This document shows positions 1 through 64,000 of a DNA stretch of 64,000 nucleotides, piece by piece. The notes under the pieces were generated by a model, which worked only from the letters and a program-made list of their open reading frames with translations, ran no database searches and was not told where the DNA came from. Positions within the stretch are counted from its first letter, which is position 1; each line of letters begins with the position of its first letter. The stretch is taken from contig CAIOFF010000005.1 in the NCBI GenBank assembly GCA_903857495.1, positions 62,001 to 126,000 on the forward strand, read 5' to 3'. The stretch is from an uncultured Holophagaceae bacterium (lineage in GTDB: Bacteria; Acidobacteriota; Holophagae; Holophagales; Holophagaceae). Position numbers and translations under genes: made by a program.

Positions 1-355
1 CCGGCACCGCGGGGGCCGTGGTGGCCACCGGCGCAAGCTCGGCGCCCAGGCGCCCGTGCTGCGCGGGGAGCTCCCAGCCCGCGGCGTGGATCACGCCCTT
101 GGTGTGGCAGCCGAAGCAGCTCACCTGGGAGATGCCGCCGGCCTGGGCCGGGACGGTGGTGGACCCATGGCAGACCGTGCACTGATCCGGGGCCTTGATG
201 TACTCGGCCCAGTGGTCCGCCAGCCAGGTCTTGGGGTGCGCCCCCGCCGTGGCGTTGAAGGGGACGGTCTTGTTCGCGGTCCCGGCACAGCCCCCGGAGA
301 GGAGGGCGAGCACCAGGGCGAAGCAGCTTCCCAGCAGCAGTCTCGTTCGGCTCAT
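1..355 (-). CDS. Multiheme c-type cytochrome lipoprotein, cut by the window edge
   Basis: Reading leftwards from an ATG at 355 gives an open frame that runs off the window. It begins with a short signal peptide (MSRTRL then a Leu/Ala-rich core) and a lipobox-like SGGC with Cys at residue 23, so the product should be a lipid-anchored envelope protein. Two heme c sites are visible, CTVCH near residue 59 and CFGCH near residue 80; more may lie beyond the edge. It starts 28 bp downstream of the pentaheme lipoprotein gene on the same strand and is probably co-transcribed with it and the porin. A role in periplasmic or outer-membrane electron transfer is inferred from heme content and neighbours; the family cannot be named from this fragment. 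Confidence 0.75.
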   Translation of the reverse strand, partial: MSRTRLLLGSCFALVLALLSGGCAGTANKTVPFNATAGAHPKTWLADHWAEYIKAPDQCTVCHGSTTVPAQAGGISQVSCFGCHTKGVIHAAGWELPAQHGRLGAELAPVATTAPAVP

Positions 356-383
356 TGCGTTCCCTTTCGGCACTCAGGCGGGT

Positions 384-860
384 CTACCGGTGGCAAGCCT
401 GACACTTCTCGTTGTTGGCCCGGCCATGGCACTTGAAGCAGCTGGTGGGGTCCAGCTTCCCTTCAATGCGGTGGAGGGTCATGAAGTCACCCCGGTGGGG
501 GGCTTCCCGATCGGGACGGCCACTCAGCCGGAGGGCCGGCTTCATGGGCACCTTGCCCCCGTGGCAGTCGGAGCAGAAGGACTGGGCGTGACAGGAGGCG
601 CAGGTGTTGATGTCCTGGTTCGCCTGGAACCGGTGATCCTTCACGAAGCTGGCCGTGTGGTCGAAGGAGGCGAAGGGCTTGAGGGCGCCCTTGGCCACGT
701 CCGTGCTGTGGCACTCGGAGCAGACCGGTCGGCCGGCGCCAAGCTCCTGGGGATGGGTCGGGGCGAAGCTGGCCTCGGGCGAGATGAGGCCGCAGGCCAT
801 CAGCACGCCGAGACCCAGCAGAATGCCAAGCACCTTGAGCATGGGTTTCCCGATCATCAC
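384..860 (-). CDS. Pentaheme c-type cytochrome lipoprotein
   Basis: A 158-residue protein with a lipoprotein signal (hydrophobic stretch then LMAC, lipidated Cys at about residue 23) and five CXXCH motifs: CSECH, CASCH, CSDCH, CFKCH and CQACH. Little sequence separates the hemes, as in small periplasmic or membrane-attached multiheme electron carriers. Its ATG at 860 overlaps the stop of the porin gene (ATGA at 857-860), so translation is probably coupled. A second Met at residue 7 is a possible alternative start. The context (porin upstream, decaheme cytochrome further upstream, another multiheme lipoprotein downstream) suggests it feeds or receives electrons at the porin. No named subfamily is recognisable. 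Confidence 0.85.
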   Translation of the reverse strand: MMIGKPMLKVLGILLGLGVLMACGLISPEASFAPTHPQELGAGRPVCSECHSTDVAKGALKPFASFDHTASFVKDHRFQANQDINTCASCHAQSFCSDCHGGKVPMKPALRLSGRPDREAPHRGDFMTLHRIEGKLDPTSCFKCHGRANNEKCQACHR

Positions 861-2239
861 TGGCCTCCCTTCTTGCCTACCCCGAAGCGGTACTCGGCCT
901 TCAGCAGCCCCCGGGTCTCGTGCTTGCTCACGGGGTTGCTGCCGTAGCTGAGGTCGCCCGAGACCTTCAGGTTCGAGGTGGCCTGATAGCCCAGGGACCC
1001 CACGGCTTCATACACGGTCCGCAGCCCCGCGACGTAGGGGTTGCTGCTGTCGTAGTACTGGACGATGCCATCCAGGCTCGCGGAGAGCTTGCCCTTGTTG
1101 ACCAGCACCCAGGCCCGGGCTTCCTTGTGGCTGAGGCTGCGGTAGGGCGTCAGGGGGTCCACGCGCTTCACGTCCCCCACGCTCACCCAGTGGGCGCCCA
1201 CACCGGCCAGGACGGCCTTCTCGAGGAAGTCCATGCGCACATCGGCGCCGGCGCGGTTGGCGTCCCCATAGGACTCGCGATGGGTGCGGCGGTAGTCCGC
1301 CACCACCTGCACCGAGGAAGCCGCCGCCCAGGTGATCTTGCCGCCCGTGGCCTTGAACAGGTCGCGCTCATCCTGCCGGAACAGCGAGGGGAGGTTGGTC
1401 CCCGCGAAGTAGGCGAAGAAGTTCCGCTCGACATAGCTGCCGGACACCGCGACCGCGCCGCCCAGCTTCACGCTGGCCGTGTAGTCGTGCTCCGCCACCT
1501 TGGAAGGCTCGGCCGTCCCTGCGGCGGGGGCCCGGTGGCTGGCCACGTCGAAGATCGTGCGGCCCCGGAAGTCAAAGACCGTGGTCGGCGTCACCGCCAG
1601 GTCCACTCCCACCTGCTTGCGGCTGTAGTCCGTCGCTGAAGGGATGGCCAGGTCCTTGGCGGCCTTGGCGCCGTCCTGCAGGTAGGAGACACCGAGTTCC
1701 AGGCCCTTGGTGGAGCGCCAGCCCAGCCGGGAGCCGTAGATGACATCCCGCTGGAACTTGTAGTCCGCCTGGGCCAAGGGCGTGACCGTCCGGTAGAGCA
1801 CCGGCAGCCCGTAGAAGCCGGATACCGTGAAGCCGCCGCGCAGGTCGGTGCGGGCGCTGACCCCATCCACCTGCTCGAAGCCCGCGCCCTGGTTGACCGC
1901 GAACCGGCCGGCCTTGACCTCGGCATTGGCCTTGTCGAACTGGTACTGCAGGTAGCCATAGGTCAGGTAGCCGCCGCTCTTGGTGCCATCCAGGACCGAG
2001 GAGTCGCCCAGGTCCGAGCGCCCCCAGCCGAACAGGTGCAGCGAGAGCTTGTCGGTGCCCAGCTTCGTGGCGTCGATGCCAAGGTACTGGGTGGCCGGGG
2101 TGTAGGTGGCCTTGTCGAAGCCCGGGGTCTCCTGCTTCCACATCTGGGCGATGGTGATGCCCTGGACGCTGATCTCCTGGGCCCACCCGGTGGTGGCCAC
2201 CAGGGCGGTGAACAGGGCGATATTGGTGCGCTGCTTCAT
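857..2239 (-). CDS. Outer-membrane beta-barrel porin of a porin-cytochrome electron conduit
   Basis: Product of 460 residues with a classical signal peptide (MKQRTNIALF..., cleavage after about TTGWAQ) and alternating polar/aromatic segments of amphipathic beta-strands, ending in a strand with KAEYRF shortly before the C-terminus. The start at 2239 was preferred over upstream in-frame codons because GGGGGAGG lies just ahead of this ATG and the signal peptide begins there. No heme motif is present. It lies between a decaheme lipoprotein gene upstream and two multiheme lipoprotein genes downstream, the arrangement known for Geobacter- and Shewanella-type porin-cytochrome complexes. Likely function: a barrel letting cytochromes make contact across the outer membrane. 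It is not close enough for me to call MtrB or OmbB. Confidence 0.75.
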   Translation of the reverse strand: MKQRTNIALFTALVATTGWAQEISVQGITIAQMWKQETPGFDKATYTPATQYLGIDATKLGTDKLSLHLFGWGRSDLGDSSVLDGTKSGGYLTYGYLQYQFDKANAEVKAGRFAVNQGAGFEQVDGVSARTDLRGGFTVSGFYGLPVLYRTVTPLAQADYKFQRDVIYGSRLGWRSTKGLELGVSYLQDGAKAAKDLAIPSATDYSRKQVGVDLAVTPTTVFDFRGRTIFDVASHRAPAAGTAEPSKVAEHDYTASVKLGGAVAVSGSYVERNFFAYFAGTNLPSLFRQDERDLFKATGGKITWAAASSVQVVADYRRTHRESYGDANRAGADVRMDFLEKAVLAGVGAHWVSVGDVKRVDPLTPYRSLSHKEARAWVLVNKGKLSASLDGIVQYYDSSNPYVAGLRTVYEAVGSLGYQATSNLKVSGDLSYGSNPVSKHETRGLLKAEYRFGVGKKGGQ

Positions 2240-2439
2240 GCTTCGCCTCCCCCTTGCATCCCTTCCGGCGGCGCGGCTAGCAGGCTCAGGGCTGTCGTTC
2301 CCATGCTCAACCTCCTGAAGGCAAAACCATTTCATTCAAGTGCATAGATCAAGATGTTTCGGTCCCCAAGGATAGGCGAACCTCCAGGTCAACTTCAAGG
2401 GGAGACCTCGGCTTCAACTCCGGACAAAGGCCCCTTCGA

Positions 2440-2474
2440 CCCAAAAAAGTGAGCGGGCCTCGCGGCCCGCTCAC
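2440..2474 (-). terminator. Rho-independent terminator after the decaheme cytochrome gene
   Basis: An 11-bp perfect stem (GTGAGCGGGCC paired with GGCCCGCTCAC, loop TCGC) at 2449-2474. On the minus strand it is followed directly by a run of six T (AAAAAA at 2443-2448 on the plus strand). It sits 20 bp past the stop of the decaheme gene, so that gene is probably a separate or partly separate transcript from the porin and small cytochromes. Confidence 0.9.
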
Positions 2475-2494
2475 TCTCACTGATCCGATAAGGT

Positions 2495-4870
2495 CTAGAG
2501 CAGCTTCTTGCCACCGTTCTGCATGAAGTGGTCAAGCGCACCGGTCTTGCCAGCGTGGCAGGCAATGCAGGTGTTCTCAGACACGGAGGTCTTGTAGCTG
2601 GCGTTGCCAGAGGTGTGGCAGCCGATGCAGCGAACCGCACCGGTGGTCAGCAGACCGGTCTTGAGGGTGGAGTCGGTGTAGGTGGGGGCGGAGGCACCAG
2701 GGTAGGTGACTTCGGACCAGTCGAGGATCAGAAGGTCGCCCTTCTTGGCGGAGGCATGGATGGCATGCACCCGGTTGTCGATGGTGTCGCCGTGGTTGCC
2801 GGACTTGTCGTGGCAGGAGTTGCAGTGATCCGTGTCGAAGACGACGGAGTGCCGCGCGTCATGCGCACCCAGGGTGCCGGTGCCGTGGCAGTCGACGCAG
2901 GCATCGCCCGAGATCTTGAGCTCGTCGGTGGACTGGTTGACCTTGATGGTCTTGAAGGCGACGGTGTCGATCTTGTAGTTGGTGTCCGCGACGTAGCTGT
3001 AGTTGGCAGCGACGAAGCGGATGGCAACCACACCCTTGAGGGTGGCGGGGATGGGACGCAGCTTGTAGCTGAAGCCGGCAGCGCTGGTGGTGATTTCCGT
3101 GTTGGTCGCATCCACGAACAGGTTCTGGGCCTGGGTGGCAATACCAGTGGCGGACAGGGTGGCGGAGGCCTTGGTCAGCACAGGCACGGCCTTGGCGCGG
3201 GGGCCATAGACGTAGAGTGCAGCCTTGCTGAGGACGCCGGCAACCGTGGTGCCAGCGGCATGCTTGGCAGCGGTGTAGAGGGTGGCGGGAACGGCCGAGC
3301 CATCGGGGTTCTTGAGGGTGATGGTGACGGTCGGGGTCTCACCGGTCACGTAGTAGCTGGCGTTCGCCGGGGCGGTGATCGTCATCGTGGCGGTGTATTC
3401 GGGCGTGTTCACCGCGGAGACCGCAGGAGCATGCTCGGTGGTGATGATGGCGGGGGTGTGGCAGATGGTGCACATGCTGTTGTTCGCGGGCACGTTGGAG
3501 AGGCTGTGGCCGGCGCCGGTGGTGAAGTTGACGGCAGTGTGGCAAGCGCCGCAAGCCTCAACGCTGGGCAGGTTCTTCCAGTTCGCCGTCGCGTCAACGA
3601 CGCCGGTGCGGCCGCTGGTCGTGTGGCAGGTGGTGCACTTGTCAATCGGCTGGGGGTAGGTGACTTCGCTGAAGTCTTCCTTGGTGGTCTTGCCAGCGGA
3701 GTGAATGATGTGGATGAAGCGGTCGAAGCGCTTGTCGGACGAAGCGGCGGAGTTGCCAGGCGCACCAACGGTGCCAACGGCCGTCCCGGCGATCGGGGAG
3801 TGGCAGAGCACGCAAGCCAGGGTGTCGACGAAGCCGCCACCGTGACCGGCATTGGCCAGGCCAGCGCCGTGGCACTTGCGGCAGGCTTCGATGGTCACTT
3901 CCACCTTGCTGGGGTTGGTCAGCGTGGCGGCGGTGCCAACGGCAGGCGCGGCAGTGATGTCAGCGATGGCGGCGGCGTTGCCGACGTTGTTCATGTTGAT
4001 GGTGTAGCCGCCGGCAACGTTCTGGCCGGTGTAGTCGGTGTAGCCATTGGGCCAGACGTACTGGGTGGTGGAACCCGCCACGAAGGTGGTGTAGGCGGGA
4101 GCGGCCACGCGCACCCAGACGCGCTGCACGTGGGCGGCGTTGTAGCCGGCGTTGCGCGCAGTGGCGGTGCCGGAAGCAGGCACGGAAGCCACGCCCCAAG
4201 CCTTGGGCAGGGTCACGACGTAGTTGCCGTTGGCGGCATCGGTAGCATCGAAGGCAACCGCGGTGGTACCGGCGACGGTACCGCTGCCAGCCTCATAAGC
4301 CCAGGGCTGGAAGAAGGCAGAGGCATTGGCGTTGTCGGTCGCGCCGGCGGGAACCAGGTCCGCGATGATGATGCGGGACAGGAAATCCTTGGTCAGCTTG
4401 GTGTAGTTGACGAGCGTCGTGCCCGTGCCGCCACGGCCAACCTTCATGTCGACCTTCACATTGAAGGTGATCTTGGGCAGGTTGCTGGCATCCGCTTCCA
4501 CCTTGGTGATGGTGGAGACGAAGTTGAACTCCTTGAGCCGGTTCTTGCTGCGGCTGTTGATGCCGTTCGTGGTGTCGAACGTGAAGTCGTGCATCGTCGC
4601 GACACTGGCCACGTCATTGGCGTTGTGGCAGACGAGGCAGGACTCGTTGGTGGTGGTCACGGGGCCAGCAGGGCCCGTGGCGCCGGTGGCACCGGTCGCG
4701 CCGGTGGCGCCGGTCGCACCGGTCGCGCCGGTCGCGCCAGTCGCGCCAGCAGTGCCAGCCGCGCCGTTGGCGCCGTTGGCGCCGTCTTTGCCGTTACAGC
4801 CGATCAGCACGAGGGCGATCGCTGCGGAGGCGAGCAGCCCGCAGAGCTGTTTCAGAGGACGATGCATCAT
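2495..4870 (-). CDS. OmcA/MtrC-family decaheme c-type cytochrome lipoprotein with collagen-like stalk
   Basis: Product of 791 residues. The start at 4870 is set by GGGAGA upstream and by the lipoprotein signal beginning there (MMHRPLKQL, lipobox LIGC, Cys25). Residues about 26-70 are uninterrupted Gly-X-Y triplets (GKDGANGANG, then repeated G-A-T and GPAGP). Exactly ten CXXCH heme sites follow: CLVCH, CRKCH, CVLCH, CTTCH, CGACH, CTICH, CVDCH, CNSCH, CIGCH, CIACH. Heme number, spacing and the beta-rich segments between clusters match surface decaheme cytochromes of the OmcA/MtrC family, which pass electrons to extracellular metal oxides or other acceptors. The collagen-like segment would space the heme domain away from the lipid anchor. 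A strong terminator follows the gene; the porin gene lies beyond it. Confidence 0.93.
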   Translation of the reverse strand: MMHRPLKQLCGLLASAAIALVLIGCNGKDGANGANGAAGTAGATGATGATGATGATGATGATGATGPAGPVTTTNESCLVCHNANDVASVATMHDFTFDTTNGINSRSKNRLKEFNFVSTITKVEADASNLPKITFNVKVDMKVGRGGTGTTLVNYTKLTKDFLSRIIIADLVPAGATDNANASAFFQPWAYEAGSGTVAGTTAVAFDATDAANGNYVVTLPKAWGVASVPASGTATARNAGYNAAHVQRVWVRVAAPAYTTFVAGSTTQYVWPNGYTDYTGQNVAGGYTINMNNVGNAAAIADITAAPAVGTAATLTNPSKVEVTIEACRKCHGAGLANAGHGGGFVDTLACVLCHSPIAGTAVGTVGAPGNSAASSDKRFDRFIHIIHSAGKTTKEDFSEVTYPQPIDKCTTCHTTSGRTGVVDATANWKNLPSVEACGACHTAVNFTTGAGHSLSNVPANNSMCTICHTPAIITTEHAPAVSAVNTPEYTATMTITAPANASYYVTGETPTVTITLKNPDGSAVPATLYTAAKHAAGTTVAGVLSKAALYVYGPRAKAVPVLTKASATLSATGIATQAQNLFVDATNTEITTSAAGFSYKLRPIPATLKGVVAIRFVAANYSYVADTNYKIDTVAFKTIKVNQSTDELKISGDACVDCHGTGTLGAHDARHSVVFDTDHCNSCHDKSGNHGDTIDNRVHAIHASAKKGDLLILDWSEVTYPGASAPTYTDSTLKTGLLTTGAVRCIGCHTSGNASYKTSVSENTCIACHAGKTGALDHFMQNGGKKLL
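4662..4794 (-). repeat. 9-bp tandem repeat encoding Gly-Ala-Thr collagen-like triplets
   Basis: On the plus strand this stretch is built of near-identical 9-mers such as GCGCCGGTG, GCACCGGTC and GCGCCGGTC. On the coding strand they read as repeated Gly-Ala-Thr triplets in the decaheme cytochrome gene. Units differ mostly at third positions. In-frame repeats of this kind can change copy number by slippage, which here would lengthen or shorten the stalk without a frameshift. Confidence 0.85.
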
Positions 4871-5433
4871 GTTTCTTTCTCCCTTGGTGGTGGTGGTGAA
4901 GTTGTGGATGGTTGCGGTTGAACTGCAGGTTGCGGATGAAGGGTTGGTCATTCGAATAGGCACCCCCTGTAGATCTGAAGGACCAGGTCGCTCGGTTAAT
5001 GGCGATGCCAGTGTCACAAACGAAATTAGACCTATCCTGGACCTGGCTCAACAAGAAGTGGTGCTGGACATGACACACCAAATGGTTATATAGCATCACT
5101 AAAAATCGGCTTGTGGCACCATTCAATTATTTTATTAATTATTTTATTTCATCATTTAGATAAAGCACATTTAAGAAAAAACAGCTATTTGTATGATCAA
5201 ATTGAAAAATTGAATTCAGGTTTGATGACCGACTTGTGACTTTAGCCACACCTCTGTCCAGGAAAAGTTCCCGCGCCCCGCAAGAATTCCCAGGGCCACC
5301 CCCGGAGTCGGCCCGCGGGACCCTGCCAAGCTACGTGTCAGTACGGAGGCCCGGCCGGACCTGCCCTCCCGTGTGATCCCAGACACCGACCCCGCCCGAC
5401 ATACTCTTTCCTGTTGGAAAAACGGAGGTTCGC
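4871..5433. other. Divergent intergenic region between the cytochrome and ior loci
   Basis: About 560 bp without a supported gene. The part from about 5090 to 5230 is much more AT-rich than the surroundings (runs such as TTATTTTATTAATT), typical of a promoter and regulator region serving both directions. I see no confident -35/-10 pair. A Crp/Fnr-like half-palindrome is listed separately at 5235-5250. Confidence 0.5.
5235..5250. promoter_or_regulatory. Possible Crp/Fnr-type site between divergent electron-transfer and ior genes
   Basis: TGTGA-CTTTAG-CCACA: one complete half-site and one with a single mismatch to the TGTGA-N6-TCACA pattern of the Crp/Fnr family. It lies about 185 bp before iorA and 365 bp before the decaheme gene. 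A Crp/Fnr regulator is encoded at 12919-13593. A single imperfect match in 560 bp is weak evidence. Confidence 0.25.
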
Positions 5434-7095
5434 ATGATGGAAGGCACTCTGGCCCTGGGAGCGGAGGCGGTGGGCTGCGCGGCCTTCGACGCCGGCATCA
5501 AGGGCGCGTTCGGCTATCCGGGCACGCCTTCCACCGAAGGCTTCGAGTTTGTCGAGGCCATGATCAAGGCAGCACCCGAGGGGCGCGTGGCCCAGTGGGC
5601 CGCCAACGAGAAGGTCGCCTACGACCTGGCCCTGGGCGTGAGCTATGCCGGGCACCGGACCCTGGTGACCATGAAGCACGTGGGCCTGAACGTGGCCCTG
5701 GACGCCTACGCCAACTCGGCCCTGACCGGCGTGCGCGGCGGCCTGGTGCTGCTGGTGGCCGACGATCCCGGCATGCACAGCAGCCAGAACGAGCAGGACA
5801 GCCGCCGCCTGGCCGAGTTTGCCTGGCTGCCCTGCCTGGAGCCCAGCACCGTGCAGGAGTGCTATGACTTCACCTTGCGGTCCTTTGAGTTGTCCGAGGC
5901 CCTGGGCGTCCCCGTCATGGTGCGCCTGGTCACGCGCCTGGCCCACTGCCGCGCGGCCCTGACCCGCCAGCCGACCCTGGCTCCCGCTGGCCTGGGCGTG
6001 GTGCCCCGGGAGCGCGTCCAGGAGTGGGTGCTCATCCCCTCCAATGCCCGCCACCGCTACGTGGAGCTGCTGGCGAAGCAGCCGCGCATGATCCGGGAGC
6101 TGGTGGCCCTGAACACCCTGACGGCCGGCACCAGCCGCCGGGGCGTGGCCCTGGCCGGCATGGGCCGGGCCTACTTCCAGCAGCTGGCCCTGGAGCACCC
6201 GGCCCTGGCCGCGCTGCCCCGCCTGGAGCTCGCCGCCTACCCCGTGGATCCCGCACTGGAAGCGGCCTTCCTGGCCCAGGTGGACGAGGTCTATGTCTTT
6301 GAAGAGGACTACCCCGTGCTGGAGGCCCGCCTGGGCCTGCGCGGCACCTGCCTGGTCCATGGCCGCCTGGATGGCTCCATCCCCCGCACCGGCGAGCTCA
6401 CTCCCCGGCAGCTGAAGGACGCCCTGGGCCTCGCGGCCGAGCCGGGCAAGGCCCCCAGCAGCCTGGACCTGCCCCTCCGCGCGCCCCGCCTCTGCGATGG
6501 CTGCGGCCACCTGGACGCCTTCGACGCGCTGCAGGAGGCCCTGCGCGGCCTCGGGCTGAGTGAGGCCCGGGTCTTCGGGGACATCGGCTGCTACACCCTG
6601 GCGGCCCAGGAGCCCATGAGCGCAATCCACGCGGTGGTCGAGATGGGCGCCAGCATCAGCATGGCGGTGGGGGCAGCCCTCGCGGGGCAGGTCCCCGCAG
6701 TGGCGGTCATCGGCGACTCCACCTTCGGCCACAGCGGCCTGCCCGCCCTGCTCACGGCCGTGGACTCCGGCGCGAACGTCACCGTCCTCATCCTCGACAA
6801 CCGGGTGGTGGGCATGACCGGGCAGCAGCCCAGCCAGGCCCTGGACCGGGTGGAGCGCATGGTGCTGGGCATGGGCCTTCCCGAGGCCCAGGTCCAGGTG
6901 CTGCTGCCGCTGCCGAGCCAGCTGGCGGCCAACGTGCAGGCGGTGCAGGACGCGCTGCGGCACCCCGGCCCCTCGGTGCTGGTGTTCCGGCGGGAGTGCA
7001 TCCAGTCCCTGCGCCGGGGCGTCCTGAAGGAGCATGATCGTGATGAGAAGGCCCGCCTCGAGCAGGCCTGCTGCAGCCCGGAGGTGCAGCCATGA
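5434..7095 (+). CDS. iorA: Indolepyruvate ferredoxin oxidoreductase, alpha subunit, lacking the ferredoxin domain
   Basis: A 553-residue thiamine-diphosphate enzyme subunit. The N-terminal pyrimidine-binding domain starts at once (GYPGTPSTEG, AANEKVAYDLA). The C-terminal TPP domain begins at CDGCGH near residue 352 and carries the cofactor/metal motif GDSTFGHSG near residue 427 and LDNRVVGMTG. This is the indolepyruvate-type 2-oxoacid oxidoreductase fold, which decarboxylates aryl pyruvates to aryl-acetyl-CoA and reduces ferredoxin. Known IorA proteins normally end in a 2x[4Fe-4S] ferredoxin-like domain. Here the chain stops after the TPP domain with no CxxCxxC cluster motif, only a CC pair near the end. 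The last codons overlap iorB (ATGA). Confidence 0.85.
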   Translation: MMEGTLALGAEAVGCAAFDAGIKGAFGYPGTPSTEGFEFVEAMIKAAPEGRVAQWAANEKVAYDLALGVSYAGHRTLVTMKHVGLNVALDAYANSALTGVRGGLVLLVADDPGMHSSQNEQDSRRLAEFAWLPCLEPSTVQECYDFTLRSFELSEALGVPVMVRLVTRLAHCRAALTRQPTLAPAGLGVVPRERVQEWVLIPSNARHRYVELLAKQPRMIRELVALNTLTAGTSRRGVALAGMGRAYFQQLALEHPALAALPRLELAAYPVDPALEAAFLAQVDEVYVFEEDYPVLEARLGLRGTCLVHGRLDGSIPRTGELTPRQLKDALGLAAEPGKAPSSLDLPLRAPRLCDGCGHLDAFDALQEALRGLGLSEARVFGDIGCYTLAAQEPMSAIHAVVEMGASISMAVGAALAGQVPAVAVIGDSTFGHSGLPALLTAVDSGANVTVLILDNRVVGMTGQQPSQALDRVERMVLGMGLPEAQVQVLLPLPSQLAANVQAVQDALRHPGPSVLVFRRECIQSLRRGVLKEHDRDEKARLEQACCSPEVQP

Positions 7096-7691
7096 GCGAG
7101 CCCCGCGTCCACGGCATCGTCCTCTGCGGGGTCGGCGGCCAGGGTGTCCTGTCCCTGGCCCAGATCGTCCTGGAGGCCCTGCGCCGCAGCGGCCTCTTCG
7201 CCCTGCAGTCGGAGATCCACGGCATGAGCCAGCGGGGCGGCAGCGTCCACGCCCAGGTCTGCTACGCCGAGGTGCCCCTCAGCTCGCCCATCATCGACGA
7301 GGGCAGCGCCGATCTGCTCATCGCCCTGGAGCCCCTCGAGGCCCTGCGCTACGTGGCCATGCTGCGCATGAACGGCCACCTGGTGGTCGCCGAGGAGCCC
7401 CAGAAGGACATGGACGGCTACCCGCCCCTGGCCGACGTCTACGCGGCCCTGAAGGCCGTGCGCGGCGCGCACCTCGTCGACACCGAGGACCTGGCCCGCC
7501 GGCTCCACCACCGCCAGGCCGGGGGCATGGTCCTGCTGGGCCTGGCCTCGACCTTCCTGCCCGTGCCCAACAGCACCTGGCGCGAGGTCATCGCCCAGCG
7601 CTTCGAGCCCAAGGGTTCCCTGGTCACCAAGCGGAATCTTGAAGCCTTCGAGGCCGGACGCGGGCTGGCCACTGCGCCGACCGGAGCCTGA
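7092..7691 (+). CDS. iorB: Indolepyruvate oxidoreductase, beta subunit
   Basis: Product of 199 residues of the pyruvate/ketoisovalerate oxidoreductase gamma-type domain. Recognisable are GVGGQGVLSLAQIV at the N-terminus, the SEIHGMSQRGGSVHAQV segment and SPIIDEGSADLLIALEPLEALRY, all standard for IorB. Its ATG overlaps the iorA stop, so the two chains are translationally coupled and should form the alpha-beta enzyme. The next gene, an ADP-forming acyl-CoA synthetase, would use the acyl-CoA product. Confidence 0.9.
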   Translation: MSEPRVHGIVLCGVGGQGVLSLAQIVLEALRRSGLFALQSEIHGMSQRGGSVHAQVCYAEVPLSSPIIDEGSADLLIALEPLEALRYVAMLRMNGHLVVAEEPQKDMDGYPPLADVYAALKAVRGAHLVDTEDLARRLHHRQAGGMVLLGLASTFLPVPNSTWREVIAQRFEPKGSLVTKRNLEAFEAGRGLATAPTGA

Positions 7692-7692
7692 C

Positions 7693-9831
7693 GTGGGCGC
7701 TGCGGCGGGCTTCCTCCACGAAGCGCGGGCCTACGGCCTCCTGGCCGCGGCGGGGCTGCGCGTGCCGCAGCACGGGTTCCTGGAGGCGGGGGCCCTGCCC
7801 TTCGCCCCGGGCGAGCCCATCGTGCTGAAGGGCATCGCCGACGGCCTGTGGCACAAGTCCGATCGGGGCGCCGTGCACTTCGGCCCCTTCGAGGCCGAGG
7901 CCCTGACGGCCATCGCCGCCCGCATGCGGGAGCACGTGGCGGAGCTGCCCTGGATCGGCGGCCTGGTCTGCGAGCAGGTGTCTTTCCGGCGCCTGGCGGG
8001 CCTGCCCACGGAAGCCCTGATCAGCCTCAAGCGCGACCCCGAGGCGGGCTGGCTGGTGGTCTGCGGCATCGGCGGGCTGCAGGCCGACGCCTGGGCCGCC
8101 CTGGCCCCGCCCCTGCTCTGGCCCCTGGCCTTCACCACCCCGGAGCAGGCTCTCGCAGAGCTGCGCCAGCACTGGCTGGGCCGCACCTGGCTGGGCCGTC
8201 AGCGCGGCACCGAGGCCCTCACGGACGAAGCGAAGCTGCTGGCCTTCCTGCAGGGCCTGTGGCGCGCCGCCGAGGGCCTGGCGCAGGCGGGCGTCACCCT
8301 GCTGGAGCTGAACCCCGTGGTGCTGGACAGCAACGGCCTGCCCACGGCCCTGGACGGCGTGGGCACCCTGGAGGCCGCGCCCAGCGCCACTCCCGCCGCG
8401 CCGGACCCAGCCTGGTACCAGGCCCTGCTGAGTCCCCGCAGCCTGGTGCTCGCCGGTGTCTCCAGCCGGGCAGGCACCGTGGGCCGCATCATCCTGGAGA
8501 ACGTCCGCAAGTCGCGTCTGCCCGAGGGGGCCCTGCGCATCCTCAAGCCCGGCGCGTCCGACTTCCTCGGGCTGCCCTGCGTGGCGTCGGTGGCAGAGCT
8601 TGCCGCCGCGCCTACGGACCAGCTGATCCTGTCTCTGCCCGCGGCCCAGACCCTGGAGGCTGTGGAACAGCTCTGCCGCCAGGGCGGCGGCGCCACGGTG
8701 GTCTATCTGGTGGCCGGGGGCCTCGGTGACGGCGCCGACACCGAAGGCCTCGGCACGCGGCTGCTGGCCTGCCTCGACACGCATCGCCGCGCAGGGCAGT
8801 GGACCCCGGCCCTGGTGGGGCCCAACGGCCTGGGCCTGTTCAGCCCGGACCTGGGCCTCAACACCTTCTTCATCCCCGAGGACAAGCTGCCGCTGAATGC
8901 CCAGCCCGGGCATCTGGCACTGCTGAGCCAGAGCGGCGCCTTCCTCATCACGCGGCTGAGCCGTCGCGGTGAGCTCCGCCTGCGCGCCGCCGTGGCCATC
9001 GGCAACCAGATGGACCTGCGCTGCTCGGACTTCCTGCGGGGCTTCGCCACGGATCCTGCTGTCCGCGTGGTGGGCGCCTACCTGGAGGGCTTCGCGCCCG
9101 GCGACCTCCAGGCCACGGCCCAGGCGGTCCGGACCCTGCGCGCTTCGGGCCGCCGCGTGCTGCTCTACAAGGGCGGCCGCAGCCAGGAGGGCATGGCCGC
9201 CGCCAGCAGCCACACCGGCGCCCTGGCCGGCGACCATGCGCTGCAGGCCAGCGTGCTGCGCCGGGCCGGAGCGATCCTGGCGGAGCGCCTGGAGGCCTTT
9301 GACGCCGGGCTGGCCTGGCTGGGAGCCTACCCCGAGGGCCGGCCCGCCACCGTGGCCGTGATGACCAACGCCGGCTTCGAGTCCGTGGCTTCCGCGGACC
9401 TGCTCGGTGGCGCCTGCCGCGGGGCGAAGCTCACGGCAGCGGAGTCCGCCGCCCTGGCCGCCACCCTGGAAGACCAGGGCCTCGCGGGCCTGGTGAGCCC
9501 AAGGCTGCCCCTGGACCTCACGCCCATGGCCGACGAGGCCGCCTACCTGGCCGCGGCCCGCCTGCTGCTGGCCACCGAGGCCGAGGTGCTGCTGGTGGGC
9601 CTGGTCCCGCTGACCAGGCGCCTGGACACGGTGGATCCCGCGGCCTACGCGGCTTTCGCTTCAGCCCTGGCCGAGCTGGCCCAAGCCAGCGGCAAGTGGG
9701 TCGGCGTGGCGGTGGAGGGCGGGCCCCTCTTCGACGCCTATCGCACCGCCCTCCGCGCCGCAGGGCTGCCTGTGTTCCTCACCATGGAAGAGGCCCTCGA
9801 AGGGCTGGCCCTCCTCGCGAGCGAGAGCTGA
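7693..9831 (+). CDS. ADP-forming acyl-CoA synthetase (acetate-CoA ligase type), beta-alpha domain order
   Basis: About 712 residues. An ATP-grasp domain comes first (residues about 1-220; KGIADGLWHKSDRGAV, ELNPVVLD), then a CoA-binding Rossmann domain and a succinyl-CoA-ligase-like domain with ASSHTGALAGD, a conserved His motif of the family. The enzyme makes ATP from ADP and Pi while releasing the free acid from an acyl-CoA. Placed after iorAB it would complete energy-conserving oxidation of aryl or branched 2-oxoacids, as in Pyrococcus. I chose GTG at 7693 because GGAG lies 6 bp upstream and the ATP-grasp homology begins there; an in-frame ATG at 7639 would overlap iorB by 53 bp. The ATP-grasp-first order is the reverse of the PatZ-like layout. 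Confidence 0.85.
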   Translation: MGAAAGFLHEARAYGLLAAAGLRVPQHGFLEAGALPFAPGEPIVLKGIADGLWHKSDRGAVHFGPFEAEALTAIAARMREHVAELPWIGGLVCEQVSFRRLAGLPTEALISLKRDPEAGWLVVCGIGGLQADAWAALAPPLLWPLAFTTPEQALAELRQHWLGRTWLGRQRGTEALTDEAKLLAFLQGLWRAAEGLAQAGVTLLELNPVVLDSNGLPTALDGVGTLEAAPSATPAAPDPAWYQALLSPRSLVLAGVSSRAGTVGRIILENVRKSRLPEGALRILKPGASDFLGLPCVASVAELAAAPTDQLILSLPAAQTLEAVEQLCRQGGGATVVYLVAGGLGDGADTEGLGTRLLACLDTHRRAGQWTPALVGPNGLGLFSPDLGLNTFFIPEDKLPLNAQPGHLALLSQSGAFLITRLSRRGELRLRAAVAIGNQMDLRCSDFLRGFATDPAVRVVGAYLEGFAPGDLQATAQAVRTLRASGRRVLLYKGGRSQEGMAAASSHTGALAGDHALQASVLRRAGAILAERLEAFDAGLAWLGAYPEGRPATVAVMTNAGFESVASADLLGGACRGAKLTAAESAALAATLEDQGLAGLVSPRLPLDLTPMADEAAYLAAARLLLATEAEVLLVGLVPLTRRLDTVDPAAYAAFASALAELAQASGKWVGVAVEGGPLFDAYRTALRAAGLPVFLTMEEALEGLALLASES

Positions 9832-9864
9832 CGGGGATGGGTCGCTCGGATCCCGGCGAAGGAC

Positions 9865-10212
9865 GCATGAACACCGAGGAACGCCGATAAAAAACATGAT
9901 GAACACCGATGAAAAGCTGACCTGCTTATCGGGCTCACTCCGCCTATTTTTGCCCTCAAGGATCTCCACGAAGGACACGAAGAACTTGCACAAAGGGGCA
10001 CGAAGGCGCAGTCATCGCGCCGACAGGGCATCCGGGCCTGGGGCCCCCGGTCGCGTGCGACCGGCCAAGGGGTGGGCCAGGGCGCATTCGTGTGCTTCCT
10101 GCGCCCGCAGGGCGTCTTCGTGTCCTTCGTGGAGGGCCTGTTTAGCGGAGTCTGGCCGATATCCAGGTCTTCGCTTGATCAGCTTTTTTCGGTGTTCATC
10201 GGTGTTCTTCCC
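9865..10212. repeat. Composite palindromic repeat element, copy A
   Basis: Occupies most of the 447-bp gap between the acyl-CoA synthetase and the YwiC-like gene. The outer arms are inverted copies of ATGAACACCGA...AAAAGCTGA (9899-9920 and 10179-10199), with further GAACACCGA words outside them. Inside are inverted copies of TCCACGAAGGACACGAAG (about 9964-9981 and 10116-10133). The core holds the hairpin CCGGTCGC-GT-GCGACCGG near 10048-10065. The core and arms match copy B at 47126-47512 at roughly 90% or better over long stretches. No ORF in it is credible. It looks like a MITE- or BIME-like non-coding repeat. Confidence 0.8.
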
Positions 10213-10278
10213 TGGCAATGACGGCTTTCCGCGAGGCCGCGTTCAGGGCAGACTTGATTTCGGAGTGAAAAGACCGAA

Positions 10279-11049
10279 ATGACCCGCTTCCTGCCCCCCT
10301 GGCGCACCCTGCTTCCGGCGGAGCACGGGAGCTGGTTCATGCTGGGCTTTCCCATGGTCCTGGGGCTGCTGCTGCGGCCCACCGCGGCGGGGCTCGGCCT
10401 GGCCCTGGCGGCCCTGGGCCTGTTCCTGGCCCGGCCCCCGCTGCGCCGGCTGCGGACGGGCCAGCGGGAGGGCGCACAGGTCCGCGCGCTCCTGCTCTGC
10501 ACCAGCCTCTCGCTGGCCTTCGGCGCCGGGGCGCTGGCCCTCGCGGGGCCTCGGTTCCTGGGGCCCCTGGCCGTCGTGGCGCCGCTGATCTTCCTGGCCC
10601 TGCGGGCCGATGCCCAGCGGGCGGTGCGCTCCCTGGCGGTGGAACTCGCGGCCCAGGGCGCCTTCGCGGGCCTGGCGGCGGCCATGCTCACCGCCGGCGG
10701 TTCCACGCTGGCCGAGGCCGGGCGCGCCTGGGTGCTGGTCACCCTGGTGGGCGGGGCGAACCTTGCCCACGTGCGGCGCCTGCTGGGCCACGCTCATGGC
10801 CTGACGGACCAGGAGCTGCGCCGCCGGGCGCGCCCGGTCCACGCCCTGCATCTGCTGCTGCTGGGGGCCTCGGCCTGCCTGCTCGCTCCGCGGGGACCCG
10901 CGGGACTGGTGTGGACTGTCTGGACGGGCTTGCTGTATTTGCGGGCCCTGCAGCCCTGGCGCCCCCTCGCGGCCCGGACCCTCGGCTGGCGGGAAGGAGC
11001 CCTGAGCACTGTGGGCCTGCTGCTGCTGTGGCGGGCACTCGCAAACTGA
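10279..11049 (+). CDS. YwiC-like integral membrane protein
   Basis: Product of 256 residues, mostly hydrophobic, with about seven to eight membrane segments. The N-terminal LLPAEHGSWFMLGFPM matches the conserved HG-W motif of the YwiC-like family. Bacillus YwiC sits near nitrate-respiration genes, but its biochemical role is unknown. Here the neighbours are a likely Fe-S Rrf2 regulator, moeA and a Crp/Fnr regulator, again a set associated with anaerobic respiration and molybdenum enzymes. That link is contextual only. The gene starts 67 bp after repeat copy A. Confidence 0.75.
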   Translation: MTRFLPPWRTLLPAEHGSWFMLGFPMVLGLLLRPTAAGLGLALAALGLFLARPPLRRLRTGQREGAQVRALLLCTSLSLAFGAGALALAGPRFLGPLAVVAPLIFLALRADAQRAVRSLAVELAAQGAFAGLAAAMLTAGGSTLAEAGRAWVLVTLVGGANLAHVRRLLGHAHGLTDQELRRRARPVHALHLLLLGASACLLAPRGPAGLVWTVWTGLLYLRALQPWRPLAARTLGWREGALSTVGLLLLWRALAN

Positions 11050-11128
11050 GGGCGTGGTCAAAGGTCACAACCGGGCTGGACTCCGGAATCCCCACCCCTG
11101 AAGCTGGAAACAGAAAAAGGATTCTGGA

Positions 11129-11578
11129 ATGCTGTTTTCGACGGCCACGGGCTATGCCCTTCGTGCACTCGCAGCTCTGCCCGAGGACGGGACCTACTGC
11201 CTTGCCAAGGACCTCTCCTCCCGGCTGGGGCTGCCCGGCCCCTACCTGGCGAAGATCCTCCAGGGCCTGGTGCAGGCGGACATCCTGGCTTCTGTGCGCG
11301 GCCCCAAGGGCGGCTTCCGCCTGACGCGACCCGCCCACCGGATCACCGTTGGCGAGGTCGTGGCCGCCATGGAAGGACCCGATGCCATGGAAGGCTGCGT
11401 CATGGGCTTCCCGGCCTGCAACGGCGAAAACCCCTGCCCCCTCCACGACGCCTGGTCCGCGGTGAAGAGCCAGGTGAGTTCCTCCATGACCCAGGCCACC
11501 ATCCGGGATCTCCAGCTCATCAACATCCGGCACCAGAAGGAAGCCAAGGATCGGATGCCGAATACCCCTCAGCCCTAG
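11129..11578 (+). CDS. Rrf2-family transcriptional regulator, probably Fe-S cluster binding
   Basis: Product of 149 residues. The N-terminal winged helix (TGYALRALAALPED, LAKDLSSRLGLPGPYLAKILQGLV, VRGPKGGFRLTRP) is typical Rrf2. The C-terminal half carries three cysteines in the pattern CVMGFPAC...CPL (about residues 91, 98, 104), the layout that binds a [2Fe-2S] or [4Fe-4S] cluster in IscR and NsrR. It probably senses NO, oxygen or cluster status. Start supported by AAAAAGGA 8 bp upstream. Targets cannot be read from the sequence; YwiC upstream and moeA downstream are candidates by proximity. Confidence 0.85.
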   Translation: MLFSTATGYALRALAALPEDGTYCLAKDLSSRLGLPGPYLAKILQGLVQADILASVRGPKGGFRLTRPAHRITVGEVVAAMEGPDAMEGCVMGFPACNGENPCPLHDAWSAVKSQVSSSMTQATIRDLQLINIRHQKEAKDRMPNTPQP

Positions 11579-11610
11579 GCTATTCGGATTATTTCTTCTT
11601 AAATACGACT

Positions 11611-11661
11611 CGCCGGCCAGACTCCGCTGAAGAGGCCCTCCACGAAGGGCACGAAGTCCCC
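11611..11661. repeat. Solo fragment of the composite repeat (half element), upstream of moeA
   Basis: About 50 bp around GGCCAGACTCCGCTGAAGAG and CCTCCACGAAGGGCACGAAG. It matches the right arm of copy A (10116-10157, read in reverse complement) with only a few mismatches, and the right arm of copy B less closely. The rest of the element is absent. It lies within 20 bp of the moeA start and so occupies the position expected for the moeA promoter or 5' leader. Confidence 0.7.
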
Positions 11662-11679
11662 CAGGCTGCGGGTAGGATC

Positions 11680-12825
11680 GTGACCATGGCCATGAGCTGC
11701 GACCACCCCGATCTGCTGCCCCTGGAGACGGCGCTCCTGCGCCTCTGGGAGGCCCTGCCGGCCCCGGCCCTGGCCGAGGTGCGGGCCGAGCGCGATGACC
11801 CCGCCACGGACCGCGCCTCCATGGACGGCGTGGCCCTGCGGGCCGCGGACGGGAGGCTCCCCCGCCAACTGCTCGGCACCCTCTTCGCCGGCAGTGATCC
11901 CGCAGCCTTCACGGTGGCCCCGGGCACCGCCGTGCGCATCATGACCGGCTCGGCGCTGCCCCTGGGAGCGGACGCCATCGTGCCCGTGGAGCAGCTCCGC
12001 CAGGAGGGCGACACCATCCACCTGGCCGTGACGCCCGGGGCTGGCGAGCACGTGCGGCGCCGGGGCGAGCAGGCCCGGGCCGGGGACCTGCTGCTGCCCG
12101 CCGGAACCCCCTTCACCGTGGCCCGCCAGGCCCTGCTGGCCCAGGAGGGCCGACCCGTGCCCACGCTCCGCCGCCTCCGGGTCGGCGTGGCCTCCACCGG
12201 CGACGAGCTGGTGGCGAACCCCGCCCCCCACCAGATCCGCGACTCCAACGGCCCCATGCTCGCGGCCCTGGCCCGGGCCCTGGGCGCCGAGCCGGAGCTG
12301 CGACCCGCCCTGCCCGATGATCCGCCCGCCTTGGCGGCGGCCCTGCGCCAGCCCGGAGACATCCGCATCCTGCTCACCTCGGGTGGCGTGAGCATGGGCG
12401 AGCACGACCACCTGCCTGCGGTGCTGGCGGACCTGGGCGCGCAGATCCTCTTCCACCGGATCCGCCTCAAGCCGGGCAAGCCCATGCTGGCGGCCCTGCT
12501 CGGCGACCTGCTGATCCTGGGCCTGCCGGGCAATCCCGTCTCGGCCTACGTCAACGCCCTGCTCTTCCTGCCCGTGGCCCTGGCGCGCCTGGAAGGCCGG
12601 GCCTTCCCCGACCCCTGGCGCCGGGCCCGGCTCGCGGCTCCGGTGAAGCACAAGGGCGACCGCCCCCTCCTGCACCCCTGCCGGCTCGTGGACGGCCGCC
12701 TGCACCCGCTGCCGGGCAAGGGCTCCGCGGACCTGGTGACCCTGGCCCAGGCCGATGCCTGCGCCTGGATCGAGCCGGGGGGGATGGAAGCGGGGGTGAA
12801 GACGCGGTGGCTGCCGGTCCTTTAG
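11680..12825 (+). CDS. moeA: Molybdopterin molybdenumtransferase MoeA
   Basis: Product of 381 residues. MoeA inserts molybdate into adenylated molybdopterin in Moco synthesis. Visible motifs are SMDGVALR (substrate-binding loop), RIMTGSALPLGADAIVPVE, the MoaB/Mog-like domain with GVASTGDELV, DSNGPML and LTSGGVSMGEHDH, and LPGNPVSAYV. The start is uncertain: GTG at 11680, ATG at 11686 and ATG at 11692 are all in frame and ahead of homology. It suggests molybdenum enzymes elsewhere in the genome. It ends against an 80-bp palindromic region shared with the convergent crp-like gene. Confidence 0.93.
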   Translation: MTMAMSCDHPDLLPLETALLRLWEALPAPALAEVRAERDDPATDRASMDGVALRAADGRLPRQLLGTLFAGSDPAAFTVAPGTAVRIMTGSALPLGADAIVPVEQLRQEGDTIHLAVTPGAGEHVRRRGEQARAGDLLLPAGTPFTVARQALLAQEGRPVPTLRRLRVGVASTGDELVANPAPHQIRDSNGPMLAALARALGAEPELRPALPDDPPALAAALRQPGDIRILLTSGGVSMGEHDHLPAVLADLGAQILFHRIRLKPGKPMLAALLGDLLILGLPGNPVSAYVNALLFLPVALARLEGRAFPDPWRRARLAAPVKHKGDRPLLHPCRLVDGRLHPLPGKGSADLVTLAQADACAWIEPGGMEAGVKTRWLPVL

Positions 12826-12833
12826 CCGTGCCT

Positions 12834-12913
12834 GCTCCGAAAGCACCTGCGGCGCTTTCGGAGATAGAAAGAGATCTCTTCCTATCTCCAAAAACGCGCA
12901 GCGGTTTTGGAGC
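12834..12913. terminator. 80-bp nested palindrome with three stem-loops between convergent moeA and crp
   Basis: Stem 1: CTCCGAAAGC (12835-12844) with GCTTTCGGAG (12854-12863). Stem 2: GAGATAG (12861-12867) with CTATCTC (12882-12888) around the palindrome AAGAGATCTCTT. Stem 3: CTCCAAAAACGC (12886-12897) with GCGGTTTTGGAG (12901-12912), one mismatch. The outer ends GCTCC and GGAGC also pair, so the region can fold as three hairpins or as one long arm. It fills the 93-bp gap between the two stop codons and probably terminates both genes; its elaborate symmetry resembles REP/BIME repeats. Confidence 0.75.
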
Positions 12914-12918
12914 AGAGG

Positions 12919-13593
12919 TCAGCCCTTGGCGTATCTCTGCAGCTTCCCCAGATCGAGGATGCGCACCACCGGGAAGGTGCTCTGGATCAGGCCCAGGTCC
13001 GTGAGGAGGCGCAGGGCGCGGCTGAAGGCTTCGCGGCTGGCGCCGATGCACTGGGCCAGGTCTTCCTGGGTCTCCTGGAACTCCACCAGGGACCGGACGG
13101 GGTTGGCCTCGTGGGCCTCCAGCAGCAGCTGGGCGACGCGCTCGGGCACGCTGTGCAGGCTGAGGGTCTCCACCAGCGTGACCAGGTGGCGCACCTTGGC
13201 GGTGAAGTGCTGGATGAGCATCTCGGCCACTTCGGGATGCCGGTGCACGATCTGCCGCAGGGGCGCGGACGGGATCAGCCAGCACTCGGTCTCGCCGTGG
13301 GACTCGGCGCTGGAGGCGATGGGTGCGCCGTCGAACACGGCCACCTCGCCCACACAGTCGCCCACCTTGAGGAACTGAAGGACCTGGACCCGACCCCGGC
13401 CGTCCGTGCGGAAGACCTTCAGGCCGCCCTTCACCACCACGTAGACGCCGGCCACCTGATCGCCCTGGGTGTAGATCCGGACGCCGTTGGGAAAGCGGCG
13501 CAGCTCGGCGATGCTGGCGAGCTCCTCGGCGGCATTCATCGGCAGGCCGGCCAGGAACTCGATCCTTCTCAGATTGAGGACTGCTTGAGGCAT
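12919..13593 (-). CDS. Crp/Fnr-family transcriptional regulator
   Basis: Product of 224 residues from the ATG at 13593 (GGTGGAG just upstream); longer in-frame starts precede the homology and were rejected. It has an N-terminal cyclic-nucleotide-binding-type beta-roll (YTQGDQVAGVYVVVKGGLKVFR, VGDCVGEVAVFDG), a dimer helix and a C-terminal helix-turn-helix (QEDLAQCIGASREAFSRALRLL). It lacks the N-terminal cysteine cluster of FNR, so a nucleotide or other ligand is more likely than an oxygen-labile Fe-S cluster. A nearly perfect palindromic site lies about 50 bp before the start codon, indicating autoregulation. Confidence 0.88.
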   Translation of the reverse strand: MPQAVLNLRRIEFLAGLPMNAAEELASIAELRRFPNGVRIYTQGDQVAGVYVVVKGGLKVFRTDGRGRVQVLQFLKVGDCVGEVAVFDGAPIASSAESHGETECWLIPSAPLRQIVHRHPEVAEMLIQHFTAKVRHLVTLVETLSLHSVPERVAQLLLEAHEANPVRSLVEFQETQEDLAQCIGASREAFSRALRLLTDLGLIQSTFPVVRILDLGKLQRYAKG

Positions 13594-13641
13594 GGGGCTC
13601 CACCGGGTGCTGGAATAGTTATCGCACAGTTCAACACGGAA

Positions 13642-13657
13642 TGTGACCCCGGTCACT
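13642..13657. promoter_or_regulatory. Crp-type operator upstream of the crp-like gene
   Basis: TGTGA-CCCCGG-TCACT, in which GTGACC and GGTCAC form a perfect inverted repeat. It fits the TGTGA-N6-TCACA consensus at nine of ten half-site bases. It is centred about 56 bp upstream of the start codon of the Crp/Fnr gene at 12919-13593, a position suited to autoregulation. Confidence 0.65.
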
Positions 13658-13729
13658 AGCCCGGGAACTGAACGACCCATACTTTACCGCGACCTAGGAA
13701 TTTTCTCTCCGAAAATCCTGAATAGGACA

Positions 13730-13761
13730 AGACCCCGGAAGGCCTCAGCCGACCGGGGTCT
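13730..13761 (-). terminator. Hairpin downstream of efp
   Basis: AGACCCCGG (13730-13738) pairs perfectly with CCGGGGTCT (13753-13761), 27 bp past the efp stop. The T-tract on the minus strand is short (TTGTCC), so it is a probable rather than textbook terminator. It separates efp from the crp-like gene. Confidence 0.6.
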
Positions 13762-13787
13762 CTGTTGACTCTTTCCGCTTCGGTTCC

Positions 13788-14354
13788 TTACTTCACGCGC
13801 TCCATGAAGGTGCGGTCCACGGTGTTCACCCGGATCTTCGAGGGCGCCTCCATGTAGGGGGGCACGCCGACGGTGATGCCGTTGCTGAGCTTGGCGGGCT
13901 TGTAGGAGCCGGTGGCATTGGCGTTCTTCATGACGGGATCGGTCTCCACGATCTCCAGGACCACGCTGGGGGGCAGGGTGGCGCCCATGGGCTGGCCCTC
14001 GTAGAACTCGATCTCCACCTGCATGTTCGGTTCGAGGAAGACCAGATCGTCGCCCAGGATCTCCTTGCTGACCTCGATCTGCTCGTAGGTCTCGTTGTTC
14101 ATGAAGACCAGGCTGGCGCCGTCCTCATAGAGGAACTCCAGCATGTGCTGCTCGAGACTGGCCTTCTCCACCTTGTCGGAGCTGCCGAAGCGGTTCTCGC
14201 GGTTGATGCCGTCCTTGAGGCGCTTCATCTTCACCTGGACCCGGGCGGGCAGGTTGCCGGGGGTCTGATGCTCGACGCTGATGACGCGGCAGAGCTCGTT
14301 CTCGAAGTTGACGATCATCCCGGCGCGAACCTGGGTGGCGAGAATGATGGGCAT
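13788..14354 (-). CDS. efp: Elongation factor P
   Basis: Product of 188 residues with the three beta-barrel domains of EF-P: KOW-like N-domain (ILATQVRAGMIVNFENELCRV), OB domain (HMLEFLYEDGASLVFMNNETYEQI) and C-terminal OB domain (VVLEIVETDPVMKNANATGSYKPAKLSNG). It enters the ribosomal E site and rescues stalling at consecutive prolines. The tip loop, PGKG in E. coli (modified Lys34) or with Arg in the rhamnosylated type, reads TPGNLPA here, so the modified position is Asn. A tRNA-Val gene with a strong terminator lies just upstream on the same strand; GGAG precedes the ATG. Confidence 0.95.
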   Translation of the reverse strand: MPIILATQVRAGMIVNFENELCRVISVEHQTPGNLPARVQVKMKRLKDGINRENRFGSSDKVEKASLEQHMLEFLYEDGASLVFMNNETYEQIEVSKEILGDDLVFLEPNMQVEIEFYEGQPMGATLPPSVVLEIVETDPVMKNANATGSYKPAKLSNGITVGVPPYMEAPSKIRVNTVDRTFMERVK

Positions 14355-14395
14355 GGGGGCTCCGTGGGGAGGAAGGCGGCTGCGGGTCTCCGTTC

Positions 14396-14431
14396 AAAAA
14401 CCCCTCGCCGGGACCCCGGCGAGGGGTTTTT
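14396..14431 (-). terminator. Strong bidirectional terminator after tRNA-Val
   Basis: AAAAACCCCTCGCCGGG (14396-14412) pairs perfectly with CCCGGCGAGGGGTTTTT (14415-14431): 17 bp including A/T tails on both sides, so it can stop transcription in either direction. The first base of the far arm coincides with the CCA end of the tRNA gene. Confidence 0.9.
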
Positions 14432-14505
14432 GGTGGGCGTACCAGGATTCGAACCTGGGACTTCTACCGTGTGAAGGTAGCACTCTACCGCTGAGTTATA
14501 CGCCC
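14431..14505 (-). tRNA. tRNA-Val, anticodon CAC
   Basis: On the minus strand a complete cloverleaf is seen. The acceptor stem GGGCGTA pairs with TACGCCC, the D-arm contains AGCGGTAGAGT, the anticodon stem is CTACC/GGTAG around loop TTCACAC (anticodon CAC, reading GUG), and the T-arm contains CCAGG-TTCGAAT-CCTGG. Discriminator base A and an encoded CCA end follow. It is directly followed by a terminator. Confidence 0.97.
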
Positions 14506-14551
14506 GCGGTCGAACAGAATACCTCAGGGTCGGGCCGTTTCCAAGGCCGAA

Positions 14552-15769
14552 TCAGCGGCCGTCGCCAACCCGGCGCAGGGTCTCGGCGAAGCGGGGGGCA
14601 TCCGCCGCCCTCAGGCCGCAGAGACCCACCCGCAGGCCTTCCGGGAGGGGCACAGTGAAGACCCCCTCGGCCTTGAGACGGCCACCGACCGCCTCGGGTT
14701 CCGGCGTCGGGACCGTGACGAAGAAGCCGCCCTGCCAGCGGAGCGCCGCCCGGCCGTTGGCCTCCAAGGCCGCGTCCAGGGCCAGGGCCCGGGAGGCCAG
14801 CACCTCGGACCAGTGGCGATGCTCCGCGGAGAGCCGGGCCTGGGCCTTGCCCTCCCGCGCCAGCCGCAGCAGCAGGGCCTGGGGGGCCTTGGCGCAGTTG
14901 GACCAGGTGCCGCGGCAGGACTGGGTGAGGGCCGCCTGCAGGGTCGGGTCGTCACACCAGGGGAAGGCGATGGCGCCCGCCCGCCCGCCGTAGAGGGTCA
15001 TGGACTTCGAGAGAGACATGCAGGCGCCCACCAGCACCGTTCCTTCAGCGCCGAGGGCCGCGTAGTCCGCCAGGGCGGCCGCCACGGCGGCGGGCTCCCG
15101 GGTGTAGTCCAGGTAGGCGAAGTCGAGGAGGAGGGTCACCGGGCCAAGGGCCGCGAGGTCCCGCAGCAGGCCGACGAGAATGGCCCGGTCCACGGCGGAC
15201 AGGCTGCGCCCGGTGGGGTTGTGGCAGGGATCGTTGAGCCAGAGCAGTACTCGGCCCTGGGTCTTCATCAGGGCACGAAGGGCCGCATCCCAGGCCGTCG
15301 CGTCCAGGGGCTCCCCCGCCGCGGGCCAGGGGGCGGTCACCACGCCCACGCCGTTCTCCGCGGCCAGGGTGGCGTAGGGACCCCAGTAGGGCGCCGTGGT
15401 CAGCACGGACTGGCCGCGCTCCAGGAAGTTCCGCAGGGACAGGCCCAGGGCACCGCTGCCACCGGGGGTGGCGCAGGCGGCGCCGGCCTGGGTGGCGGCG
15501 GGCCAGTGCCGCTGGACCAGGGCCTTCAGGTAGGCCGGGTCCCCGGCGATGGGCGCGTAGGGCGCCACCTCCAGGACCGTCAGCTCACGCCAGAGGTCCA
15601 TGACGGTCTCGAGCACCACGAGCTGGCCCGCATCGTCCAGCAGCGCGCCCACGGTGGCGTTGAGGACGGAGCCGCCGGCGGCCTTGAAGGCCTGGGCCTC
15701 GGCGTTCAGCGCGAAGATCGGATCGTCCGAGGGGAAGGCCCGCCGGGAGGGGATGAGCTGTTCGGTCAT
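14552..15769 (-). CDS. PLP-dependent aminotransferase, class I (aspartate/aromatic type)
   Basis: Product of 405 residues. The PLP-lysine region ACMSLSKSMTLYGGRAGA matches the SxSKxxxLYxxRxG signature of the aspartate/tyrosine aminotransferase group. Also seen are the GSGALG cofactor-phosphate segment, WLNDPCHNPTGRSL and LLLDFAYLDYT. It would interconvert amino acids and 2-oxoacids, and aromatic 2-oxoacids could feed the iorAB enzyme, but substrate choice cannot be read here. It is transcribed divergently from the YeiH-type gene with 85 bp between start codons. Confidence 0.85.
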   Translation of the reverse strand: MTEQLIPSRRAFPSDDPIFALNAEAQAFKAAGGSVLNATVGALLDDAGQLVVLETVMDLWRELTVLEVAPYAPIAGDPAYLKALVQRHWPAATQAGAACATPGGSGALGLSLRNFLERGQSVLTTAPYWGPYATLAAENGVGVVTAPWPAAGEPLDATAWDAALRALMKTQGRVLLWLNDPCHNPTGRSLSAVDRAILVGLLRDLAALGPVTLLLDFAYLDYTREPAAVAAALADYAALGAEGTVLVGACMSLSKSMTLYGGRAGAIAFPWCDDPTLQAALTQSCRGTWSNCAKAPQALLLRLAREGKAQARLSAEHRHWSEVLASRALALDAALEANGRAALRWQGGFFVTVPTPEPEAVGGRLKAEGVFTVPLPEGLRVGLCGLRAADAPRFAETLRRVGDGR

Positions 15770-15854
15770 GGGGAATTATCAGTCAATCGGACCTTGACCG
15801 AAGTCCGGTCCTCCCGGGGCGCCTGATCCCTGGGTCTTGTATTAGCCTATTCTC

Positions 15855-16826
15855 ATGCGTGAAAAATTCGGGCTGGCCCATGCTTCCAGCGTCCTGCTGG
15901 CCATCGGCGCGCTGCTGGCCCTGGCGCCCTTCACGCCCGCCGCCGCCGCGCTGGTGGGCGGTGGCCTGCTGGCCGTCAGCCTCGGCAACCCCTTGGAGAA
16001 ACAGACCCGGGCCTGGACGCACCGGCTCCTGCCCCTGGCCGTGGTGGGCCTGGGAGCGGACATGAACCTGCGGGCCGTGGCCCGGGCGGGCTTGCATGGC
16101 CTTGGCTACACCACCCTGAGCATCACGCTGGTGCTGGCCCTGGGCTGGTGGCTGGCGCGACTGCTGAAGGTGGAGCGCGATGCGGGACTGCTCATCTCCG
16201 TGGGCACGGCCATCTGCGGCGGCAGCGCCATCGCCGCGGTGGCGCCGGTCCTGCGCGCCCGGGCCCACGAGACCAGCGTGGCCCTGGCGACGGTGTTCCT
16301 GCTCAATGCCGTCGCCCTGGTGGTCTTCCCGCCCCTTGGGCACTTGACGCACCTGAGCCAGGAAGCCTTCGGGCTCTGGGCGGCCCTGGCCATCCACGAC
16401 ACCAGCTCCGTGGTGGGCGCGGGCCTCGCCTATGGTCCGCGGGCCCTGGAAGTGGCCACCACGGTGAAGCTGGCCCGGGCCCTCTGGATCGTGCCGCTCA
16501 CCCTGCTCATCGGCTGGTGGGTGGCCCGGCGCGGCGAGGCCGCGCCGGACGCGCCGCCTGTAAAGCCGCCCTGGTTCATTGCGGGATTCCTGGCCGTGGC
16601 CGCCCTGGTCACGTTCGTGCCGGCCCTGCACACCGCGGGCCTGCTGGTGGCCCTCGCCGCCCGCCGCGTGCTGGTGCTCACGCTCTTTCTCATTGGCGCG
16701 GGACTGAGCCGCGACGCCCTCCGCTCGGTGGGCTTCCGCCCCTTCCTGCAGGGACTGCTGCTGTGGCTTCTGGTTGGCTCGCTGGGCCTGGGTGCCGTGA
16801 AGCTGGGGCTGCTCACCGTGGGGTGA
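15855..16826 (+). CDS. YeiH-family putative sulfate/anion exporter (UPF0324)
   Basis: Product of 323 residues with about ten membrane segments. The hallmark GTAICGGSAIAAVAPV occurs near residue 118, along with LGADMNLRAVARAGLHGLGYT and AIHDTSSVVGAG, all typical of the YeiH/YeeH family. Members are annotated as sulfate exporters on limited evidence; the substrate here is unknown. No regulator of the usual LysR type is adjacent. Confidence 0.85.
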   Translation: MREKFGLAHASSVLLAIGALLALAPFTPAAAALVGGGLLAVSLGNPLEKQTRAWTHRLLPLAVVGLGADMNLRAVARAGLHGLGYTTLSITLVLALGWWLARLLKVERDAGLLISVGTAICGGSAIAAVAPVLRARAHETSVALATVFLLNAVALVVFPPLGHLTHLSQEAFGLWAALAIHDTSSVVGAGLAYGPRALEVATTVKLARALWIVPLTLLIGWWVARRGEAAPDAPPVKPPWFIAGFLAVAALVTFVPALHTAGLLVALAARRVLVLTLFLIGAGLSRDALRSVGFRPFLQGLLLWLLVGSLGLGAVKLGLLTVG

Positions 16827-17078
16827 GGCTCCCTCCGCAAGGCCGCCAGCCAACTGCCAGGCAGGTGCGGGAGGGCACTGTTGAGTTGTGCCTCGCTTGA
16901 CGTCTTTATTACCCAACTCGGGAACAGCAATCCGTAAGTTGCCCCCGAGGCAGCCAGGGTGCTACCCAAAAAACAGATACACCTGGAGCGAGTTAGGTGT
17001 TCCATCCCAGCCGGAAGTCTGATACACCCTTAGAACCAATCCTTCTCCACCAAAAATTATTTTCGCTCGGGGTCCTGC

Positions 17079-17882
<804 letters not shown>

Positions 17883-17906
17883 GAAGGAGAGCTTATCAAC
17901 ACGCCC

Positions 17907-19844
17907 ATGAACGACACCCTGCCCCGCCTGCTCCGGAGCAACGCCGCGAAATACGGCGCCGGCAAGGTCGCCCTCCGCGAGAAGGAGCTGGGCGTCTGGC
18001 AGCCCTACTCCTGGAGTGATTACTTCGAGCACGTCCACTACTTCACCCTCGGCCTCGTGTCCCTCGGACTCGCCAAGGGGGACACCATCTCCATCATCGG
18101 CGACAACCGGCCGGAGTGGCTCTTCGCGGAGCTCTCGGCCCAGAGCGCCGGAGCGATCGGGATCGGCCTCTACCAGGACGCCATCCTCAAGGAGGTCTCC
18201 TACATCATCAACCTGGCCGAGTCGAAGTTCATCGTGGCCGAGGACCAGGAGCAGGTGGACAAGGTCCTGGACATGGGCGATGAGCTGACGACCGTCAAGT
18301 ACATCGTCTACACCGACCCCCGGGGCATGCGGAAGTACGAGGACTCCCGGCTGATCTCCTTCCCCGCCGTCGAGGAGCTGGGCCGGGAGTACGAGCAGGC
18401 CCACCCCGGCGCCTACGACGCACTGGTGGACGCCACGGCGGCGGAAGATCCCGCCCACATCTGCATCACCTCGGGCACCACGGGCCACCCGAAGCTGGCG
18501 GTCCTCTCCCACCGCAACATGCTCTCCATGGCCACGAACCTCGGGAAGGTGGATCCGAAGTTCGAGACCGACGAGTTTGTGAGCTTCCTGCCCCTGCCCT
18601 GGGTCGGCGAGCAGATGATGAGCGTCGCCAGCGGGCTGCTCTTCGGCTTCACGGTGAGCTTCCCCGAGGCCCCCGAGACCACCACCGAGAACATCCGGGA
18701 GATCGGCCCCCACCTCCTCTTCAGCCCACCCCGGGTCTGGGAGAACCTGGCCGCCACCGTGCAGGTCAAGATCCTCGACGCCTCGCCCCTCAAGCGCTTC
18801 CTCTACAACCGCTGCCTTCCCATCGGGTACGAGTGGGCCGACCTGAAGTTCCAGAAGAAGACCCCGACCCTGCTGCAGAAGTTGCGCTACGGGCTCGCCT
18901 ACGTGCTGGTCTTCCGGGCCCTGAAGGACCGCATCGGGTTCAGCCGCATCCGCTCCGCCTCCACGGGCGGCGCCGCCCTGGGTCCGGACACCTTCCGGTT
19001 CTTCCATGCCCTGGGAGTCAACCTCAAGCAGATCTACGGCCAGACCGAGATCTTCGGGATCTCCTGCATCCACCGGGATGGCGACATCGACTTCGACTCC
19101 GTCGGCAAGCCCATCCCTGAGACCGAGATCCGCATCGACAACCCCGATCCCAAGGGCGTTGGCGAGGTCGTGTCCCGCAGCCAGGCCCTCTTCCAGGGCT
19201 ACTACAAGGCCGAGGCCGCCACTGCCGAGACCATCGTCGATGGCTGGCTCCGCTCCGGTGACGCCGGCTACTTCGATCCGAACGGGCACCTGGTGATCAT
19301 CGACCGCATGAAGGACATCATGACCCTTCAGAGCGGCGAGCGCTTCAGCCCGCAGTTCATCGAGAACAAGATGAAGTTCAGCCCCTACGTCAAGGAGGCG
19401 GTCTGCATCGGTCAGGGGCGCGCCTTCGTCATGGCGCTCATCTGCATCGACTTCAGCATCCTCGGCAAGTGGGCGGAGGACCACCGGATCGGCTACACCA
19501 CCTACACCGACCTGGCCTCCAAACCCGAGGTCTACGAGCTCGTGGAGAAGGAGGTCCGCAAGGTCAACGCGACCCTGGTCGGCTCCCAGCGGATCCAGAA
19601 GTTCGCCCTGCTCTACAAGGAGCTCGACGCCGACGACGACGAGCTCACGCGCACCCGGAAGGTCCGGCGCGGCTTCGTCGACCAGAAGTACGCCGAGATC
19701 ATCGAGGGCATCTACGCCGGCGCAGCCGAGATTCCGATCGATGCCGTCATCAAGTATCAGGACGGCAAGACCTCCCAGCTCAAGACCACGATTCACGTCT
19801 GCGACCTCAGCTCCCCCGAGGCCCCACAGCCGGCCACCACCTGA
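17907..19844 (+). CDS. AMP-binding long-chain-type acyl-CoA synthetase
   Basis: Product of 645 residues of the FadD/ACSL type. The ATP-binding P-loop TSGTTGHPKLAVLSH lies near residue 190, and IYGQTEIFG (A5) and WLRSGDAGYFD (A7) follow, then IDRMKDIMTLQSGERFSPQFIENKMK. It activates a carboxylic acid to its CoA thioester with ATP to AMP. A ribosome site AAGGAGA lies upstream, though with long spacing to the ATG at 17907. Being embedded between livG and livH, it probably activates the acid imported by this transporter. Chain length or aromatic preference cannot be decided. Confidence 0.87.
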   Translation: MNDTLPRLLRSNAAKYGAGKVALREKELGVWQPYSWSDYFEHVHYFTLGLVSLGLAKGDTISIIGDNRPEWLFAELSAQSAGAIGIGLYQDAILKEVSYIINLAESKFIVAEDQEQVDKVLDMGDELTTVKYIVYTDPRGMRKYEDSRLISFPAVEELGREYEQAHPGAYDALVDATAAEDPAHICITSGTTGHPKLAVLSHRNMLSMATNLGKVDPKFETDEFVSFLPLPWVGEQMMSVASGLLFGFTVSFPEAPETTTENIREIGPHLLFSPPRVWENLAATVQVKILDASPLKRFLYNRCLPIGYEWADLKFQKKTPTLLQKLRYGLAYVLVFRALKDRIGFSRIRSASTGGAALGPDTFRFFHALGVNLKQIYGQTEIFGISCIHRDGDIDFDSVGKPIPETEIRIDNPDPKGVGEVVSRSQALFQGYYKAEAATAETIVDGWLRSGDAGYFDPNGHLVIIDRMKDIMTLQSGERFSPQFIENKMKFSPYVKEAVCIGQGRAFVMALICIDFSILGKWAEDHRIGYTTYTDLASKPEVYELVEKEVRKVNATLVGSQRIQKFALLYKELDADDDELTRTRKVRRGFVDQKYAEIIEGIYAGAAEIPIDAVIKYQDGKTSQLKTTIHVCDLSSPEAPQPATT

Positions 19845-19875
19845 AGCAGGACACCGGAAGCAACCAGGAGACTCC

Positions 19876-20766
19876 ATGGAGTTCTACCTCCAACTCGTGA
19901 TCTCGGGGCTTGTGCTCGGGTCGATCTACGCCCTCGTGGCGCTCGGCTTCGCGATCATCTTCAAGTCCACCAGCGTTGTGAACTTCGCCCAGGGCGAGCT
20001 CATGATGTTCGGGGCCTACTTCTGCTTCTCCATGGTCGTGCAGTACAAGGTCCCCTGGATCTGGGCCTTCCTGATCACCATCCTGTTCTCCATCGCCCTC
20101 GCGCTGGTGGTGGAGCGGCTGATCCTGCGCCCCATGATCGGGGAGCCGGTCATCTCGATCATCATGGTGACCATCGGCCTCTCCTCGGTGCTCCGCAGCA
20201 TCGTGACCGCCATCTGGGGCACGCAGATCCAGGTCTACGATCCCCCCCTCTTCCCGGAGGCGACGGTCAACCTCGTCGGGGTCCCCACCAGCCAGGTCTA
20301 CCTCTGGAGCTTCGGCCTGTCGGCGGTGCTCCTCGCGCTCTTCGCCGTCTTCTTCAAGTATTCCAAGGCCGGCGTGGCCATGCGGGCCACCGCGTTCTCC
20401 AACCAGGTGGCGCTCTCCATGGGCATCCCCGTGAAGAACATCTTCGCCCTCGCCTGGTGCATCGCCTCGGTGGTCTCGGCCATCGGGGGCATCCTGATCG
20501 GCAGCATCAACGGCATCAACGTCCAGCTTGGCCACTTCGGCCTGAAGGTCTTCCCGGCGGTCATCCTGGGCGGCCTGGACTCCATACCCGGAGCCGCCAT
20601 CGGCGGGCTCATCGTGGGCGTCCTGGAGAACCTCTCGGATGGCGTCCTGAAGACCACCTTCGGCCTCTCGGGCATCAAGGAAGTCGCGCCCTACGTCTTC
20701 CTCGTCATCATCCTGATGATCAAGCCCTACGGCCTCTTCGGCAAGAAGGAGATCGAGCGGATATGA
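19876..20766 (+). CDS. livH: Liv-type ABC permease (LivH-like)
   Basis: Product of 296 residues with about eight membrane segments. The start at 19876 is fixed by CAGGAGA upstream and the family-typical N-terminus (EFYLQLVISGLVLGSIYALVALG); an upstream in-frame ATG would overlap the CoA-synthetase gene. Conserved parts include NFAQGELMMFGA and GLDSIPGAAIGGLIVGVLE. It forms the membrane channel with LivM. Confidence 0.9.
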   Translation: MEFYLQLVISGLVLGSIYALVALGFAIIFKSTSVVNFAQGELMMFGAYFCFSMVVQYKVPWIWAFLITILFSIALALVVERLILRPMIGEPVISIIMVTIGLSSVLRSIVTAIWGTQIQVYDPPLFPEATVNLVGVPTSQVYLWSFGLSAVLLALFAVFFKYSKAGVAMRATAFSNQVALSMGIPVKNIFALAWCIASVVSAIGGILIGSINGINVQLGHFGLKVFPAVILGGLDSIPGAAIGGLIVGVLENLSDGVLKTTFGLSGIKEVAPYVFLVIILMIKPYGLFGKKEIERI

Positions 20767-20800
20767 GGACCGAGACTCCAATGACTGATCGGATCGAGCC

Positions 20801-21853
20801 ATGAGCGTAGCCCACTGTGGAGACTTCCGGCAGACGTACAAGGACGACATGCTGGTCCTCCGGACCCGGTTCATCCGGATCGCCGTAGGCGCCTTCGTCC
20901 TCCTCCTCTACGTCTCGCCGCTGTTCTTGTCCAACTACGTCACCAGCACCATGACGACCATCGCCATTGCGGTGATCGGCGCCCTCGGGATCAATGTCGT
21001 CACGGGCTTCACCGGCCAGATCTCCCTGGGCCAGGGCGCCTTCATGGGCGTGGGCGCCTTCGCCTGCTCCTACTTCATGCGGGTCGTCCACATGCCGTTC
21101 TGGCTCGCCATGCCCATGGCCGGCCTCACCTCGGCGGCCGTGGGCATGATCTTCGGCCTGCCCAGCGCCCGCCTGAAGGGGCTCTACCTCGCGATCGCCA
21201 CCCTGGCCGCGCAGTTCATCCTCCAATACGTCTTCATGCACCTGGACGCCGTCACGGGCGGCAGCAACGGGATCCCCTCGCCGCCCCCGGAGTTCGGCGC
21301 CTTCACCTTCGACGGGGACCGCTCCAAGTACTACCTCACCATCACCGTGGCCATCGCCGCCGTCATCTTCACCACGAACCTGCTCCGGTCCCGCAGCGGC
21401 CGGGCCTTCATCGCGGTCCGCGACCACCACCTCTCCGCCGAGATCATGGGCGTGAACCTGTTCAAGTACCGGCTGCTCTCCTTCGCCGTGAGCGCCTTCT
21501 ACGCCGGGATCGCCGGCAGCCTCTGGGGCATGTACACGGGCTACATCTCCGCGGAACACTTCACCATCACGGAGTCCATCAACTACCTCGCCATGATCAT
21601 CATTGGCGGCCTGGGCAGCGTCCTGGGTTCCATCTTCGGCGCCATCTTCATGACGCTGCTGCCCCAGGTGCTGACCGTCGGGACCGGCGCGCTTGCGGAC
21701 ATCTTCCCGAAGATCGGCTTCCTGATCATGAGTTTCAAGGACGGCGTGTTCGGCATCATCGTCATCCTGTTCCTGATCTTCGAGCCGGACGGCCTCGCCC
21801 ACCGCTGGCGAATGATCAAGACCTACTGGAAGCTCTATCCGTTCAGCTACTGA
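20801..21853 (+). CDS. livM: Liv-type ABC permease (LivM-like)
   Basis: Product of 350 residues with about eight to nine membrane segments. The segment GLNVVTG-like ALGINVVTGFTGQISLGQGA, ARLKGLYLAIATLAAQFI and GGLGSVLGSIFGAIF identify the LivM family. The hydrophilic N-terminus (CGDFRQTYKDD) is kept because related permeases of this cluster type carry a similar one, although AAGGA also precedes a Met at residue 17. Partner of LivH. Confidence 0.88.
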   Translation: MSVAHCGDFRQTYKDDMLVLRTRFIRIAVGAFVLLLYVSPLFLSNYVTSTMTTIAIAVIGALGINVVTGFTGQISLGQGAFMGVGAFACSYFMRVVHMPFWLAMPMAGLTSAAVGMIFGLPSARLKGLYLAIATLAAQFILQYVFMHLDAVTGGSNGIPSPPPEFGAFTFDGDRSKYYLTITVAIAAVIFTTNLLRSRSGRAFIAVRDHHLSAEIMGVNLFKYRLLSFAVSAFYAGIAGSLWGMYTGYISAEHFTITESINYLAMIIIGGLGSVLGSIFGAIFMTLLPQVLTVGTGALADIFPKIGFLIMSFKDGVFGIIVILFLIFEPDGLAHRWRMIKTYWKLYPFSY

Positions 21854-21917
21854 GCGCGCACCTCCTGCTTCATCAGCTCCACCCGCACGTTCTCTCTCTC
21901 TCGGAAAGGAGACCGCA

Positions 21918-23084
21918 ATGAAACGTCTTACCGCGTCCATCGCTCTCGCCGCCATGACCCTTCTGGCGGCGCCCCTCATGGGGCAGGACATCGTCATCGG
22001 CAACATCGCCGACATCACCGGTGGCACCGGCGACGTCGGCAAGCCCTACGCCGAGGGCATCAAGGCCTACACCGACTACATCAACGCCAACGGCGGCATC
22101 AACGGCCGGAAGATCAAGCTCCTGCAGCAGGACTACGCCTACAAGATCCCCGAGGCACTCAGCCTCTACAAGAAGTTCAAGGACCAGGACAAGGTCGTGG
22201 CCATCCAGGGCTGGGGCAGTGGCGACACCGAGGCCCTCAAGGAGCAGGTCGCCAAGGACCAGATCCCCTACTTCTCGGCCTCCTACTCAGCGCACCTCAC
22301 GGACCCCGCCAAGTCCCCCTACAACTTCTTCTGCGCCGTGGACTACTCCACCGCCCTCCGCGGCTGCCTGAAGTACATCAAGGACAACTGGAAGGAGAAG
22401 CGGAAGCCCAAGGTTGCCTTCATCTATCCTGACGTCGGCTACGGCAAGGCCCCCATCCCCGCCGGCAAGGCCTATGCCCTGGAGCTCGGCTTTGAGATCG
22501 TCGGCGAAGAGAACGTGGACCTGAAGGCCCTGGAGGCCACCACCCAGCTCCTGAACCTCAAGAAGAAGGATCCGGACTTCGCCTGGATCGGCGGCACCAA
22601 GCCCTCCACCTCCGTGATCCTCAAGGACGCCAAGAAGCTGGGCCTGCGCACCAAGTTCTTCGGCAACATCTGGAGCGCGGATGAAGAGTCCCCGAAGATG
22701 ACTGCTGGCGCCGAAGAGGGCTACCTCTTCGTCGTGGGCGCCGCCCTCTATGGCGACAAGGGCGCCGGCATGGACGTCATCAAGAAGGTCAGCGGCGGCC
22801 AGCTCCGCGTCAGCAGCTGGATCCGCGGCTGGGTCTCCATGATGGTGATGTGCGAAGTGCTGAAGACCGCCGACAAGAACAAGGAACTGACCGGCCCCGG
22901 CATCCGGAAGTACGCCGAGCAGCTCACCAACCTGAACACCCAGGGCCTCACCGCCCCCATCACCTACAGCAACAGCGACCACCGTCCCTTCACCTCCGTC
23001 ATCCTGGCGGAGTTCGCCGGGGGCAAGATGGTCCGCAAGGGCACCATCGACCTGCCCCGTCGCGCGGACTGGAAGGGCTTCTGA
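21918..23084 (+). CDS. Periplasmic substrate-binding protein of the Liv-type transporter
   Basis: Product of 388 residues with a Sec signal peptide (MKRLTASIALAAM, cleavage after about LMGQ) and a type I periplasmic-binding fold (IVIGNIADITGGTGDVGKPYAEG, INANGGINGRKIKLLQQDY). AAGGAG lies just upstream. It is the binding protein for the adjacent permeases and ATPases. The family binds branched-chain amino acids, amides, urea or aromatic acids. The two CoA ligases in the operon favour an organic acid over an amino acid, which is inference. Confidence 0.9.
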   Translation: MKRLTASIALAAMTLLAAPLMGQDIVIGNIADITGGTGDVGKPYAEGIKAYTDYINANGGINGRKIKLLQQDYAYKIPEALSLYKKFKDQDKVVAIQGWGSGDTEALKEQVAKDQIPYFSASYSAHLTDPAKSPYNFFCAVDYSTALRGCLKYIKDNWKEKRKPKVAFIYPDVGYGKAPIPAGKAYALELGFEIVGEENVDLKALEATTQLLNLKKKDPDFAWIGGTKPSTSVILKDAKKLGLRTKFFGNIWSADEESPKMTAGAEEGYLFVVGAALYGDKGAGMDVIKKVSGGQLRVSSWIRGWVSMMVMCEVLKTADKNKELTGPGIRKYAEQLTNLNTQGLTAPITYSNSDHRPFTSVILAEFAGGKMVRKGTIDLPRRADWKGF

Positions 23085-23180
23085 TCGGCTGACCAGGAGG
23101 CGGGGGGAGTCCGCTCCCCCCGCCGTTCCTGCTCCGCGAGATCCATCTCCTCCACACGAAAGGGACGAAGAGCCAAACCC

Positions 23181-23975
23181 ATGCTGACCGTCAACAACAT
23201 CGAGGTCGTCTACAACGACGTGATCCTGGTCCTCAAGGGGCTGTCCCTCTCCTGTGAGGAAGGGAAGATCACCACCCTCCTAGGCGCCAACGGGGCCGGG
23301 AAGTCCACCACCCTCAAGGCCATCTCCGGACTCCTGAAAAGCGAGGAGGGCGAGGTGACCAAGGGGACCATCGAGTTCATGGGCGAAAAGATCAACGGAA
23401 TGGACCCCGAGAAGATCGTCCGCAAGGGGATCTTCCAGGTCATGGAAGGCCGGCGCGTCTTCGAGGATCTCGACATCGTCGAGAACCTCCGCTGCGGCGC
23501 CTACACCCGGAACGACCGGGCGGGGGTCAAGCGGGACATCGACCTGGTCTTCGACTACTTCCCCATCCTGAAGGAACGCCGGAATCAGCTGTCCGGCTAC
23601 CTCTCGGGGGGCGAACAACAGATGCTCGCCATCGGCCGAGCCCTCATGGCCAGGCCCAAGCTCCTGCTCCTGGACGAGCCCAGCCTCGGGCTGGCCCCGC
23701 TGCTTGTGCAGGAGATCTTCGGCATCATCGCGAAGATCAACCAGGAAGAGAAGACGACCATCCTCCTGGTCGAGCAGAATGCCTCCCTGGCGCTGCAGGT
23801 CGCGAACTACGGCTACATCATGGAGATGGGCAAGGTCGTCCTGGACGGCCCCTGCGAGAAGCTCCGCGAGAACCAGGACGTCAAGGAGTTCTATCTCGGC
23901 ATCGGTGAGAGCGGCAGCAAGCGGTCCTTCAAGAACGCCAAGCACTACAAGCGGCGCAAGCGCTGGCTGTCCTAA
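23181..23975 (+). CDS. livF: Liv-type ABC transporter ATPase (LivF-like)
   Basis: Product of 264 residues. Walker A GANGAGKST near residue 37, signature YLSGGEQQMLAIGRAL, Walker B LLLLDEPSLGLAP and VEQNASLALQVANYGYIMEMG match LivF. Its C-terminus is about 20 residues longer than usual and strongly basic (KNAKHYKRRKRWLS). It is the second ATPase of the importer. Confidence 0.9.
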   Translation: MLTVNNIEVVYNDVILVLKGLSLSCEEGKITTLLGANGAGKSTTLKAISGLLKSEEGEVTKGTIEFMGEKINGMDPEKIVRKGIFQVMEGRRVFEDLDIVENLRCGAYTRNDRAGVKRDIDLVFDYFPILKERRNQLSGYLSGGEQQMLAIGRALMARPKLLLLDEPSLGLAPLLVQEIFGIIAKINQEEKTTILLVEQNASLALQVANYGYIMEMGKVVLDGPCEKLRENQDVKEFYLGIGESGSKRSFKNAKHYKRRKRWLS

Positions 23976-23996
23976 GATTCCCGAGAGAGGCACCCC

Positions 23997-25259
23997 ATGG
24001 ACCGGACCACAGGATTCCTGAACCAGGACCTGGAGCAGCGCAGCTGGGACGAGCAGCGGGACCAGCAGGCCCAGAGGCTCCAGGGCGTCATCGCCCACGC
24101 CGCAGCCAACGCACCCGCCATCGGCGCCCTCCTCCGGGAGGCTGGCGTGACCCCCGGCGACATCCAGAGCCTCGAGGACCTGGCCCGGGTGCCGGTCACC
24201 CCCAAGGCCAAGCTCGTGGAGCTCCAGAAGGCGAACCCGCCCTTCGGCGGCCTGCTGGCGGTCCCGCTCCACCAGATCCGCCGCGTGTTCCGGTCCCCGG
24301 GCCCCATCTACGACCCCCAGGGCTTCGACGAAGGCTGGGGCTGGGAGGAGGCGCTCTTTGCCGCCGGCTTCCGGCGGGGTGATGCCTGCATCAACACGTT
24401 CGGCTACCAGATGACCCCCGCGGGCATGATGTTCGATGACGCGCTGGGCGCGCTGGGCTGCCCTCTCGTCCCCACCGGCGTGGGCGACCGGGAAGTCCAG
24501 ATCGAGATCCTCCGAGCCCTCGGTGTCGCGGGCTTCGTGGGCATGGCTTCGTTCCTCCTCCAGATCGGCGAGCGGGCCAAGGAACAGGGCCTCGACCCGG
24601 CCAAGGACTTCGGCCTGAAGGTCGCCTTCACCACCGCCGAGCCGCTGCCCGACACGCTTCGCAACTCGGTGGAGAGCCTCTTCGGGGCCACGGTCCGTCA
24701 GGGCTTCGGCACCGCCGACTGCGGCTGCCTGGCCTACGAGTGCCACGCCAAGGGCGGCATGCACCTGGCCAGCCGCGCCATCGTCGAGATCGCCGACCCC
24801 GAGACCGGCCGCCCCCTGGGGCCCGGCGAGGTGGGCGAGGTCGTCGTGACCCTCTTCAACAAGGCCTATCCACTGATCCGCTTCGGCACCGGCGATCTCT
24901 CCGCGGTAGACCACGGGGACTGTGCCTGCGGCCGGCGCTCCCCGAAGCTGCGGGGCTGGCTGGGCCGCTGCGACCAGCTGGTGAAGGTGAAGGGCATCTT
25001 CCTCCACCCGGGCACGGTGCAAGGCGCCTTGCGCGCCTTCCCGGAAGTGTCCGCCTTCCGCGCCGTGGCCACCCGCGCCGAGAGCCGGGATGTTCTGACG
25101 GTCAAGGTCGAGACGGCCGCGCCGGACGAGGGCCTCCGCACCCGCCTCGGGGAGCGGCTCCGCGAGGTGCTCTCCATCGGCGCGGAAGTCGAGTGGGCAG
25201 CCCCGGGCTCCCTGCCGACGGACGGCAAGGTGATCGAGGACCTGCGGAAGTGGGACTGA
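23997..25259 (+). CDS. Phenylacetate-CoA-ligase-like AMP-binding enzyme (PaaK family)
   Basis: Product of 420 residues, the usual PaaK size. The N-terminal helix region (LQGVIAHAAANAPAIGALLREAGV, LEDLARVPVTPKAKL) and the C-terminal part (LIRFGTGDLSAVDHGDCACGRRSPKLRGWLGR, VKVKGIFLHPGTV) are typical; the CxCGR motif is characteristic of the family. It lacks the strong TSGTTG loop seen in canonical PaaK: the equivalent region reads RVFRSPGPIYDP. This is also true of a PaaK-like subgroup of uncertain substrate. Last gene of the Liv cluster; AGAGAGG precedes the ATG. Confidence 0.8.
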   Translation: MDRTTGFLNQDLEQRSWDEQRDQQAQRLQGVIAHAAANAPAIGALLREAGVTPGDIQSLEDLARVPVTPKAKLVELQKANPPFGGLLAVPLHQIRRVFRSPGPIYDPQGFDEGWGWEEALFAAGFRRGDACINTFGYQMTPAGMMFDDALGALGCPLVPTGVGDREVQIEILRALGVAGFVGMASFLLQIGERAKEQGLDPAKDFGLKVAFTTAEPLPDTLRNSVESLFGATVRQGFGTADCGCLAYECHAKGGMHLASRAIVEIADPETGRPLGPGEVGEVVVTLFNKAYPLIRFGTGDLSAVDHGDCACGRRSPKLRGWLGRCDQLVKVKGIFLHPGTVQGALRAFPEVSAFRAVATRAESRDVLTVKVETAAPDEGLRTRLGERLREVLSIGAEVEWAAPGSLPTDGKVIEDLRKWD

Positions 25260-25296
25260 AGGTGGCTGGGGTACACTCGGCCGCTGGAGTGTGCCC

Positions 25297-25878
25297 ATGA
25301 TCCGTCCCTTCCAAGGCATGGTTCCCAACATCGGCAGCCGGGTGTTCGCACCGGACAGCGCCCTGATCCTTGGCGACGTGACGGTCGGCGACGACGCCAG
25401 CATCTGGTTCAACTGCGCCATCCGCGGCGACGTGAACTGGATCCGCATCGGCGCCCGCACCAACATCCAGGACGGCTGCTGCCTGCACGTGACCAACCAG
25501 AAGTGGCCCCTGCTCATCGAGGAGGAGGTCAGCATCGCCCACAACGTGATGCTGCACGGCTGCACCATCCGCCGGGGCGCGCTGATTGGCATGAGCACCA
25601 CCATCATGGACGGCGCCGAGATCGGGGAGGGCTGCCTGGTGGCCGCCGGCAGCCTGGTCCGCGAGGGCTTCCAGGCCCCGCCGCACAGCCTGGTGGCGGG
25701 CTGGCCCGCGGTGGTCAAAGGCCCCCTCAGCGAGGGCCAGCGCCAGCTGGTGGGCAGTGTCTGGACCCGCTACGTCCGCTACAAGGAAGCCTACTTCCTG
25801 GATGGCTGGAGTCCCGCCGAGGCGCCGGTCATCGAACACCCGCAGCCGGGCTTCGCCGCCGGGCATCCCTACCCTTGA
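25297..25878 (+). CDS. Gamma-carbonic-anhydrase-like hexapeptide protein
   Basis: Product of 193 residues from the ATG at 25297 (GGAG 7 bp upstream; a GTG two codons earlier is possible). Repeated hexapeptide turns form a left-handed beta-helix (VGDDASIWFNCAIRGDVNWIRIGART). The three metal-ligand histidines of gamma-CAs are present: CLHVT and the pair in SIAHNVMLHGC. Members include active Zn/Fe carbonic anhydrases and inactive relatives. It follows the Liv/CoA-ligase cluster by about 40 bp and may be read through with it. Confidence 0.85.
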   Translation: MIRPFQGMVPNIGSRVFAPDSALILGDVTVGDDASIWFNCAIRGDVNWIRIGARTNIQDGCCLHVTNQKWPLLIEEEVSIAHNVMLHGCTIRRGALIGMSTTIMDGAEIGEGCLVAAGSLVREGFQAPPHSLVAGWPAVVKGPLSEGQRQLVGSVWTRYVRYKEAYFLDGWSPAEAPVIEHPQPGFAAGHPYP

Positions 25879-25961
25879 ACCGGTAATTTCACAGAGCAGC
25901 CAGCAGGCCACTGCGTTCCCCCCTCCCTTTCTCTTGCAGAGAGGGATAGACTCTCCGCATC

Positions 25962-27041
25962 ATGTCCCCGCTCCTGATTCTTCGCGTCCACGCTGATCTG
26001 CGCCTTGGGCTTGGCCATGTGGCCCGGGCGCTTGCCCTCCAGGAAGCCTGGCGCGCCCTCGGGGGCCAGGCCTGCATCGCGGTCTCGGGCGATGACCGCG
26101 CCCAGCGCGTGGGCGGGGGCAGACACCCCTTCCTGGACCAGGACCTGCCCTGCGAGGCGGTCTACCTGGGCGCCGACCTCCATACTTCTCTCCCGGACGG
26201 TCTAAAGGCCCGGGCCTCGGTGGTGCTCGTGGACCAGTGGGACACCAGCCCGGCCTTCCTGCAGTCCCTGCGTCCCCTGAAGGTGGCCGTGATGGAGGAC
26301 GACACGGACGCCCACGAGACGGCGGACCTCCTGTTCCAGCCCTTCCTCGAGGGAGTCCGCTGGCCAGACCACCCCGTGAAGATGGTGGATGGCCGCAAGG
26401 TGCGGCCCTGCGAGACCACCTCCGGCGCCTGCCGGGTCCTGCGGGGCTCGGGCTTCATCGTCGTGGACAAGGCGGCCTTCGAGCTGCGCCCCAAGCGGAT
26501 GCCCGAGCAGCCGCTGGCCGTCCACAAGCTGCTGGTCACCTTCGGGGGCAGCGACGGCCCCAACCTCTCGCAGAAGGCCTTCGAGACCCTCTCCCGCCTT
26601 GCGGCGGAGGATCGCTGGCGGGGCGCCTGCACGGTCCTGGCCCCCAACGGCATCCTGGGCAGCCCCTTCCCGGGCTGCACCGTGGTCCGCAGCCTGCCCG
26701 GCCTGACCCGGCGCCTCCCCGAGTTCGACGCCCTCTGGTGCTCCGCCGGGGTGACCCTGGCCGAGGCCCTCTGCCTGGGCATCCCCACCGCGGTCTGGGG
26801 CCAGAACGAGCGCCAGCACGCCATCCTTTCGGATCTGGCCCTGGCCAACGGCTGCTTCGACCTGGGCATGGGGCCCGGCGCCGACCTGGGCATCGTCCGC
26901 GAGGCCCTCGCCCAGTGGCTGGGCCCCGAGGGGCAGGACAACCGGCAGGAGCAGGTGCGCGACGGCATGCTGCTGGTGGACGGTCTGGCGGCGTCCCGCA
27001 TCGCGCGGGAGCTCCAGCACCTGGCCGAGGTGCCAGCCTGA
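25962..27041 (+). CDS. PseG/SpsG-like GT-B-fold protein
   Basis: Product of 359 residues. The N-terminal LRVHADLRLGLGHVARALALQEAW resembles the conserved GxGHxxR stretch of PseG, the UDP-sugar hydrolase of pseudaminic acid synthesis. Other resembling parts are KLLVTFGGSDGPNLS and LWCSAGVTLAEALCLGIPTAVWGQNERQ, the GT-B nucleotide-sugar site. No other pse or neu genes lie nearby, so the pathway is open. It directly precedes the rplM promoter. Confidence 0.65.
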   Translation: MSPLLILRVHADLRLGLGHVARALALQEAWRALGGQACIAVSGDDRAQRVGGGRHPFLDQDLPCEAVYLGADLHTSLPDGLKARASVVLVDQWDTSPAFLQSLRPLKVAVMEDDTDAHETADLLFQPFLEGVRWPDHPVKMVDGRKVRPCETTSGACRVLRGSGFIVVDKAAFELRPKRMPEQPLAVHKLLVTFGGSDGPNLSQKAFETLSRLAAEDRWRGACTVLAPNGILGSPFPGCTVVRSLPGLTRRLPEFDALWCSAGVTLAEALCLGIPTAVWGQNERQHAILSDLALANGCFDLGMGPGADLGIVREALAQWLGPEGQDNRQEQVRDGMLLVDGLAASRIARELQHLAEVPA

Positions 27042-27050
27042 AATCCCGGC

Positions 27051-27079
27051 TTGACCCCCCGGGCAGTCAACGATAAGCT
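27051..27079 (+). promoter_or_regulatory. Sigma-70-type promoter for rplM-rpsI
   Basis: TTGACC (27051-27056) and TAAGCT (27074-27079) separated by 17 bp, 10 bp past the preceding gene and about 70 bp before the rplM start. It implies a separate transcript for the ribosomal genes. Confidence 0.5.
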
Positions 27080-27149
27080 TTCCCTTCTGTGGATTCGCCA
27101 CCCCTGGGGTGTTGTCTGCACAGCGCGATCCCGATTTCCGGAGCAGGCC

Positions 27150-27584
27150 ATGAGCACTTACTTCCCCAAAGCCAATGAACTCAAGCGCCAGTGGTTCCTG
27201 GTGGATGCCGCCGGCATGACCGTAGGCCGCCTCAGCACCGCCGTGGCCGACGTCCTGTCCGGCAAGAACAAGCCGACCTGGACCCCCTTCCTCGACACCG
27301 GTGACCACGTAATCGTGATCAACGCCGAGAAGGCCGTCCTGACGGGCAAGAAGGGCGTGCAGAAGATGTATCGCCGCACCACCACCCAGCCCGGCTCCAT
27401 GAAGGAAGTCCGCGCCGAGGTGCTGAAGCTCACCTTCCCCGAGCGCATCATCGAGAGCGCCGTCAAGGGCATGCTGCCCAAGGGTCCCCTGGGCCGCGCG
27501 ATGTATCGCAAGCTCAAGGTCTATGCCGGCCCCAATCACGACCAGGCCGCCCAGCAGCCCCAGATCCTGACCATCCAGAAGTAA
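27150..27584 (+). CDS. rplM: 50S ribosomal protein L13
   Basis: Product of 144 residues. Family signatures include [57 protein letters not shown]. The start at 27150 follows GGAG and matches the family N-terminus ([14 protein letters not shown]). The in-frame extension to 27051 runs through the promoter and was discarded. It is followed 14 bp later by rpsI, the standard pair. Confidence 0.97.
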
Positions 27585-27598
27585 GAGGCGAGGAACCC

Positions 27599-27991
27599 AT
27601 GGCCATTACCCAGAACTACGGAACCGGTCGCCGCAAGAGTGCTGCCGCCCGCGCCTTTCTTCGTCCCGGCACCGGCAAGATCACGGTCAACGGCCGCAGC
27701 CTCGAGAACTACTTCCCGAACGCCGTGCTCCGCATGATGGTCCACCAGCCCCTGGTGCTGGCCGATCTCGACGGCAAGTTCGACATGCTCATCAGCGTCA
27801 CCGGCGGCGGCCCTGCCGGCCAGGCTTCGGCCATCCGCATGGGCATCTCCCGCGCCCTGCTCAGCTACAACGACCAGCTCAAGTCCATGCTGCGCGGCGC
27901 CGGTCTCCTGACCCGCGACCCCCGCATGAAGGAGCGCAAGAAGCCCGGTCGCAAGGGCGCCCGTCGCCGCTTCCAGTTCAGCAAGCGCTAG
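27599..27991 (+). CDS. rpsI: 30S ribosomal protein S9
   Basis: Product of 130 residues. [26 protein letters not shown] at the N-terminus and the basic C-terminal tail [19 protein letters not shown], which reaches the P-site tRNA, are standard S9. Co-transcribed with rplM; a strong terminator follows. Confidence 0.97.
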
Positions 27992-28003
27992 TCTGTTTCT
28001 CTG

Positions 28004-28036
28004 GAAGGGGGATCCTCGGATCCCCCTTCTGTTTTC
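28004..28036 (+). terminator. Rho-independent terminator after rpsI
   Basis: GAAGGGGGATCC (28004-28015) pairs perfectly with GGATCCCCCTTC (28018-28029), followed by TGTTTTCC. It lies 12 bp after the rpsI stop. Confidence 0.88.
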
Positions 28037-28144
28037 CCGGTCCGCCCCGGAATCACCTGGCGCGGACGATTCGGGCGGAGGGGATCAACCCGACGCCTTT
28101 CATCCCACCCGCGGCGCCTTCGCCGCTTGACCAGGGAGGCCAGC

Positions 28145-28897
28145 ATGGCTGCCATCCAGATGAAGGAACTTCTCGAGGCCGGTGCCCACTTCGGACACCA
28201 GACCAAGCGTTGGAATCCCAAGATGAAGCAGTACATCTTCGGGGCGCGCAACAGCATCTACATCATCGACCTCCAGAAGACCCTGCGCCTCTGGAACACC
28301 GCCGCGAACTACCTGACCAAGTGCGCCTCTGAGGGGAAGAACTTCCTCTTCGTGGCCACCAAGCCCCAGGCCCAGGACCTCATCGCCGAGCAGGCTGGCC
28401 GCTGCGGCGCCTTCTACGTCAACAACCGCTGGCTGGGCGGCATGCTCACCAACTTCTCCACCATCAAGAAGAGCCTGGAGAAGTTCCGCGAAGTGGAAGC
28501 CACCCTGGCGGATCCCGCGCGCACGGCCCTGCTCTCCAAGAAAGAGCTGCTGACCCTGAACCGCACCCGCCTGAAGCTGGAGGCCTCCTTCCTCGGCATC
28601 CGCGACATGCGCTCGCTGCCTGACGTCATCTTCGTCATCGATCCGCACCGCGAGGACATCGCCGTCACCGAGGCCAAGAAGCTGGGCATCAAGGTCGTCG
28701 GCATCGTCGACACCAACTGCGACCCCGACATGGTGGACTACATCATCCCCGCCAATGACGACGCAATCCGCTCCATCCTGCTCTTCTCCGAGCGCGTGGC
28801 CGACTCCATCCTCGAAGGACGCCAGTCCTTCCGGGACAAGGGCGACAGCGACGACATGAAGAAGATGATGGCCGAGAAAATGGAAGTTGAAGGTTAG
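28145..28897 (+). CDS. rpsB: 30S ribosomal protein S2
   Basis: Product of 250 residues from the ATG at 28145, preceded by GGGAGG. An in-frame TTG six codons earlier overlaps that ribosome site and was rejected. Family signatures: KELLEAGAHFGHQTKRWNPKM, YVNNRWLGGMLTN, DVIFVIDPHREDIAVTEAKKLGIKVVGIVDTNCDP. It forms the usual rpsB-tsf operon with the next gene. The 108 bp between the previous terminator and this start should hold the promoter and any leader regulation; no specific element was recognised. Confidence 0.97.
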   Translation: MAAIQMKELLEAGAHFGHQTKRWNPKMKQYIFGARNSIYIIDLQKTLRLWNTAANYLTKCASEGKNFLFVATKPQAQDLIAEQAGRCGAFYVNNRWLGGMLTNFSTIKKSLEKFREVEATLADPARTALLSKKELLTLNRTRLKLEASFLGIRDMRSLPDVIFVIDPHREDIAVTEAKKLGIKVVGIVDTNCDPDMVDYIIPANDDAIRSILLFSERVADSILEGRQSFRDKGDSDDMKKMMAEKMEVEG

Positions 28898-28906
28898 GAG
28901 ACCAAG

Positions 28907-29557
28907 ATGGCATTCACCGCTCTAGACGTGAAGGCACTGCGCGAGAAGACCGGCCTCGGCATGATGGACTGCAAGAAGGCCCTGGAAGAGAACAACGGCG
29001 ACATGGAGCAGGCCAACGAGTGGCTGCGCAAGAAGGGCCTGGCGGCCTCCGCCAAGAAGGCCGACCGCATCGCCGCCGAGGGCATCGTCGAAGCCTACAT
29101 CCACCCCGGTGGCCGGGTGGGCGTGCTGGTCGAGGTCAACTCCGAGACCGACTTCGTGGCCCGCAACCCCGCCTTCCAGCGGATGGTCCGCGAGATCGCG
29201 ATGCACATCGCCGCCGCCGATCCCGCCCCCCGCTTCGTCACCAAGGAAGAGGTCACTGCGGAGTTCCTCGAGACCGAGAAGCGCATCGCCACTGAGCAGG
29301 CCCTTGCCACCGGCAAGCCCGCCAACATCATCGAGCGCATCGTCGAGGGCAAGATGAACAGCATCTTCAAGGAGGTCTGCCTCCTCGAACAGCCGTTCAT
29401 CATGAACCCCGACCTCACGGTCCAGCAGTACCTGTCCTCGAAGACCGCGGAGATCGGCGAGAAGCTCAGCATCCGCCGCTTCACGAAGTACATCATGGGC
29501 GAGGGCCTGGAGAAGCGCAGCGAGAACTTCGCCGCGGAAGTCGCCGCCGCCAAGTAG
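28907..29557 (+). CDS. tsf: Translation elongation factor Ts
   Basis: Product of 216 residues. [18 protein letters not shown] and the core TDFVARN (TDFV motif that enters EF-Tu) define EF-Ts, the nucleotide exchange factor for EF-Tu. It is shorter than the 283-residue E. coli protein, lacking part of the second core subdomain, as in several other phyla. AGGAG overlaps the end of rpsB upstream. A perfect terminator follows. Confidence 0.97.
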
Positions 29558-29568
29558 CGTTATACCTG

Positions 29569-29607
29569 CTACAAAAAGGGCGGCCGTTTCGGCCGCCCTT
29601 TTTGTAG
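29569..29607 (+). terminator. Perfect 18-bp terminator after tsf
   Basis: CTACAAAAAGGGCGGCCG (29569-29586) pairs without mismatch with CGGCCGCCCTTTTTGTAG (29590-29607), loop TTT, with the T5 run inside the arm. It works in either direction by sequence; its position suits the end of rpsB-tsf. Confidence 0.92.
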
Positions 29608-29647
29608 TCTGGAACGGCATCGTATGGATTAAAAGCAGGGAGACACC

Positions 29648-30352
29648 ATGAAGTTCAGGCGCATCCTCCTCAAGCTCTCAGGCGAAGCCCTCATGGGCGA
29701 CCAGAAGTACGGCATCGATCCCGCCGTGGTCTCCATGATCGCCGACCAGGTGAAGACCATCCGGGAGATGGGCATCGAGGTGAGCCTCGTCATCGGCGGC
29801 GGCAACATCTTCCGCGGCGTGGCGGGCGCCACCAAAGGCATGGACCGCACCACTGCCGATCACATGGGCATGCTGGCCACCATGATCAACGCCCTGGCCC
29901 TCCAGGACGCGCTGGAGCACAAGGGCGTCCACACCCGCACCCTGTCGGGGCTGGAGATGCCCAAGGTGTCCGAGACCTACATCCGCCGCCGCGCCACCCG
30001 CCACCTCGAGAAAGGCCGCGTCGTGATCTTCGGCGCGGGCACGGGCAACCCCTACTTCAGCACGGACACTGCCGCCGCCCTGCGCGCCAACGAGGTCTGC
30101 GCCGAGGTGGTCATGAAGGCCACCAACGTGGATGGCATCTATTCCGCCGATCCCAAGCTGGACCCCACCGCCACCCGCTATGACCGCATCAGCTTCCAGG
30201 AGGTCCTGGAGAAGGGCCTGCGGGTCATGGACGCCGCCGCCATCGCCCTCTGCATGGAGAACAAGCTGCCCATCATCGTCTTCGACATGAAGAAGCCGGG
30301 CAACCTCGTCGCCGCGGTCCAGGGCGAGCACGTCGGCACCCGGGTCGGCTGA
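29648..30352 (+). CDS. pyrH: UMP kinase
   Basis: Product of 234 residues of the amino-acid-kinase fold. [13 protein letters not shown] at the N-terminus, [23 protein letters not shown] and [15 protein letters not shown] are standard PyrH. It phosphorylates UMP to UDP in pyrimidine synthesis. The order rpsB-tsf-pyrH is widely conserved; here a terminator separates pyrH from tsf, so it likely has its own promoter. GCAGGGAG precedes the ATG. Confidence 0.97.
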
Positions 30353-30380
30353 GCCCCCTGGATTCCGGCACACTGGACCC

Positions 30381-31718
30381 ATGGACCTGCTGAAGGGCCT
30401 TCCCGAGGCCACGGTCATCCGGGACCCGAGCGACCTGGAGGCCTATCTCCGGGACGAGTCCCACGTCCGCGGCGTGCTGCCCCTGGCCGCGGTGAAGCCC
30501 CACGGCCCCGCGGCCCTGCGCGAGCTGGTGCGGCGGGCCAAGGCCGAGGGCTTCGGCCTGGTGCCCCGGGGCGCGGGCACGGGCAAGGCCGGCGGCTGCG
30601 TGCCCACGCCCCGCAGCGTGGTCGTGGACTTCTCCGCCTGGCCCGGCGAGCTCCGCGTGTCCCCCCAGGACCTCAGCCTCCATGCGCCCGCCAGCGCCCT
30701 GCTGCGGGACGTGAAGGTCGCCGCCGCGGCCCACGGTCTGTTCTACCCGCCGGACCCCAACTCCTGGGAGAGCTGCGCCCTGGGCGGCACCCTGGCCACC
30801 AATGCCGGCGGCCCCAACGCCTGCAAGTACGGCATGACCCGGCACTGGGTACTGGCGGTGGACGCCCTCCTGGAGGACGGCGAGCTCCACACCTTCGGCA
30901 TCCCCAGCGTCAAGGCCAACGCCGGGCCGAACCTGGCCCAGCTGCTGGTGGGCAGCGAGGGCATCTTCGGCTTCATCGTGGGCGCCACCCTCAGGCTCAC
31001 GCCGGCGCCCCGGGAGTTCACCACCCTGCTGCTGCCCGCGCGCCGCTGGAGCGACCTGCTGGACCTGCCGGGGCGCCTCTTCGCGGCGGGGTTCCTGCCC
31101 AGCGCCTTCGAGTTCTTCGACCCCGCCGTGCTGGCCGAGCTGCGCGCCCACGGCCCCGAGGAGGCCCGCCGCCTGCCGGGCGAGGCCCTGGCGATCCTCG
31201 AGTTCGACGAGCGGGGCTGCACCTCGGACGCCTTCCTCGAGGCCCTCCTGGACCTGCTGGGCCCCCTGGCGGACGGGCTGGAGGTGGCCGCAGACGAGCG
31301 GCAGCGCCAGGCCATCTGGGGCGTGCGTCGGCTGACCAGCGCCTTCCTCAAGGAGCGCCACCCCCGCAAGGTGAGCGAGGACATCGTGGTGCCCCGCAGC
31401 CGCCTGGCTGAGTTCTTTGAGGGGCTCGAGCGCCTGGGCCTGCCCGCCGTGACCTACGGCCACCTGGGCGACGGCAACCTCCACGTGAACCTGCTGGCCG
31501 CGGGCGAGACCGATCCCGCCCTGGTCGAGGGGCAGGTGCTGGCGCTCTTCCGCCTCGCGGTGAGCCTGGGCGGCACCCTCAGCGGCGAGCACGGCATCGG
31601 CCTCGCCAAGCGCGAGGCCTTCCTGGCCCTGGCTGATCCCGGCCAGCTCCGCACCCTGCGCGCCCTGAAGCAGGCCCTGGACCCCTGCAACATCTTCAAC
31701 CCGGGCAAGGTGATCTGA
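30381..31718 (+). CDS. FAD-linked oxidase of the GlcD/D-lactate dehydrogenase family
   Basis: Product of 445 residues. A PCMH-type FAD-binding domain at the N-terminus (PRGAGTGKAGGCVPTPRSVVVD, TLATNAGGPNACKYGMT, VGSEGIFGFIVGATLRL) is followed by the FAD-oxidase C domain (TYGHLGDGNLHVN, SGEHGIGLAKREAFL). It oxidises a 2-hydroxyacid such as glycolate or D-lactate. There is no adjacent iron-sulfur subunit (GlcF), so the electron partner is unknown. The stop codon abuts, without a gap, the stop of the convergent REC-HDOD gene. Confidence 0.88.
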   Translation: MDLLKGLPEATVIRDPSDLEAYLRDESHVRGVLPLAAVKPHGPAALRELVRRAKAEGFGLVPRGAGTGKAGGCVPTPRSVVVDFSAWPGELRVSPQDLSLHAPASALLRDVKVAAAAHGLFYPPDPNSWESCALGGTLATNAGGPNACKYGMTRHWVLAVDALLEDGELHTFGIPSVKANAGPNLAQLLVGSEGIFGFIVGATLRLTPAPREFTTLLLPARRWSDLLDLPGRLFAAGFLPSAFEFFDPAVLAELRAHGPEEARRLPGEALAILEFDERGCTSDAFLEALLDLLGPLADGLEVAADERQRQAIWGVRRLTSAFLKERHPRKVSEDIVVPRSRLAEFFEGLERLGLPAVTYGHLGDGNLHVNLLAAGETDPALVEGQVLALFRLAVSLGGTLSGEHGIGLAKREAFLALADPGQLRTLRALKQALDPCNIFNPGKVI

Positions 31719-32900
31719 CTACGGCGTGTCCAGCGCCAGGCAGGCCTTCCAGCGGCTGAAGCGCTCGGGGTCCACCAGCAGGTTCGGATGCAGGCCCCAG
31801 CGCCCGTCGGCGAAGATGCCCGCGGTGGCGCCGCCGCCGTGCCGGGCGTCCGCTAGGTGCAGGGCCTGGGACAGGGGGAAGCCCTCCGCCTCGGCAGGGG
31901 GTGCATGGTGTTCCCGGATGGGCCGGCAGAAGGCCGCAGGCAGCCCCCAGAGGCTCAGCAGGTGGGCGCCGACCTGGGTGTGATCCACCCCGTAGACCTC
32001 GTGCTCGAGCACCGCCAGCGGAATCCGGGTGGAGAGGGCCCGCTCCAGCACAGACCGGTAGCGGCCCCCGGGATCCGTGGCCAGCACCACCAGACCAATG
32101 TCGTGCAGCAGCCCCACGGAGAAGGCCAGATCGGCCAGCTGCGTCTGGCCCTCGAGGACCGCCAGCTTACGGGTCCCCGTGGCCACCTGAAAGGAATGGA
32201 ACCACAATTTTTCGAGGTCGAGTCCCTGGGGCCGCGACGAGTCGAAGCCGCCGAGCAGCCCCCGGAACAGCACCAGGGACTTCAGCGAGTCCATCCCCAG
32301 CAGTGCCAGCGCCTGGCCGATCTCCGCCACGGGCCGCCCCGCGGAGCAGTGGACCGAGTTGGCCAGCTTCAGCACCTGGCTTGCGACACCCAGGTCCTTC
32401 CGGATGAGGCGGGCCACCTCGCCCATGCCCGCATCCTCCCGCTCCAGCAGCTTGGTGAGCTCGGCGTAGAGGCTGGGCAGGCTGGGGATGTGCCCGAGCC
32501 CGCCCACAAAGGCCCGGACCGCGCGGACGTTGGTGTCGTCGTCCTCGATGTCGAGGCTCTCGATGGCGCCGATCAGGAACTGCGTCTCGAAGGGCTTGAT
32601 GAAGAGCCGGTGCAGGTCCCCTTCCTCCTTCTCCAGCCACTCCGCCATGGGGTGATCCGTCAGGCCGATCCGCACCGCCCCGGGCTGGACCTCCCGCACG
32701 CAATGCAGCAGCTCGATACCCTCCATGTCCGGCAGCTGCAGGTCTGACACGACGATGTCCATCCGATCTCGCCGCAGCGCCTCCAGGGCCTGTCCGCCAC
32801 TCGCGGTCGGGACCACCTCCCAGGTGCGATGACTCTGCCAGAACACCCGCCGGGTGCTCTGCAGCAGGCTCTCGTCACCAATCACCAGCAGGATGCGCAT
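31719..32900 (-). CDS. Response regulator with HDOD output domain
   Basis: Product of 393 residues. The receiver domain spans about 1-120 (MRILLVIGDE, phospho-acceptor Asp in VVSDLQLPDMEG, KPF near 103). An HDOD domain spans about 135-340 (IPSLPSLYAELTKLL, QVLKLANSVHCS, LLHDIGLVVLA, HTQVGAHLLSLWGLP). REC-HDOD proteins act in signalling and often in motility or stress, in many cases without known chemistry. No histidine kinase is adjacent. The gene ends exactly where the convergent oxidase gene ends. Confidence 0.88.
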   Translation of the reverse strand: MRILLVIGDESLLQSTRRVFWQSHRTWEVVPTASGGQALEALRRDRMDIVVSDLQLPDMEGIELLHCVREVQPGAVRIGLTDHPMAEWLEKEEGDLHRLFIKPFETQFLIGAIESLDIEDDDTNVRAVRAFVGGLGHIPSLPSLYAELTKLLEREDAGMGEVARLIRKDLGVASQVLKLANSVHCSAGRPVAEIGQALALLGMDSLKSLVLFRGLLGGFDSSRPQGLDLEKLWFHSFQVATGTRKLAVLEGQTQLADLAFSVGLLHDIGLVVLATDPGGRYRSVLERALSTRIPLAVLEHEVYGVDHTQVGAHLLSLWGLPAAFCRPIREHHAPPAEAEGFPLSQALHLADARHGGGATAGIFADGRWGLHPNLLVDPERFSRWKACLALDTP

Positions 32901-33016
32901 CGCGGAAGCCCCTCCCCTCCCAGACTCAACTCATCGGCCTCGCGGCTCCTTTGGGCTAGTTCCGCCTCGCCAGCGCCGTTTCCAGGCAGAATCAAGCCTC
33001 AGGTTCAGGAGCCCCC

Positions 33017-33676
33017 ATGACCTCCACCCGCCCCCTCATCCTCGGTCACCGCGGCCTCTCCTCGAAGCACCTGGAGAACTCCATGGAGGCCTTCCGAGCC
33101 GCCCTGGCCGCTGGCATGGACGGCTTCGAGCTGGACGTGCAGCCAACCCGAGACGGCGTCTGCGCCGTGCTCCACGACGAAGACCTTCACCGCACGGCCA
33201 ACGGCGCGGGGATCCTGCGGCAGATGAAGGCGGCCGAGCTGCCCCCGCTCAAGAACGGCGAGCCCCTGCCGCGGCTGGGGGACGTCCTGGACCTGCCCGC
33301 CCGGCTCATCAACGTGGAGCTGAAGGGCGAGCCCGGCTGGCAGCAGGCCCTGGCCACCGTGGAGGCCGCCGAGGCCCTGGACCGGGTGCTGTTCAGCAGC
33401 TTCGAACCCAGCGAGGTGCTGCAGCTCTGGGCCGCCTGCGAGACCGCCCGCTGCGGCTTCCTCTGGACCACCGACGAGGCCCTGGAGCTGAGCGCCGAGG
33501 AGCTGGCCGACCTGCCCGAGGCCCTCTGGCTGCACCCGCCCCTCAAGGCGGTCCTGGCCCAGCCGGAGCTGTGGGCGCCCTACGCTGACCGCCTCGCTGT
33601 CTGGGCCATGAAGACCCCCGCTGAAGCCGCAGGCCTGCCCTTCGTGCCTGCGGTGCTCATCGTCGACGGGCTCTGA
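33017..33676 (+). CDS. Glycerophosphodiester phosphodiesterase
   Basis: Product of 219 residues. GDPD active-site signatures are visible: LGHRGLSSKHLENSMEAF, then GFELDVQPTRDG and LHDEDLHRTANG, which hold the catalytic His, Glu and Asp residues. No signal peptide, so cytoplasmic, as in UgpQ. It would release glycerol-3-phosphate from phospholipid deacylation products. Followed 13 bp later by the membrane peptidase gene. Confidence 0.9.
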   Translation: MTSTRPLILGHRGLSSKHLENSMEAFRAALAAGMDGFELDVQPTRDGVCAVLHDEDLHRTANGAGILRQMKAAELPPLKNGEPLPRLGDVLDLPARLINVELKGEPGWQQALATVEAAEALDRVLFSSFEPSEVLQLWAACETARCGFLWTTDEALELSAEELADLPEALWLHPPLKAVLAQPELWAPYADRLAVWAMKTPAEAAGLPFVPAVLIVDGL

Positions 33677-33689
33677 GCCGGCTGCGGTG

Positions 33690-35819
33690 ATGACCCGCCT
33701 CCCCCGCGCCTTCGTCACCTGGCTGCTCCTCGGCCTGGGCACGGCCGGGGTGCTCTGGCTGCAGTCGCCGCCCGCGCCCGTGCCGGCGACGGCCCCCGCG
33801 GACAGCTTTTCTGCCGAGCGCGCCATGGCCCAGGTTCGCGAGCTCGCCCGAGCGCCGCACCCGCCCGGTACGCCCGAGCACGACCGGGTGCGGGACCACC
33901 TGGTGGCGGCCTTCCGCCAGCTGGGCTTCACCACCCGCGTGCAATCCTGCGTGGCTCACCAGGAGCACGGCCGGGGCCGACTAGTCCTCGGCAGCATGGA
34001 GAACATTATTGCCGAGCGGCCCGGGAGCGCACCGACCGGAACCCTGCTGCTGACGGCCCACTACGACTCCCATGGCACGGGACCGGGCGCCGCGGACGAT
34101 GCCGCTGGTGTGGCCGCCCTGCTGGAAGCGGCTCGGGCGCTGGCACCCAGCCGGAACGCGCTTCGCATCCTCATCACCGACGGCGAGGAGGTGGGCCTCC
34201 TCGGCGCCCAGGGCTACGTGGACGCCCCACACGACAAGGCCCCGACCATGGTGCTGAACTTCGAGGCCCGGGGCGGCGGCGGACCCGTCTTCATGTTCGA
34301 GACCAGCGACGGCAACCTGCCCCTGGTCCGCGCCTTCGCGGCGGCCGCGCCCTCACCCCACGCCTCCTCGCTGATGTACGCGCTCTACAAGCTGCTCCCC
34401 AATGACACCGACTTGAGCGTCTTCAAGAAGGCGGGCATGGCGGGGCTCAACTTCGCCTTCGTCGACCGCTGGCCGCACTACCACACGGCCCTCGATACAC
34501 CAGAAAACCTCGATCCGCGCAGCCTGCAGCAAAGCGGCGCCACCGCCCTCGCCCTCAGCCGCCACTTCCTGGCCGCAGACCTGGCCGCCCTCACTCGACC
34601 GGGCCAGGGCGAGGCCATCTACTTCGATGTCCTGGGCCGGCTCCTGCTGGTCTATCCCGCGACCCTGGCCTGGCCCCTGACGCTGCTGGTCCTGGCGGGC
34701 TTCGCCGTGCTGCTGAAGCAGCTCTGGCGCGAGCCGGGCGCGGGGCAGAGCCTCCTCGCGGGCCTGGGTCTGTCATTGGGCGCCCTGGCCGCAGGCGCGC
34801 TGGTCGGCTGGCTCCTCGGATTGCTGGTGAACCCCTTCCGCCAGGGCGTCCCCAACCACGATCCCTACGGGCTGCCCTGGTTCGAGGCGGCGCTGTTGTT
34901 CATGACGCTGGCGGCGGCTCTGCTGCTCTGGGGCTGGGCGCTCAGGCGCTTCCCGGGCCGGGGCCTGGCCCTGGGCGCGCTGGCCTGGTGGCTGCTTGCC
35001 CTCGTGGCAGCCACGGCCTATCTCCCAGGCGCCACCTACCTGCTGCTCTGGCCCCTGTTCTTCGCCCTGGCGGGTCTCTGGTGGGAGCGGCCCTGGCTGG
35101 GGGCCCTCCCGCTGCTGCTGCTCTTCCCGCCCGTCTGGCACAACCTGGCGCTGCTGCTGGGCTTCAGCCTGCCGCCCTTCCTGGGCCTCCTGGCGGCCTT
35201 CGGGCTGCTCCCGTTGCTGCCTCTGCTGCGCCAAGCGGCACCCACCCGGGGGTGGCTGCCGCCGGTCCTGCTGGCTGGCGCCGGGCTGGTTTGTTGCGCG
35301 GTCGGCACCCGGCAGATCGGCCCGCGACTGAGCACCCTGGCCTACGTCGAGGATGCGGACACGGGCACCGCCCAGTGGGTGAGCTTCCAGAAACCCGATG
35401 CCTGGAGCCAGACGCTGCTGGGCGAGACCCCGGCCCCCGCCCGGCTCGCGGGCCGCACCGCCTTCGCCGCCCCGGCGCCCGCGCTGCACCTGCCCGCGCC
35501 GGTGCTGACCCGGAGCGGGGCGGAGCTGATCATCACCCTCCCGGCGCGCGCCCTGGCCCTGGTGGTGACCGCGGACAAGCCCCTGGCCGGGCTCCGCGTC
35601 GACGGCCGGTCCCTGCCCGCTGCCACGCGGTTCCACTGGTTCGCCCCGCCCGCGGCCTGCACGCTGGCCCTGGAGGCCCCGCCGGGCACCCGGCTCACCG
35701 TGGAGCTGATCCTGCTGGGCCTGCCGGCCGGAACCGCGCCCCGCCCCGCCAACCTGATGCCAGCCCCCGTGGACCCCTACACCGACGTGCGGATCGTGCG
35801 GCGGACCCTGACCTGGTAG
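33690..35819 (+). CDS. Membrane-bound M28-family metallopeptidase
   Basis: Product of 709 residues (ATG at 33690; a GTG one codon earlier is equally possible). An N-terminal membrane anchor is followed by an M28 zinc aminopeptidase domain (about 45-300): HYDSHGTGPGAADDAAG with the His and Asp ligands, ITDGEEVGLLGAQGY with catalytic Glu and ligand Glu, and HYHTALDTPENLD with the last His. About eight to nine membrane segments follow (about 315-550), then a beta-rich soluble C-terminal domain of about 160 residues. The architecture resembles ER-type metallopeptidases (M28 plus membrane region). Substrates unknown. Confidence 0.85.
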   Translation: MTRLPRAFVTWLLLGLGTAGVLWLQSPPAPVPATAPADSFSAERAMAQVRELARAPHPPGTPEHDRVRDHLVAAFRQLGFTTRVQSCVAHQEHGRGRLVLGSMENIIAERPGSAPTGTLLLTAHYDSHGTGPGAADDAAGVAALLEAARALAPSRNALRILITDGEEVGLLGAQGYVDAPHDKAPTMVLNFEARGGGGPVFMFETSDGNLPLVRAFAAAAPSPHASSLMYALYKLLPNDTDLSVFKKAGMAGLNFAFVDRWPHYHTALDTPENLDPRSLQQSGATALALSRHFLAADLAALTRPGQGEAIYFDVLGRLLLVYPATLAWPLTLLVLAGFAVLLKQLWREPGAGQSLLAGLGLSLGALAAGALVGWLLGLLVNPFRQGVPNHDPYGLPWFEAALLFMTLAAALLLWGWALRRFPGRGLALGALAWWLLALVAATAYLPGATYLLLWPLFFALAGLWWERPWLGALPLLLLFPPVWHNLALLLGFSLPPFLGLLAAFGLLPLLPLLRQAAPTRGWLPPVLLAGAGLVCCAVGTRQIGPRLSTLAYVEDADTGTAQWVSFQKPDAWSQTLLGETPAPARLAGRTAFAAPAPALHLPAPVLTRSGAELIITLPARALALVVTADKPLAGLRVDGRSLPAATRFHWFAPPAACTLALEAPPGTRLTVELILLGLPAGTAPRPANLMPAPVDPYTDVRIVRRTLTW

Positions 35820-35906
35820 GCAAGCCGCAGTGAACCACCGCGGCCTGTTTCGGCTTTGCATTTACAAAAGGATGACCACCAGATTTCTGCTAATCGAAAA
35901 CGGCCA

Positions 35907-37193
35907 TCAGCCCTCGGGCTCCCAGGCCAGCAGCCGGGCCTTGAGGTCGGCCATGTCGGCGGCCAGGGGCTCGGAGACCAGGGGGCGGTCCTGGACCGCG
36001 AGGAGTGCCTCAGGCAGCGGCACCTGGATGCCCAGGTCGCGCTCCAGCACCTCGCCGAACTTGGCCGGGTGGGCGGTGGCCAGGAAGAGGCCCTGCTCGC
36101 CGTCCCGCAGGCAGGCCTGGAGGACCCCACAGGCCACGGCGCCGTGGGGATCCGCGAGGTAGCCCTGGGTGTAGAGCTCGGCCAGCGTCACGCAGGTCTC
36201 CGCGTCCGTGCGGCTGCCCCAGCGCAGGGCCCCGGCCATGGCGTCGTGGTCGCCGCCGAAGAGGGCGTGGATGCGCTCCCAGTTGCTGGGGGCGCCCACG
36301 TCCATGGCGTTGGACACCGTGGCCACCGAGGGCCGCGGCGTGTAGGTGCCGGTCTCGAGGTACTCGGGCACCACCCGGTTGGCGTTGGTGGCCACCACGA
36401 ACTGCGCGATGGGCGCGCCGCAGGCTTGGGCCAGCAGGCCCGCGTAGAGGTCGCCGAAGTTGCCGCTGGGCACCGAGACCACCAGGGGCGCGGGGTTCTT
36501 GATCTGGGCCGCGGCCTCGAAGTAGTAGAGCGTCTGGGCCAGGAGCCGCGCGATGTTGATGCTGTTGGCCGAGGTGAGGCCCAGCTGCGCAACCAGGGCC
36601 TTGTCCTCGAAGGCGGCCTTCACCAGGCGCTGGCAGTCGTCGAAGGCGCCTTCGACGGCCAGGGCCAGCACGTTGCCACCGCAGGTGGCGAACTGGCGCT
36701 CCTGCAGGGGCGAGACCCGGCCCTTGGGATAGAGCACCACCACCTGCACCCCGGGCAGGCCCCAGAAGGCCTGGGCCACGGCGGCGCCGGTGTCACCCGA
36801 GGTGGCGGTGAGCACCGTGCAGCGGGCGCCGGTGCTGGCGTAGGCCATGACCTGGGCCAGGAAGCGCGCGCCGAAGTCCTTGAAGGCCAGGGTCGGTCCG
36901 TGCCACAGCTCCAGGGCCGCGAGCCGGTCCGTCACGGGCACCACCGGCGCGGGAAACGTGAAGGTCCGCCGCACCAGGGCGTCCAGCTCGGCGCGGGGGA
37001 TCTCGCTGCCGATGAAGCGGTGCAGGATCTCCGCGGAGCGGGCCTGGAAGTCCGTGGCCAGCAGTTCCGCCATGTCGGTGAAGCGGGGGATCTCCGTGGG
37101 GATGTAGAGCCCGCCATCCGGCGCCAGGCCCGCCTGGACCGCGCCCAGGAAGCTGTTCTCGAGGGAGGGATTGCGCGTGCTGACGAGCTGCAT
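35907..37193 (-). CDS. thrC: Threonine synthase
   Basis: Product of 428 residues. PLP-lysine motif HGPTLAFKDFGARFL near residue 100, TATSGDTGAAV, and SVPSGNFGDLYAG (phosphate-binding loop) identify ThrC of the longer, E. coli-like class. It converts O-phosphohomoserine to threonine. Third gene of thrA-thrB-thrC, separated from thrB by about 120 bp that contain a 21-bp inverted repeat. Confidence 0.95.
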   Translation of the reverse strand: MQLVSTRNPSLENSFLGAVQAGLAPDGGLYIPTEIPRFTDMAELLATDFQARSAEILHRFIGSEIPRAELDALVRRTFTFPAPVVPVTDRLAALELWHGPTLAFKDFGARFLAQVMAYASTGARCTVLTATSGDTGAAVAQAFWGLPGVQVVVLYPKGRVSPLQERQFATCGGNVLALAVEGAFDDCQRLVKAAFEDKALVAQLGLTSANSINIARLLAQTLYYFEAAAQIKNPAPLVVSVPSGNFGDLYAGLLAQACGAPIAQFVVATNANRVVPEYLETGTYTPRPSVATVSNAMDVGAPSNWERIHALFGGDHDAMAGALRWGSRTDAETCVTLAELYTQGYLADPHGAVACGVLQACLRDGEQGLFLATAHPAKFGEVLERDLGIQVPLPEALLAVQDRPLVSEPLAADMADLKARLLAWEPEG

Positions 37194-37244
37194 GGTGATT
37201 CCTCAATCAGAAATTTCGTGTGCGACAAAAGCAAAAAAAACTTT

Positions 37245-37310
37245 TCACCACCAAGACACCAAGAAAAACAAAGAAGGTCCTTACTGCAGTTCTTGGTGCC
37301 TTGGTGGTGA
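37245..37310. repeat. 21-bp inverted repeat between thrB and thrC
   Basis: The arm at 37245-37265 (TCACCACCAAGACACCAAGA and one more base) is matched by the inverted arm at 37290-37310 with one mismatch, with a 24-bp spacer. The words CACCAAG repeat in tandem within each arm. It resembles in style, but not in sequence, the CACGAAGG repeats at 9.9, 11.6 and 47.1 kb. In RNA it would form a stable stem inside the thr mRNA. Confidence 0.8.
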
Positions 37311-37316
37311 TCCTTT

Positions 37317-38324
37317 TCATTCCTTTGCCAGCGGGCTTGCGTCAGCGGCCAGGATGCGGGCGCCGTTGGGATCGAGGGCGCAGAGCCAGCCCTGGCTGGC
37401 GAGGCCGGCGGCGCTGAAGGCGTCGCGGAGGCCGCGCAGGATCTGGCTGGCCTGGGCCTCATGCTCCGCCACGGCGAACACCGACGGGCCGGATCCGGAC
37501 AGGCTGCAGCCCAGGGCCCCGGCGGCCATGGCGGCGGCCTGGGCCGCGCGGAAGCCAGGCACCAGGGGGGCGCGGTGGACCTCCACCAGGGGGTCGCGCA
37601 GGCAGCGCGCCAGCAGGGAGCGGTCGCCGGTGTGGAGGGCGTGCACCAGCCCCGCGAGGTTGCCCGCAAAGTCGAGGGTGGCGCGCCACTCGGGCCGCTC
37701 GGGCAGCGCCTTGCGGCTGTCGGCGGTGGAGAGCTGTACGTCCGGGTGGGCGACCACCAGGAGCAGGTCCGCGGGCCAGGGGAGGCGGCGCGTGGCGGGC
37801 TTGCCGCCGCGACCCGGCACCACCACCTGCAGGCCGCCCAGCAGGGACGGCACCACGTTGTCGAGGTGGACGCCGCCGCTGGTGAGGCCCTCGGTGCGAC
37901 CCGTCAGGTCCACCAGCTCAGCGAGCTCCAGCGGGTCTCCGTAGAGGGCCTGGAGGGCGGCGATGGCGGCCACGATGGAGCTGGCGCTGGAGCCCAGGCC
38001 GCTGGCCACGGGCAGGCGCTTCTCCAGGGTGATGGCAAGGGGGCCTACCTCGCCGCCGCGGGCCACCAGGGCCTCGCGGAAGAGGTCCCGGGCACGCTGG
38101 GCGAGGTTGGGCCGGGTGTCCCCGGAGAGGGCCGCGGCGTAGGCGCCCACCAGGCGGAAGCTGTCCTGGGCGGCGGGGGCGACGTGGACCAGGTCCCCGA
38201 GGAGGCTGCCGTCCAGGGGCGCCAGGGCCGCGCCCAGCAGGTCGAAGCCCGCGGCGACGTTGCCGATACTCGCGGGGGCGTAGGCCACCACACCCGCGAG
38301 CGGAAGGTCGGCGTAGGCCAGCAT
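37317..38324 (-). CDS. thrB: Homoserine kinase
   Basis: Product of 335 residues from the ATG at 38324, which overlaps the thrA stop (TGATG) and follows GAGGAGG inside the end of thrA. The extension further upstream is the thrA frame shadow. GHMP-kinase motifs: VVAYAPASIGNVAAGFDLLG, LPVASGLGSSASSIVAAIAAL (ATP loop) and SLSGSGPSVFAV. It phosphorylates homoserine for ThrC. A Lys/Glu-containing C-terminus ends 7 bp from the inverted repeat. Confidence 0.95.
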   Translation of the reverse strand: MLAYADLPLAGVVAYAPASIGNVAAGFDLLGAALAPLDGSLLGDLVHVAPAAQDSFRLVGAYAAALSGDTRPNLAQRARDLFREALVARGGEVGPLAITLEKRLPVASGLGSSASSIVAAIAALQALYGDPLELAELVDLTGRTEGLTSGGVHLDNVVPSLLGGLQVVVPGRGGKPATRRLPWPADLLLVVAHPDVQLSTADSRKALPERPEWRATLDFAGNLAGLVHALHTGDRSLLARCLRDPLVEVHRAPLVPGFRAAQAAAMAAGALGCSLSGSGPSVFAVAEHEAQASQILRGLRDAFSAAGLASQGWLCALDPNGARILAADASPLAKE

Positions 38325-40801
38325 CAGTGCCTCCTCGCGGGGCGGGCGCCGGGAGGCACCAGCCGCAGCACATCCGCCAGCACCCCGGCGGCGGTGACTT
38401 CGGCCCCCGCGCCATAGCCGCGAATGACCATGGGATGGGGCTGGTAGCGCTCCGTCAACAGGGCCAGGGCGTTCTCGCCGCCCTTGATGGCGGTGAAGGG
38501 GTGGTCGGCGGCCACGGCCAGCAGGCCCACGCGACAGCCACTGTCCGAGAGGCTGCCCACGTAGCGCAGGGTCTTGCCCTCGGCCTTGAGGGCCGCGAGG
38601 CGCAGCCGGAAGGCCTCGTCTAGGCTGGGCAGGCGGTCCATGAACGAGGGGATGTCGCCGGTGGCGTCGAAGTCCGCGGGCAGCAGTCCCTCCACCACCA
38701 CGTCCGCCAGCTCCAGCTCCATGCCGCACTCCCGGGCCAGGATGATGAGCTTACGGGCCACGTCCATGCCGCTGAGGTCGTCCCGGGGATCGGGCTCCGT
38801 GAAGCCGCTCTCCTTGGCGGAGCGCACAGCCTCGGACAGGGGCACGCCGTCACCCAGCAGGCCCAGGATGTAGGACATGGAGCCGGACAGGATGCCCTCG
38901 CCGCGCACCACACGGTCGCCGGTGAGGACCAGGTTCTTCACGGTGTCGATGATGGGCAGGCCCGCGCCGACGTTGGCTTCGTAGAGGAAGCGCAGCCCCC
39001 GCCGGGTGGATCTCTTGCGCAGCTCGCGGTAGGACTCCTGGGTGCCGCTGTTGGCCTTCTTGTTGGCGGTGACCACGTGGAACCCGGCGTCGAACAGCTC
39101 GACGTAGCGGGCGGCGAGGTCACCGCTGGTGGTGCAGTCCACCAACACCGGCAGGGCCGGAGGGCCGTTCCGCACGGTGTCCAGCAATTGGTCCAGGTTC
39201 ATGGGACCGGCCTTCGGCAGGTCCTCCCGCCAGCGGCCGAGGTCCAGGCCCTTGGGGTCAGTGAGCATGAAGCGGCTGGTGGCGATGGTCACCACGCGGA
39301 GATCCAGACCCTGGGCCGCCAGCTGGTCGTGCTGCCGCTGGATCTGACCCAGCAGGCTGCCGCCCACGTTGCCCGCGCCGAGCAGGTGGAGGTCCACCAC
39401 CACCTTGGCCTGGAAGAAGCGGCGGTGGATGTGGACCATGGCGCGGGCGCCGTCGCGCTCGTCCACCACGGCGGAGATGATGCGCTCGCTGGCGCCCTGG
39501 GCGATGGCCACCACGTTGCAGCCCACTTCTGCCAGGGCGTCGAAGAAGGTGCCGGCCACCCCGGCCCGGGTGCGCATGCCGTCCCCGACGATGCTGAGCA
39601 CCGCCAGGCCCCGACGCAGGTCCACGGGGTCCAGGAAGCCCGCAGACAGCTCACTGGGGAAGGCCTCCTGGATGGCCGCCACGGCGCCCGGACCCTCGGC
39701 CCGGCGGACGGCGAAGCAGATGGAGAGCTCGGAGGAGCTCTGGGTGATGAGCACCGCGGAGATGCCCTTGCGGGCCAGGGCGCTGAAGACGCGGCCCGCG
39801 ATGCCAGGCGTGCCGGGCATGCCGGGCCCCGTGAGGTTCACCACAGAGAGGTCGCCCAGGAAGGACAGCCCACGCACACCGCTGGGCGGGGGCGGCACGT
39901 CCTCGCGGATGATGGTGCCCGGGTGGGCAGGGTCGAAGCTGCTGCACACCCGCACCGGAATGCCCCGCTCCCGCACCGGCGGGATGGTCTTGGGATGCAG
40001 GACCTTGGCCCCGAAGAAGGAGAGCTCCATGGCCTCCTCGAAGCTGGCCTCCGGCAGCGGGAAGGCCTCGGGCACCAGGCCGGGATCGGCGCTGTAGAGG
40101 CCGGCCACGTCGGTCCAGATCTCCAGCAGGTCCGCACCGAAGGCGGCGGCGGCCAGGGCCGCGCTGTGGTCCGAGCCGCCCCGGCCCAGGGAGAGGATTC
40201 GGCCGTGGCTGTCGCCGCCGAAGAAGCCGGGCAGCACCCAGAGACCCTCCGAGCCGGCCTTCAGGGGAGCGAAGGCCTCGTCGATGGCCGCCATCACCGG
40301 CCGGGCCTGGAGGGGGTCGCCCTCCACCCGGATGTAGGTCACGGGATCCAGGTAGCTCGGGGCCAGGCCTCGGGCCCGCAGCAGGCCCATGAGGATGGCG
40401 CAGGAGGCGCGCTCGCCGAGGCTCGACACCTGGGCCAGCACCGAGGGCGGCCCCTCTTCCAGCAGCGCCATGCCGTGCAGCAGGCGGCGGCCCAGGGTCT
40501 CCAGGGCGGCCAGCTCCTCGCGGACCCCGACCGCTTCGGGACCAAGGTCAGCGGCCATGGCCTCCACCACCTCGGCGTGCCGCTCCCGGTAGGTCTCCAG
40601 CAGGCGGTCCGCCTCCTCGCGGTTGGGCACCCGGCCGCCGTGCAGCAGCAGGTTGGTGATGCCCGACATGGCCGAGGCCACGACACAGACACGGTGGGTG
40701 GTCCGGGCGGCGGCGGCGAGCTCGACGGCGGCCCGCAGACGGACGGCACCACCGAGGCTGGTGCCGCCGAATTTCATGACACGGATGGCGCTGGGCTGCA
40801 T
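38324..40801 (-). CDS. thrA: Bifunctional aspartokinase / homoserine dehydrogenase
   Basis: Product of 825 residues. An aspartokinase domain (about 1-300: [30 protein letters not shown]), two ACT regulatory modules (about 310-470; [38 protein letters not shown]) and a C-terminal homoserine dehydrogenase (about 475-825; [17 protein letters not shown](P) fold, [21 protein letters not shown]). It carries out the first and third steps of threonine synthesis, usually with Thr feedback through the ACT domains. An attenuator precedes the gene. A weak GGAG lies upstream of the ATG. Confidence 0.95.
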
Positions 40802-40825
40802 GGGGGGCTCCGGGAAGTCGATACG

Positions 40826-40853
40826 AAAAAGCCCCGCGGGGTAACCGCGGGGC
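40826..40853 (-). terminator. Attenuator terminator in the thr leader
   Basis: On the minus strand GCCCCGCGG (40853-40845) pairs perfectly with CCGCGGGGC (40839-40831), loop TTACC, followed by TTTTT (40830-40826). It lies between the leader peptide stop and thrA, 25 bp before the thrA ATG. An identical copy of the second arm, CCGCGGGGC, occurs upstream at 40891-40883 inside the leader peptide and can pair with the first arm, providing an antiterminator. Confidence 0.85.
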
Positions 40854-40876
40854 CGAGTCTGAAAGGTGGAATCAGG

Positions 40877-40999
40877 TCAGGCGCCCCGCGGGATGGCGAG
40901 CGTAATATTAGTCGTGGTGGTCAGCGTGGACAGTCCCCGGCCGCCAGCGGTGAGCCGCGGCGTGCAAGAGGAGCCTTCCACCGACATGTGCATGTCCAT
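40877..40999 (-). CDS. thrL: Putative thr operon leader peptide (Thr/Ile-rich)
   Basis: A 40-codon ORF from ATG at 40999 to TGA at 40877, with in-frame ATGs also at 40993 and 40987. Residues 24-36 read STLTTTTNITLAI: six Thr and two Ile codons in thirteen positions, as in the E. coli thr leader. The last codons (Pro-Arg-Gly) form the antiterminator arm. A ribosome stalled at the Thr run would leave that arm free, giving antitermination; one reaching the stop codon would cover it, letting the terminator form. No good Shine-Dalgarno precedes the ATGs. With the promoter at 41000-41028 the mRNA could start near 40993, so leaderless translation is possible. Confidence 0.75.
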   Translation of the reverse strand: MDMHMSVEGSSCTPRLTAGGRGLSTLTTTTNITLAIPRGA

Positions 41000-41028
41000 T
41001 ATTTTCAAGCATGCGTTGAAAAAGTCAA
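41000..41028 (-). promoter_or_regulatory. Promoter of the thr operon
   Basis: On the minus strand TTGACT (41028-41023) and AAAATA (41005-41000) are separated by 17 bp, giving an expected start around 40993. The position fits transcription of the leader peptide, attenuator and thrABC. Confidence 0.55.
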
Positions 41029-41067
41029 CCCGATTCCCGCGCTGAGCACCCCCGCCCGGAGTTCCCC

Positions 41068-42207
41068 ATGACCGCCTCCCGCCGCCAGTTCCTTCAGTGG
41101 TCCGCCACCGCCGCTCTGGCGGGCGCGGGTCTGGGCCTGGCCGCCACCCCCACCAAGGCCACCGGCAAGGCCGGGAAGCTGAAGCTCCTGATCCTAGGCG
41201 GCACGGGCTTCCTGGGCCCCGCCACCATCGAGGCCGCCCAGGCCCGCGGTCACCAGGTGACCATGTTCAACCGCGGGAAGACCCGGCCAGAGCTCTTCCC
41301 CGGCGTGGAGAAGCTGCATGGCGACCGCGACCCGAAGAAGGGCGATGGCCTCAAGGCCCTGGAGCAGGGCACCTGGGATGCTGTCATCGACAACAGCGCC
41401 TACTATCCGCGCATGGTCGCCGCCTCGGCGGGCCTGCTGGCGCCGCGTATCCGCCAGTACTTGCTCATCTCCAGCATCAGCGCCTACAAGGAGCCCAACC
41501 CCGAGGCTGGCACCGAGGACGCGGCCCTGGCCACCATGCCCGATCCCACCCTGGAGGACATGGGCAAAAACTACGAATACTACGGCGCCCTCAAGGCCCT
41601 CTGCGAGCAGGCGGCCCAGAAGGCCCTGCCTGGCCGCACCACGGTGATCCGGCCCGGCTACATCGTCGGCCCCGATGACCCCTCCGGCCGCTTCACTTAC
41701 TGGCCCGCGCGCTTCGACCGGGGTGGCGAGGTCGCCGTGCCTGGCGCCCCCAGCGATCCCCTGCAGTTCATCGACGTGCGCGACCTCGCCACCTGGCTGG
41801 TCCTGCTGGTGGAGCAGCGCACCCTGGGCGTCTTCAACGCCTGCGGCCCCGCCAAGCGCCTGGCCTGGGGCACCGTGGTGGAGGCCTGCCAGAAGGCGGG
41901 CAACCCCAGCAGCAAGCCCCTGTGGCTTCCCGCGGACTTCATCGTCGCCCAGAAGGACCTGGAGTTCCCCATCTGGGCCCCCTATGCGGGCGAGACCAAG
42001 GGCTTCCACACCTGGCGCAACGACCGCGCCGTGAAGGCCGGCCTGCGCTTCCGCCCCGCCGACCAGACCGTGAAGGACACCCTCGCCTGGTACCGGACCC
42101 AGGAGAAGCTCGAGAAGGGCCGCAACAAGCTCGCGGGCCCCACCGCCGAGCAGGAGGCCAAGCTCCTCGCCGCCTGGCGGGAAGCGGCCGCTGGCCGGAA
42201 GGGCTAG
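41068..42207 (+). CDS. Tat-exported NAD-dependent epimerase/dehydratase-like protein
   Basis: Product of 379 residues. It opens with a twin-arginine signal (TASRRQFLQWSATAALAGAG), so it should be exported folded. The mature part is an extended SDR Rossmann fold: LLILGGTGFLGPATIEAA near residue 40, DNSAYYPRM, SSISAYKE and the YYGALK motif supplying the YxxxK pair, then IRPGYIVGPDD and FIDVRDLATW. It resembles isoflavone-reductase/epimerase relatives. A periplasmic SDR would have to carry its NAD(P) through Tat. Substrate unknown. It is divergent from the thr leader. Confidence 0.82.
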   Translation: MTASRRQFLQWSATAALAGAGLGLAATPTKATGKAGKLKLLILGGTGFLGPATIEAAQARGHQVTMFNRGKTRPELFPGVEKLHGDRDPKKGDGLKALEQGTWDAVIDNSAYYPRMVAASAGLLAPRIRQYLLISSISAYKEPNPEAGTEDAALATMPDPTLEDMGKNYEYYGALKALCEQAAQKALPGRTTVIRPGYIVGPDDPSGRFTYWPARFDRGGEVAVPGAPSDPLQFIDVRDLATWLVLLVEQRTLGVFNACGPAKRLAWGTVVEACQKAGNPSSKPLWLPADFIVAQKDLEFPIWAPYAGETKGFHTWRNDRAVKAGLRFRPADQTVKDTLAWYRTQEKLEKGRNKLAGPTAEQEAKLLAAWREAAAGRKG

Positions 42208-42240
42208 CGCCCCCCTGGCCCTGGGTCCACCCTTAGGGAC

Positions 42241-43401
42241 ATGAACCCAGCCATAAGCCGCACAGCCCTGGTGCTCTCCGGAGGCGGTGCCCGGGGCGCC
42301 TACCAGGTGGGCGTCCTGAAGGCGCTCGCGGAGCTGTTGCCCGAGGAGAAGACGCTCCCCTTCCCGATCCTCTGCGGCTCTTCCGCCGGGGCCATCAACG
42401 CCGCGGTCCTGGCCTGCCACGCCTCCCGATTCAAGGTCGGAGTCCGGCGCCTGGAGCAGGTCTGGGCGAACTTCACCAGCGACCAGATCTACCGCGCCGA
42501 TGCCTGGGGCATGACCCAGAACAGCCTGCGCTGGTTCGCCTCGCTGTTCCGCCCGCGCCGCCTCCCGCCCTCCCGCAGGTCCCTGCTGGACAACGCGCCC
42601 CTGCGGCGGCTGCTCAAGCGGATCATCCGCTTCGACCAGATCGAGTCGGCCCTGCGGCAGGGGCACCTCTTCGCCCTGTCCGTGACCTGCGCAGGCTACG
42701 GCTCGGGCGAGTCCGTGAGCTTCTTCGAGGGCCACCCGGAGCTCGCGTCCTGGCAGCGGTTCCGGCGCGCCGGGGCCCGCACCCGCATCGGCATCGATCA
42801 CCTGCTGGCCTCCAGTGCCATCCCCCTCCTCTTCCCAGCTGTGAAGATCCACCGGGAGTACTTCGGGGACGGCTCCGTGCGCTTCCTCGCCCCCGTCAGC
42901 CCGGCCCTGCACCTGGGGGCGGACCGCGTGATGATCATCGGAGTCGCCGGCACCGAGCGGGAGGAGCGCAAGGCCCTGGACGGCCACCGCTACCCCACCC
43001 TCGCGGAGATCGCCGGGCAGGTGCTGGACAGTGTCTTTGTCGATAGCCTCAGCAGCGACCTGGAGCAGCTCCAGCGCGTGAACCAGACCCTCGACAGGAT
43101 TCCGGAACACCTGCGGGGAGGCCTGGACCTGGGCCTGAAACCCATCGAGACCCTGGTGATCTCCCCGAGCCGGAATCTGGCCTCCCTCTCAGGCAAGCAC
43201 ACCCGGTCCCTGCCGCCGGTGGTGCGCTTCTTCTTCCGGCGGGCGGGCATCACCCACCGCACCGGGTCCGCGGTGCTGAGCTACCTGCTCTTCGAAGCCA
43301 GCTACACTCGGGAGCTCATCGCCCTCGGCCACGCCGACGCCATGCGGCAGAAGGACGAGATCCTGCGGTTCTTCCGCGCTGAAGCCCCGGGCAACAGCTA
43401 G
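42241..43401 (+). CDS. Patatin-like phospholipase
   Basis: Product of 386 residues. Oxyanion loop GGGARGAYQVGVLKAL near residue 14, nucleophile elbow GSSAGAIN near residue 51 (catalytic Ser) and the dyad Asp in FGDGSVRF near residue 208 (DG in place of the usual DGG/A). No signal peptide, so an intracellular lipid acyl hydrolase is likely. The stop codon shares CTAG with the stop of the convergent CBS gene. Confidence 0.9.
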   Translation: MNPAISRTALVLSGGGARGAYQVGVLKALAELLPEEKTLPFPILCGSSAGAINAAVLACHASRFKVGVRRLEQVWANFTSDQIYRADAWGMTQNSLRWFASLFRPRRLPPSRRSLLDNAPLRRLLKRIIRFDQIESALRQGHLFALSVTCAGYGSGESVSFFEGHPELASWQRFRRAGARTRIGIDHLLASSAIPLLFPAVKIHREYFGDGSVRFLAPVSPALHLGADRVMIIGVAGTEREERKALDGHRYPTLAEIAGQVLDSVFVDSLSSDLEQLQRVNQTLDRIPEHLRGGLDLGLKPIETLVISPSRNLASLSGKHTRSLPPVVRFFFRRAGITHRTGSAVLSYLLFEASYTRELIALGHADAMRQKDEILRFFRAEAPGNS

Positions 43402-43826
43402 TTCTGGATGTAGTGCACCAGCTGCTCGATGGTGAACTTCTGGTCGGAGATGGTCTCCTTGACCAGGTCGCCGATGGAGAGGATGCCGAGCACTTCGTCC
43501 TTGTCGTTGATCACCGGCAGGTGGCGCACGTGCCGCTCGGTCATGAGGGCCATGCACTCCTGGACGGTCTGGGAGAGGGTCACGCAGCTGAGCTTCTCGC
43601 TCATGATCTCGCGCACCAGCGTATCCCTGGAGGCCTTGCCCTTGAGGATGATCTTGCGGGCGTAGTCGCGCTCGGAGAAGAGCCCCACGAGCCGTCCCTG
43701 GTCCAGCACCAGCAGGGCGCCGATGTCGAACTGGGCCAGCAGGGTCAGGGCCGCGAAGACGGTGTCATCAGGAGTCACGGTCACTGTGGCCGGTTTCTCT
43801 TCGATCAGCTGCTTCAGGGGTCGCAT
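43398..43826 (-). CDS. Two-CBS-domain protein
   Basis: Product of 142 residues consisting of a tandem CBS pair: TPDDTVFAALTLLAQFDIGALLVLDQGRLVGLFSERDY and SQTVQECMALMTERHVRHLPVINDKDEVLGILSIGDLV. Stand-alone CBS pairs usually bind AMP, ATP or related nucleotides and modulate partner proteins. Its stop overlaps by four bases the stop of the convergent patatin gene. No partner can be deduced. Confidence 0.92.
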   Translation of the reverse strand: MRPLKQLIEEKPATVTVTPDDTVFAALTLLAQFDIGALLVLDQGRLVGLFSERDYARKIILKGKASRDTLVREIMSEKLSCVTLSQTVQECMALMTERHVRHLPVINDKDEVLGILSIGDLVKETISDQKFTIEQLVHYIQN

Positions 43827-44071
43827 GGGTGCCTCCGCTGCGTGTCATCGGGTGGGATCGCATTGATTCCGTGGCATGACTATAAGGCCAAGGCCGGAAA
43901 AGCAAAGCAGTGAAAGCAGGGGACCCTTCCTGCCCCCGACCGGGCAGCCCAAGTCCCGGGCCGGGAGCTGTCTGACACTCTGTCAAGATCGGGGCCGCCA
44001 GCCCCGTTTCGGATCGCTGTTTTACCAGGCCGGCGTTAACCTGATGCGCCGAATTCGTGCCGGAGAGCGCC

Positions 44072-45064
44072 ATGACCGTCAACCTGAAGGGCCGCAGCTT
44101 CCTCACCCTCCTGGACTTCACCCCGGCCGAGGTGCGCCACCTGCTGGACCTGGCCCGGGAGCTGAAGGCCAAGAAGCGGGCCGGCACCCACGCCCCACTG
44201 CTCCGGGGTAAGAACATCGTGCTGCTCTTCGAGAAGGCCAGCACCCGCACCCGCTGCGCCTTCGAGGTGGCAGCCCTGGATGAGGGCGCCCACGTCACCT
44301 ACCTGGACCCCGCCGGCTCCCAGGTGGGCAAGAAGGAGTCCATCGAGGACAGCGCCAAGGTGCTGGGCCGCTTCTACGACGGCATCGAGTACCGGGGCTT
44401 CAGCCAGGCGGTGGTGGAGTCCCTGGCCCGGCACAGCGGCGTGCCCGTCTGGAACGGCCTCACGGACACGGACCATCCGACGCAGATCCTGGCGGACTTC
44501 CTGACCCTGGAGGAGCACATCGCCAAGCCCCTGTCCGCCATGAAGCTGGTGTTCTGCGGGGACATCCGCAACAACATGAGCTACGCCCTGATGTTCGGCG
44601 CCGCCAAGACCGGTATGCACCTGGTGGTCCTGGGACCGCAGGCGCTGGCGCCGGATCCCGCGGTGCTGGCCGCGGCCCGGAAGGCGGGGGAGGAGACCGG
44701 CGCCGTCATCGAGGTCTCGGACGACCCGGACACCGCTCTGCCCGGCGCCGACGCCCTCTACACGGACGTCTGGGCCAGCATGGGCGAGGAGGCCCTGATC
44801 CCCGAGCGCGTGCAGCTGCTGAGCCCCTTCAAGGTCACCCTCGAGCTGCTCCGGAAGACCGGCAACCCGGCCGTGAAGTTCCTCCACTGCCTGCCGGCCT
44901 TCCACGACTTCGAGACCAAGCTGGCCAAGGAGCAGATGGCCCTGGGCCACGACATCCGGGAGGTCACGGATGAGGCCTTCCGCAGCGCCCACAGCATCGT
45001 CTTCGACGAGGCCGAGAACCGCCTGCACACGATCAAGGCGGTGATGGTGGCGACACTCGTCTAG
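44072..45064 (+). CDS. argF: Ornithine carbamoyltransferase
   Basis: Product of 330 residues from the ATG at 44072 (GGAG upstream; an in-frame GTG at 44057 was rejected). Carbamoyl-phosphate loop FEKASTRTRCAFEVA near residue 50, NGLTDTDHPTQILADF, and the ornithine motif HCLPAFHD near residue 268 identify OTC rather than aspartate transcarbamoylase. It makes citrulline in arginine synthesis. A monocistronic unit by its surroundings; a 15-bp hairpin follows. Confidence 0.95.
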   Translation: MTVNLKGRSFLTLLDFTPAEVRHLLDLARELKAKKRAGTHAPLLRGKNIVLLFEKASTRTRCAFEVAALDEGAHVTYLDPAGSQVGKKESIEDSAKVLGRFYDGIEYRGFSQAVVESLARHSGVPVWNGLTDTDHPTQILADFLTLEEHIAKPLSAMKLVFCGDIRNNMSYALMFGAAKTGMHLVVLGPQALAPDPAVLAAARKAGEETGAVIEVSDDPDTALPGADALYTDVWASMGEEALIPERVQLLSPFKVTLELLRKTGNPAVKFLHCLPAFHDFETKLAKEQMALGHDIREVTDEAFRSAHSIVFDEAENRLHTIKAVMVATLV

Positions 45065-45077
45065 GTTTGTCCCGCCA

Positions 45078-45109
45078 AGAGAATTGGCCCCGCACGGGGC
45101 CAATTCTCT
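45078..45109 (+). terminator. 15-bp hairpin after argF
   Basis: AGAGAATTGGCCCCG (45078-45092) pairs perfectly with CGGGGCCAATTCTCT (45095-45109). The following bases (CTGTGAAC) are not T-rich, but the AT-rich outer part of the stem and the position 13 bp after argF support a terminator. Confidence 0.75.
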
Positions 45110-45154
45110 CTGTGAACTGCTATGGTAGGGACCACCTACCCCAAGGAGTTTCTT

Positions 45155-45652
45155 ATGCGCTTGCTTCGCTTGCTTGCTCTCCCTGTACTCGCGACCCTTT
45201 CCCTGGCGGCGGAGGAGTCCGCGCTGTCCGGCACCTGGGTCCAGGCTCGGGCCGATGACGTGGTGGCGGCGGTGAACGCCACCGTGGCCGACATGAACTT
45301 CATCAAGCGCCCCATCGCCCGCGCCAAGCTGGTCCGCCTGAACCCGGTCTACAAGAAGGCGATCATCGCCATCTCGGACAAGGAGACCCTGGTGAAGTTC
45401 GACGACCGGGACGTCATCCCCATGCCTCCCGGCGGCCGGCCCGGCCCCTGGACCCGCGAGGACGGCGACAAGTTCATGGTGGCCGCCCAGGTGTCCAAGG
45501 ATCAGCTGATCCAGACCTTCAAGAACGACGAGGGCGAGCGCACCAACATCTTCAAGCTGAGCGCCGACGGCAAGACCCTCACCATGAACGCCACCGTGAA
45601 GAGCCCCCAGCTGCCCAGGCCGCTGACCTACTCCATCAGCTTCAGCCGCTAG
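45155..45652 (+). CDS. Small secreted protein of unknown function
   Basis: Product of 165 residues from the ATG at 45155, preceded by a textbook AAGGAG. A Sec signal peptide (MRLLRLLALPVLATLSLAA) is followed by a beta-rich, Lys/Asp-rich domain beginning SALSGTWV, a pattern seen in lipocalin-like small secreted proteins. No conserved catalytic motif was recognised. The stop codon is one base from that of the convergent phosphatase gene. Confidence 0.75.
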   Translation: MRLLRLLALPVLATLSLAAEESALSGTWVQARADDVVAAVNATVADMNFIKRPIARAKLVRLNPVYKKAIIAISDKETLVKFDDRDVIPMPPGGRPGPWTREDGDKFMVAAQVSKDQLIQTFKNDEGERTNIFKLSADGKTLTMNATVKSPQLPRPLTYSISFSR

Positions 45653-45653
45653 G

Positions 45654-47003
45654 TCACTTCGTCAGCGTGATGGCGTCCAGCTCGCGCCCCTGGGTGTCGA
45701 GCTGGCGCAGCCTCAGTTTCTTCGCTTCCACGTCCAGGACCGTGAAGGAGTGCTGGTCGGCGATGAAGGCGCGGGTCCAGGGCTGCCAGCTGGTTCGGAC
45801 ATCCGTCTGCCAGCGGTCGTAGAGGTCGGCGCCCCCCGCCCCGGTGACGATGTGGATGATGCCCCTGGGCCGGGTGCGGGTCCTGCCGTCAAAGGTCTCG
45901 TCCACGGTGAAGGTCCCTTCCACCGCCTTGCCGCGGGGCCCGATCTTCGTGGGAACGAAGCTCAGCGGCGCCGTGCGCTGGTAGTTGTGGACGTGCCCCG
46001 CGAAGACCAGGGCCACGCCGTGCTTCTCAAAGAGCGGGCTGAGGGGGCGCAGCCACTGGTCGTCGAGGTGGGTCCGCGAGCTCTGGAACAGCGGGTGGTG
46101 GACGGCCACGATGCGCCAGGCCGCGCCCCTGGCGGCCTTCAGGTCCGCCTCCAGCCAGGCCTTCAGCGCGGGGCTGTCCCAGTCCACGTAGGGGTTCGAG
46201 TCCAGCACGGTCCAGTGCACCGGGCCCCAGTCGAAGCTGTAGCTGGCCATGCGCGGAAAGGCCGGACCCGCCGCGGCGACGATGGCGTCGTGGAGGCCCG
46301 CCTTGACGGGCGCGGCCCCGGGCTCCCCGGGCTTGAGCGCCGGTCCATTCAGAGGCAGCGACCAGTAGGCGTAGTAGGCCGACGCATCCTCGAAGCCCGG
46401 GAAGGGCGCGTCGTGGTTGCCGGGCAGGCCCAGGAAGGGCACCTTCGCCATCAGCTCGCTCGCCCCGTGGTAGACCGCGAAGAAGTTCGGCCGATACTCC
46501 GAGGCCCGGCCCCGGCCATAGACCAGGTCCCCCACCATGAAGACCATGTCCGGCTGCTCGGCGGCGAAGGCCTTGGCGACGGCCATCTGGTTGGCGGAGC
46601 CGTCCCCCGCGTCACCGAGGAGGACCAGGCGGTGCGCCCCGGCCTTGCGGGTCCGGGCCTCGGCCTCGAAGACCACGGCCCCGTCCCGCTTCACGCGGTA
46701 GGGCACCTGGGCCCCGGGGGGCAGGTCCCGCAGGGTGGCGCGGCAGATGCGGTGGGGCGGCAGGGGCGGCGCGGCCAGGCGGCGCTGCGTGACCGGCGCC
46801 TGCGGCACCCAGCGCTTGCCGAGGCGCACTTCCACGGTCCAGGCCTCGTCGCGGTCCGCGGTGTGCCACAGCAGGTCCAGGCGCTCCCGGGCGGCGGGGA
46901 CCGGCGCATCCCCGAGCTGCAGGTAGGGCTTCACCAGGAAGGCCTCCTGGGCACTGAGCCCCAGGGCGAGACAGGCGGTGAGGAGGGCGGTTCCGAGGCG
47001 CAT
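45654..47003 (-). CDS. Secreted purple-acid-phosphatase-like metallophosphoesterase
   Basis: Product of 449 residues from the ATG at 47003, which starts a signal peptide (MRLGTALLTACLALGLSAQ); longer in-frame starts were rejected. A fibronectin-III-like N-domain (about 25-120) is followed by the calcineurin-type core: LLGDAGDGSAN, FMVGDLVYG, GLPGNHDA, AVHHPLFQS and FAGHVHNYQR, which supply the dinuclear metal ligands. Such enzymes hydrolyse phosphomonoesters outside the cytoplasm. Downstream of repeat copy B by gene orientation. Confidence 0.88.
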   Translation of the reverse strand: MRLGTALLTACLALGLSAQEAFLVKPYLQLGDAPVPAARERLDLLWHTADRDEAWTVEVRLGKRWVPQAPVTQRRLAAPPLPPHRICRATLRDLPPGAQVPYRVKRDGAVVFEAEARTRKAGAHRLVLLGDAGDGSANQMAVAKAFAAEQPDMVFMVGDLVYGRGRASEYRPNFFAVYHGASELMAKVPFLGLPGNHDAPFPGFEDASAYYAYWSLPLNGPALKPGEPGAAPVKAGLHDAIVAAAGPAFPRMASYSFDWGPVHWTVLDSNPYVDWDSPALKAWLEADLKAARGAAWRIVAVHHPLFQSSRTHLDDQWLRPLSPLFEKHGVALVFAGHVHNYQRTAPLSFVPTKIGPRGKAVEGTFTVDETFDGRTRTRPRGIIHIVTGAGGADLYDRWQTDVRTSWQPWTRAFIADQHSFTVLDVEAKKLRLRQLDTQGRELDAITLTK

Positions 47004-47125
47004 TCCGTCAGTATCCCAGCTTGCCCCGCGTGTCAGCGCAAGCGATGCAGTGCCTAAAAGAAGGAACGCCAAGGAGGGCGGTGATGAAAGGAGTGGTCCA
47101 CACAGGCCCAGGCAGAACAAGGATC

Positions 47126-47512
47126 AGCCACCGATGAACACCGAAAAGAGCTGATGAACACCGATAACTGCAGCTAGCTTCGGGTCACACCCGAGACCCG
47201 CCAACTCGGGCATTCAAGGATCTCCACGAAGGGCACGAAGGCGCGTTCATCGCGCCGACAGGGCATCTGGGCCTGCGGCCCCCGGTCGCGTACGACCGGC
47301 CAAGGGGGCGGCGGCTGGAACGGCTTCGAGGGGCCGCAGCCAGCCGCCGCCCCCTTGGAGATGCCCGAAGTGGGTCAGGGCGCATTCGTGTCCTCTCTTC
47401 GCCCGCAGGGCGTCTTCGTGGACTTCGTGGAGGGCATTTCAGCGGGGTAAGGCCGGTGACTCGGTTGTTTTTATCGGTGTTCATCGTTTTCAATCGGTGT
47501 TCATCGGTGGCT
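47126..47512. repeat. Composite palindromic repeat element, copy B, with perfect 19-bp terminal inverted repeats
   Basis: AGCCACCGATGAACACCGA at 47126-47144 is perfectly inverted at 47494-47512. Inside are inverted TCCACGAAG-type words (about 47222-47240 and 47411-47431). A core is shared with copy A: TCATCGCGCCGACAGGGCAT and CCGGTCG-CGTA-CGACCGG (the loop differs from copy A while the stem is kept). An extra hairpin with a 19-bp perfect stem (CCAAGGGGGCGGCGGCTGG, 47300-47318 with 47340-47358) is absent from copy A. No transposase and no clear target duplication. It accounts for most of the 546-bp gap between the phosphatase and EamA genes. Confidence 0.82.
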
Positions 47513-47549
47513 AAAGCCCGTATCGATGAAACCCGATCGCAGCTCACCC

Positions 47550-48437
47550 TTAACGCAGGCCCACCACCAGGGCCACGCCGAGGGTCAGCAGGCCCACGGC
47601 CGCCCACTTGCGGCCGTCGAGCAGCTCGCCGAAAACGAAGCGGCCCAGGACCACGGCGCTGGTCATGCCGATGCCGCGCTTGACAACCTCGATGAAGCCG
47701 ATGGGAGCCCAGCGGAAGGCCTCGATCTGCACCGCCAGGGCCGCCGCGCCGAGGGCCACCGCGGTCCCGGCCAGCAGGGGCTGCGTGACCAGCGGGCGCG
47801 CCGCCGCCACGAAGGCCTGGACCTGCCCGCGGAGGACGGCCCGGAGCAGCAGCAGACCCGCCACCGCGGCGGTGACCGCCGGGGCGTACCAGGAGCCCGC
47901 GCCCCGGGACACGGCCAGCTGATCCAACACGCTGGTGCAGCTCCAGAGCAGCGCCACCAGGGCCATGCGGCGCACCCCGGGCTCCCGCACCGAGACCGCC
48001 AGCCCACGCCAGGCGCCGCCGCCCATGCCCAGGACCACCGCGCCGAGCACCACCAGGGCGGCCCCGGCGTACTGGGCGGACCCCGGCGCCTGGCCCCGGA
48101 AGAGCCAGGCCAGAGTGGTGGACAGCACCGGCGTGAAGCTCAGCAGGGGAATGGTGAGGCTCATGGGCGACAGGCGCAGGGCATCCAGGAACAGGACCAG
48201 CGCCAGGGCGTTCAGCAGGGCGGAACCCAGCAGCGGCGAGACCGCGGCCAGGGGCAGGCCCAGAGGCTCTCGGGAGGCGGCCCAGAGCGCCAGCAGCGGC
48301 GCCTGCGCAAGGGGCAGCAGCAGGCCGAGGTGGACCGGGGACACGTCCCGCGCCAGCCGCTTGCGGAGGGCATCGAAGATCGCCCAGCTCAAGGCCGCGG
48401 CAAGGGTGAAGGCCAGGCCGATCCCGGTTATGGGCAT
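47550..48437 (-). CDS. EamA/DMT-family transporter
   Basis: Product of 295 residues with ten predicted membrane segments in two EamA repeats (LAAALSWAIFDALRKRLA; LTIPLLSFTPVLSTTLAWLF; VVKRGIGMTSAVVLGRFVFGE). These exporters move small metabolites; the substrate is unknown. It begins 12 bp after the nuoF stop on the same strand, so it may be read with nuoEF. Confidence 0.88.
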   Translation of the reverse strand: MPITGIGLAFTLAAALSWAIFDALRKRLARDVSPVHLGLLLPLAQAPLLALWAASREPLGLPLAAVSPLLGSALLNALALVLFLDALRLSPMSLTIPLLSFTPVLSTTLAWLFRGQAPGSAQYAGAALVVLGAVVLGMGGGAWRGLAVSVREPGVRRMALVALLWSCTSVLDQLAVSRGAGSWYAPAVTAAVAGLLLLRAVLRGQVQAFVAAARPLVTQPLLAGTAVALGAAALAVQIEAFRWAPIGFIEVVKRGIGMTSAVVLGRFVFGELLDGRKWAAVGLLTLGVALVVGLR

Positions 48438-48449
48438 GGAGACATCAGC

Positions 48450-49820
48450 CTAGTGGGCGCCCACGCTGCTCAGCAGCTTGGACCCCTGGGCGTAGCAGGT
48501 CTTGTGGATGATGTGATGCTCGAACTCGTGCCGGAACTTCTGCAGGGCAGAGTCCATGGGGCCGCAGGCGGCGTCGCCCAGGGGACACAGCGTGCGCATC
48601 CCGATCCGGGGTGTGAGGCTGGCCAGCAGGTCCAGGTCTTCCATGCGGCCCTGGCCGTGCTCGATGCGGTGCAGGATCAGCTGCATCCAGTTGCAGCCTT
48701 CGCGGCAGGGGGTGCACTGGCCGCAGCTCTCGTGGGCGTAGAAGCGGATCAGGCGCAGCGTGGCCTGGACGATGCAGACGGACTCGTCCATGACGATGAG
48801 GCCGCCGGACCCGCCCATGGAGCCCCGGGCCTTCAGGTTGTCGAAGTCCATGGGAACGTCGAAGTCCTTCTCGTCCAGCATCGGGCAGCTGGCGCCGCCA
48901 GGAATGATGGCCTTGATCTTCCGGCCGGTGCTGGAGCCGCCGGCCAGCTCTTCCACCAGGAAGTTCATGGGGGTGCCCATGGGCAGCTCGTAGATGCCCG
49001 GGCGCTTGACGTGGCCGCTGACGCCGAAGATGCGGGTGCCCGAGTTCTTGGGGCTGCCGATCTTGGCGTACTCGGCGCCGCCCATGCGCATGATCGGCGG
49101 CACGGCAGCGAGGGTCTCCACGTTGTTCACGGTGGTGGGCTGGCCGAAGGCGCCCTTGGCCGCCGGGAAGGGCGGCTTCACGCGGGGCTCGCCGCGGCGG
49201 CCTTCCAGGGAGTTCAGCAGGGCCGTTTCCTCGCCGCAGATGTAGGCGCCCGCGCCGCGATAGACCAGGATGTCGTAGTCCCAGCCGGTGCCAAGGATGT
49301 TCTTGCCGAGGTAGCCCGCGTCCCGGGCCTGCTGGAGCGCGGCCTCGAGCTTCTCGATGAGCCAGAGGAACTCGCCGCGGATGTAGACGTAGCCCATGGC
49401 GCACTGCATGGCCCAGCCGCCGATGATCATGCCCTCGATGAGCTGGTGGGGGTTGTATTCCAGGATGACGCGGTCCTTGAAGGTGCCGGGCTCGCCCTCG
49501 TCACCGTTGCACACCAGGTAGCGCGTGAGCTTCCGCTCCGGGGTGTCCTTGGGCATGAAGGACCACTTCAGGCCCGCCGGGAAGCCCGCGCCACCACGGC
49601 CCCGGAGGCCGGAGGCCTTGACCTCGTCGGTCACCGCCACGGGCTCCATCTGGAGCGCCTTGCGCATGGCCACGTAGCCCTCGTGCTGCTGCTCGTAGAC
49701 CGGCAGGTGCCAGTTGTTCAGGTCGCCCGCGCCGCGGAGCAGCAGGTTCGGGAACTTCTCCGAGCCGAAGCCGGGGAAGGTGTAGGTGTGGTGATCGGGC
49801 TTTGTTCGGATGGCGACCAT
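48450..49820 (-). CDS. nuoF: NADH-quinone oxidoreductase subunit F
   Basis: Product of 456 residues. FMN/NADH region GRGGAGFPAGLKWSFMP, NGDEGEPGTFKDR, ICGEETALLNSLEGRRGEPR, and the [4Fe-4S] N3 ligands in SCGQCTPCREG with the fourth Cys in LCPLGDAAC. It oxidises NADH in complex I or in an NADH-dependent hydrogenase-type module. It follows nuoE by about 100 bp. No nuoG follows: the next gene is an EamA transporter. Confidence 0.95.
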   Translation of the reverse strand: MVAIRTKPDHHTYTFPGFGSEKFPNLLLRGAGDLNNWHLPVYEQQHEGYVAMRKALQMEPVAVTDEVKASGLRGRGGAGFPAGLKWSFMPKDTPERKLTRYLVCNGDEGEPGTFKDRVILEYNPHQLIEGMIIGGWAMQCAMGYVYIRGEFLWLIEKLEAALQQARDAGYLGKNILGTGWDYDILVYRGAGAYICGEETALLNSLEGRRGEPRVKPPFPAAKGAFGQPTTVNNVETLAAVPPIMRMGGAEYAKIGSPKNSGTRIFGVSGHVKRPGIYELPMGTPMNFLVEELAGGSSTGRKIKAIIPGGASCPMLDEKDFDVPMDFDNLKARGSMGGSGGLIVMDESVCIVQATLRLIRFYAHESCGQCTPCREGCNWMQLILHRIEHGQGRMEDLDLLASLTPRIGMRTLCPLGDAACGPMDSALQKFRHEFEHHIIHKTCYAQGSKLLSSVGAH

Positions 49821-49922
49821 GCGACTACCTCGAGAGGCTGCGAATACGGCTTTGCCGGATGAGTAGCGGGGGCATGGAGGAACATCGCAAGCGAAGCGCG
49901 CAGGCAGTTCCCCCAGACAGCA

Positions 49923-50498
49923 TTAGTAGCCCCAGGGACGGTACTCGCCCCGCTTGCAGGCTTCCATGACCTCGACGAGCTTGTCCTCGTTCACCAGCTC
50001 GTCGTAGACGTCCTGGTTCACCTGGACGCAGGGGGCCACCCCGCAGCCGGCCAGGCACTCCACCTCCTCGACGCTCCACAGCCCGTCGGGGCTGGGGCCC
50101 TGGCCGGGCTTCACGCCGGTGCGCTCGCAGACCTTCTCGAGCAGCTGGGCCGCGCCGCGCAGGGCGCAGCTGATGTTGGTGCAGACCTGGAAGTGGAACT
50201 TACCCACCGGGGCCTTCTGATACATGGTGTAGAAGGTCGCCACGCCGAAGACGTGGCCCTCGGGGATCCCGATGGCCGCGGCCACGGCCTTCATGGCCGC
50301 GAGGCTCACGAAGCCGAACTCCCGCTGGGCGATGTAGAGCGCCGGCAGCGTCGCGGCCAGCTTGTCCGGGTACTGCGCCATGATCGCGTGGATCTCGGCG
50401 ATGGCCTCGGGGCTGAACGTCTTCCGCTCGGATTCCGGCAACCGCTGGCCCGGGGCCAGAGGTTCGTTCGAGGTCTCGGGGGGGTGGGGATGATTCAT
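49923..50498 (-). CDS. nuoE: NADH-quinone oxidoreductase subunit E
   Basis: Product of 191 residues from the ATG at 50498. Thioredoxin-like [2Fe-2S] subunit with the ligands in VCTNISC and ECLAGC (N1a cluster); HVFGVATFYTMYQKAPVG is typical. Electron acceptor partner of NuoF. It lies between yceI and nuoF, separated from nuoABCD by yceI, marR and a hairpin-rich insertion. Confidence 0.94.
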   Translation of the reverse strand: MNHPHPPETSNEPLAPGQRLPESERKTFSPEAIAEIHAIMAQYPDKLAATLPALYIAQREFGFVSLAAMKAVAAAIGIPEGHVFGVATFYTMYQKAPVGKFHFQVCTNISCALRGAAQLLEKVCERTGVKPGQGPSPDGLWSVEEVECLAGCGVAPCVQVNQDVYDELVNEDKLVEVMEACKRGEYRPWGY

Positions 50499-50539
50499 GG
50501 GCGCGCTCGCATGAAGGCTCAGTTTAGCCCAAAGAGACT

Positions 50540-50571
50540 GGGAGGCACCGGGGTAAACCCCTGTGCCTCCC
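50540..50571 (-). terminator. Hairpin between yceI and nuoE
   Basis: GGGAGGCACCGGGG and CCCCTGTGCCTCCC (50540-50553, 50558-50571) pair at 13 of 14 positions around loop TAAA. It lies downstream of yceI and 42 bp upstream of nuoE. The T-tract is poor (TCTCTTTGG at a distance), so termination may be partial. Confidence 0.6.
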
Positions 50572-50633
50572 ATCACGATCAACCCCGGTCGTCGGATCGG
50601 GTCGGCGGCTTCACCGCCCCCAGTGGCCTTCCT

Positions 50634-51206
50634 TTACTTCTTGCCGGCCTCGATGTTGAGGCTGATGGCCACGTCATCGCCCAGGACGCCGGGGCCGTAC
50701 TTGATGCCGTAGTCGTTGCGGTTGATGGTCACGGCGCCGTCGATGAAGCCCGCGATCACGCTGCCGGGCTGCATGCCGGGCTGGGTGCCGGCGTTGGTGA
50801 TGGGGATGGTGATGCGCTTGGTCACGCCGCGCAGGGTGAAGTCACCGGTGACTTCGAGCTTGCCCTTGGCCACTTCCTTCACCGAGGTGCTCTTGAAGGT
50901 GATGGTGGGGAACTTCTCCACGTCGAAGAAATCGGGGCTCTTGAGGTGCTTGTCGCGACCCTCGTTGTCGGTGGCGATGCTGGCAGCCTCGATGGTCACC
51001 TCGACGCTGGACTTGCTCGCGTCCGCCGCGTCCACCTTGATGGTGCCGCTGAACTTGGCAAAGCGCCCGCTGGTCTTGGCCAGGAGGTGGCGGACCTTGA
51101 AGCTGACCTCGCTGTGGACGGGGTCGATCTTGTAGCTGTCCTGGGCCAGGGCCGGCAGGGCGGCGAGAGCGAGGATGGCAAGGGTCGTACGGAATGAGTG
51201 GCGCAT
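50634..51206 (-). CDS. YceI-family periplasmic protein
   Basis: Product of 190 residues from the ATG at 51206 (CAAGGAGG upstream). Signal peptide (MRHSFRTTLAILALAALPALAQ) and the lipocalin-like YceI barrel: YKIDPVHSEVSFKVRHLL, FSGTIKVD, TGDFTLRGVTKRITIPI. Members bind long isoprenoid chains such as polyprenyl phosphates or quinones in the periplasm. It is divergent from a MarR regulator, a common pairing, and shares an operator-like palindrome with it. Confidence 0.92.
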   Translation of the reverse strand: MRHSFRTTLAILALAALPALAQDSYKIDPVHSEVSFKVRHLLAKTSGRFAKFSGTIKVDAADASKSSVEVTIEAASIATDNEGRDKHLKSPDFFDVEKFPTITFKSTSVKEVAKGKLEVTGDFTLRGVTKRITIPITNAGTQPGMQPGSVIAGFIDGAVTINRNDYGIKYGPGVLGDDVAISLNIEAGKK

Positions 51207-51216
51207 CGGGCCTCCT

Positions 51217-51271
51217 TGAAATGGGTGTTTCACCATGTATTTCAGTCTAGGCCGTCTTTCTGGAGTTGCAA
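51217..51271. promoter_or_regulatory. yceI promoter with overlapping MarR-type palindrome
   Basis: On the minus strand TTGCAA (51271-51266) and TAGACT (51249-51244) are spaced 16 bp, upstream of yceI. Just downstream lies TGAAAT (51217-51222) inverted as ATTTCA (51239-51244), with GGTG-TTT-CACC at its centre (51224-51234). This position over the transcription start would suit repression by the divergently encoded MarR protein. Confidence 0.4.
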
Positions 51272-51317
51272 CACCTTTTTTTCAAAATCTGTCATTCTGC
51301 TCAGGCAGGAGCCCGTC

Positions 51318-51812
51318 ATGCATATCCGCGAGGAACTTCAGATCAACCGCCCCCTGGATCCCGGCCATGAGCTGGCCCTGGCGCTGCTCCTGACCCGGGA
51401 ATACGTGGCCCGCCTCTTCGAGCAGGGCCTCTACGAGCCCGAGGGCCTGTCGGACCAGCAGTTCAACGTGCTGCGCATCCTCAAGGGCGGCCCCAAGGAT
51501 GGCTATCTGGTCAAGGAGATCCGCTGCCGGATGATCTACCGGTTCGCGGATGTGCCGCGCCTGGTGAACCGCCTGGAAGAGCGGGGCCTGGTCAAGCGCT
51601 GCGAGAACCCCGCCGACCGCCGGGGCAGCCGGGTGCAGATCACCCCCAAGGGCCTGGCCCTGGAGAGCCGGATGCACGGCCGCCATGACGCCCTGTGCCA
51701 GCAGGTGGACCGCTGCCTCGCGGCCGACGAGCGCGACCTGCTCCTCAGCCTGCTCGAGCGGGTGCGCAATGACTACCGGGTCCAGCTCGAGACCCTGGCC
51801 AAGGGCGACTGA
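51318..51812 (+). CDS. MarR-family transcriptional regulator
   Basis: Product of 164 residues from the ATG at 51318 (GGAG upstream; the longer frame runs through the divergent promoter). The winged helix is clear: GLSDQQFNVLRILKGG, LVKEIRCRMIYRFADVPRLVNRLEERGLVKRCENPADRRGSRVQITPKG, where DRRGSRV is the wing. It probably represses itself and yceI. Two Cys residues in or near the DNA-binding part (RCRM, KRCEN) could allow redox sensing, but this is speculative. Confidence 0.9.
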   Translation: MHIREELQINRPLDPGHELALALLLTREYVARLFEQGLYEPEGLSDQQFNVLRILKGGPKDGYLVKEIRCRMIYRFADVPRLVNRLEERGLVKRCENPADRRGSRVQITPKGLALESRMHGRHDALCQQVDRCLAADERDLLLSLLERVRNDYRVQLETLAKGD

Positions 51813-51836
51813 CCTTATCGCGGGAGGCCTGGCCGA

Positions 51837-51863
51837 TTAGCGGTCCAGCTCACCCGCGATGAC
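51837..51863 (-). pseudogene. Second copy of the last nine codons of nuoD
   Basis: On the minus strand this reads VIAGELDR-stop, identical in protein to the end of nuoD at 52117-52143. The two 27-bp stretches differ at four positions, all synonymous, including TAA against TGA for the stop. It is in the same orientation, 280 bp downstream of the real end. No longer coding; a remnant or molecular scar. Confidence 0.75.
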
Positions 51864-52116
51864 GCTGACTCGGCCCTCCGCCTGACGGGCGGTCCGCTGG
51901 ACCACCCTCCCGCTCGCAAGCTCGCGGAGGCGGAGCCTCCCTGGGCCTCGCCCCTTCGGGGTCATGCGCTTCGCGCACGGTCGGCCTCCGCTCCAGCTGA
52001 CGCACGCTGCGCGTGCTCCCGCGAGGCTATCGCCACGCGGAGCCGGAGCCTCCCTGCTTCGCGCTCATCGCACCCTAGCCGGCCCCGGGCTGCGCCCGGT
52101 CGCCGTCCTCGGCGCC
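51864..52116. repeat. Hairpin-rich insertion between two copies of the nuoD 3' end
   Basis: About 250 bp with no credible ORF. It holds a series of short stem-loops with three-base loops: CCCC-TTC-GGGG (51951), TGCGC-TTC-GCGCA (51965), GCACGC-TGC-GCGTGC (52002) and CCGGGC-TGC-GCCCGG (52085). It also has an 18-bp near-identical direct repeat, GGAG(G/C)CGGAGCCTCCCTG, at 51926 and 52039. Flanked by the nuoD terminus and its diverged copy. Confidence 0.7.
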
Positions 52117-53322
52117 TCAGCGATCGAGCTCACCCGCAATGACATTCATCGCGCCGAGGACGGCGACGGCGTCGGCGATCATGAAGCCCTTCACCTGCTC
52201 GTGGAAGCTGCTGAAGATGGGGAGGCAGGGGGGCCGGACCCGGATGCGGTAGGGGTTCTTGCCGCCGTCGCTGACGAGGTAGAAGCCCAGCTCGCCGTTG
52301 GCGGCCTCGGTGGCGCTGTAGACCTCGCCCACGGGCATCTCCATGCCGTGCATGATCAGCTTGAAGTGGTGGATGAGGCTCTCCATCCGGGTATAGACCT
52401 TGTCCTTCGTGGGGAGCGTGATCTTGGGATCGTCCACGTTCACGGGCCCGGGCTCGAGGCGGGCGAGGACCTGGCGGATGATGCGGATGCTCTGGCGCAT
52501 CTCTTCGACGCGGACCAGGTAGCGATCGAACACGTCGCCGGTGGTGCCCACGGGGATGTCGAAGTCGTAGGTCTCGTAGCCGAGGTAGGGCTGGGCCTTG
52601 CGCAGGTCCTGGGGCACGCCCGCGGCCCGGAGGCAGGGGCCGGTGTAGCCCCAGTTCACGGCGTCCTCGGCGCTGATGACGCCGATGCCCTTGGTGCGGT
52701 CATGCCAGATGGGGTTGTGGGTGAGCAGCTTCTCCAGCTCGTCGATGGCCGCCTCGCACTCGGGCAGGAACCGCTCGGTGGCAGGGACAAAGCCCTCGGG
52801 CAGGTCGCGGAAGAGGCCGCCGATGCGCGTGAAGCTGGTGTGGAGGCGCTGGCCCGTGGCCATCTCGAACAGGTCGTAGATGGTCTCGCGCTGCTTCCAG
52901 ATGTAGAGGAAGGCCGTGAAGGCCCCGATGTCCACCGCGTTGACGCCGACGCAGACGATGTGGTCGCCAAGCCGGGCCAGCTCGGACATGAGCACCCGGA
53001 TCTGCTGGGCGCGCTTGGGGATCTCGATGCCGAGCAGCTTCTCCACCGCGTGGGTGTAGCCCACGTTGTTCATGATGGAGCTGCAGTAGTTGAGGCGGTC
53101 CGTGAGGGGGATGAACTGCTGGTAGCTCAGGCTCTCGCCGAGCTTCTCCACGCCGCGGTGGAGGTAGCCCATCTCCGGGGTGGACTTGACGATGGTCTCG
53201 CCCGAGAGCTCCATGATGATGCGGAGGGTGCCGTGGGTCGTGGGATGCGACGGCCCCAGGTTGACGATCATGGTGTCGCCGTCGACCTGCTGCCGGGAGA
53301 GGGCGATGGAATCGAGAATCAT
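52117..53322 (-). CDS. nuoD: NADH-quinone oxidoreductase subunit D
   Basis: Product of 401 residues. NLGPSHPTTHGTLRIIMELSGE near the N-terminus, the quinone-site region and the C-terminal IADAVAVLGAMNVIAGELDR are standard for the 49-kDa subunit. Start 2 bp after nuoC. The gene is followed by an unusual hairpin-rich insertion and a second copy of its own last codons. Confidence 0.95.
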   Translation of the reverse strand: MILDSIALSRQQVDGDTMIVNLGPSHPTTHGTLRIIMELSGETIVKSTPEMGYLHRGVEKLGESLSYQQFIPLTDRLNYCSSIMNNVGYTHAVEKLLGIEIPKRAQQIRVLMSELARLGDHIVCVGVNAVDIGAFTAFLYIWKQRETIYDLFEMATGQRLHTSFTRIGGLFRDLPEGFVPATERFLPECEAAIDELEKLLTHNPIWHDRTKGIGVISAEDAVNWGYTGPCLRAAGVPQDLRKAQPYLGYETYDFDIPVGTTGDVFDRYLVRVEEMRQSIRIIRQVLARLEPGPVNVDDPKITLPTKDKVYTRMESLIHHFKLIMHGMEMPVGEVYSATEAANGELGFYLVSDGGKNPYRIRVRPPCLPIFSSFHEQVKGFMIADAVAVLGAMNVIAGELDR

Positions 53323-53324
53323 GG

Positions 53325-53813
53325 TCAGCCCCGCTCGCCGTTGTTGTAGGGTGCCGTGCAGCCTTCCATGCAGAAGGCATCGCCGCCATCCAGCGGGAAG
53401 TCCTTGCGGAGGGCATGGCCCGGGAAGTCCTGCCAGGTGAGCAGGCGCGTCAGGTTCGGGTGGCCCTCGAAGGGGATGCCGAACAGGTCGAAGACCTCGC
53501 GCTCGAACCAGTCAGCGGTCTTGAAGTGGCTCGTCAGGCTGGGCATCGCCTCGCCATCGGCCACAGCCACCTTCACGCGCAGCCGCTCCTGGCTGGCGAG
53601 GTTGAGCCAGTGGTAGACCACATCGAAGCGCTGCTCGCGCTCCGGCCAATCCACGGCGGTGATGTCCACCAGCAGCTGGAAGCCCTCGCGGTAGAGGAAG
53701 TCCACCAGGGGCAGGAAGCTGGCCTTGGCCACCACGATGGTCTGGTCGCCCCGGAAGGCGTGGCGGTCCGTGACGGTGCCCGGCAGCTCTGCGTCGATGT
53801 GCTCGATGATCAT
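53325..53813 (-). CDS. nuoC: NADH-quinone oxidoreductase subunit C
   Basis: Product of 162 residues. WFEREVFDLFGIPFEGHPNLTRLLTWQDFPGHALRKDFPL is the 30-kDa subunit signature. Separate from NuoD (not fused as in E. coli). Twelve bp after nuoB. Confidence 0.94.
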   Translation of the reverse strand: MIIEHIDAELPGTVTDRHAFRGDQTIVVAKASFLPLVDFLYREGFQLLVDITAVDWPEREQRFDVVYHWLNLASQERLRVKVAVADGEAMPSLTSHFKTADWFEREVFDLFGIPFEGHPNLTRLLTWQDFPGHALRKDFPLDGGDAFCMEGCTAPYNNGERG

Positions 53814-53825
53814 GGTCCGCCCCGC

Positions 53826-54434
53826 CTAGAAGATCGTGCCAACGCCACGGTCGGCGGCGTCGAACAGCATTTCCCGGATGGCCTGCTGCCCCGTGAGGCC
53901 CTTGGCGGCCTGGAGGGCCTCCTGCCGGTCCAGGCTCTCGTAGAAGCGCTCGATGTGCTCTTTCCGCATGGAGAGGGACTCTTTCTCGATCTTCTCCTGG
54001 AGCTTCATCACGCCGTAGATCATGCTCTCGGGCCGGGGCGGGCAGCCGGGGACGTAGACGTCCACCGGGATGATGCGGTCGATGCCCTGGAGGGTGGCGT
54101 AGGTGCGGTACATGCCGCCGGAGCTGGCACAGACGCCCACGCTGATCACCCACTTGGGCTCGGCCATCTGGGCGTAGATGGTGCGGAGTACCGGGGCCAT
54201 CTTGTTGGTGATGGTGCCCAGCACCAGCATCATGTCGCTCTGCCGGGGGCTGAAGCGCATGGCCTCGGCGCCGAAGCGGCTGAGGTCGTATTTGGAGGCC
54301 ATCATGCTCATGAACTCGATGGCGCAGCAGGCCACGCCGAAGGGCATGGGCCAGAGACTGTTCTTGCGGCCCCAGTTGACCACCGCGTCCAGGCGCGTGG
54401 TGATGACCGCGTCGTTGATGTTCAGCTCGGACAT
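53826..54434 (-). CDS. nuoB: NADH-quinone oxidoreductase subunit B
   Basis: Product of 202 residues. The N2 [4Fe-4S] ligands are visible: the adjacent pair in GVACCAIE, one in [10 protein letters not shown] and one in [10 protein letters not shown]. Longer C-terminal helix than the minimal form ([26 protein letters not shown]...). One base after the nuoA stop. Confidence 0.95.
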
Positions 54435-54435
54435 C

Positions 54436-54816
54436 TCAGCGCTCCCACTCGAAGGCGCCTTTGCCCCAGGCGTAGATGAAGCCCACCAGCAGGGTGGCCA
54501 TGAAGCTCAGCATGGCCCCGAAGGTCCAGAGAGCGTGCTTGAAGTTGACGGCCCAGGGGAACAGGAAGGCCGCTTCCACGTCGAACAGGATGAAGAGCAT
54601 CGCCGTCAGGTAGAACCGCACGGTGTAGGTATGGCGGGCGCCCTCCTGCTGGATCGGCACACCGCACTCGTAGACGCGCAGCTTCGACACCTGGGGATTG
54701 TTCGGCTTGAGCAGGGGCAGGACCTTGCCCGAAAGCACGAGGATGATGAGGGCCGTCACGCCGGCAATCAGCAGCAGGATCAGGACCGACAAGAAGGGCG
54801 ATGCGGGATGGGCCAT
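54436..54816 (-). CDS. nuoA: NADH-quinone oxidoreductase subunit A
   Basis: Product of 126 residues with three membrane helices. The conserved loop [42 protein letters not shown] identifies NuoA. First gene of nuoABCD; its promoter must lie in the 137 bp shared with the divergent acp gene. Confidence 0.95.
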
Positions 54817-54953
54817 GGCGCTCTCGGGCGGAGGGTTCCGCGAAGAACCAGCTTAGCGCCCTTTCCCGGGGCCGGGCCTGGGTGAAGATCACAAGCCCCC
54901 CGGGGACCCGACCGGGCTAGAATCAGCAGTTCCATCCTTCTGCCGGGAAACCC

Positions 54954-55211
54954 ATGAGCGACCTGAAGCTGCGCGTCAAGGACATGATCATCGAGCGCCT
55001 GAAGCTCGAGGGGATGACCCCGGACCAGATCGACGACGGGGCCCCCCTCTTCGGCGACGGCCTGGGCCTGGACTCCATCGACGCCCTGGAGCTGGTCCTG
55101 GGCATCGAGCAGGTCTTCGGCGTCAAGATCGAGGACGAGGCGGCGGGCATGAAGGCCTTCAAGTCCGTCCAGGCCCTCACGGACTTCATCGCCGAGCACG
55201 CCAAGGTCTGA
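54954..55211 (+). CDS. Acyl carrier protein
   Basis: Product of 85 residues. The 4'-phosphopantetheine attachment Ser is residue 41 in LGLDSIDALELVL; the acidic four-helix ACP pattern is clear. It heads a run of five close or overlapping genes with a dehydratase and two ketosynthase-like proteins, so it is probably a dedicated rather than housekeeping ACP. Its Ser needs a phosphopantetheinyl transferase; one is fused to the protein encoded at 58819-63423. Confidence 0.92.
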   Translation: MSDLKLRVKDMIIERLKLEGMTPDQIDDGAPLFGDGLGLDSIDALELVLGIEQVFGVKIEDEAAGMKAFKSVQALTDFIAEHAKV

Positions 55212-55217
55212 GGCGTC

Positions 55218-55625
55218 ATGTCCGAGATCCCGGCCCACCTGCCGCACCGCTACCCCTTCCTGCTGGTGGACCGGATCCTCGAGCGGGAACCGGGCGTCCG
55301 GGTGGTGGCCGAGAAGCTGGTGACCAACGGCGAGCCCTACCTCCAGGGGCACTTCCAGGACCGGCCCCTGGTCCCGGGTGCCCTGCTGCTGGAGATGCTG
55401 GCCCAGGCCGGGGGGTTCCTGGAGGCCGAGTCCCTCCACGGCTCTGCCATCTTCCTGGCCGGGGTGCAGGATGCCCGGTTCCGGGCCCCGGCCTTCCCCG
55501 GTGACCGCCTGCGCCTGGAAGTGAAGGCCGCGGGGGCCTTCGGCGGGATCATGAAGCTCAGCGGCACCGTGAGCTGCGAGGGCCGCGAGCTCTGCACCGC
55601 CAGCCTCCTGGTCAAGCGCCCATGA
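55218..55625 (+). CDS. FabZ-like 3-hydroxyacyl-ACP dehydratase
   Basis: Product of 135 residues of the hot-dog fold. LPHRYPFLLVDRI at the N-terminus, catalytic His45 in LQGHFQDRP and Glu59 in PGALLLEMLAQ match FabZ. It lies 6 bp after the ACP gene and overlaps the ketosynthase start by four bases. It probably dehydrates intermediates on the adjacent ACP. Confidence 0.88.
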   Translation: MSEIPAHLPHRYPFLLVDRILEREPGVRVVAEKLVTNGEPYLQGHFQDRPLVPGALLLEMLAQAGGFLEAESLHGSAIFLAGVQDARFRAPAFPGDRLRLEVKAAGAFGGIMKLSGTVSCEGRELCTASLLVKRP

Positions 55626-56806
55626 GCCGCTCCCGGGTCGTGGTCACGGGCCTGGGCATGGTGTCCAGCCTGGCCCTGGATCGGGAGGTCACCTGGGCCG
55701 CCATGCTCAACGGCCAGGACGGCCTGGGCCCCCTGACCCGCCTCCACCTGCCCGCGGAGCCCGCCCAGCTCGCCGGCCAGGTGCCCATGGAGGCCGGCCG
55801 CCACCAGACCCTCTGCGAGCGCATGGCCCTGCGGGCGCTGGCCGAAGCCCTGGACGGATTCCGGCCCGGCGGGGATCCAGCCCGGATCGGGGTGTTCCAG
55901 GGGGCGGGCACCAGCGGCCTGCCCGTGGCCGAGGCCTTCCTCGAGGACCGCCTGGCCGGGCGCCGGGGCCGGGCCGCCGAGGCCGCCTACCAGAGCCCCT
56001 GCACCGTGGCCGACGCCCTGGCCTTGCACCTGGGCGCCACGGGCCCCCGGGCCACCGTGATGAACGCGTGCTCCTCCAGCCTGCTGGCCCTGGGCATGGC
56101 CTGGGAGCGGCTGGCCGCCGGCGAGCTGGACCTCGCCCTGGCCGGCGGCGCCGAGGGCCTCTGCCGCACCACCTACGGCGGCTTCTCCTGCCTGAAGGCC
56201 GTGGACCCCCGGAAGTGCCGCCCCTTCAGCCGAGACCGGGCGGGCCTGAACCTGGGCGAGGGCGCCGTGCAGCTGCTGCTGGAGCCCCTCGAGCGGGCCC
56301 AGGCCCGGGGCGCGGTCATCTTTGCCGAGGTCCTGGCCTACGGCGCCAGCATGGATGCCCACCACCCCACGGCCCCCCATCCCGAGGGCGAGGGCGCCGC
56401 CCGGGCCATGACCCAGGCCCTGCGCGCCGGGAGCCTGACCCCCGCCGAAGTGGACCTGGTCTCCGCCCATGGCACCGCCACCCCGGCCAATGACGGGGCC
56501 GAGTGCCTGGCCATCCGCCGGGCCCTGGGAGCCGCCGCGGACCAGGTATCTGTCACCAGCACCAAGAGTCAGTTCGGCCACACCCTCGGCTCCGCCGGTG
56601 CCTTCGGAGCCGCCAGCGCCATCCTCGCCCTCCGGGACCAGGTGGTGAGCCCCACCCTGCGGCTGGAGGATCCGGATCCCCTCTGCGACCTGGACTGCAC
56701 CCCCCTGGTGGCCAAGCAGCGCCTCGTCCGAGCGGCGCTGGTCAACGCCTTTGCCTTTGGTGGAAACAACCTGAGCCTGGCCCTGGGCCGCTGGGAGGGC
56801 CGATGA
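55622..56806 (+). CDS. Beta-ketoacyl-ACP synthase, active (KS-alpha type)
   Basis: Product of 394 residues with the full Cys-His-His triad: Cys150 in VMNACSSS, His283 in SAHGTATPAND and His320 in FGHTLGSAGAFGA. It is of the FabF/KS-alpha class and elongates acyl chains on ACP. Both ends overlap neighbours (ATGA), so it is tightly coupled to the dehydratase and the KS-beta-like gene. Confidence 0.9.
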   Translation: MSRSRVVVTGLGMVSSLALDREVTWAAMLNGQDGLGPLTRLHLPAEPAQLAGQVPMEAGRHQTLCERMALRALAEALDGFRPGGDPARIGVFQGAGTSGLPVAEAFLEDRLAGRRGRAAEAAYQSPCTVADALALHLGATGPRATVMNACSSSLLALGMAWERLAAGELDLALAGGAEGLCRTTYGGFSCLKAVDPRKCRPFSRDRAGLNLGEGAVQLLLEPLERAQARGAVIFAEVLAYGASMDAHHPTAPHPEGEGAARAMTQALRAGSLTPAEVDLVSAHGTATPANDGAECLAIRRALGAAADQVSVTSTKSQFGHTLGSAGAFGAASAILALRDQVVSPTLRLEDPDPLCDLDCTPLVAKQRLVRAALVNAFAFGGNNLSLALGRWEGR

Positions 56807-57891
56807 GCCACCCTGGGAGCGACCTCGTCCTCACGGGCCTCGGTCTGGTGCTGCCCTGCGGCGACGGGATCGCGGCGGCCCGCGCCAGCCTGGCGGCGGG
56901 CTTGCCCTGCTTCGCGGAGCTGCCCGAGGCCCTCGGCGCGGGTCGGGGCGCCGCCTGCACGGCCTTCCAGCCCGCGGGCATCATCCCCCCCATGCAGCTG
57001 CGGCGCCTGGACCGGGCCTCCCGGTTCGCCTGGGTCGCGGCTCACCAGGCCTTCCAGGACGCGAACCTCGACCCCAGGGCCCTGGGCGAGCGCTTCGCCG
57101 TGAGCGTCGGCAGCATGACCGGCGGCAGCGAGGCCAGCGAAGCCTTCATGCGGCCCTACCTCCAGCGCGGCCCCGAGGGCGCCTCGCCCATGGTGTTCCC
57201 CAACACCGTGGCCAACGCCGCCAGCGGCCACCTGGCCCTGGCCTTCGGCCTCAAGGGCCCGAGCGCCACCTTCGTGGACCGCGAGAACGCCGCCTTCGCG
57301 GCCCTGGACCAGGCGGCCCGCTGGCTCCGCGCCGATCTCGCGGACGCGGCCCTGGTGCTCGGCGTGGACGGCCTCTTCCCCCTGCTGCTGGACGTCTGCC
57401 GCGGCACCCGGCTGCTGGCCCGCCGCGGGCTGCCCGAGGTGGGCTCGGGCCGCGGCTTCCTGCCAGGCGAGGGCGCCCAGGCCTTCCTGCTGGAGCGCCG
57501 CGCCTCCGCCGAGGCTCGCGGCGCCCGGCCCCGGGCCACCCTGGCCGGCCTGGCCTGCCGCTCGTCCCTGGGCCACGCCCGCGCCGACCGCACCGAGGCC
57601 CTGGCCGCCGCCACGAGCGCCCTGAGCGACGCCCCCCTGGATCGGCGCATCGGCGGCGGCAGCGGCCTGAGCCAGCTGGATGCCCTGGAGCTGGCCCTGG
57701 CCGCGGCGCACCAGCAGTGGCCCACCGCCGTCCATCCCAAGACGCTCTGGGGCGAGTTCGCCGGCTCCGGGGGCCAGCTCCTGGCCGCCGCCCTGCTGGA
57801 GCCTGTGGCCCGGACCCTGGTCACGGCCCCCGCCAGCGCCGGTGCCCAGTTCGCGGCGCTGCTCGAAGGCGTTAGTCTGGATCGGTCATGA
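56803..57891 (+). CDS. Inactive ketosynthase-like partner (KS-beta / chain-length-factor type)
   Basis: Product of 362 residues, co-linear with the preceding ketosynthase but without catalytic residues. The Cys position is Glu161 (FVDRENAAF), and neither the HGTxT nor the GHTLG histidine motif is present (the corresponding region reads GGGSGLSQLDALEL). Chain-length factors of type II PKS and aryl-polyene systems replace Cys with Gln and pair with an active KS. This protein is likely the structural partner of the KS at 55622. The longer in-frame start inside that gene was rejected; the ATG at 56803 overlaps its stop. Confidence 0.82.
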   Translation: MSHPGSDLVLTGLGLVLPCGDGIAAARASLAAGLPCFAELPEALGAGRGAACTAFQPAGIIPPMQLRRLDRASRFAWVAAHQAFQDANLDPRALGERFAVSVGSMTGGSEASEAFMRPYLQRGPEGASPMVFPNTVANAASGHLALAFGLKGPSATFVDRENAAFAALDQAARWLRADLADAALVLGVDGLFPLLLDVCRGTRLLARRGLPEVGSGRGFLPGEGAQAFLLERRASAEARGARPRATLAGLACRSSLGHARADRTEALAAATSALSDAPLDRRIGGGSGLSQLDALELALAAAHQQWPTAVHPKTLWGEFAGSGGQLLAAALLEPVARTLVTAPASAGAQFAALLEGVSLDRS

Positions 57892-58418
57892 AGGAACGCG
57901 ACCAGATCAGCATCGGCAGCCAGTCCATCCTGTGGGTGGCCGGCCTGGGCGTGGGTCTGGTGACCCTGGCCTTCGTGCTGGGCGTGCAGGTGGGCAAGCA
58001 GAGCGCGGCCCTGCGCCGCCCCGTCCTGAAGAGCGTGGACGAGGAGATGAAGGAGCTGCCGGAGCCCCTGGTGGACCAGCTCAAGATCTTTGAGGGAGAC
58101 GGTCCCGACAAGCTGGTGCCCGCCGCCAAGGTGGACGCCGTGGCCCCGAAGGAAGAGCCCAAGGCCGAGGCCAAACCGGCGGAGCCCGCCCCGGCCCCCG
58201 AGACCTGGACCCTGCAGCTGGTGGCCACCGGCGACGCCGCCGAGGCCAAGCGCATCACCGCCAAGGCCAAGGCCGCAGGCTTTGCCACAACCACCCTCAA
58301 GGACGGCAAGCAGCTGAAGGTGCGCCTCAGCCAGGCCAGCGACCGCGCCGCCATCGACAAGGCCACCGACAAGCTCAAGAAGGCTGGCCTCAAGCCCTTC
58401 GCGGTGAAGGTCGATTAG
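57888..58418 (+). CDS. SPOR-domain membrane protein
   Basis: Product of 176 residues: short cytoplasmic N-terminus, one membrane helix (SILWVAGLGVGLVTLAFVLGVQVG), a Pro/Ala/Lys/Glu-rich linker (about 75-105) and a C-terminal SPOR-like fold (WTLQLVATGDAAEAKRITAKAKAAGF, KQLKVRLSQASDRAAIDKATDKLKKAG). SPOR domains bind denuded peptidoglycan at division sites. The ATG overlaps the KS-beta stop. Its stop overlaps that of convergent ybjQ by four bases. Confidence 0.8.
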   Translation: MKERDQISIGSQSILWVAGLGVGLVTLAFVLGVQVGKQSAALRRPVLKSVDEEMKELPEPLVDQLKIFEGDGPDKLVPAAKVDAVAPKEEPKAEAKPAEPAPAPETWTLQLVATGDAAEAKRITAKAKAAGFATTTLKDGKQLKVRLSQASDRAAIDKATDKLKKAGLKPFAVKVD

Positions 58419-58744
58419 GCCGGTTCGACGACCACGGCCGTGCCGTAGCAGAGGACCTCGGTCACGCCGCCCATCACCTCGGTAGCGTCGTAGCGCACGC
58501 CGATGACCGCGTTGGCCCCGTGCTGCAGGGCGTGCTCCAGCATGAGCTGGAACGCCTCCTCCCGCGTCCGCTCACAGAGCTCTGTGAACAGCGAGATGTT
58601 GCCGCCGACCAGAGTCTGCAGCGAGGCCCCGAGGGTCCCGATCACCGAGCGGGAGCGGACGATGACGCCGCGCACGACGCCCTTCGTCTTCACGATGCGG
58701 TAGCCATCCAGCGTGAACGCCGTGGTGGTCATGTCGTGGTTCAT
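58415..58744 (-). CDS. YbjQ/UPF0145 family protein
   Basis: Product of 109 residues from the ATG at 58744, preceded by GGAGGT. GVVRGVIVRSRSVIGTLGASLQTLVGGNISLFTELCERTREEAFQLMLEHALQHGANAVIGVRYD is the typical pentameric YbjQ fold. Function unproved; sometimes annotated as heavy-metal binding. Located between the Pls-like gene upstream and the convergent SPOR gene. Confidence 0.9.
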   Translation of the reverse strand: MNHDMTTTAFTLDGYRIVKTKGVVRGVIVRSRSVIGTLGASLQTLVGGNISLFTELCERTREEAFQLMLEHALQHGANAVIGVRYDATEVMGGVTEVLCYGTAVVVEPA

Positions 58745-58818
58745 GGCGGGACCTCCGAGGGGAAAGATGGGGCTTCCGGGCGGAAAAGCAAACAACTCTC
58801 GCGGAGCAGAGCCCTGCT

Positions 58819-61800
58819 TCAGCCGCCGGTCTGCTGGGCGACGGCCACGAGGTAGGTCCGGCCGCCCAGGCTGCGCTCGTGGAACTCGAGGTGCCAGCCC
58901 TCGGCCAAGCGCTCACTGCCGCAGAGTCGGCCCAGCTGCAGCCCAAGGCCTTCCCGGGGCGCGAACTCGATCTGCTCCAGGCCGAAGGCGAAACCCTGGC
59001 CGAGGGCCTTGAGCACCGCCTCCTTGGCGGTCCACAGCCGCAGGCGGGCCTGCCAGCGGCTGGCTTCCGGCTGGCTCGTCACCCAGGCCTGCTCGGTCGG
59101 CAGGAACAGCTCCGCGGCCCGGTCCAGGTGCTCGGAGGGTGCCAGCAGCTCCAGGTCCACGCCCACCCGGCCCGCTTCGGCAAGGGCCGTGACCGTGGCT
59201 CCGGGCGCATGGGCCCGGCTCAGGGAGAGGACCCGGCCCTGGCCATCCTGCACGCGAGGCCGACCCTGGGTGTCCGGGGCCAGCGGGATCAGGTCAGCGT
59301 TCCCAGTGGGCGCCCCGGGCAGGGGGTTTTCCTGAAGGAGAACCCGAACCTTGCCTGACCCTGCGGCCTCAGGCGGCCTCGAGCCGGCGGAGGGTGGCGG
59401 CGGAACCCCGGCGGGCCGGGCGGGCGAGCCCTCCCAGCGGGTGCCCGCGGGCAGGGTCTCGCCCTTCATGAGCAGGGACAGGTCGCCGAGGACCGCTTCC
59501 GGCTCCATCCGCGACCCGTAGAGCACCACCGAGTCCGTGCCCACGGAGCAGCCGGCGCCGAGGTCGATGTGATCCATCTTCATCACCCGGTCCTCGAACA
59601 GGTGGGTCTGCACCGTGGCGTCGGCGCCCAGGCAGACCTCATCGCCCAGGGACACCAGGTCGTATTCCGTCAGCCAGGTGCTCTCCATGCAGACCCGCCG
59701 GCCGATCCGCGCGCCCAACAAGCGGAAATAGAGCGGGATCAGGGCCGTGCCCTGCAGCAGCTGCAGGAGCCAGCTGTCGGCGAGGTTCTCGTGCAGGCTG
59801 CTGATGAGCTCCGTGCGCCACACAAAGCTGCACCACAGGGGCTGCTCCCCGGGCTGGTAGCGGCCCATGACCACCCACTTGGCCACCACCACGAAGAGGC
59901 AGGCGGCCAGCCCCGCGGCCAGGTAGAGGAGCGGCAGGGCCAGCACCGCGACCAGGAGCGACGTGGCCTCCTCGATCTCCGTGAGGCTGGTGAGCAGCAG
60001 GCTGGTCAGCACCACGAAGCCCGTGGCGGGAGCCAGCACCCGGAACTGCTCGATGAAGGCCCGGAGGACGATCATGCGCTTCCGGGGCCGGAAGGTGGCC
60101 TCCTCCCCGAAGTCACCACTGGCCTGGCGGCGGGGCAGGAAGATGGCCGGCGAGCCCAGCCAGGAGCTGTCCACCCGGGCGGCATCCTCGGGGGCCGTGG
60201 GCGGCACCGAGAGGACTCCGACCAGGACGCTGTCGCCCAGGACGGTGCCCGCAGGCACCAGGGCGCTGTTGCCCACGAAGGCCCGGCGGCCCACGGTGGT
60301 GCGGGCGAGGGTCACCTGCCCGAGGTCCACCCGGGCGGGACCGAAGGACACACAGTCCGCGATGAAGCTCTCCTCGCCGATGTCGAGCAGGTCGGGGTTG
60401 CCGGACCCGGCCGTGGAGACCTCGGCCCAGGGCCCCAGCCGCGCCCCCAGGAGGCGGAACCAGGGCGGCAGGTAGAGCGTGGCATAGAGCGGCGCCAGCA
60501 GGTCGAGCCCCATGGCCATGAGCCGGTCCACGAACCACTTCCGCTGGATGAAGCCACTGTGCAGGTCGTAGGTGCCGGGCTGCACCCGGCCCACCAGCAG
60601 CCACTTCGCGGCGGCGATCTCCAGGGCCAGCAGCACCACGAAGGAGAGGGCCACCAGGGGGGCCACCACCAGGTAGGCGAAGTAGCCGTTGGAGTTCGCG
60701 TAGAACTCGTTGATGAGGATCAGGCCCGGGAAGATCGCGGCCAGGAAGGCGATGGGCACCAGGAAGGCGCCTGCGGCCTTGGCCAAGGTGGAAAGGAAGC
60801 GCCGGCTCCGCGACACGGGGGGCAGCAGCCGCTCTCCGCGGTCCGAGTCCGCGGCGCTGAGGGGGAGCGGCCGGGCGGGAGAGCCCACCCAGCGCTGACC
60901 CACGGGAATCCGCCCACCCGCCGGTAGCAGGCTCAGGTCGTCGAGCATGGCCCCGGCTTCCAGCTCCGAGCCCAGGGCCAGGATGGAGCGGTTGCCTACG
61001 TAGGCATGGGCGCCGACGCCGATGGGGCCGATCTCTAGAAAACCAGCCTCCAGGGTGTAGCCGCTGAGGCGGGCGTCCTGGCCGATGCTGGCCCCGTCGC
61101 CGATGTGGATCAGGTCGAAGGCCGCCAGGGAGGTGGTGCCCAGGTGGACGTCCTTGCCGATGCGCGCCCCGAGCAGGCGGAAATACCAGACCAGCAGCGG
61201 CGACTCGACCAGGTAGTCGAGGGGGGTGGCGGCAATGATTCGCTGGGCCAGCCACCAGCGCCAGTAGTAGAAGCCCCAGAGCCGGTGCCGGCCCGGGCGG
61301 ATCCGCCCCAGGAGGACCCACTTCGCGGCGATGGAGACCAGATACATGGCCGGATAGACCAGCCCCAGCGACAGCAAGGCCGCCGCGATGCCCGTGGACC
61401 GCGGCAGATCCTGATCCTGGGACCAGCTGTAGACCAGATAGGGGCTCATCCACTGCAGCGCGTAGAACCCCAGGAGCGGGTAGAGGGAAAGCACCTGGGC
61501 CGCGGTGCAGAGGCGGTGCACCCACAAGGAGGCCTTGGGTCGCGCCGGTCCTGCCGCCGGGGGCGGGGGAACGCCCCGCGCGGCCCGGGTGTCGAACTCC
61601 GCCGCCAGGGCCCGGAGGGTGGGGAACGCGTAGACGTCGGGCATGGCGAGCCCGGTGAAAGCCGCCTCCCGGCGCAGCTCCGAGACCATGGCCGCCGCCA
61701 CCAGCGAGTGCCCGCCCAGGTCCCGGAAGAAGTCCTCGTCCAGGTCCGGTTGGCGCCCATGGAAGAGGTGGGTCCAGCAGTCCGTGAGCCGAGCTTCCCG

Positions 61801-63423
61801 GGGGGACCGGGTCGCGTCCGGCGCGGGCGACGCGGTCCGCACGGCTGGTGCCGGGAGACCCCGGCGGTCCACCTTGCCACTGGCCAGGGTGGGCAGCGCG
61901 GCCAGGGCCTCGAGGCAGGCGGGCACCATGTAGGAGGGCAGTCGCTCGCGCAGTCCGCGGAGCAGCACAGCCTCGTCCACGGCCTGGCCGGGCCGGGGGA
62001 CCACGTAGCCCACCAGCCGCTCCAGGGCGCCGTCCTTGAGGAGGACCACCGCCGCCGCCAGCACCGAGGGCTCCTGGCGCAGGGCCGCCTCGATCTCCTC
62101 CAGCTCGATGCGGAAGCCCCGCAGCTTCACCTGCGCATCGATGCGGCCAAGGAACTCCAGGTCCCCCTCGCTGTTGAAGCGGACGAGGTCCCCGGTGCGG
62201 TAGAGCCGCTCGGTGAAGGGACCGTCCGCATAGGGGTTCGGGAGGAAGCGCTCGGCGGTGAGCTCAGGCCGGCCCAGGTAGCCCGCCGAGAGGCCCGCGC
62301 CGGACAGGTGGAGCTCGCCTGCGGTGCCGCGGGGGCAGAGCCGCCCCTGCTCGTCCAGGACATACACGCGGGCATTGGGCACCGCCCGGCCGATGGTCAC
62401 GGGGCGGCCCGGCTGCAGGTCGGTCCAGGTGGCGATCACCGTTGCCTCGGTGGGACCATAGGTGTTCACCAGGCGGAGTCCCGGCCGGGCCCACCGCGTC
62501 ACCAGGTCCGCGGGGCAGGCCTCGCCCCCCAGGATGAGCAGGCGCAGGGAGGGGATCGCGTCCTCCACGAGGCCCAGCAGGGTGGGCACCGTCGAGAACA
62601 CCGTGACCCCCGCCGCCTCCAGGCGGCGGCCCAGCTCGGGGCCGGCCTGCATGAAAGATTGGGTCCCCACCACCAGGCAGGCCCCGCTGGCCCAGGCCAG
62701 CCAGAGCTCCTCGACGGAGGCGTCAAAGGCCAGGGAGAAGCCCTGGAAGACGCGATCCTCGGGACCGACGCCGAAGAGCTGCGCCTCGGCGCGCACGAGG
62801 GTGCAGGCAGAGCGGTGGGTGATGGGCACACCCTTGGGAGTGCCCGTGGAGCCCGAGGTGAAGATGACATAGGCCAGGTCCCCGGTGCCCGGGGTCGAAA
62901 GGGGCAGGTGGCCTGTGCTCGAGTCCTGATCACCCCCCAGCGCCGAGGGACCCAGCACCGGGCAGCCGAGCCCCGGCAGGTCCGCCGCGGTCAGCAGCAG
63001 GTCCATGCCGCACTCCTGGGCCACCTGCAGCACCCGCGCCGGCGGCAGCTCCGGGTCCAGGGGCACGTAGGCCGCACCGGCCTTGAGGATGCCCAGCAGG
63101 GCCGCGTAGGCGGTGGCACCCCGCGGCAGCCAGAGACCCACCAAGGCGCCGCTGCCGAGGCCCCGGGACCAGAGGGCCTGGGCCAGGCGGTCGGAGAGCC
63201 GGTCGAGCGCCGCGTAGCTCAGCACGCGACCATCCTCGCTGAGGGCCGGGCGCTGGGCATGGCGCGCCACGGTCGCCGCGAAGATCGCCGGCAGGGTCTC
63301 GTCCCGGGTCAGCGCGGGGTCGTGGGGCGCACCCGACAGCGGACCCCGCAGCAGGGCCTCCTCCTGGGCCGACAGCCGGGGCAGGTCGCCGGGCCGCGGT
63401 TCGGGAGCATCGGGAGAGGACAT
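58819..63423 (-). CDS. Pls/PosA-type membrane NRPS (poly-amino-acid synthetase-like) with fused phosphopantetheinyl transferase
   Basis: About 1534 residues (ATG at 63423; GTG at 63429 also possible, no clear Shine-Dalgarno). Domains in order: adenylation (about 45-530: FTSGSTGTPKGVPITH, NTYGPTEATV, YRTGDLVR, LASGKVDRRG); carrier (LGGHSL, Ser at about 575); then three repeats, each a membrane-helix pair ending in AKW(V/L)-x-x-GR-x-x-PG, an FRLLGAR(I/L)G stretch and a left-handed beta-helix. This A-T-(2TM-LbH)x3 layout is that of epsilon-poly-lysine synthetases. From about 1320 to the end lies an Sfp-type PPTase with VGVDLEL and WTAKEAVLKALG, extra to the known layout. It probably activates its own carrier and releases or polymerises an amino acid at the membrane. 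The substrate is not deducible. Confidence 0.85.
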   Translation of the reverse strand: MSSPDAPEPRPGDLPRLSAQEEALLRGPLSGAPHDPALTRDETLPAIFAATVARHAQRPALSEDGRVLSYAALDRLSDRLAQALWSRGLGSGALVGLWLPRGATAYAALLGILKAGAAYVPLDPELPPARVLQVAQECGMDLLLTAADLPGLGCPVLGPSALGGDQDSSTGHLPLSTPGTGDLAYVIFTSGSTGTPKGVPITHRSACTLVRAEAQLFGVGPEDRVFQGFSLAFDASVEELWLAWASGACLVVGTQSFMQAGPELGRRLEAAGVTVFSTVPTLLGLVEDAIPSLRLLILGGEACPADLVTRWARPGLRLVNTYGPTEATVIATWTDLQPGRPVTIGRAVPNARVYVLDEQGRLCPRGTAGELHLSGAGLSAGYLGRPELTAERFLPNPYADGPFTERLYRTGDLVRFNSEGDLEFLGRIDAQVKLRGFRIELEEIEAALRQEPSVLAAAVVLLKDGALERLVGYVVPRPGQAVDEAVLLRGLRERLPSYMVPACLEALAALPTLASGKVDRRGLPAPAVRTASPAPDATRSPREARLTDCWTHLFHGRQPDLDEDFFRDLGGHSLVAAAMVSELRREAAFTGLAMPDVYAFPTLRALAAEFDTRAARGVPPPPAAGPARPKASLWVHRLCTAAQVLSLYPLLGFYALQWMSPYLVYSWSQDQDLPRSTGIAAALLSLGLVYPAMYLVSIAAKWVLLGRIRPGRHRLWGFYYWRWWLAQRIIAATPLDYLVESPLLVWYFRLLGARIGKDVHLGTTSLAAFDLIHIGDGASIGQDARLSGYTLEAGFLEIGPIGVGAHAYVGNRSILALGSELEAGAMLDDLSLLPAGGRIPVGQRWVGSPARPLPLSAADSDRGERLLPPVSRSRRFLSTLAKAAGAFLVPIAFLAAIFPGLILINEFYANSNGYFAYLVVAPLVALSFVVLLALEIAAAKWLLVGRVQPGTYDLHSGFIQRKWFVDRLMAMGLDLLAPLYATLYLPPWFRLLGARLGPWAEVSTAGSGNPDLLDIGEESFIADCVSFGPARVDLGQVTLARTTVGRRAFVGNSALVPAGTVLGDSVLVGVLSVPPTAPEDAARVDSSWLGSPAIFLPRRQASGDFGEEATFRPRKRMIVLRAFIEQFRVLAPATGFVVLTSLLLTSLTEIEEATSLLVAVLALPLLYLAAGLAACLFVVVAKWVVMGRYQPGEQPLWCSFVWRTELISSLHENLADSWLLQLLQGTALIPLYFRLLGARIGRRVCMESTWLTEYDLVSLGDEVCLGADATVQTHLFEDRVMKMDHIDLGAGCSVGTDSVVLYGSRMEPEAVLGDLSLLMKGETLPAGTRWEGSPARPAGVPPPPSAGSRPPEAAGSGKVRVLLQENPLPGAPTGNADLIPLAPDTQGRPRVQDGQGRVLSLSRAHAPGATVTALAEAGRVGVDLELLAPSEHLDRAAELFLPTEQAWVTSQPEASRWQARLRLWTAKEAVLKALGQGFAFGLEQIEFAPREGLGLQLGRLCGSERLAEGWHLEFHERSLGGRTYLVAVAQQTGG

Positions 63424-63557
63424 GGGCACCAGGAAGCGACAAGACCGTGAGCAGCCCCAGAGTTCCCCAGGGGGGATCGACCCTCGTCACCTGACGCCTT
63501 GCCCATACTAGCGACCCGCCAGGGGTCTGTCGGGTTGAGACGTGCGCCTCGTGGAGA

Positions 63558-64000
63558 TCACGGCTTAGGGTAGACCCGGATGCCCACCCACTTTTTCAGG
63601 ATCACCTTGCCGGGGGCGAAGCCGCGGGGCTTGCTGATGTCGGCGATGCGGGCCATGTGGACTTCGACCTTGCCGCCGTCCCGGGCCTTGCTGTGGTAGG
63701 CGGCCAGCTCGGCGGCGCGCTCCACCACCTGCCGCGGCAGCTCGCTCAGCTTGTCGGGGTTGCGCAGCACCACATGGCTGCCGGGCACGCTGGCCACGTG
63801 GAACCAGAAGTCGGTGTTGTCGGCCACCTTGAAGGTGAGCTGGTCGTTCTCGGCATCACCCTTGCCGATGAGCACCTCGAAGCCGTCCACCATGACGCTG
63901 CGGAAGGCGATGCCCTTGCCGTCCTTGCGCTTGCCCTCTGCCCCCTGCATCCGCTTGTTCCCCTTGGCCTGCGGCGCGCGCGGCCCTCTTGGTTGTCGCG
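63558..64000 (-). CDS. NFACT-R domain protein, cut by the window edge
   Basis: The frame stays open to the window edge, so the N-terminus is missing. The visible C-terminal 130 or so residues are the NFACT RNA-binding domain (VDGFEVLIGKGDAENDQLTFKVA, FWFHVASVPGSHVVLRNP, YHSKARDGGKVEVHMARIADISKPRG). It is preceded by a basic, low-complexity linker rich in Arg, Lys, Pro and Gly. In RqcH this domain belongs to ribosome rescue; short stand-alone NFACT-R proteins also exist, and the type cannot be decided here. Confidence 0.85.
   Translation of the reverse strand, partial: RQPRGPRAPQAKGNKRMQGAEGKRKDGKGIAFRSVMVDGFEVLIGKGDAENDQLTFKVADNTDFWFHVASVPGSHVVLRNPDKLSELPRQVVERAAELAAYHSKARDGGKVEVHMARIADISKPRGFAPGKVILKKWVGIRVYPKP

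Follow-up and report, generated by a model that had tools for sequence, protein, structure and literature searches.

Known Pls-type synthetases and phosphopantetheinyl transferases

Poly-lysine-type polymers serve as food preservatives and antimicrobials. Among the closest described systems to the gene analyzed here is the epsilon-poly-L-lysine synthetase (Pls) of Streptomyces (A domain, 7wew), in which an adenylation (A) domain and a thiolation or carrier (T) domain are followed by three repeats of a transmembrane (TM) hairpin plus a soluble domain. The delta-poly-L-ornithine synthetase PosA belongs to the same family and is described as a single-gene operon; its A-domain code is DMEHNGTVSK, it was primed in vitro by added Sfp, and a phosphopantetheinyl transferase (PPTase) domain is unmentioned (PMC10522769). 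The main text of the same paper, which presents a family network of 548 Pls/PosA members, does not contain the word PPTase (PMC10522769). Sfp itself (4mrt, 1qr0) is a free enzyme with a two-lobe fold and the motifs Asp-x-Glu and W-x-x-K-E-A. PPTases that are fused to the C-terminus of a carrier-bearing enzyme constitute group III, exemplified by the fungal FAS alpha subunit and enediyne PKS, and have been described as confined to fungal FAS and some Streptomyces PKS (PMC4103896).

The window, as we call the whole 64,000-nucleotide stretch of DNA that was analyzed, contains a gene that joins parts of these systems in one chain. The window belongs to the 3.7-Mb genome of a Geothrix-like member of the Holophagaceae (Acidobacteriota), which we take to be a soil or sediment bacterium related to Geothrix. 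The window protein has the same domain order as Streptomyces Pls and approximately 39% identity to it over the A, T, and C-terminal regions; however, Streptomyces Pls (record L162) stops after the third soluble domain, whereas the window protein continues into a PPTase. Each part is known, but the combination of a Pls with a fused PPTase was not found in the open-access literature that we searched, an absence that is weak evidence. Our best explanation, to which we assign a probability of roughly 0.65, is that the gene encodes a single-chain Pls/PosA synthetase that carries its own C-terminal PPTase, primes itself, converts L-lysine to epsilon-poly-L-lysine, and descends from a coupled gene pair that became fused.

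Domain layout of the fusion gene

The fusion gene lies on the reverse strand at positions 58819 to 63429, as do all of its features described below. It is a single unbroken open reading frame of 1536 codons when read from a GTG at 63429; an ATG at 63423 (residue 3) would give 1534 amino acids. The A domain (residues 50 to 519, positions 61873 to 63282) matches PF00501 (residues 50 to 385), PF13193 (445 to 519), and TIGR01733 (71 to 461). The T domain spans approximately residues 545 to 615 (61585 to 61797), with a PF00550 match at 561 to 610 and the motif GGHSL, whose position predicts Ser575 (61705 to 61707) as the phosphopantetheine site. The Pls/PosA polymerization (NRPS terminal) domain, defined by TIGR02353, hydropathy, and profile matches, covers residues 644 to 1337 (59419 to 61500); the TIGR02353 match extends over profile positions 2 to 695 of 695 (E 9e-202, 672 bits against a cut-off of 423). 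A full-length match above this curated cut-off, an N-terminal A and T domain, and Asp1 and Glu3 in the A-domain code place the protein in the Pls/PosA family. We found no condensation or thioesterase domain in the fusion protein in a Pfam search. The domain order proposed in an earlier sequence-only reading of this DNA, an A domain, a carrier, a Pls/PosA region, and a C-terminal PPTase, is thus borne out by the HMM domain search.

By hydropathy, the NRPS terminal domain appears to consist of three TM hairpins that alternate with three soluble, putative hexapeptide/beta-helix segments (C1 to C3). The sequence-only reading had proposed three repeats of a membrane-helix pair plus a beta-helix domain, and this gains support from hydropathy for the hairpins and, for C1 and C3, from profile matches to gamma-carbonic anhydrases and hexapeptide transferases that suggest a left-handed beta-helix. 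For C2 the evidence is a sub-threshold Hexapep match, and the first helix of the first TM pair is weak by hydropathy. The AlphaFold model of residues 544 to 1536 had a pLDDT of 44, too poor for fold assignment. Beta-helix repeats fit the published model of the Pls/PosA C-terminal domain (PMC10522769). With TM helices in three pairs, as hydropathy suggests, the T domain and the PPTase would face the same compartment, presumably the CoA-containing cytosol.

A variable linker rich in Pro, Ala, and Gly (residues 1338 to 1385, 59275 to 59418), marked by similar dN and dS and by low pLDDT, follows the NRPS terminal domain and reaches into the start of the PPTase. The Sfp-type PPTase domain, delimited by HMM, alignment, and AlphaFold, makes up residues 1359 to 1536 (58822 to 59355), with a PF01648 core at 1421 to 1513.

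Fold, motifs, and selection of the PPTase domain

The PF01648 match scored 58.1 bits against a cut-off of 25. We aligned 13 PPTase sequences (alignment A1), of which 11 are fused copies and two are free enzymes from Alphaproteobacteria. The metal/CoA motif GVDLEL (residues 1423 to 1428, 59146 to 59163), which contains the Asp-x-Glu of Sfp, has invariant G86, D88, and E90 in A1, and the catalytic motif WTAKEAVLKALG (residues 1466 to 1477, 58999 to 59034) has invariant W, A, K, E, A, K, L, and G in all 13 sequences. Both G-x-D-x-E and W-x-A-K-E-A-x-x-K are invariant across the alignment. When the A1 profile was compared with PDB sequences, the fungal FAS PPT domain ranked first (E 2e-9); that domain has a single lobe, whereas the window protein, an NRPS-like membrane enzyme, carries a two-lobe domain of the Sfp type.

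Modeled separately, residues 1338 to 1536 gave a pLDDT of 83.6, with low values at model residues 1 to 21. Residues 24 to 198 of the model superpose on Sfp residues 1 to 209, and the comparison with carrier-bound Sfp (4mrt) aligned 163 residues with a Z of 14.4 and an rmsd of 3.5. AcpS chains matched the C-terminal lobe only (Z up to 13.3, approximately 106 residues). Since the match to Sfp spans both lobes and the match to AcpS only one, the fused domain, as modeled, is a two-lobe Sfp-type (group II) PPTase. Its N-lobe is shortened: the domain has approximately 178 residues rather than the usual 220, and 163 of the 225 Sfp residues align. The fold, the HMM score, and the intact motifs agree with the earlier proposal of a complete Sfp-type PPTase at the end of the protein.

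Comparing the window gene with six homologues, we estimated a dN/dS of approximately 0.2 to 0.5 for the PPTase, the same range as for the A and T domains. In the linker, dN was close to dS in four more diverged homologue pairs. These ratios indicate that purifying selection acts on the PPTase domain and not on the linker.

Distribution of the fusion in the genus Geothrix

A homology search of genome contigs found the whole-length fusion, including the PPTase, in ten Holophagaceae genome records at 67 to 100% identity. The next-best matches were alphaproteobacterial and ended at approximately residue 1340, before the PPTase. In a sample with one genome per species, the fusion was present in 13 of 47 genomes of the genus, among them Geothrix limicola Red804 (L026); 12 of these have a long open frame, and the other (G1034) has two contigs that start inside the gene. 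The in-frame linkers of the fused copies vary in length and sequence.

One single-contig genome, G020, encodes the PPTase in a separate open reading frame whose ATG overlaps the Pls stop codon by 4 nt (ATGA). In a tree of Pls proteins, the fused clade falls within Holophagaceae, and G020 is nested among the fused copies; this is a quick tree in which the deep position of long branches is unsure. Because of that nesting, the split in G020 looks secondary, with a sequencing error there as another possibility.

Coupled Pls and PPTase genes in other lineages

Two members of a sister genus, G408 and G1050, carry Pls and PPTase as two genes that overlap by 4 nt (GTGA), and their PPTases read GVDLVD and CREA in place of GVDLE and KEA. 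A third, G123, has a Pls without an adjoining PPTase gene and PPTases elsewhere in the genome. We also found such pairs in Pseudomonadota, where a PPTase gene adjoins Pls in 12 of 31 Pls-bearing genomes (11 downstream, 1 upstream); the 31 comprise 30 genomes plus G415, from class- and phylum-wide draws, and downstream PPTases were located by PF01648 coordinates together with reading frames. The overlaps are 4 nt in four alphaproteobacterial genomes (G414, G415, G416, and G430) and 1 nt in G875, and on a Sphingomonas plasmid an annotated PPTase gene overlaps Pls by 4 nt. The pairs of Sphingomonas, Agrobacterium, a Caulobacterales MAG, and the Holophagaceae sister genus have the same activities, order, and 4-nt overlap, but they encode separate polypeptides, whereas the window gene encodes one chain. 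Apart from the Geothrix copies, we saw no PPTase fusion among the Pls frames that we examined from Acidobacteriota, Pseudomonadota, and plasmids, with Actinomycetota represented by a few plasmid records. The survey of homologues and the literature search both agree with the sequence-only reading that a fused PPTase lies outside the described Pls layout.

The reading that fits best is that a translationally coupled pls-PPTase operon was joined into one gene. The fusion would have arisen in the Geothrix lineage when a coupled pair with a 4-nt stop/start overlap lost its boundary, an order of events that we infer from these comparisons. Beyond what had been noticed in the window itself, the fusion thus sits on a wider pattern of 4-nt-overlapping Pls-PPTase pairs in two phyla, and in both the coupled pair seems to be a Pls-family module that has gone without comment.

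Two other arrangements were observed. Six Pseudomonadota genomes (L187 to L192) have a Pls with the code DFEALGTVTK and a PPTase gene approximately 400 to 530 nt downstream. In another Acidobacteriota family, G376 and G401 encode divergent Pls-like synthetases (L126 and L127) of 1705 to 1710 residues with a C-terminal extension, TIGR02353 matches of E 1e-45 to 1e-50, the code DGSFVATTDK, which has no Glu, and a separate PPTase gene 2 to 6 nt after the synthetase gene. From their sequences, these are possibly another branch with a noncationic substrate.

Carrier proteins and PPTases

The window genome has two PF01648 matches, an AcpS on contig 42 and the fused domain, and three carriers: an AcpP-like protein, an acyl carrier protein (ACP) encoded at 54954, and the T domain of Pls, which is the only carrier of the NRPS type. 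AcpS-type PPTases activate ACPs and do not accept PCPs (PMC9769936), so the Pls T domain is the obvious client of the fused PPTase. We searched 36 genomes of the genus for both families and found a full-length Pls in 10, each with a second PPTase, which is fused to Pls in 9 and encoded next to it in 1; among the genomes without Pls, 25 of 26 have AcpS alone, although these counts come from related genomes and are not 36 independent events. The exception, G007, has its second PPTase in a different cluster, a small NRPS-like one (L084, G007:C5) with an A-T protein of 643 residues and its own Sfp-type PPTase.

The ACP at 54954 had been suggested as a further target. We rejected it as a dedicated target because it belongs to the core of the genus, where 44 of 47 genomes carry it at 83 to 100% identity, and is usually unlinked to Pls; its presence in 30 of the 32 genomes that have AcpS only indicates that it is independent of the fused PPTase.

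Self-priming, which the sequence-only reading also favored, is the likeliest role predicted for the fused PPTase, with the simplest mechanism. The T domain is its putative target, and with carrier and PPTase encoded in one open reading frame the arrangement is that of a group III (integrated) PPTase. The catalytic activity, self-priming, substrate, product, and cytosolic location that we infer would combine as follows. Ser575 of the T domain would receive 4'-phosphopantetheine from CoA through the action of the PPTase domain, either within one chain or between neighboring copies; the A domain would then adenylate L-lysine and load it on the phosphopantetheine arm; and the membrane-bound C1 to C3 unit would polymerize lysine through side-chain amide bonds to epsilon-poly-L-lysine. 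Genome G181, which has a Pls-like gene and a single PPTase match, counts against this explanation; a Pls-like enzyme may manage there without an Sfp-type PPTase, or a PPTase may have been missed. The split in G020 and the two-gene form in the sister genus imply that the covalent fusion is dispensable.

Predicted substrate and product

The A-domain code is DAESIGTVIK (D236, A237, E240, S279, I299, G301, T323, V331, I332, and K519), and it is identical in 14 distinct Holophagaceae proteins of the clade (the window protein and 13 others). In our alignment, the crystallized epsilon-poly-lysine synthase 7wew and a Streptomyces enzyme annotated as Pls both have DAESIGTVVK, so the window code differs from that of 7wew only at position 9 (Ile versus Val) and is identical at 9 of 10 positions. 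We know of no assayed enzyme with the code DAESIGTVIK. Ala at code position 2 marks the lysine enzymes of the family, and Glu at position 3, shared by all its enzymes, binds the side-chain amine; the poly-beta-lysine synthetase code is DGESISVVNK (PMC10522769). Judged by this code, L-lysine is likely the substrate and epsilon-poly-L-lysine the product. Because the code is one residue from that of an epsilon-poly-L-lysine synthase, a polymer that is already known seems the most plausible product, and the code does not favor what was envisaged from the sequence alone, an isopeptide polymer of a new kind or a modified amino acid.

Two variants were noted among related synthetases. An Acidobacteriota Pls (L078, G058) has a pocket that varies at the chain-length position, with DLESIGTVIK as its code. 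Two Geothrix genomes encode a second, divergent Pls-like synthetase without a PPTase (L083, G003:C248; L080, G004:C16), with the code DSECYGGVTK; activation of L-arginine has been described for an A domain that shares it (PMC10522769). The fused PPTase could prime these synthetases in trans.

Alternative explanations and implications

One alternative to our reading concerns the monomer. A self-priming enzyme of the same build might use ornithine, beta-lysine, arginine, or a modified diamino acid and make another polymer, which we consider a minor but real possibility: codes are degenerate, position 9 differs from 7wew, and arginine activation is on record for a family member whose code is atypical (PMC10522769). 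However, the codes of PosA and of the poly-beta-lysine synthetase are both further from the window code than that of the lysine enzyme, and the clade-wide constancy of DAESIGTVIK argues against a shift. It is rather unlikely that the PPTase instead acts mainly in trans as a general Sfp-type enzyme, serving for example the ACP at 54954 or a second Pls, with the fusion incidental. The second Pls-like enzymes of G003 and G004 would need an Sfp-type PPTase, and an ACP operon lies near the fusion gene in the window lineage; against this stand the occurrence of the ACP in AcpS-only genomes, the lack of any further NRPS-type carrier in the window genome, and the fact that a second PPTase in the genus accompanies Pls only, the one exception being G007, which has an A-T gene of its own.

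We regard it as improbable that the PPTase domain is degenerate or structural, with the T domain primed by AcpS or left unprimed. The shortened N-lobe and the altered motifs of the two-gene versions in G408 and G1050 are compatible with decay, but all aligned fused copies keep D-L-E and W-x-A-K-E-A-x-x-K-A-L-G, dN/dS is well under 1, and the predicted fold is confident. Metagenome-assembled records can contain frameshifts, and G020 and G408 show the two-gene form, so an assembly or frameshift artefact joining two genes had to be considered; the recurrence of the fused frame in 13 genomes of the genus, including Geothrix limicola Red804, with differing linkers, refutes it, and we give it practically no weight.

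We think it probable that the PPTase encoded in the window is of group III and sits on an NRPS-like enzyme, so that the whole would be a self-priming, one-gene epsilon-poly-lysine factory derived from a fused, coupled pls-PPTase pair. If so, an NRPS-like membrane enzyme would join fungal FAS and enediyne PKS as a bearer of an integrated PPTase. Outside their native host, Pls-type synthetases need a PPTase that accepts their carrier, as with the Sfp added for PosA (PMC10522769); a self-priming version, if confirmed, would be a one-gene tool, and one gene may do where two are normally needed. The separate, overlapping, fused, and re-split forms provide a natural series in which the influence of carrier priming on gene fusion can be studied. 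Our reading also predicts poly-lysine production in Geothrix, of which we found no report in the literature searched.

Genes flanking the fusion

We considered and rejected a dedicated biosynthetic neighborhood because the flanks of the fusion gene vary between lineages: nuo and ACP-FabZ-KAS genes in the window lineage, cytochrome oxidase and panB-panC in others, and different genes again elsewhere. In the window, the operon at 54954 to 57891 on the forward strand encodes the ACP, a FabZ-like dehydratase, a ketosynthase with the motif ACSSS, and a ketosynthase-like protein that lacks the active-site Cys and resembles a chain-length factor; as a whole, it resembles a conserved type II synthase. 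Adjoining the fusion gene is a small, free-standing open reading frame of 130 amino acids with an NFACT-R domain (63558 to 63950, reverse strand).
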